Below are positions 1-20,353 of a stretch of DNA of 20,353 nt, piece after piece; positions within the stretch are counted from its first letter, which is position 1; the number at the start of each line of letters is the position of its first letter. Under the pieces are notes generated by a model that had not been told where the DNA came from, did no database searches, and saw nothing but the letters and a program-made list of their open reading frames with translations. The stretch lies in the IMG/VR virus record IMGVR_UViG_3300035681_000153, positions 1-20,353 of that record; one strand, 5' to 3'. Source of the stretch: a virus. The position numbers were made by a program, and so were the translations under genes.

Positions 1-98
1 CTGCCAGCTTCGTGTAGCACTTTATTCACTAGCGATCGCATCTTTTTACTAGGACTACCTTCAAATAACGGTCCTGTAGCAGAGATAACAATTGTCAT
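1..98 (-). CDS. Partial head-tail connector-type protein (N-terminus only)
   Basis: Open reading frame beginning at an ATG (complement of 96-98) and running off the left edge, so only about 32 N-terminal residues are visible, starting MTIVISATGPLFEG. It starts 4 nt after the stop of the preceding minus-strand gene, so it belongs to the head operon. Being downstream of the capsid and a 124-aa small gene, it sits where tailed phages keep head-closure, neck or HK97 gp10-type minor tail proteins. The start, a short beta-like stretch followed by a lysine-containing helix, is compatible with a gp10-like protein, but 32 residues cannot establish this. Function is inferred from position only. Confidence 0.5.
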   Translation of the reverse strand, partial: MTIVISATGPLFEGSPSKKMRSLVNKVLHEAG

Positions 99-102
99 AA
101 TC

Positions 103-477
103 TTACGCCGATCTGAAAGATGTTTGCACGATCATATTTTGATACTTATTGTGTACGGCTTGTATACCAACAGCCGTTTCCAAATCTTTAACCAAACTGA
201 AAGCTAAAAGATTGAGATGGCGAAGCTTTTTAGCGTGATCCAATTTGATGCCCCTCATATCGGTAACCATTAAATCGTCTTGTTCCTCAAAGTTTGAGTA
301 CATACGATCTTCTATGTTATTCAAACGGGCAATAATACCATTCACTCTAGAAGCTTGAGATTCGTTGGCATCTACTAAATTCAGTTGGTTAGTCAAAGTT
401 TTGAGGTAGGTTTCGTCTAACTCTACGTTGGTAGGAACACCTAAATAAAACCTTACGCTGTTACGATTAACGGCCAT
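103..477 (-). CDS. Small head-tail adaptor-like protein, 124 aa
   Basis: Second gene after the position of the capsid gene. The predicted protein is soluble, mostly helical, with no signal peptide or membrane segment. It has many Asn, Leu and Asp residues and a long amphipathic helical region from about residue 25 to 105. It starts at an ATG with only a weak ribosome binding site. It is separated from the capsid gene by 64 bp that contain a strong hairpin (500-528), so its expression may be set lower than that of the capsid. The size, helical content and position match head-tail adaptor (gp6/gp15-type) proteins of siphoviruses and podoviruses, but no diagnostic motif is seen. The role is inferred from synteny. 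Confidence 0.6.
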   Translation of the reverse strand: MAVNRNSVRFYLGVPTNVELDETYLKTLTNQLNLVDANESQASRVNGIIARLNNIEDRMYSNFEEQDDLMVTDMRGIKLDHAKKLRHLNLLAFSLVKDLETAVGIQAVHNKYQNMIVQTSFRSA

Positions 478-499
478 AGTATAATCTCAAAATTAGGTA

Positions 500-528
500 T
501 AGGGGAAGTCTCTAAGAAACTCCCCCTA
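500..528 (-). promoter_or_regulatory. Hairpin between capsid and connector genes
   Basis: The arms TAGGGGAAGT (500-509) and ACTCCCCCTA (519-528) pair over 10 bp with one G-U wobble around a 9-nt loop. In the minus-strand transcript this lies just after the capsid stop codon. It is not followed by a clear T tract, so it is more likely a partial terminator, an RNA stabiliser or a processing hairpin than a full terminator. Confidence 0.55.
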
Positions 529-541
529 GAACAACCGAACT

Positions 542-1549
542 CTATTGAGTGATCGCATTCAATACGGCTACCGCAGCCCGACGCTCAACCACCAATTGAG
601 GTTTGACAACGATCGCAAACTGAACGGCATCAGGATTAGTACGAGCAAGCTCAACCATCTTGAAGTTTACACCTTCAGCAGGCTCTTCATCGCCAAACGC
701 ATTCAACGATTCGACGTAAGAGTATAGAGCGATCTCTGACTCATCGACGAAATACAAAGTGTTAGCGGGGCAATAGGGGTCCATAAAGATAGGACGACCT
801 TCAAAGGAAAGACCAGTGTAACCAACATCAGCTACACCACCACCAACCGCAGTAAGTTCGCTAGAAGCTTGGAAAAGCTCTTTGTACTTAGTAGCGATCG
901 CAGGAGTAGTGTAAATGGCGGTATAGTTGCTGTTAACACCGAGGGTAGCTCCACCGATGATTTCTTCACTCATCTTGAACAGAAGAGCTTGAGTCAAAGC
1001 TCGGTTACTACCGTGAGTGTTAACGTAGTTAGACCACTTGGAATAGGTAGCAGGGTTGATGCTGGCATAACTATCAGTAGACAGACCAGAGGTTACAGCA
1101 GTATGCAATTGATTCAAACCAACCATACCAGCACTGGCAGCAAGGCCGTTACCAGTATAAATAGAGGTCGCTACTTGACGAAGAAGGGCTCTCATACCAG
1201 TACGACCAGCATAAGCTAGAAGATTGGCAAGAGCACCTTCACCGTTAGCTGCGGCTTCAGCCATTTTGGTAGTTTGAACCGTGAACGTATGACGAAAACG
1301 GCTAGTACCAATAGCAAGAGTCGCAGGAACGACAGCACCTTCGGTAGAATCGGTAGTAGCAGCGCTAGTAACGGTTTCACCCGACACTGCCGCACCACCC
1401 ACATCGGCGTTCCACTTTACAGCGGTTTGTGCGATCGAACGTTTTTGAAGACGTGAAAGCATCGGATACAAGTCATTGCCTTGCACGTCAGCGATCCGAG
1501 GTTGAATAGCGAGGTTAAGAACACCCGCCGAGTAATTGAAAGCTGTCAT
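542..1549 (-). CDS. Major capsid protein, 335 aa
   Basis: Builds the phage head shell. It lies directly after a scaffold-like gene and before the connector genes in the terminase-portal-scaffold-capsid order. The protein is soluble, rich in Ala, Thr, Val and Gly, without charged low-complexity segments. It opens with MTAFNYSAGVLNLAIQP and has an Ala/Thr-rich part at about residues 50-75. A mid-protein segment, AGRTGMRALLRQVATSIYTG, looks like the spine-helix region of HK97-fold shells. The C-terminal third contains a TNPDAVQFAIVVKPQLVVE stretch typical of the closing beta sheet of capsid proteins. The ATG is preceded by AAGGA at good spacing, fitting high expression. Length is normal for an HK97-fold capsid. 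The fold assignment is inference; the role is well supported by position. Confidence 0.8.
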   Translation of the reverse strand: MTAFNYSAGVLNLAIQPRIADVQGNDLYPMLSRLQKRSIAQTAVKWNADVGGAAVSGETVTSAATTDSTEGAVVPATLAIGTSRFRHTFTVQTTKMAEAAANGEGALANLLAYAGRTGMRALLRQVATSIYTGNGLAASAGMVGLNQLHTAVTSGLSTDSYASINPATYSKWSNYVNTHGSNRALTQALLFKMSEEIIGGATLGVNSNYTAIYTTPAIATKYKELFQASSELTAVGGGVADVGYTGLSFEGRPIFMDPYCPANTLYFVDESEIALYSYVESLNAFGDEEPAEGVNFKMVELARTNPDAVQFAIVVKPQLVVERRAAVAVLNAITQ

Positions 1550-1575
1550 TGTTTTTGTCCTTGATTAGGTTAAGA

Positions 1576-2157
1576 TTACTTAGTTCGCAAAGATTCCACT
1601 AATAGCTGGTCCAGTGATTTGGGTTTTTCAACTTTAGGTTGTACATTCCCACTCGTAGACCCATTACCTTGGACCGTTGATGCAGGAGGTACAAATACTG
1701 CTCCATCATCTGAAGACAAAAATTCGTCGATAACTTTTGTCAACGGTTGAGCTACATCACCGTTCTTCACATACCACTTGCTGTCTTCCTCAACAATTTT
1801 GTCTCCGTATACACCCAGAAGATGTTTACGAAGAATGTCGGGTGCTTTGATTTCACGCTTGCCCAATGTAGCCATAAGTGCGTTTTCTCGCTTAAGCGCG
1901 ATCGCACTTTGTTTTTCAGCTTCACGTTCGTTCTTTAGCGCTTCTAACTCTTGTTGAAGTACAGAAAGTTGCATAGACTCGGGATTAGTCGTAGTCTCTT
2001 TTGTAGACGGTTGTTGAAGTTCAGAAAAACGACGATCGTTTTCTTTGTTCATCTTGACCACTACACCGTTGATAGAGGCATTCATTTGTTCTACCAAAGA
2101 AGTCTTTGTAGACTCAACAACCTCGTTAATCAACTGAATAATTTCTTCACGTTCCAT
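1576..2157 (-). CDS. Capsid scaffolding protein, about 193 aa
   Basis: Likely internal scaffold that directs procapsid assembly. The protein is highly charged, Glu/Lys/Gln rich and predicted to be largely coiled coil at about residues 1-100, with MEREEIIQLINEVVES at the N-terminus. It has a Pro/Gly/Ser-rich disordered patch near residues 150-170 (STVQGNGSTSGNVQ) and a basic C-terminal helix (SLDQLLVESLRTK), the usual capsid-binding end of scaffolds. The ATG at 2157 is chosen. A GTG at 2226 is in frame but would add a Lys-rich N-terminus encoded by an A-run and is less convincing. Position between portal and capsid supports the call. No protease motif was seen, so scaffold rather than a protease-scaffold fusion. 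Confidence 0.65.
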   Translation of the reverse strand: MEREEIIQLINEVVESTKTSLVEQMNASINGVVVKMNKENDRRFSELQQPSTKETTTNPESMQLSVLQQELEALKNEREAEKQSAIALKRENALMATLGKREIKAPDILRKHLLGVYGDKIVEEDSKWYVKNGDVAQPLTKVIDEFLSSDDGAVFVPPASTVQGNGSTSGNVQPKVEKPKSLDQLLVESLRTK

Positions 2158-2239
2158 CGGTTTACACTCTCTATAATGTTTATAGGACTTTTTCTTTTTT
2201 GTTAGGGAAAAGAAACAAACCCTCACTGGTAGTTTAACG

Positions 2240-3697
2240 TCATACCACAGGACTCGACATCAGAATCTCTTGTTGAATAGTAGATCTCATATCAGCGGTC
2301 GCTGTTTTATTCAACGAAAGAGAAATACGTTCGTAAAAAAACCGTAAAGCAGTTGGTGACAGATTATCAGCAATAGGGATGATAGAGTTAGCGATCGCTA
2401 CGTCAGTTTCTAAATCGTCCGTATCAAATTGGTTTAATCCACTTACAGAAACCTGAGACACGGCTTGGCGATCGCCTAACGCTTCAGCTACTTTTGTTAA
2501 AATGTTTTGGTAGAATTTTGTGATCAAACTTCCGTAGGAAATAAGGAATAACTCAAAGTCAGAAGCGTCCATTTTTTTAGATGCCGCCGCTCTTACCAAT
2601 GCCGATCTAGAAGTATCACCTGCTGCTATACAAACAAGATTGTTGATCTGAGTCTCGATCGCTTCTAACAGTTTCATATTGGTAGCGATCGATGTACCTT
2701 CAATTTCTTCAAACTTGAAAGAGTTGGCTGTGATTACGTGTTGGTTATCAGACTTTACTTCATCCACTACTACAGAATAATCATCATCTTTTCTTTCAAT
2801 AGGTGTTAGTACTCGTTGTACATAACCAGATGACAAAGCCGTATCAGTGAGGGAATTTTCAACGTTTAGAAATTGCTTTAATTTAAGATAAGCATTGCCA
2901 GCAGCATATTGTTCGTCAGAGATATGCAGTTTGACTACAGGAACCGAACTGAACCCGTGTGCGATTTCTGAATACAAAGGAATTTCTACATCATCAGTAA
3001 AAGGTATAATCTTACTGGTTCTAGGATCGTATAGATGCTTTATTTGACCATCTTTTAGAATGACAAAGGCTTTGTACTCAACGATCTTTTCAGCGTCGAT
3101 AAATCGCCATATTGCTTCTGTGTAAGTTTCACCAAAAGGTGTTGATACCTGATTCAGTACCAGAAATTTGTACCAGCCCTCTCCACTGTTTAATAGTTCA
3201 GTAGGCTTATAAGTAACCAAGAACGCCTTGTTGAGCCCTAGAGATACCTCCTGAGCCCTATTCAAAGGAGTCACCTCAACTTTGGGTTTGTCAATCTGTA
3301 CGATCGCTGTCTGATTTAACAGCAGGTCTTTTAGTACATTAGACAAAAACGTTTTCTCGTCGTTACCTTTAACGTCGATATTCTCACGAAAGGATTGCCA
3401 AGATTCTATAAACGAATTGGATAAATTACTAACCAGTATATCACCAGTTGAAAAACGTCCTAAAACTTTTGAAATAACGTGCGATAAAATATTAGTATAG
3501 ACAAAGCGCTTAAGTCGCAATTGGTATAGTTCAAGATCCTCATCTAATCTTTTTAGGAGAAATCTATCTTTTTGAGCTTCTATATAACGTCCGCCTTTGA
3601 ATAGAGTCTCAATCTCTTCTAAAAACGATTTGCGATCGTTATAGTCAGGATCTTTACTCTGTAATTGCTTTATGGTCAAAACTTCAGGATAAATCAT
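2240..3697 (-). CDS. Phage portal protein, 485 aa
   Basis: Forms the dodecameric ring at the unique capsid vertex through which DNA is packaged and ejected. It lies 8 bp downstream of the large terminase gene and upstream of scaffold and capsid, the classical position. Length is within the usual 400-550 aa. The protein is soluble and acidic. A C-terminal half segment (about residues 355-400) reads AAGDTSRSALVRAAASKKMD followed by a hydrophobic helix. This matches the stem/clip to crown transition seen in portal proteins, where a Ser/Ala-rich helix precedes the long wing helix. AGGA 7 nt before the ATG gives a good ribosome binding site. There is no frameshift or truncation. The subfamily (SPP1-like or HK97-like) cannot be decided by eye. 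Confidence 0.8.
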   Translation of the reverse strand: MIYPEVLTIKQLQSKDPDYNDRKSFLEEIETLFKGGRYIEAQKDRFLLKRLDEDLELYQLRLKRFVYTNILSHVISKVLGRFSTGDILVSNLSNSFIESWQSFRENIDVKGNDEKTFLSNVLKDLLLNQTAIVQIDKPKVEVTPLNRAQEVSLGLNKAFLVTYKPTELLNSGEGWYKFLVLNQVSTPFGETYTEAIWRFIDAEKIVEYKAFVILKDGQIKHLYDPRTSKIIPFTDDVEIPLYSEIAHGFSSVPVVKLHISDEQYAAGNAYLKLKQFLNVENSLTDTALSSGYVQRVLTPIERKDDDYSVVVDEVKSDNQHVITANSFKFEEIEGTSIATNMKLLEAIETQINNLVCIAAGDTSRSALVRAAASKKMDASDFELFLISYGSLITKFYQNILTKVAEALGDRQAVSQVSVSGLNQFDTDDLETDVAIANSIIPIADNLSPTALRFFYERISLSLNKTATADMRSTIQQEILMSSPVV

Positions 3698-3705
3698 ATA
3701 AAGTC

Positions 3706-4989
3706 CTAAACCGGATCTTCGTCGTCGTTTTTGATTAAATACGAATGCGGTAACAGTTCTGGATGATCCATAGCTAACTTACCACAACCGTATAAAAAGG
3801 CGTCAATTCTGTGGTCCTGCTGTTCAGGTGCTATATTCTCAGTTATATTACCCAAAAGGTCTGTATGCCTATGGTAAGATTCAATTTCGTCCCAAAAAGC
3901 TTGTTCTGATCGGTTGATTAAAATACGATCGCACTTAAAGGAAGCGTTTAATATCTCAGCTCTCTCTTTAGGACTAGGTTTATTACGACGAACTAATATG
4001 GTTTGCTTCAGTCCGCCTTGCCTAAACGTTTTTACAAGATCAGCACGATCATCAGGGATAAAAATACGTTTTACATCTCTAAGACAATGGTGCTGTAGCG
4101 ATGTAGCAATATTTAATAGATCGTCTGACGTATAGGGGCCGTTATTAGGGTTATAGAAGGTTTTATATATTCTGAAAATGCGATCGTCTCCAATACCAAA
4201 AAGAACCATAGCAGCGTTAGTAGTGCCAGGGTCCACTCCAATATAGAAAAGATTGGAATCCTCTAACGATAGATCGCAAAAATGCTTGTCTTTGTTAGCC
4301 TCAGTACAAATCTTTCCAGCAAAATCTTCAAAGTTGGCGAGAAATTCTTGTTTGAATAATCTTTCAGGTAATGTAAGTCTAGCACGTTCGATTTCAGAGC
4401 GATTAATAAAAGGATTGTCCGATGTGTGCTTTGAAAAAAAAGTCCAGTCGTCTAAAGTTTTTGTTCGTAAGTATAACTGATATAGCGTGTTACGATTTTT
4501 ACCTTTAGGAGTACCAGTAAGAGTGGCACTTGATCCAGGTGTATCCGCCATTGCTGGCATAAGTGTAGCATCGATCGCTTCTATACTTTGAAAATCTTGA
4601 ACTTCATCACAAAGCAATTTGTATATTTTTAGACCTCGAAGTGCATCGCCTCCGTCATTGAAACCTCGAATTAAAATATCAGGTTTGCCATCAATAGAAA
4701 TACGATAATCAGAACGATCTATTTTAACTCCCGGTTTTCCATCTAGAAGGCTGCACAACGGCTTAAAGAAAATTTGTCTACCTTGCTTAAGAGTGGGCGT
4801 TACTAAGGCTACAACGGGCTGTGAGATAGGACTGATGCTTTTATCGTAGGCTAGTGAAGCAGCGATCGCTTCAGCAATGGCAACATACGATTTGCCGAAT
4901 CTTCGTCCACTACAAACAACACGAAAACGCGAGGGACAAAAAAAGATGTCACGCTGGGCTTTGTGTAGCTTGATGTCTAGTTGAGCCAT
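3706..4989 (-). CDS. terL: Terminase large subunit (packaging ATPase and nuclease)
   Basis: Motor that cuts concatemeric phage DNA and pumps it into the prohead. The N-terminal ATPase domain has Walker A GRRFGKS at residues 28-34 and Walker B LLCDE at 125-129, followed by a TLTGTPKGKN segment (about 157-166) of the coupling motif. The C-terminal RNase H-like nuclease carries IGVDPGTTN (D253), IPDDRAD (D313/D314) and DHRIDAF (D392, D396), the acidic residues expected to bind two metal ions. The length of 427 aa is normal. The start ATG follows an in-frame TAA by 6 nt, so no longer form exists. No strong ribosome binding site is visible. A 170-bp gap with repeats separates it from the small subunit gene. 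Identity is very secure. Confidence 0.95.
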   Translation of the reverse strand: MAQLDIKLHKAQRDIFFCPSRFRVVCSGRRFGKSYVAIAEAIAASLAYDKSISPISQPVVALVTPTLKQGRQIFFKPLCSLLDGKPGVKIDRSDYRISIDGKPDILIRGFNDGGDALRGLKIYKLLCDEVQDFQSIEAIDATLMPAMADTPGSSATLTGTPKGKNRNTLYQLYLRTKTLDDWTFFSKHTSDNPFINRSEIERARLTLPERLFKQEFLANFEDFAGKICTEANKDKHFCDLSLEDSNLFYIGVDPGTTNAAMVLFGIGDDRIFRIYKTFYNPNNGPYTSDDLLNIATSLQHHCLRDVKRIFIPDDRADLVKTFRQGGLKQTILVRRNKPSPKERAEILNASFKCDRILINRSEQAFWDEIESYHRHTDLLGNITENIAPEQQDHRIDAFLYGCGKLAMDHPELLPHSYLIKNDDEDPV

Positions 4990-5159
4990 AGTTTAGCGAT
5001 CGTTTTTGACCAATCGATTTTTCAAAAAAACAACGAAAATGACAAATGCTCTTTCATTTTGAACGCAGAAATCGCTGAAACCATTGATATACGGTGGGGG
5101 GTCCGGTCAAATTGACCTAATCGATTGTCCAAAATGAAAAAACAACCTTAAAAATACGA
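4990..5159. promoter_or_regulatory. Repeat-bearing gap between terminase genes (possible packaging site)
   Basis: No gene fits here. Two direct copies of TTGACC(T)AATCGATT occur at 5006-5019 and 5112-5126. The second overlaps a perfect odd palindrome, GGTCAA-A-TTGACC (5105-5117), just after a G6 run. AAAATGA...TCATTTT forms a further small inverted repeat near 5036-5060. Terminase-binding (cos or pac) sites are commonly found in or beside the small terminase gene, so this is a candidate, but the assignment is inference. Confidence 0.4.
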
Positions 5160-5615
5160 TCAATCATCGATTTCTTGATCTCTTTCCTCGGTAGATCCAA
5201 TGTTTAGAGTGAACGTAATATCGTCATCATTCTGTAAACGAGGTAGAAAGCGATCTAATACCCGCTCTGATGGTAGTACTTGCTCTTTTTCTTCAAAAAT
5301 GATCGCACCATTGCCATCAGTGCGCGTTTTCGTTTTATAAACTTCGCCACGTAATAATCGCAAAACGTATAATTTAGCAAGATCTTCACACTCTTTTAAC
5401 TGATCAAGCGCTTGTTCTGCCCTAAGCTTTACACGATCGCTTTTGGCGCTATCTATATCGTTTTTTAATTCAGGATGCGATCTTTGCCAATTATACAATG
5501 TCGCTAAACTGATACCAAGACCTTTTACAGCATCGCTATCGTTACCACCCGATTTGTAAATAGATACGATAGCGTCGTGGGTGGTTTTATTATATCGATT
5601 TCGTAATGCGGACAT
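5160..5615 (-). CDS. Terminase small subunit-like DNA-binding protein, 151 aa
   Basis: Likely recognises the packaging site and loads the large terminase. Residues about 10-45 form a helix-turn-helix (THDAIVSIYKSGGNDSDAVK then GLGISLATLYNWQRSHPEL), the common N-terminal DNA-binding element of small terminases. It is followed by a charged helical stretch (about 50-95) suited to oligomerisation and a short acidic tail ending EERDQEIDD. It is the first gene of the head operon, with AAAGGTG before the ATG and a promoter candidate just upstream. An alternative is a phage HTH regulator, but position ahead of terL favours terminase. Confidence 0.72.
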   Translation of the reverse strand: MSALRNRYNKTTHDAIVSIYKSGGNDSDAVKGLGISLATLYNWQRSHPELKNDIDSAKSDRVKLRAEQALDQLKECEDLAKLYVLRLLRGEVYKTKTRTDGNGAIIFEEKEQVLPSERVLDRFLPRLQNDDDITFTLNIGSTEERDQEIDD

Positions 5616-5646
5616 TGGAACACCTTTATTTTTAACGATCTAGTTT

Positions 5647-5674
5647 TATATACTCTAATTACGTTCGGTGTAAA
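5647..5674 (-). promoter_or_regulatory. Promoter candidate for the head operon
   Basis: On the minus strand, TTTACA (complement of 5669-5674), a 16-bp spacer and TATATA (5647-5652) form a sigma70-like promoter about 30 bp before the small terminase start codon. It faces away from the plus-strand replication promoter, which makes 5616-6410 a divergent control region. Confidence 0.5.
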
Positions 5675-5677
5675 AAA

Positions 5678-5812
5678 ATGGCGATCGCTCTTATAGAACG
5701 TACAAAAGCGATCGCTAGATCACGCGAGAGAGGAAAAAACACCACTTCTTCTGATTATATAGGTTTGGCAACCTTTTTGAGACAACTAATCGATTATTTA
5801 CGATTCGACTAA
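5678..5812 (+). CDS. Doubtful 44-aa small ORF
   Basis: ATG-to-TAA frame encoding MAIALIERTKAIARS and ending DYLRFD. It begins with a HIP1 octamer, has only GGTG as an upstream ribosome-binding signal, and overlaps the proposed minus-strand promoter. Inside it, 5721-5741 closely matches the translational leader of the diguanylate cyclase gene (CACGCGAGAG...GGAAAAAACA) but lacks a start codon after it. This suggests a decayed gene start rather than a true small gene. Confidence 0.2.
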   Translation: MAIALIERTKAIARSRERGKNTTSSDYIGLATFLRQLIDYLRFD

Positions 5813-6097
5813 TAGTACGTTGACCCACATTAAGCTCTCAGTCCATTCAGAATCGATTTTAAGACGGGTTAATAGATGTATTGGTATATTCTATCGTTAA
5901 TTTGTTCTAGAGCCTTCTAGAGGCTTTATAGACGACTTTTTTATTTTTTATATTTATAGGAATCTTATTGATCGCGATCGTTCTTTTTATATTATATGAT
6001 TTTTATTATTTATATACATCGACCCTCTTTTCATAGATGCCGTGTGTGCGTCTGCTATCGGTCTTTAATTATTGATCTGAATATCTGATCATCAATC

Positions 6098-6158
6098 TGT
6101 TTCAAAAAGGCCGAGGATGTTTTGTCTTATCTATTAAAGGTGCGGCCTTTTTGAAACA
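6098..6158 (+). repeat. Hairpin unit 1 (16-bp perfect stem, 29-nt loop)
   Basis: TGTTTCAAAAAGGCCG (6098-6113) pairs perfectly with 6143-6158. The 29-nt loop (6114-6142) is identical to that of unit 2. It is preceded by CTGATCATCAATCTGT (6085-6100), which recurs before unit 2. The A-tract/GGCCG...CGGCC/T-tract core resembles a bidirectional intrinsic terminator, but the long loop and extended stem are unusual for one. Confidence 0.9.
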
Positions 6159-6176
6159 AAACTCTGATCATCAATC

Positions 6177-6237
6177 TGTCCCGAAAAGGCCGAGGATGTT
6201 TTGTCTTATCTATTAAAGGTGCGGCCTTTTCGGGACA
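6177..6237 (+). repeat. Hairpin unit 2 (16-bp perfect stem, compensated changes)
   Basis: TGTCCCGAAAAGGCCG (6177-6192) pairs perfectly with 6222-6237. It is a tandem copy of unit 1 at a 79-bp period. The only differences from unit 1 are three stem positions, T to C, T to C and A to G on the left arm, each matched by the complementary change on the right arm. The loop (6193-6221) and leader are unchanged. This is direct evidence that pairing is maintained. Confidence 0.9.
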
Positions 6238-6355
6238 AAACTCTAAAAGCATTGATATATAAGGAATAGAGAGCGATCAACGCGACGGCATCTATGAAAA
6301 GAGGGTCAAAAAATAATAAAAATATACACAATACCACTCATTTTCTACTTTTTGA

Positions 6356-6384
6356 TTGACATCGAAGGTTATTTCGTCTATTAT
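6356..6384 (+). promoter_or_regulatory. Sigma70-type promoter of the replication operon
   Basis: A consensus TTGACA (6356-6361), a 17-bp spacer and TATTAT (6379-6384) lie about 27 bp before the first plus-strand gene. CTACTTTTTGATT (6345-6357) overlaps the -35 box and resembles boxes at other plus-strand promoters in the window. The predicted leader is only about 20 nt and has no clear ribosome binding site. Confidence 0.75.
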
Positions 6385-6410
6385 ATTTATGTACACATCT
6401 GAAAACTCAA

Positions 6411-6596
6411 ATGGCACTAAGAAAACGCGATAGAAACACTAACACCTTCAGAATGAACATAATGATCTCTTATAAAGATCGCGAAACATTAGAAGAGTTA
6501 GCAGAAATAACTGGATATTCTTTATCGGCTACGATTGGAATGGCGATCGAAGAATTGGCACTGCGTTTAGAGTCGGGAGACTTTGATAATGACTAA
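6411..6596 (+). CDS. Ribbon-helix-helix DNA-binding protein, 61 aa
   Basis: Small CopG/Arc-type protein. A basic N-terminal tail (ALRKRDRN) is followed by a beta strand TFRMNIMIS (residues 12-20) and two helices, KDRETLEELAEITG and SLSATIGMAIEELALRLE. Dimers of this fold insert the paired strand into the DNA major groove. The stop codon overlaps the start of the replication gene by 8 nt, so the two are translationally coupled. That is the arrangement of CopG-type copy-number repressors ahead of plasmid rep genes. It likely binds near its own promoter, possibly at the palindromes upstream. The repressor role is inference; the fold is well supported. Confidence 0.8.
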   Translation: MALRKRDRNTNTFRMNIMISYKDRETLEELAEITGYSLSATIGMAIEELALRLESGDFDND

Positions 6597-9078
6597 CAAG
6601 ATTGTAATTTCGCTAGACGATCGCAAACTGACTAATAAACCAGAGAGAGGAACTGAAGAGGGTGATATCTTAATCGGATCTATCATCAACTCTTTAAGGT
6701 CTACTGAAGTGACGATCGCAGAACTAGCTCAATTAATCATCCAAGGTCAAAGCTGGGCACCTTCAGTATGGAAGGGTCATAAAAGTAACGACAACTTTCT
6801 TTTTTCCCGTTTGTTAGCTATGGATTTCGATAACAAAAAATTAGTTGTTAGTCCTGAACAAGTCAAAGATCGTTTAGAAGAATACGGTATCGATTGGAAA
6901 TTCTTTCATACATCTTTTAGCGATACTCCTGAAACAAGGAAATTTAGGGTAGTTTTTGATTCGGGTAGAGATCTAAACAAAGAAGAAACCCTAAACTATC
7001 TGAATCGATTGCACGTCTTATTTCCTGAAGCTGACGTTTCTTCAAACCGTCTCACCCAATTTTATTATGGTGGTCGTGAGCTATTGTTTCAGAATTTCAA
7101 TTCAGCTCCTATCAATTACGATCTCTTAAAAGTAGCTGCTGATGTGGAAGCGGCTAAAAATTGTTCTGATGAGTCGGCAAGAAAGATTATCGATCGCAAG
7201 ATAAAAGATAAGGAACTTCCTTTTACAATTGGGCAGAAAGCGTCCTATGATGTAATTCGAGATCCTGACTTTGATAGATTGTGTGATCGTGTCGCTGTAA
7301 TCGCTTCTATTAGGGGTGGAGCAATTGAAGCTACTGAAAAGTATCGAGTTGGCGATCGTTTAGAATATCCAGATCTTTTAACTGCTTTGACTAATCTTTT
7401 ACCTTTTAACGGTGGATTAAAACAGGCGCAGATATGGATGAACGAAGATGGTCGTTATACTCAAAAGCACTATCGTATTTTCAATTCGCTTCGCAAGCAC
7501 GTTGATTACTATCCTACGAATCTAGATGCTAGTCCTTTTGAGTCTGATCACAAATATGTCAACAGCGTGTTTGCCTATTCAAATCAGGGTGTAGTTAAGC
7601 AAGAAAATGTTTTATTATACGCTTATACCTTACAAAAAGGAGAGAGTGAGATGGAAGCGGCTATCGATGAAGCATTGAACGATAACAAACCTGGTGTAGT
7701 AGTACTAAAGTTTCCTACAGGCATTGGCAAGTCTAGAAAATTGGCTTCTGTTTTTCACGCCGCCAAGAAACCATACTACTACGGATTTCTCACTCACGCC
7801 CTCTTGAACGCCTTTCTAAAAGACCTCGGGGGGAAAGATACCATCAATGCCGTAATCACCCCTCAGCAGCCTTCTGGCGTCCCTGATTACATCGACCATC
7901 TTTATAACATTGGGGCCATAGTCAAGGCTCAAGACGAGATCAAAAAACTGAAAAATAAAACTACCGATCCTGAGTTAAAGCAAGCTCTGATTGAGTACGA
8001 GTCTATGAACACGGCTGCTTACGGAGAAACTCGTCTACCTGTTATTGGTACGCATCGTAAAGGGCTTAGCAAGAATGCTCGTACTAATGAGTTTTCTTTT
8101 ACCCATTGCAAGACAATGATCTTCGACGAAGACATTATGGCCGAGTTGATTCCTACTTACAGTGTCACAAGATCGGATTTGAATGCTCTTTCTGATATAA
8201 TCAAGATGTTTGACAACGAAGAATTGATGACTAAGGTTTTACCTGTTATCAACTACTATCTCGATTTTATTTCCAGTGGTTTGCCTGCCATTATGGATAT
8301 GCCTGTACTTAATCTAGGGGAAACTCGTCAAACGTTAACTAAACTGGTGAGTACTTGGGCTAAAAAGTTTACAGGTAACATCTTGGAACTATTTCGAGTT
8401 CGCGGTAAGTTTTGTCTTGATGGTGTCGAACACGGCAAGATTAATTTTGTTACCAAGAAAGATTACCCTCGCGATCGCAAGATTGTTATTCTCTCGGCCA
8501 CTGCTGATGAGAACCTTTATCGACATTTGATTCCTGAGGTTCAATTTGTCGATCTATCTAACGTAGTCAACAAAGGAAAAATTGTTCAAGATCATAGTAA
8601 ATCTTGTTCGCGAACTTCTTTGGAGAATAACAAAACCGTTGAGTACGTTCGTCAGAAATTAGAAGAGTATGGCAATCCTCCTGTTATTACTTTTAAGAAG
8701 ATGAAGGATCTTTTTGTGAACTCTCACCCAGACATTCATTTTGGGAACGTTTGTGGGTCCAACACGCTCAAAGGGGGAGATATTGCTGTAGTTGGTACAC
8801 CGCATCCTCCTCAGTCCTTAGTAGAGCTTACAGCATCCGTTCTAGAGCTAGAGGTTCCAGATGAGCCTATGATGGTTGTACAAGAGATTTTTCGTAATGG
8901 TTTCAGATTTATGTTCCGCACTTACGAAAGCTTAAACCTTCAGTCCATTCACTTTGCTCTAATCGAACGGGAACTAATTCAAGCTGTTGGACGAGCAAGA
9001 ATACTTCGTTACGACGTTAACGTGTACCTTTTTTCTAACTATCCTTTACCAGATTATAGTGATGCCGTTATACTATAA
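6589..9078 (+). CDS. Primase-helicase replication protein (AEP-like plus SF2 helicase), 829 aa
   Basis: Likely the replication initiator/primase-helicase of the element. The N-terminal third resembles an archaeo-eukaryotic primase: LLAMDFDN (D79, D81, a D-x-D metal motif), FFHTSFSDTPETRKFRVVFD (residues 105-124) and a DVSSNRLTQFYYGG segment. The C-terminal half is a superfamily 2 helicase: motif I PTGIGKS ending near residue 382, motif II FDEDI (DED near 513-515), motif III SAT (636-638) and motif VI QAVGRAR (798-804). The start is the ATG at 6589 with GGGAG 10 nt upstream; a TTG at 6583 is less likely. It is coupled to a ribbon-helix-helix gene and followed by a terminator. The layout resembles rep proteins of cyanobacterial plasmids and phages. 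The helicase part is secure, the primase part probable. Confidence 0.82.
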   Translation: MTNKIVISLDDRKLTNKPERGTEEGDILIGSIINSLRSTEVTIAELAQLIIQGQSWAPSVWKGHKSNDNFLFSRLLAMDFDNKKLVVSPEQVKDRLEEYGIDWKFFHTSFSDTPETRKFRVVFDSGRDLNKEETLNYLNRLHVLFPEADVSSNRLTQFYYGGRELLFQNFNSAPINYDLLKVAADVEAAKNCSDESARKIIDRKIKDKELPFTIGQKASYDVIRDPDFDRLCDRVAVIASIRGGAIEATEKYRVGDRLEYPDLLTALTNLLPFNGGLKQAQIWMNEDGRYTQKHYRIFNSLRKHVDYYPTNLDASPFESDHKYVNSVFAYSNQGVVKQENVLLYAYTLQKGESEMEAAIDEALNDNKPGVVVLKFPTGIGKSRKLASVFHAAKKPYYYGFLTHALLNAFLKDLGGKDTINAVITPQQPSGVPDYIDHLYNIGAIVKAQDEIKKLKNKTTDPELKQALIEYESMNTAAYGETRLPVIGTHRKGLSKNARTNEFSFTHCKTMIFDEDIMAELIPTYSVTRSDLNALSDIIKMFDNEELMTKVLPVINYYLDFISSGLPAIMDMPVLNLGETRQTLTKLVSTWAKKFTGNILELFRVRGKFCLDGVEHGKINFVTKKDYPRDRKIVILSATADENLYRHLIPEVQFVDLSNVVNKGKIVQDHSKSCSRTSLENNKTVEYVRQKLEEYGNPPVITFKKMKDLFVNSHPDIHFGNVCGSNTLKGGDIAVVGTPHPPQSLVELTASVLELEVPDEPMMVVQEIFRNGFRFMFRTYESLNLQSIHFALIERELIQAVGRARILRYDVNVYLFSNYPLPDYSDAVIL

Positions 9079-9105
9079 ATATAGCGGAATTACAATTTGA
9101 GACTC

Positions 9106-9138
9106 GAGCCCTCCGTTTTCGGTAGGGCTCTTTTTTTT
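9106..9138 (+). terminator. Rho-independent terminator after the replication gene
   Basis: GAGCCCT-CCG-TTTT-CGG-T-AGGGCTC (9106-9130) is followed by eight T. It ends the replication operon 28 bp after the stop codon. Confidence 0.9.
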
Positions 9139-9156
9139 AGCTCATCGGCTATTTTT

Positions 9157-9185
9157 TTGAAAATAAATACGATTTCGATTATTAT
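9157..9185 (+). promoter_or_regulatory. Promoter for the second ribbon-helix-helix operon
   Basis: TTGAAA (9157-9162), a 17-bp spacer and TATTAT (9180-9185) lie about 30 bp before the start codon. The preceding GGCTATTTTTTTGAAA (9147-9162) resembles GGCTACTTGTTGAAA at 11186-11200. Confidence 0.6.
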
Positions 9186-9217
9186 AAGAGTTGTAACTTT
9201 AGTTTTGGATTTTACCA

Positions 9218-9472
9218 ATGCCTACAAAACGAGGTCCATATCGTAAGCGGTCACAAGACGGCAAGCTCAGTCTTTTCAACTTTCATATTAGTGATAAAGA
9301 AAAAGCTTTGCTACGGGAGTTATCAGCAAGAACTGGTTGCACGATGACTTCGGTTCTACTCCAAGGTCTTCGTATAATCAAAGAAGATCTTGACCAAAAC
9401 GGTATCACAGGTGATGATATTTTTGATAATGCCATTACTGACGATAAGATGAATAACAGTGGTAACTTTTAG
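9218..9472 (+). CDS. Ribbon-helix-helix DNA-binding protein, 84 aa
   Basis: Second CopG/Arc-like protein of the window. A very basic N-terminus (PTKRGPYRKRSQDGK) is followed by the strand LSLFNFHIS (about 17-25) and helices KEKALLRELSARTG and TMTSVLLQGLRIIKEDLD. An acidic, Asn-rich tail ends the protein. It has its own promoter and a weak ribosome binding site. It is followed after 9 nt by the NUMOD protein gene, whose ribosome binding site overlaps its stop codon. Sequence differs enough from the 61-aa protein that they probably bind different sites. Likely a transcription regulator of this short operon or of the replicon. An antitoxin role is possible but no toxin gene is adjacent. Confidence 0.75.
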   Translation: MPTKRGPYRKRSQDGKLSLFNFHISDKEKALLRELSARTGCTMTSVLLQGLRIIKEDLDQNGITGDDIFDNAITDDKMNNSGNF

Positions 9473-9481
9473 GAAAATACA

Positions 9482-9763
9482 ATGGCTTTTCAACCTGGAA
9501 ATCAGATACGCAAAGGCGCTAAACTAACAGAAGAAACCCGTGAGAAGATCCGCAAGGCCATCCAAGGTCAAAAACGACATCCTGAAACGATCGCTAGAAT
9601 GGCCAGATCTTATATTGGTACTACTCCTGACGGCGAAGAAATTCCTTTTACTAACGCTAAACAGTTTGCGAAAGATAACGGCTTGTATGCCTCGGGAATC
9701 ACTTCTTGCTGCACTGGAGTATTGAAAACGCATCACGGATGGAAATTTAGATACGCTGATTAA
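9482..9763 (+). CDS. NUMOD-type DNA-binding protein lacking a nuclease domain, 93 aa
   Basis: Residues about 5-40 (LTEETREKIRKAIQGQKRH then PETIARMARS) match the NUMOD3 DNA-contacting helices found in GIY-YIG and HNH homing endonucleases. Residues 48-90 (TPDGEEIPFTNAKQFAKDNG, then ...HHGWKFRY) resemble the NUMOD1/IENR1-type module that follows them. No GIY-YIG, HNH or other catalytic motif is present and the gene has its own start (AGGAAAATACA-ATG), so it is a stand-alone binding protein or the C-terminal relic of a homing endonuclease. It is cotranscribed with the ribbon-helix-helix gene and ends 17 bp before a terminator. Function beyond DNA binding is unknown. Confidence 0.72.
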   Translation: MAFQPGNQIRKGAKLTEETREKIRKAIQGQKRHPETIARMARSYIGTTPDGEEIPFTNAKQFAKDNGLYASGITSCCTGVLKTHHGWKFRYAD

Positions 9764-9780
9764 AAAAACCCAAAAATAAG

Positions 9781-9815
9781 ACGGCTCCTTAGATCAAAAA
9801 TCTAGGAGCCGTTTT
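9781..9815 (+). terminator. Rho-independent terminator
   Basis: ACGGCTCCTTAGAT...ATCTAGGAGCCGT, with one unpaired T, closes a short A-rich loop and is followed by TTT. On the other strand the stem is followed by CTTATTTTTG, so it may work in both directions. Confidence 0.85.
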
Positions 9816-9886
9816 AACATAGATGGCTTATCTATAGTTATTAAAACTTAAACTATTTTAATTCTAGAAAAATATAGAGAATGGCA

Positions 9887-9995
9887 TTGAACACCCTATA
9901 CTTCTGTGTTAGACTAAATTAGAATTTTTCGTCGTGGAAAAATCTAGAAACTTTAAGGGCGATCTTCTACCATCAGGAAGATCGCCTTTTTTTTT
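9887..9995 (+). ncRNA. Possible small RNA 1 with promoter and terminator
   Basis: TTGAAC (9887-9892), a 17-bp spacer and TAGACT (9910-9915) predict a start near 9922. About 70 nt later GGCGATCTTC (9958-9967) and GAAGATCGCC (9977-9986) form a 10-bp stem followed by nine T. Between them ATTTTT...AAAAAT can form a second hairpin. No ORF is present, so the unit looks like a short non-coding transcript. Confidence 0.45.
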
Positions 9996-10131
9996 AATAT
10001 TCTTTGAACACGACCTATCGATCTAAAGATCGCCTGAAAACGATCTTTAGATCTTTCCTATTGGTCAAAATGCTACTTATTAATATTTATTTTCAATCCA
10101 GTGTCAATATAATAGCATCTCCATAAACAGT
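9996..10131. repeat. 13-bp perfect inverted repeat and box in gene-free stretch
   Basis: GATCTAAAGATCG (10020-10032) and its exact reverse complement (10041-10053) flank an 8-nt spacer. GCTACTTATTAATA begins at 10072. No gene is seen from 9764 to 10283; the remainder is AT-rich spacer between the two terminated units. Confidence 0.7.
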
Positions 10132-10177
10132 AAATCGCTTACCACACTTCAACGGTCAAAGGTAAGCGATTTTTTTT
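10108..10177 (+). ncRNA. Possible small RNA 2 ending in an intrinsic terminator
   Basis: TATAAT (10108-10113) is a perfect -10 box, though the -35 is weak. AAATCGCTTACC (10132-10143) and GGTAAGCGATTT (10161-10172) form a 12-bp stem followed by a T run to 10177. No ORF lies in between. Either a transcript of about 60 nt, or simply a terminator for read-through from upstream. The terminator itself is well supported. Confidence 0.45.
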
Positions 10178-10189
10178 GTGCCCTATATT

Positions 10190-10273
10190 AAGTAGCCAAA
10201 CGTATATATTTAATTCGCTACTTATTGATTTGTATTTATAAGTATCGGTGAAACTAAGAATATAGTTTCTTAG
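10190..10273. promoter_or_regulatory. Operator-like repeats before the nuclease gene
   Basis: AAGTAGC (10190-10196) and GCTACTT (10217-10223) form an inverted pair, the latter continuing as ATTGATT. Nearer the gene, GAAACTA/TAGTTTC (10250-10269) and CTAAGAA/TTCTTAG (10254-10273) are overlapping, mutually exclusive hairpins just before the start codon. No clear -10 box can be fixed. Confidence 0.45.
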
Positions 10274-10283
10274 ATTAACCACG

Positions 10284-10736
10284 ATGTTTTTTCACGAACA
10301 GAAATTGCTAACTCTTTTGCAAAAGAATTTTGGTCGCTACACTTATATTTTTTCTAGCGATCAGTACGAATCCTACGATGTTCAAGTTCTAAACAGTGAC
10401 GGCACTTTGCGTTGCTTCCTAGAATTGAAGTCGCGTTCTTCTGAGGCTTGTAAGTTTGTCAGACGCGATAATAGTATATTAGTGGACGAATCTAAGGTTA
10501 ACAGACTCTCAGAGCTTTCACAGGTCTATAGAGTGCCTTGTTATTTAGTGACCTACTTAGAAGATCGCAGCGAGTTAACCGTAGTAGAAGTTTGCACTGA
10601 TTCTGGCGCGATCAATCCACAATTTAGAACGAAGAAAATCAAAGCTAATAAAAATACAATGTGGAAGGGCGGTAAAGTTCAAAAAAATATAACGTTTGTA
10701 AATTTGGATAATTGCTGGAGAAAACTATTGGCTTGA
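10284..10736 (+). CDS. PD-(D/E)XK superfamily nuclease, 150 aa
   Basis: The core motif is YDVQVLNSDG followed by CFLELKSR: D32, E47 and K49 fit D-x(n)-E-x-K, with E5 in the first helix (HEQKLLTLLQKNF) as the usual extra acidic residue. A following helix with K71 (ESKVNRLSELSQVYRVPCYL) and a strand LVTYLED match the layout of phage Holliday-junction resolvase or recombination-type nucleases. It likely acts on DNA during phage replication, recombination or packaging. The C-terminal 40 residues are basic (RTKKIKANKNTMWKGGK), suited to DNA binding. There is no good ribosome binding site; the ATG lies 10 nt after paired hairpins. The fold is probable, the substrate unknown. Confidence 0.65.
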   Translation: MFFHEQKLLTLLQKNFGRYTYIFSSDQYESYDVQVLNSDGTLRCFLELKSRSSEACKFVRRDNSILVDESKVNRLSELSQVYRVPCYLVTYLEDRSELTVVEVCTDSGAINPQFRTKKIKANKNTMWKGGKVQKNITFVNLDNCWRKLLA

Positions 10737-10754
10737 ACTCTACCTTGGTAATTA

Positions 10755-10807
10755 TTCCTATTTGTATAGATAAAAATAGGAAAATAGTTTATCTATACAA
10801 ATAGGAA
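10755..10807 (+). promoter_or_regulatory. 20-bp perfect inverted repeat covering a ribosome binding site
   Basis: Positions 10755-10774 are the exact reverse complement of 10788-10807, with a 13-nt spacer. The right arm contains ATAGGAA, the ribosome binding site of the gene starting at 10819. Folding of the leader would hide it. As DNA the palindrome could also be an operator, since TAGATA/TATAGA in the left arm is a possible -10 box. Confidence 0.85.
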
Positions 10808-10818
10808 GATCTCGCGAA

Positions 10819-11166
10819 ATGACCATTACCACCAGTTACGTTAATCTCAAAGAATTAGAGGAGTGTGTTATCTCCTACTTCGACAAGACGTTAGATTTAA
10901 TCCCAAAAAATCGTTTGATTTATTTAGCGCTTGATCCACGCGATCTATTTCCCGGTAACGCTCTAAGAGGAATTATCGATTCTAACGATATTAGTAAAGG
11001 ATTAAAGGAGATAGCTCTAGAACACCGTCTAACGCTTAAAGCTTACTACGGCGGAGATTCTATAGCCTTTAGTCAATTAGAGACCTTTACGAACCGGCTA
11101 GGCCGCAATGAGCTTATTGTGGAAGCGTTGACAGAATTGGCGAGATATATCCATCGATCGCTGTAA
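10819..11166 (+). CDS. Unrecognised 115-aa protein under hairpin control
   Basis: Not recognised. The protein is soluble and mostly helical, with no cysteine cluster or membrane segment beyond an ordinary hydrophobic core. Visible parts: an N-terminal helix NLKELEECVISYFDKTLDL, a central DPRDLFPGNALRGIIDSND segment, and a C-terminal helical half ending LIVEALTELARYIHRSL. AGGAAG lies 10 nt upstream of the ATG inside a 20-bp palindrome, so translation or transcription is probably regulated. It stands between the nuclease gene and the membrane-module genes and appears to be a single-gene unit. A small adaptor or regulatory role is possible but not shown. Confidence 0.6.
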   Translation: MTITTSYVNLKELEECVISYFDKTLDLIPKNRLIYLALDPRDLFPGNALRGIIDSNDISKGLKEIALEHRLTLKAYYGGDSIAFSQLETFTNRLGRNELIVEALTELARYIHRSL

Positions 11167-11235
11167 TATGTGAATACACCTCTTTGGCTACTTGTTGAAA
11201 TAGGTATTTATTTTCGCCCTATAGTATCACTATAA
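11167..11235 (+). promoter_or_regulatory. Promoter region before the first repeat array
   Basis: GGCTACTTGTTGAAA (11186-11200) carries a TTGAAA -35 candidate. TATAGT (11220-11225) is a -10 candidate at a long 19-bp spacing. If used, transcripts would carry the 11-bp repeat array in their leader. The GCTACTT box is shared with other plus-strand promoters. Confidence 0.4.
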
Positions 11236-11343
11236 CTGGAACGCTCTAGGAACGTTACCAGTACTTAATCGGAACAGAATTGGAACGGAATTCTTACTAT
11301 TTGTCCGTTCCAAACCCGTTCCAAACCGTCCCAACCCAGTACC
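11236..11343. repeat. Phased 11-bp repeat array (GGAAC then GTTCC)
   Basis: GGAAC occurs at 11238, 11249, 11271 and 11282, exactly on an 11-bp grid, with a degenerate AGTAC at the missing step 11260. After 25 bp the inverted word follows: GTTCC at 11307 and 11318, GTCCC at 11328, GTACC at 11339. TTGGAACGGA (11280-11289) and TCCGTTCCAA (11304-11313) form the central perfect inverted repeat. The array lies directly upstream of an HTH protein gene and looks like iterons or a cooperative operator. Confidence 0.85.
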
Positions 11344-11368
11344 CACAACGTTTACAGGAAACAAACTT

Positions 11369-11860
11369 ATGACTTCTCTACACTCCTTCTGCAAAGATCA
11401 CAATCTCGCTAAGTCCACAGTCCATCGTTGGCTCAAAGATAACGGTTTTGATACTACTGACGGTCTTAGTCCCGAAACAATCACAGCGACTTTAGCTCAT
11501 TTTTGTCCTGAACCAGAGGTACAACCGGAAATAGTCGCTGAAGTACTAGAACCCGAGTTTGAAACCGGTATGGTGCTGCACAGCCCCGCCGCCGCTGGCA
11601 TCGTCCCGATCAGCATTGCCAATTTAACTATCAACCTGACCCAGGCAAACACCCAGGCCCTTGACCAGGAAGCTGCACATTTCCATAACGTGACTTCTCA
11701 GGGATTAGCCGCCATTGGGGAGTACTTGCAAGCTGACTTGGTGACTACGGTTCACCATACCATCGCTCAGAATCGCCACGCTGTAGCCGGTTTAGCAGCC
11801 CAAGCTACTGTGAATCTGGCTAACGGCTTGGGAAAGCCTCCAACCGCACAAACGGCCTAA
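11369..11860 (+). CDS. HTH protein, 163 aa (possible frameshift donor)
   Basis: Residues about 3-27 (LHSFCKDHNLAKSTVHRWLK) form a MerR/IS-like helix-turn-helix, followed by DNGFDTTDGLSPETITATL. A Pro/Glu-rich linker comes next (PEPEVQPEIVAEVLEPEFE), then an Ala/Thr/Gln-rich helical C-terminal half. AGGAAA precedes the ATG. Base composition in the second half is more GC-rich than in neighbours. It lies right after the 11-bp array, so it may bind it. Near its 3' end GGGAAAG (11830-11836) is in the correct phase for -1 slippage. The -1 frame stays open to 12681 and begins with a hydrophobic segment. DNA binding is likely, function unknown. Confidence 0.7.
   Translation: MTSLHSFCKDHNLAKSTVHRWLKDNGFDTTDGLSPETITATLAHFCPEPEVQPEIVAEVLEPEFETGMVLHSPAAAGIVPISIANLTINLTQANTQALDQEAAHFHNVTSQGLAAIGEYLQADLVTTVHHTIAQNRHAVAGLAAQATVNLANGLGKPPTAQTA
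11830..11836 (+). promoter_or_regulatory. Candidate -1 frameshift site GGGAAAG
   Basis: In the zero frame the codons read TTG GGA AAG, giving the X-XXY-YYZ heptamer G-GGA-AAG used at the lambda G/GT frameshift. After slippage the reading continues ASNRTNGLIIALALVILAGA, a membrane-segment-like sequence, and stays open to 12681. The zero frame stops at 11860. No strong downstream stem is obvious at the usual distance. Confidence 0.35.
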
Positions 11861-12075
11861 TTATTGCTTTGGCCCTAGTCATCTTGGCTGGGGCCTCGGC
11901 AACCGTTTTGTCGCGATGTTCACAAAATCCCCAAAAATACGACACTGTGACTACTGTGAATACCGTGACAGAGGAGCAAAAACCGCCTCATCACAGTAGT
12001 TTAACCCGTCACAGTAGTCACAGTAGTTTAACCCGTCACAGTAGTCCAAACAATTTTCACAACGAGGAAAAAACA
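11861..12075. repeat. Phased 9-bp repeat array (CTGTGA then TCACAG)
   Basis: CTGTGA at 11945 and 11954 and CCGTGA at 11963 are spaced by exactly 9 bp. TCACAG follows at 11991, 12009, 12018 and 12036, all multiples of 9. TCACAGTAG and TTTAACCCG alternate as 9-bp units. The stretch is open in the frame of the next gene (encoding a hydrophobic segment, then HSSLTRHSS-type repeats), but a strong internal ribosome binding site at 12064 marks the likely gene start at 12076. Confidence 0.8.
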
Positions 12076-12681
12076 ATGGACACCACTTCTATAACCTCTC
12101 TAACCGAACTAGCCAAAGAGTCCCTGACAGCTTATCAAACCGTAGCCGCCCGTGATTACGGTGTAACCAACGTTAAGCAAGCGTTCCCTATCGCTTCTAG
12201 ACCTGATATTGCTTTTCGTCCTAAGTGCGATCAGCTTACTGAGGTTTGGACTGCGGAAGGTCAAACTGTATTCCTTTTTCAAAACGAAGAGGTCTATAGA
12301 CTTGAAGGTTCGCATAAAGCCTCTAGTAGCGAAAGCGTTTTAACCCTTAGTTCTGCTGGCGTTTGCGTTACTGGTGGTGATACTACTCTAGCTCCTCTTA
12401 CAAGGACCGTAGACGTGCTTAATAAGGTAAACGCTACCAGTTCTACGCCTATTACTGTAACGACTGTTCAAGAACCTTCTGAACCCCTTACAGCCAACGT
12501 AGAATCAGCCTCGTCTAATTCTTTTAGTGGTCTTCTATTGATCGCAGGCTTAGCAATTTTAGGAACTACTGGTTACCTCTTTTTCAAAAAAACTGGCACC
12601 AAACGTACCCAATCGACCCCTAGCGTGACCACCAAAGTTGATACTAACGAGGAAGGAGGTGATATTGAACTAAATCTCTAA
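12076..12681 (+). CDS. Single-span membrane protein, 201 aa
   Basis: Not recognised. The first 145 residues are polar and Thr/Ser rich with Cys at about 52 and 99. A transmembrane segment follows at about 152-170 (SGLLLIAGLAILGTTGYLFF) and then KKTGTKR and an acidic tail (NEEGGDIELNL). The positive charges after the span predict a cytoplasmic C-terminus and an exposed N-terminal domain. There is no signal peptide with this start, chosen for GAGGAAAAAACA before the ATG. The open frame reaches upstream to 11824 and would add a hydrophobic segment and a His/Ser-rich repeat. This longer form could arise by frameshifting from the preceding HTH gene. It is the first of three membrane proteins before the ATPase and probably part of the same complex. 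Confidence 0.65.
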   Translation: MDTTSITSLTELAKESLTAYQTVAARDYGVTNVKQAFPIASRPDIAFRPKCDQLTEVWTAEGQTVFLFQNEEVYRLEGSHKASSSESVLTLSSAGVCVTGGDTTLAPLTRTVDVLNKVNATSSTPITVTTVQEPSEPLTANVESASSNSFSGLLLIAGLAILGTTGYLFFKKTGTKRTQSTPSVTTKVDTNEEGGDIELNL

Positions 12682-12685
12682 AACG

Positions 12686-12849
12686 CTTGTGTCACAAGGC
12701 TTTCACAGATTTAGCCTTTTCACAAGTTTTTTCACAAATAATCTGTGAAATTTCACACTTTTTCACAGATTTTTTCACAAAATCAACGAGTTCACAAGGG
12801 TTTCAGCCCTTTCACACCCAAAAAAACACTATTTTCTAGGAGTTTCACA
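12686..12849. repeat. TCACA repeat array with a 14-bp palindrome
   Basis: Ten TCACA words in one orientation lie at 12692, 12703, 12720, 12732, 12753, 12763, 12775, 12792, 12812 and 12845, mostly within TTTCACA, with several 10-12 bp steps. CTTGTG-T-CACAAG (12686-12698) and TGTGAAATTTCACA (12744-12757) are perfect palindromes. The last copy overlaps the ribosome binding site and start codon of the next gene. The sequence fills the gap between two membrane-protein genes. Confidence 0.8.
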
Positions 12850-13311
12850 ATGCACGGATTACGCGAGTTTATCGAAGACGAACCCCAAAAAGCTTTAATG
12901 ATTGGAGCTTTAGGTTTTGCCATCTTTATCGGATCTATTAACTACTTTTCTCCTTCTAACGTGGCTACTCGAAGAGAGTTGGCTGCTACCGATAAAATCA
13001 GCATCCGAGAAAAAGTAGAACGTGATCAATTACAACGACATCTAGATCAAAGCGCTGCTGACGCAGAGCTTCGATTTCAGAAAGGTTGCCGTTTAGTAAC
13101 TAGCGCAGACGAGTTTAATCGTCCTATCTCTATTAACGAGGGGATGCTTATTGTGGACCTTGTCACGAATCAACCATTAGCCGATAACACTGTCGTCTGC
13201 ACTGTTAACGGTGAAACCGCCGTTATTAAAGACGGCAAAACTTCAAATATCAGTATTACTGGCGATCGCAACGTAGTTCAGCAAGCTATTGAATCCGGGA
13301 GGGCAAACTAA
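12850..13311 (+). CDS. N-terminally anchored membrane protein, 154 aa
   Basis: Not recognised. A short N-terminal part (MHGLREFIEDEPQ) precedes one transmembrane segment at about residues 15-33 (ALMIGALGFAIFIGSINYF). A charged helical stretch follows (REKVERDQLQRHLDQ) and then a beta-rich domain to the end. This layout resembles inner-membrane bridging components of secretion or DNA-transfer machines, but no family motif was found. The ATG at 12850 is chosen because CTAGGAG lies 9 nt upstream. An in-frame ATG at 12745 would translate the repeat array and is unlikely. The stop overlaps the start of the next gene (TAATG), so the two proteins are made in a coupled way. Confidence 0.65.
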   Translation: MHGLREFIEDEPQKALMIGALGFAIFIGSINYFSPSNVATRRELAATDKISIREKVERDQLQRHLDQSAADAELRFQKGCRLVTSADEFNRPISINEGMLIVDLVTNQPLADNTVVCTVNGETAVIKDGKTSNISITGDRNVVQQAIESGRAN

Positions 13312-13979
13312 TGTCGGCTTCTTATAAGAAACCCAACGGTGGAATCACCCCTATTATTTTGTTCTGGGTACTCAAGGGGCTTTTACTTTGTGGTCTGTTT
13401 TACGTTATCGCGTCTAATATCGAACCTTACTCTATTTGGGCGCTCGGATATCTTAGTGGCGCTCTAAACGGTTGGGTTGCTACTCTTCCTTTGATTGGGA
13501 CTTTATTAACTATCACATCGAGATTCGCCGGAATTATTATCTGGTCAATCGTTCAAATCGGTGAAGTTATGCCTTCTTTGCTTCTTGGATCTCCCTTGGG
13601 ATTAAAGATCCTAATTTCAGCGGTGGCTCAAGAATCTAAGGAAGGTGCAGCACAAATAGCGATTGAAGCTTCCGACGACGATCTTATGCGATTTTTGAAA
13701 AATCGTTTCAATAAGATCAATATAGCCCCTATCAACACTTGGAGACGGATTCAACCAATCTCTTACGTTATCGACCTGATAATCCTTCTTCAAGTGTTCC
13801 CTCCTCTAAAAGACGGTTACGGATACCAAGAGATTCTGATGACCGTGAATTTTGCTGGTGTCGATTGGGGTAACGTCGTCCAAATGCTTATTACGATGTT
13901 CGCCTTAGAAGGCGTTATCTGGGCGTGGCAATTTATAGATCGCAATATCTATTTAATTCGTCGCGGTCTAAAAGGTTAA
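13311..13979 (+). CDS. Polytopic membrane protein, 222 aa
   Basis: Not recognised. Several hydrophobic spans are visible: about residues 11-30 (IILFWVLKGLLLCGLFYVIA), 40-90 (two or three spans around WALGYLSG and SRFAGIIIWSIVQ), about 150-165 (ISYVIDLIILLQVF) and 190-208 (VVQMLITMFALEGVIWAW). The protein ends with a basic DRNIYLIRRGLKG. A cytoplasmic-looking acidic and basic loop at about 108-140 (ASDDDLMRFLKNRFNK) separates the two membrane halves. The start overlaps the previous stop codon and uses GGGAGGG within that gene. It precedes the membrane ATPase by 31 bp. It is probably the membrane channel or scaffold of the ATPase complex, an inference from context. Confidence 0.65.
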   Translation: MSASYKKPNGGITPIILFWVLKGLLLCGLFYVIASNIEPYSIWALGYLSGALNGWVATLPLIGTLLTITSRFAGIIIWSIVQIGEVMPSLLLGSPLGLKILISAVAQESKEGAAQIAIEASDDDLMRFLKNRFNKINIAPINTWRRIQPISYVIDLIILLQVFPPLKDGYGYQEILMTVNFAGVDWGNVVQMLITMFALEGVIWAWQFIDRNIYLIRRGLKG

Positions 13980-14010
13980 TAACTACTACTACCCTAGGAG
14001 GAAAAACACA

Positions 14011-15498
14011 ATGTCCACTTCTTTAGAACTACGAGCCGAAGCGATCCAAGCTGTTAGAACTACAGCCGAATTAGCTTTAGCCGATAAATACCTAAATCAC
14101 TCTTCTGCTGTTGTACCCACGTTGATTCTAGCTGGTGGTATATCTCTTTTTGGTGGACCTTTTATCGGCGTATTGGGTATCGCCGCTGGTATCGCTTACT
14201 GCCTCCAAAACGATATAACCTATCAGCGTAAGGCGAAAGAAGTTCGGTCTACTACTAACTTTACGCCTATCGCTCACGCCTTAAAAGGCCAAGACGAACA
14301 GTTAGATATAGCCAGAAAAATCTGGGACAATAAAGGAGATCTAAAAAAAATCGCCTACGAAGAGCGTTACGCTTTAGTGGACGATAATATCAAAACAATC
14401 GCTGCTAAAGCTGAACCCGTTACTACTACTGAAGGAGCGATCGTTCTTAATAGTAACGAGGTTATTCCCCGTAAGGCTATTGAAATCGATTCTGACGCGC
14501 CCCACTTTATTCTGATGGCCGGTACTCGGGAAGGCAAAACTAACGCCTTACGAGTCCTTCTAGACGGCTACGATCGCGTTAATTACGTGTCCACTAAAGC
14601 TACCGATCTAATCCCTACTAATTGGAATGGTGTTCTAATTAGTGGGAACACCGATCAAAAAGCTGCACAGCTCCAAAAGTTAGTTACCGATTGGGGTAAT
14701 AAACTAGCAGCCCACGCCGCTGATCCTAATCTAGAGCCTGAATGGTTCGTTTTTGACGAAGCTATTCAACTTCAGACTTACGCTAATCGTTCTGGTATCA
14801 AGAATCTAGCTAAGGATATTGCTGGACTTCAAATCGAAATAGCAACCCAAGGTGCTGCTATCGGTTGCTACGTTGTAGTTCTGGGTCAAACTAAAAACGC
14901 TGGACCTTTAGGAATGGATTTAGATATAATCCAGCAAAATTTTCGATTGGTTCTACCTCTAAAACGGCAACGTAATATGGGGTCTACTATTATCGAAAAG
15001 ATTGGTGGTCTAAGGTTGAACGAATCCCAGAAAATAGAGATCAACAATAATCCTAACCGATATTTCCAGCTTTGGTTAGGTGACAACGAAGATCTCTATT
15101 ACGACGTTCTACCCGAATATAAGGGCGAACTAAAATCCCTTAGCGGTTCTACCTTTACCGTTCCTACTACTACTGAAAACGAGATCGCTCCTACTACTAA
15201 TAGTAAGGTAGCTGATTTTCTCGTTAAGTATAATACCGAAACGGTAAAGTCAGCAGCGAAAAACAAAAAACCCAATGCTGTTACTGCGATCGCCTACTGC
15301 AAGCTCTTTAACGAACTTGACGACGCTAAGGAACTTAAACTATCCTCTCTATCTTCTAAATCCGCTTTCGTATCCACTTTATTTAATGGAGGCGTAATCG
15401 ATAGCAGATCTAAAGATGCGTGGATAAGCCATATAACCAAACTGGTTGACGAAGGTTATCTAACTCTATCTGACACCACTATCTCTTTAGGAGCTTAA
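14011..15498 (+). CDS. FtsK/VirD4-type membrane ATPase, 495 aa
   Basis: Likely a DNA- or protein-pumping motor at the cell membrane. Two hydrophobic spans (about residues 33-48 and 50-65, VVPTLILAGGISLF and FIGVLGIAAGIAYCL) anchor it. The RecA-like core has Walker A AGTREGKTN (170-178), Walker B WFVFDEA (245-251) and a sensor-like VVLGQTKNAG (289-298). The last 80 residues look like a winged helix, ending in a wing-like LVDEGYLTLSDTTI. The order membrane-ATPase-winged helix is that of FtsK, SpoIIIE and Streptomyces TraB, which read short repeated DNA words with the winged helix. AGGAGG before the ATG gives strong translation. Phage assembly ATPases of the Zot type have the membrane span at the other end. 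ATPase is secure, substrate is not. Confidence 0.8.
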   Translation: MSTSLELRAEAIQAVRTTAELALADKYLNHSSAVVPTLILAGGISLFGGPFIGVLGIAAGIAYCLQNDITYQRKAKEVRSTTNFTPIAHALKGQDEQLDIARKIWDNKGDLKKIAYEERYALVDDNIKTIAAKAEPVTTTEGAIVLNSNEVIPRKAIEIDSDAPHFILMAGTREGKTNALRVLLDGYDRVNYVSTKATDLIPTNWNGVLISGNTDQKAAQLQKLVTDWGNKLAAHAADPNLEPEWFVFDEAIQLQTYANRSGIKNLAKDIAGLQIEIATQGAAIGCYVVVLGQTKNAGPLGMDLDIIQQNFRLVLPLKRQRNMGSTIIEKIGGLRLNESQKIEINNNPNRYFQLWLGDNEDLYYDVLPEYKGELKSLSGSTFTVPTTTENEIAPTTNSKVADFLVKYNTETVKSAAKNKKPNAVTAIAYCKLFNELDDAKELKLSSLSSKSAFVSTLFNGGVIDSRSKDAWISHITKLVDEGYLTLSDTTISLGA

Positions 15499-15502
15499 AA
15501 CG

Positions 15503-15679
15503 ATGGAAGGCTTTTTCAAACCTTGGAAAGATGGCTTTATCGAAAATACGTTTAAGCTATCAGGTACGGTTCTAATTTTTCTTTTCGTTAGCGGACTTCT
15601 AGGAGCCGGATACGATCCAGTACTATCTAATCCCTATATCTGGGGTCTGACGATAAGAAACGCTCTAACCTCTAAATAA
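15503..15679 (+). CDS. 58-aa single-span membrane peptide
   Basis: Small gene 4 bp after the ATPase stop codon with AGGAG upstream, hence the same operon. MEGFFKPWKDGFIENT is followed by one hydrophobic segment (about 21-36, GTVLIFLFVSGLLGAG) and a short aromatic tail (NPYIWGLTIRNALTSK). Its size and single span suit a small subunit or regulator of the ATPase complex. A coat-like peptide is conceivable but no signal sequence is present. A terminator follows 15 bp later, closing the module. Confidence 0.65.
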   Translation: MEGFFKPWKDGFIENTFKLSGTVLIFLFVSGLLGAGYDPVLSNPYIWGLTIRNALTSK

Positions 15680-15693
15680 TCCTCTTCCGCGTC

Positions 15694-15723
15694 AATAGAG
15701 CCCTAACCCGGCTCTATTTTTTT
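15694..15723 (+). terminator. Rho-independent terminator closing the membrane module
   Basis: AATAGAGCC (15694-15702) and GGCTCTATT (15710-15718) form a 9-bp stem with a 7-nt loop and a run of T. Confidence 0.92.
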
Positions 15724-15750
15724 ATATTCTTAGGTATCGTAGACTCTATC

Positions 15751-15804
15751 GCTACTTAAAGATATATACGAATTAAACTCGTCTATCTTAAAGATATAGA
15801 CGAA
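15751..15804. repeat. Direct repeats and palindrome before the HTH gene
   Basis: CTTAAAGATATATACGAA (15755-15772) and CTTAAAGATATAGACGAA (15787-15804) are 17/18 identical at a 32-bp distance, three helical turns. TCGTCTAT/ATAGACGA (15779-15803) makes an inverted repeat around the second copy. GCTACTT begins at 15751. The block ends 15 bp before the start codon, so it is probably an operator of the downstream gene. Confidence 0.75.
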
Positions 15805-15819
15805 ACGAGGTCGAATACA

Positions 15820-16197
15820 GTGACGAACCAAACGAAACTCAATCTAGTTAAGCGCCAATTTGTCCAATATATTTTGGGTAAATCGCTTTTAGAAGTAGGA
15901 AAAGAGTTTGGTGTCTCTAAAGAAACCGTTCGACTAAACTTTCTTAAATATATCCACCCGAATTACCAGCAGCTAAAAAAGTCTGGTGTCAGCGCTGAGG
16001 TCAAACGATATTTATTATCGAAATATCAGAGCGATCGCAACAAAGACTTAATTAGAAATTGGTTCTTCGATAATCTCCACGATATTTTAGAGGTGGATAA
16101 TAACGATGTGTCCTTCTTTTCCGAAAATAAACTTAACCAATTAACCCGTGCTGAAACGGGAAAATATTCTGACCTTTTAACTTGGCCACAGTTTTGA
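15820..16197 (+). CDS. HTH DNA-binding protein, 125 aa
   Basis: GTG start with AACGAGG 9 nt upstream. Residues about 8-45 (RQFVQYILGKSLLEVGKEFG then VSKETVRLNFLKYI) form a sigma-70 region 4/LuxR-like helix-turn-helix, with the VSKETVR recognition helix typical of site-specific regulators. The remaining 80 residues are helical and charged (YQSDRNKDLIRNWFFDNLHD) without a known domain. The gene follows a direct-repeat operator candidate and probably autoregulates. It lies upstream of the diguanylate cyclase gene in the same direction with about 30 bp between, so the two may form an operon. It may be a late-gene activator or alternative sigma-like factor; this is a guess from size and fold. Confidence 0.65.
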   Translation: MTNQTKLNLVKRQFVQYILGKSLLEVGKEFGVSKETVRLNFLKYIHPNYQQLKKSGVSAEVKRYLLSKYQSDRNKDLIRNWFFDNLHDILEVDNNDVSFFSENKLNQLTRAETGKYSDLLTWPQF

Positions 16198-16226
16198 AAA
16201 ATTACACACGCGAGAGGAAAAAAACA

Positions 16227-16787
16227 ATGGTTACCGCGATCAAGAATAATAAAATAGAAATCGTATCGTTTCTTAAACGTAAGATCTCTAGACTCGAAGA
16301 AGAGAACGCTAATCTACGGAAGTTAGTTTTTGTGGACTGCTTAACGGGCTGCGGCAATCGACGCTTCTTTGATCAGTATATTAAAGAGCAACTGAATATT
16401 GCCGATCGCACTAATAGTACCGCTTCTCTTTTAATTATCGATATCGACTTCTTCAAAAAGTACAACGATAGCCACGGACACCAAGCTGGCGATCGTCTAC
16501 TTTCGGCTTTGGGTAACGGTCTAGTTCGTTCTATCGAAAGAGCGGGCGATAAAGTTTTTCGTTTAGGCGGCGAAGAGTTTGCGATCGTACTTCCTAGTAC
16601 GAGGAAAGAGCAAACGCAACGGATCGTAAGCTTCGTTAACGAGGTGGCAAGACAATTGAATATAACCGTATCTATTGGAGTGTCGGATACCAACGAAACT
16701 CCTAATATCGAAGAGCTTTATACGATAGCGGATAATCGCCTCTATCGAGCTAAAGCTTCTGGCCGCGATCAAGCAGTATTCAATTAA
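16227..16787 (+). CDS. Diguanylate cyclase (GGDEF domain), 186 aa
   Basis: Makes the second messenger c-di-GMP from two GTP. The GGDEF domain is complete: DCLTGCGNRRFF (37-48), the metal-binding DIDFFKKYND (72-81), the active-site GGEEF (114-118), and the closing ADNRLYRAKASGRDQ (168-182). The inhibitory site RAGD (105-108) sits five residues before GGEEF, so product feedback should work. The only N-terminal addition is a short coiled coil (about 15-33, FLKRKISRLEEENANLRKL), which would allow dimerisation; no sensor domain or membrane span is present. The ATG at 16227 follows GAGAGGAAA; an earlier TTG overlaps the previous gene and is unlikely. Its presence in a phage or plasmid genome suggests that the element manipulates host c-di-GMP signalling. 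Confidence 0.93.
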   Translation: MVTAIKNNKIEIVSFLKRKISRLEEENANLRKLVFVDCLTGCGNRRFFDQYIKEQLNIADRTNSTASLLIIDIDFFKKYNDSHGHQAGDRLLSALGNGLVRSIERAGDKVFRLGGEEFAIVLPSTRKEQTQRIVSFVNEVARQLNITVSIGVSDTNETPNIEELYTIADNRLYRAKASGRDQAVFN

Positions 16788-16805
16788 CCTACTGGAGTAA
16801 CCACG

Positions 16806-16982
16806 ATGAACACTTCTTCCTCTTACGAATGTCGGATTTTAGTTTCTACCAAGACCGCAAAAATCGAATACGAACATTTTGCAGGCGAACCTCCCTGTCA
16901 TCACGTCTATAATAAGGGTCGTTTAGTATTTAGTAGCGAAAACTACTACGAAGCTAAAAATATCTTCGATAAGCTGAATTAA
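16806..16982 (+). CDS. 58-aa protein downstream of the diguanylate cyclase
   Basis: ATG with GGAG 9 nt upstream, 18 bp after the cyclase stop codon, so very likely cotranscribed. The sequence is soluble, rich in Tyr, Ser and Asn, with two Cys (one in EPPCHHV) and ends NYYEAKNIFDKLN. No family is recognised. The strand-like first half (ECRILVSTKTAKIEYEH) and C-terminal helix suggest a small alpha/beta fold. It is the last gene before the bidirectional terminator. It might be a partner of the cyclase, but there is no sequence evidence for that. Confidence 0.6.
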   Translation: MNTSSSYECRILVSTKTAKIEYEHFAGEPPCHHVYNKGRLVFSSENYYEAKNIFDKLN

Positions 16983-17010
16983 CCCCTTCCAGAATCGCCT
17001 ACAACGAACG

Positions 17011-17052
17011 AAAAACCCCCTTCAGGTACAATATAACCTGAAGGGGGTTTTT
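17011..17052. terminator. Strong bidirectional terminator between converging operons
   Basis: AAAAACCCCCTTCAGGT (17011-17027) is the exact reverse complement of 17036-17052 with an 8-nt loop. The A-tract and T-tract on both sides allow termination of the plus-strand operon and of the minus-strand tail operon. Confidence 0.95.
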
Positions 17053-17061
17053 CTTAAATAT

Positions 17062-17089
17062 ACTCTCTAAGGCCCCTAGAAGCCTCTAC
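17062..17089 (-). repeat. 28-bp element matching 5908-5935 in inverted orientation
   Basis: On the minus strand this reads TAGAGGCTTCTAGGGGCC and on. It matches the plus strand from 5908 (TAGAGCCTTCTAGAGGC and on) at 22 of 28 positions. The two lie near the two ends of the plus-strand block. Confidence 0.4.
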
Positions 17090-17114
17090 AAGCGTTTTGT
17101 ATACTATTATACCA

Positions 17115-18323
17115 TTAACTAGCCCTAATAAAGTAATTAAGGACGATCGCTGGTTGTGTTATAGAAAACGGTTGGTTATCTCCAGTATTATTAACTTGGA
17201 TATTCGCAGTAGAGCCACTAGCAGAAGCGTTAATAGTCGAGGTTTGTATACTTATGCCTGTCCCAGCACCACCGATAGTTCCGCCAGCGTTATTAGCTTG
17301 GATACTTATATTAGTAGTATTTGGGAAAATACCCACGTTTAGACCGCTATTGGCAGCAGCCGATAATTCCGCACCTCCAGTATTCGCGGCTAAACCTTGG
17401 ACAACTACCTGCCTATAGGTTACGTTAGTATGGTTGTGCCCTGGATCGTTTATTCCGTGCGAGTGCGGTACAGGAGAAAAACTATGATTGTGTCCTGGAT
17501 CGCTAACACCGTGCGAGTGGGGCGAAGTCGTAATAGAGTGCGTGTGAGGCGATTGAGATACGCCGTGAGAGTGAGACGGAATATTAGCGATCGATAACGT
17601 AGCAGTCTCGGAACCTATTAATTCTCCTACGGTTCTAGGAGTAAGCCCTGTACCGCTACCAGCAGCCACAATAACGCGTCCTACTAGATTAGGTAGTCTA
17701 AACGTACCGCCAGCGTCACCCGGTAGGTTATAGGTAGTTCCTATAGCGCTAAATAATTCAGGATAAGTTCCGGTACTATAACTAGACCCGTCACAAAGCA
17801 ACCATCCTGTAGGAGGATTTACTCTAGCGCTAACTTTTAGATCGCCAATAGCAAACGTAGAGCTAGTAGGTATAGCTAAAGGAGCGATCGCGTCTATACT
17901 TTGAAATCGCAGATCGTTTAAGGTGGTTACACCGGCGTTAGTGATAAATCGGGAAAGAATAATCCCTATTTGCGGATAGCTCGAAGATTGCACTATAACG
18001 CCTTCAGAATTTACGAATATAAATCCTGTAGTATTATTAGGAAGGGTAAGAGTACCAGCAGCGATCGATACGGTGTTACCAGTAGTCGTAATAACTGAAG
18101 TAGAGTTCCAACCTACAGTTAGACCGCTAGTTACGGTTACTCGAAGACGGTTGCGCCAATCGTAAAAACGAGATTTAATTTGATCGCTGCCATCGTCTAA
18201 CCAATCGTCTATTACTTTTGGACCGTGGCCGTATTCGTCCGATCCGTCTAAAATAGGAAAACCTGCCGCGTTCGCTAAAGAAGGTTCCCAAACGTCTCCT
18301 GAAATCAAATTAGGTCTGCTCAT
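17115..18323 (-). CDS. Tail fibre protein with tail collar domain, 402 aa
   Basis: Receptor-binding tip or collar of the tail. The N-terminal part (about 1-150) is a beta-rich, Thr/Asn/Gly-rich shaft starting MSRPNLISGDVWEP. A phage tail collar domain follows at about 155-240, with WLLCDGSSYSTGTYPELFSA and FRLPNLVGRVIVAAG as its hallmark. Then comes a run of at least six H-x-H motifs (SHSHG, HTHS, HSHG, HNHS, HSHG, HNHT), which in T4-type fibres bind metal ions in the trimer axis. The C-terminal 90 residues are Gly/Asn/Thr rich and probably contact the receptor. AGGAAA precedes the ATG. It is the last gene of the tail operon, ending 62 bp from the bidirectional terminator. Confidence 0.88.
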   Translation of the reverse strand: MSRPNLISGDVWEPSLANAAGFPILDGSDEYGHGPKVIDDWLDDGSDQIKSRFYDWRNRLRVTVTSGLTVGWNSTSVITTTGNTVSIAAGTLTLPNNTTGFIFVNSEGVIVQSSSYPQIGIILSRFITNAGVTTLNDLRFQSIDAIAPLAIPTSSTFAIGDLKVSARVNPPTGWLLCDGSSYSTGTYPELFSAIGTTYNLPGDAGGTFRLPNLVGRVIVAAGSGTGLTPRTVGELIGSETATLSIANIPSHSHGVSQSPHTHSITTSPHSHGVSDPGHNHSFSPVPHSHGINDPGHNHTNVTYRQVVVQGLAANTGGAELSAAANSGLNVGIFPNTTNISIQANNAGGTIGGAGTGISIQTSTINASASGSTANIQVNNTGDNQPFSITQPAIVLNYFIRAS

Positions 18324-18343
18324 TGTGATTTCCTACTATTTTT

Positions 18344-19120
18344 CTAAACGGTTTTTTGATAATTTACTGAAGCGAACGAGTCAAGAGCGATCGCACCACT
18401 ACCCGCTACTGCTTCGATAAATAGGCACTTTATTACGTTAGGTAGAGCCGCATCGTAGGAAATCGTAATATATTTACGACCTGAAATTACCGTATTAGTA
18501 GTGGTGCTACCGCCGCTAATAATTTGGTCCACGCCTGCTGCGTCAGTATAACCTACTCTAAACGTCCAATTGTCGTAGCCTGACGGCGATAGCACGTAGA
18601 GATTTTTTACCAATAAACCTTCTGTAAACGGTTTAGGTATTAGTTTTTTAGTGGATACGGTAACGTCGTTAAATTCTACAGCCGAAACGAAATCAGGTCG
18701 AATTAGAAGGATTAGGTTAGGATCGTTCGCTAAATATCTAGCGATCGTAAAAGCGCCAGTATCTAAATTAGCATTAGATATACCAGTAGGAGTTAGCGAA
18801 GCGAATTGAACGGTTCCTACGTTAGGAACAATCGCGCTAAATCTAAATAAACTGGTATCGCTATAAATCGGGGTAGCAGGAGATCCCGTTTCACCGATCT
18901 TTTGAAAAAATTCAAAGACGTAAGGGATTTGAGACGTTTCGCTTTCGATTAACGTTATATTAATAACGCCACTGGTAATAACGAACGATTTAGTAACAGG
19001 TAGTAACCAACTATCTGGGTTGGTCGTGTCATCAATAAGACCTCTAGATAAACTAATATCTAAACGTCCGTTAAGAAGCTCTCCAGCCGAATCTTTTAAC
19101 GTGCCTACTAAAGTGGCCAT
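18344..19120 (-). CDS. Tail or baseplate structural protein, 258 aa
   Basis: The N-terminus (MATLVGTLKDSAGELLNGRL, then DISLSRGLID) is the beta-sandwich type found at the start of many cyanophage and siphovirus fibre or baseplate proteins, in which a short hydrophilic linker peptide is followed by an Ig-like fold. The middle (SVEFNDVTV-type strands) and C-terminal part (SGGSTTTNTVISGRKYITIS) are all beta-rich, with no helix, cysteine cluster or enzyme motif. It lies between the tail collar gene (20 bp downstream) and a short fibre-associated gene, both on the same strand. AAGG precedes the ATG. It probably makes the attachment between tail and fibre. The exact role is inferred from context. 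Confidence 0.65.
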   Translation of the reverse strand: MATLVGTLKDSAGELLNGRLDISLSRGLIDDTTNPDSWLLPVTKSFVITSGVINITLIESETSQIPYVFEFFQKIGETGSPATPIYSDTSLFRFSAIVPNVGTVQFASLTPTGISNANLDTGAFTIARYLANDPNLILLIRPDFVSAVEFNDVTVSTKKLIPKPFTEGLLVKNLYVLSPSGYDNWTFRVGYTDAAGVDQIISGGSTTTNTVISGRKYITISYDAALPNVIKCLFIEAVAGSGAIALDSFASVNYQKTV

Positions 19121-19129
19121 TTTAATACC

Positions 19130-19567
19130 TTAAATAAACCTACTGAATCTAATCTTACCGAGATCGCTCAATACCAACGGGATGTTGTTGGCGATCGCTA
19201 ATTGATTTAGAAATTCGACTTGTTCTTCGCTAAAAGAATAGTCGTGCAAATTCCAAAGTGCGATCAACGGCTCGTCTTCGTTTATTAAATCGCTGCTATT
19301 TCTTAACGTCTGTAAACGTCCTATAATAGCTGAAAACAGTGGATTAGTAGATAAGACCAACAAAATATCGGTAGCACCGATTATAGTATCTACTAAGACC
19401 TTCCAGTTAGAAGTAATAACTTCGGGTGGTTGTACCACTGGTTCAGGCGTATTACCGTCAGCTAACCAGATTAAATATTCTTGGTAATCGGTGTTAGCTG
19501 GATCTAGTGGGATAAAAGAATTATCGATAACCCGAATAATCGAATCAGTGTTGCTTTTTGCGTACAT
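19130..19567 (-). CDS. Fibre-associated small tail protein, 145 aa
   Basis: Starts MYAKSNTDSIIRVIDNSFIP followed by DPANTDYQEYLIWLADGN, an N-terminal pattern common in small phage genes beside tail fibres (XkdW-like or tail assembly chaperone type). In these an Ile/Asp-rich strand precedes a Y-x-x-Y-L-x-W-x-x-x-G-N-x-P segment, here continuing TPEPVV. The C-terminal half is helical with an acidic surface. No enzyme or membrane motif is seen. It may help fibre assembly or sit in the distal tail. AGGCC upstream of the ATG is a weak ribosome binding site. Family assignment is tentative. Confidence 0.6.
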   Translation of the reverse strand: MYAKSNTDSIIRVIDNSFIPLDPANTDYQEYLIWLADGNTPEPVVQPPEVITSNWKVLVDTIIGATDILLVLSTNPLFSAIIGRLQTLRNSSDLINEDEPLIALWNLHDYSFSEEQVEFLNQLAIANNIPLVLSDLGKIRFSRFI

Positions 19568-19593
19568 TGTTTAGGCCTATTTTTGGTACAAAA

Positions 19594-20353
19594 TTAAAGT
19601 TCAGCACTAGCGGCCCAGTTACAACGAAACCAGCCTAGGCCGGAGGTAGCTGTGGCAGGACACTCAATTCTAAAACCACTAACGCCTATTGCGACAGAGC
19701 CTGCAACAATCGCGTTGCTGTTCATATTGGTAGTTTGACCACTAGATAATAACATTGTTGGAGTTGTTCGTTTTTGAACAGCAAAGCCGACCCTTACATA
19801 GTAAGTCAGTCCATTTGTGACTTGCCCGGACCACATCGCCGCCGAATCCTGTGGATTTCCAGCTTCTTCATAATACCGCTGACACATCGCCAATTCGGTT
19901 TGAAAATGTCTAAAAGAGAACGGTGTTGCTATACTGCCCGATTCAAGCTGCACATCGCCAATAGTCCAGGTGCCGGAGGTTTGAGCACCAACAGATAACA
20001 CAATTTCTATGCCGGTCGTAGCAGCGGCGGGGATACTGATCTGAGTTGAATAACGGGTAACGGTGCTGTTTACCGTAAAGGTTCCGGTAGCGATCTGAGT
20101 ACGGGTAGGGCTGGCTAGGGTTCCGAATGCGTTGGCAGTATTCGCGTAAAAGGCTGTCCAGGTGACCGTAGTCAGTAGTGAGTTAGCCAGATCGACGCTA
20201 AGAGTTGCTGTGGTGCCTGCTAAATCGGCGCTATTGAGCTGCTCAATTCTTTGCCCAAACCCAATAGCGGTGACACTGGCTGCGCCAGTAAATCGATAAC
20301 GAAATAGGCCTGCTGTTGCTCCTTGAATCCGTTGGCCGGTAACGTTGCCCCCA
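19594..20353 (-). CDS. Partial tail fibre or receptor-binding protein (C-terminal part)
   Basis: The minus-strand frame is open from the right edge to the stop at 19594, at least 252 residues, so the N-terminus is outside the window. A GTG at 19999-20001 is only internal. The visible part begins with a beta-sandwich repeat (TGQRIQGATAGLFRYRFTGA, and later WTAFYANTANAFGTL). It then has TWTIGDVQLESGSIATPF followed by SFRHFQTELAMCQRYYEE. The last is a signature (R/F-x-x-x-ELA-x-CQRYY) of phage fibre and lysozyme-associated proteins with carbohydrate-binding-like folds. It is more GC-rich and poorer in HIP1 than its neighbours, as expected for a fibre exchanged between phages. It probably contacts the host surface. 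Confidence 0.8.
   Translation of the reverse strand, partial: GGNVTGQRIQGATAGLFRYRFTGAASVTAIGFGQRIEQLNSADLAGTTATLSVDLANSLLTTVTWTAFYANTANAFGTLASPTRTQIATGTFTVNSTVTRYSTQISIPAAATTGIEIVLSVGAQTSGTWTIGDVQLESGSIATPFSFRHFQTELAMCQRYYEEAGNPQDSAAMWSGQVTNGLTYYVRVGFAVQKRTTPTMLLSSGQTTNMNSNAIVAGSVAIGVSGFRIECPATATSGLGWFRCNWAASAEL

Follow-up and report, generated by a model that had tools for sequence, protein, structure and literature searches.

The window, by which we mean the whole 20,353-nt stretch of DNA analysed here, is a virus record from IMG/VR whose genes include those for terminase and tail. It carries 15 copies of the HIP1 sequence (GCGATCGC) against ~0.3 expected from length alone. HIP1 is a cyanobacterial mark, and the copies point to a cyanobacterium as the host; the virus is itself probably cyanobacterial. 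The element studied here sits between a divergent gene for the terminase small subunit (5160–5615, minus strand; E 3e-4) and an operon that comprises a 61-aa ORF and a replication gene (Rep), i.e. in the divergent region upstream of the replication gene, where the earlier note had sited it. The small ORF (6411–6596, plus strand) encodes a probable ribbon-helix-helix regulator and overlaps the start of the Rep gene (6583–9078, plus strand), whose 831-aa product has an archaeo-eukaryotic-primase-like N-terminus and a superfamily 2 helicase-like C-terminus. The strongest promoter, TTGACA-17-TATTAT (6356–6384, plus strand; 11/12), belongs to this operon. As it lies downstream of the element, Rep mRNA started there does not have the element in its leader. 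On the other side, a block GATCGCGATC...TATTAT (5970–5995, plus strand) forms a weak promoter-like site before the element. Elsewhere, the phage record encodes a GGDEF (diguanylate cyclase) domain protein (16182–16787, E 1e-39).

The element is bounded by a perfect 23-bp inverted repeat with a left arm GACCCTCTTTTCATAGATGCCGT (6021–6043, plus strand), a right arm ACGGCATCTATGAAAAGAGGGTC (6285–6307, plus strand) and 241 nt between. The outer pairing runs on imperfectly to 5995–6333, giving 49-nt arms (78%) that include a perfect 13-bp block (5999–6011/6311–6323). Inside stand two tandem units on the plus strand, spaced 79 nt. Unit 1 (6084–6162) comprises a leader (TCTGATCATCAATC), a hairpin (6098–6158) with a 16-bp stem (TGTTTCAAAAAGGCCG, 6098–6113/6143–6158) and a 29-nt loop, and an AAAC tail; unit 2 (6163–6241) has the same leader, a hairpin (6177–6237) with the stem TGTCCCGAAAAGGCCG (6177–6192/6222–6237) and an identical 29-nt loop. 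Each stem has 16/16 Watson-Crick pairs. The left arms nevertheless differ between units 1 and 2 at 6101/6180 (T/C), 6102/6181 (T/C) and 6104/6183 (A/G), and all three differences are matched on the right arm (6155/6234, 6154/6233 and 6152/6231). Direct reading, a repeat finder and string checks thus bear out the tandem compensated hairpins inside a 23-bp palindrome that had been described from the letters of the window. Between unit 2 and the right arm lies a further motif, AAAAGCATTGATATATAAGG (6245–6264, plus strand), that unrelated plasmids and phages also have in their origin regions. Outside the element, CCTTTTTGAGACAA at 5772–5785 is similar to CCTTTTTGAAACAA, the first hairpin's variant stem; it is possibly the donor of that stem, or the likeness is due to chance.

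We do not regard the element as a chance structure, because block-shuffled versions of the window gave no inverted repeat of at least 15 bp and because its fold lies 12–14 SD below shuffles. A 351-nt stretch folded as RNA gave –130 kcal/mol (z –12.7), the other strand gave z –14.2 and single-stranded DNA gave z –13.7; no shuffle folded as well in any of the three cases. By a combinatorial estimate, once one arm has three changes, a further three falling at random in the rest of the unit would compensate every one of them with a probability of ~5e-7. An Rfam scan of 5600–6600 found no family at gathering score and gave sub-threshold microRNA-like matches alone, as with any long hairpin, in keeping with the statement in the earlier note that no named family of this form was known to it. 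A blastn search of the element region against phages and plasmids gave no match. Neither end of the element has a terminator-like site (a stem followed by a T run), such sites being found in the scan only at 5681–5723, and the cumulative GC skew has only a local minimum at the element. Three more perfect inverted repeats of 16–20 bp with short spacers occur in the window (10755–10807, 11944–12024 and 17010–17053).

The N-terminal 230 residues of Rep match phrog_25531 (E 7e-22), a family of unknown function; around the catalytic motif they also give a weak alignment to a VapE-type phage primase. The motif LLAMDFD is hhhDhD-like, and rep2 has STFSHT. In the C-terminal half the best match is to ResIII/DEAD (for L053, E 6e-4, short of the Pfam cut-off), and the motifs SATADE and QAVGRAR look like those of superfamily 2. 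AlphaFold models were poor (pLDDT 41 for Rep and 56 for the N-terminal part), and a fold search with them was uninformative, returning common ferredoxin-like matches only (up to Z 7.2) with no primase among the matches listed. Our working inference, for the primase part from a motif match and a weak profile hit, is that Rep is a putative primase-helicase. The counterpart of the small ORF in L053 has a weak match to RelB (E 0.0076), and the product is probably a ribbon-helix-helix regulator.

To explore the wider distribution, homologues were gathered by exact loop and arm patterns and by a Rep search in viral contigs. These comprise near-identical phages (L005, L006 and L009) and more distant ones (L004/L008, L011, L012 and L017). 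Five Rep alleles were obtained: those of the window, G005 (75%), G003/G004 (60%) and G002 (29%), and a second copy in G004 (36%). In 5/5 alleles, from four phage types, a composite fold-back element immediately precedes promoter, small ORF and Rep. The small ORF, of 60–70 aa, is directly 5′ of Rep in the window, L004, L017, L011 and the second G004 copy; promoter counterparts stand 25–37 nt before it in the latter four, and the Rep promoter is 3′ of the element in 4/4 loci examined. The elements fall into three classes without sequence relationship (the window class, L011_B and G004 94,049–94,247) that have one layout in common: a long outer repeat, an inner hairpin of 15–18 bp, promoter, small ORF and Rep. 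No sequence is common to the window element and either L011_B or the second G004 element; the outer repeats of these two have perfect cores of 19 and 24 bp, and the inner hairpin is 15 bp in each. The record L017/G004 (139,448 nt; L063–L069) has 102-nt terminal repeats and two complete modules of element, small ORF and Rep (14.4–17.7 kb and 91.1–94.3 kb), with Rep proteins that are 37% identical. We conclude that the element belongs to Rep and not to the terminase, because the flanking genes on its other side vary between records; the terminase small subunit adjoins it in the window's phage only, and a packaging site was rejected on this ground. The recurrence of the architecture before Rep in unrelated sequences suggests selection on shape.

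At the limits of this distribution, a search with the most divergent Rep allele matched only itself. Two Staphylococcus plasmids (L099 2751–4917 and L100 2750–4821) encode a distant Rep relative with a small ORF before it, and have no inverted repeat of at least 15 bp upstream. The arms of the element were found nowhere else in eight records, this locus excepted. The outer-arm pattern had four single matches in genome contigs, all in unrelated MAGs and read as chance, and a match in L007, inside a coding stretch, was likewise set aside. Arrays of the palindrome GGCACCTcttttAGGTGCC, possibly partition or iteron sites, lie 5′ of the element in L004 (430–860), L011 (1150–1600) and L012, and there are none in the window.

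Five distinct homologous elements could be aligned. In an alignment of seven sequences only, some of them close, there were ten doubly changed pairs and 17 doubly changed cells; 0/500 column shuffles reached either this number of cells or the covariation score. In slid controls the paired fraction dropped from 90% to 35–51%, and RNAalifold reported 11 pairs with changes on both sides. The outer arms also show a compensated change among homologues (T/A to A/T). Across the five near-perfect inner stems, 83/84 pairs are Watson-Crick, with one G-G mismatch and no G-U. The stem form of unit 2 is also present in L005, L006 and, in part, L004 and L011. A block like GATCGCGATC...TATTAT precedes 5/6 elements inspected, the sequence-unrelated L011 element included, and a TATAAT block stands at the matching place before other elements. 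The number of hairpins varies: L006 has two with identical stems and slightly different loops, whilst L005 has a single hairpin in a contig that ends in the right arm, where assembly collapse is possible. Three sister-phage contigs end inside the element (L005 at 7077, L006 at 1 and L009 at 9107), as short-read assemblies can be expected to break at repeats, and hairpin numbers are perhaps under-counted. A linear-genome hairpin telomere was rejected, as the contigs of the window and L006 run through the hairpins.

The earlier note had reasoned that duplicates normally drift without compensation, and hence that either pairing is selected or each hairpin is kept from pairing with its neighbour. 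The second idea is refuted by the identical stems of L006 and the single hairpin of L005. As to the first, the first hairpin of the window carries three transitions, plus their complements, relative to the common CCCG stem, and the loop of L011_A aligns to that of the window only when reversed (score 13 versus –2.75 forward; p 1.5e-4 by letter shuffles). Homogenisation of arms together with inversion of the spacer, both of which occur among these relatives, is the footprint of replication template switching (PMC8604942, PMC8794818), a process that has been proposed both to give rise to compensated RNA hairpins and to preserve them (PMC8794818). Template switching makes compensated stems in one step, and comparison of the duplicates alone is therefore no proof of selected pairing; with the inverted L011 loop as its signature, the argument from compensation by itself is not supported. 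The likeness to the published cases lies in the compensated stem changes, perfect arms and inverted spacer. Those cases were inferred for RNA genes and coding DNA, with spacers shorter than the 26–29 nt seen here, whereas ours lie in a phage replication region (PMC8794818, PMC8604942).

The motif at 6245–6264 has the core TTGATATATAAGG. AAAAGCATTGATATATAAGG and its variants occur 1–5 times in window-class and L011 loci, and the TTGATATATAAGG motif recurs in unrelated viral contigs. It is found near primase-helicase genes and short repeats in the L010/L016 group (with GGTACACAT) and in L020/L024 (with GGTAGCA), and in L078 it adjoins an iteron array next to repM. A plasmid search with a 31-nt query containing the core returned 256 records, nearly all intergenic among the matches listed; Vibrio plasmids were also among the matches. 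Overall, Bacillota, Gammaproteobacteria and cyanobacteria all have plasmids or phages in which TTGATATATAAGG recurs in intergenic DNA, commonly 5′ of a rep gene, with other matches near integrases. The motif is often flanked by complementary bases (AAAGC..GCTTT or AAACC..GGTTT; window 6245–6264, L010–L028 and L070–L098). In 9/9 small plasmids with an annotated rep the motif is ~140–960 nt upstream of that gene (RepM, two; RepL, three; S. thermophilus rep, three; L. reuteri rep, one), although these nine represent ~4 independent types picked because they matched, and so give an association and not a test. The second G004 element has no TTGATATATAAGG motif within the 2.5 kb searched, and the motif is therefore not essential. 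A literature search for the motif found no relevant paper naming or describing TTGATATATAAGG.

We regard the feature as real and as probably a fold-back origin. Of the three options raised before (an origin fold-back, a copy-number RNA and a non-autonomous element), the first has the best fit, given that the element and the Rep module go together in 5/5 Rep alleles. On balance we favour the reading that the element is the replication origin, or its single-strand initiation region, used by the adjacent Rep. For the steps from fold to origin activity, including Rep binding, primer synthesis and the part played by the regulator, we infer the following scheme. Rep, expressed from one operon together with a predicted small autoregulator, would open AT-rich DNA. 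The exposed strands could then fold back via the outer repeat, presenting one or two inner hairpins and TTGATATATAAGG, which together would be a landmark for Rep loading and primer synthesis. Were recognition mainly by shape, the sequence would be free to drift, and polymerase template switching inside the fold-back, by copying arm onto arm, would keep that drift compensated; it would also flip loops and add or remove hairpin units. A wider proposal, which we advance tentatively and consider doubtful, is that these elements are a new class of shape-recognised nested fold-back origins re-perfected by template switching, and that TTGATATATAAGG is a common initiation module acquired by unrelated plasmids and phages of several phyla.

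The main rival to the origin reading is a transcribed structured RNA, since a promoter-like block precedes most elements. A multi-branched RNA of ~300 nt, starting at ~5968–5995 or made from the other strand, could control Rep level or copy number; the very stable fold on both strands and the TTGATC-16-TATTAT site before the window element are consistent with this. The regulator suggested in the earlier note is thus possible, if unlikely, but not as part of the Rep mRNA leader, outside which the element lies. Inner stems with next to no mismatch and no G-U pair are what correction acting on the DNA itself would give, the ends of the element have no terminator-like site, and an inverted loop would scramble loop-specific RNA contacts. 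Protein binding without origin function offers another explanation, in which the element is a centromere for partition or an operator for autoregulation by the small ORF. The product of the adjacent ORF probably belongs to the ribbon-helix-helix class, which binds repeats, and the window has tandem units. However, operators of this class are usually short repeats that overlap the promoter, and the element is ~50 nt before the promoter without overlapping it; the hairpin sequences also differ wholly between classes, and units number one to two. We consider this improbable, and less probable than the palindrome without function discussed next.

A palindrome without selected function, kept by template-switch repair, would have duplication and compensation as mere by-products. 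The loop inversion, hairpin gain and loss, and arm homogenisation would all follow from such repair (PMC8604942, PMC8794818). Against it, one architecture recurs in three unrelated classes at the same place before five Rep alleles, and no other repeat in these records has its arms; we give this explanation little weight. The non-autonomous inverted-repeat element proposed earlier, a MITE-like transposable element, would account for terminal inverted repeats around a non-coding body and for the two related elements side by side in L004. There is no target-site duplication, though, and arms that are confined to this locus in the eight records, covary and are coupled to Rep are so contrary to it that we find it scarcely credible.

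If the element is an origin, as we favour, the locus provides a candidate phage replicon whose layout is a minimal one of origin plus operon. It is also a natural system that displays compensated stem changes, gain and loss of units, and loop inversion together at a single defined site, and it makes testable whether origin stems owe their compensation to selected pairing or to the replication machinery. It further warns that covariation alone is no proof of a functional RNA.

The TTGATA in the hairpin loop resembles the stem-loop nick sites of rolling-circle replicons (pC194/phiX174 type). In contrast to such replicons, Rep here has a primase-like N-terminus, with no recognised rolling-circle one. 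A second comparison is with RSF1010, where the ssi hairpins (ssiA and ssiB) are primase start sites in a plasmid origin (PMC4434180). Each RSF1010 site is 40 nt long, either strand has one, and GTG follows the hairpin; here, by contrast, the window hairpins have GTG at their loop end and nowhere else, L004_2 and L011_A lack it, and no iteron array was recognised. A further likeness is to pRN1, a Sulfolobus plasmid with the orf56/orf904 replicon, in which an operon encoding a repressor and a prim-pol/helicase depends on a 100-nt stem-loop whose shape, and not its sequence, is conserved; phages with a pRN1-like layout have been predicted (PMC4234260). Both systems have an operon of a small regulator (a probable one here) and a Rep (here a putative primase-helicase), and a stem-loop structure that is kept whilst its sequence diverges, and that is tied to Rep, here across five alleles and three classes. 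However, the pRN1 stem-loop is downstream of rep and the elements here are upstream in all cases; they are 200–400 nt, nested and sometimes with tandem hairpins, and the pRN1 helicase is of superfamily 3 where Rep reads as superfamily 2. We have not filed the element as a pRN1 member because of this upstream, nested and larger form and the different helicase class. Should it prove to be an origin, it would extend pRN1-type hairpin origins to cyanobacterial phages with a different Rep architecture.
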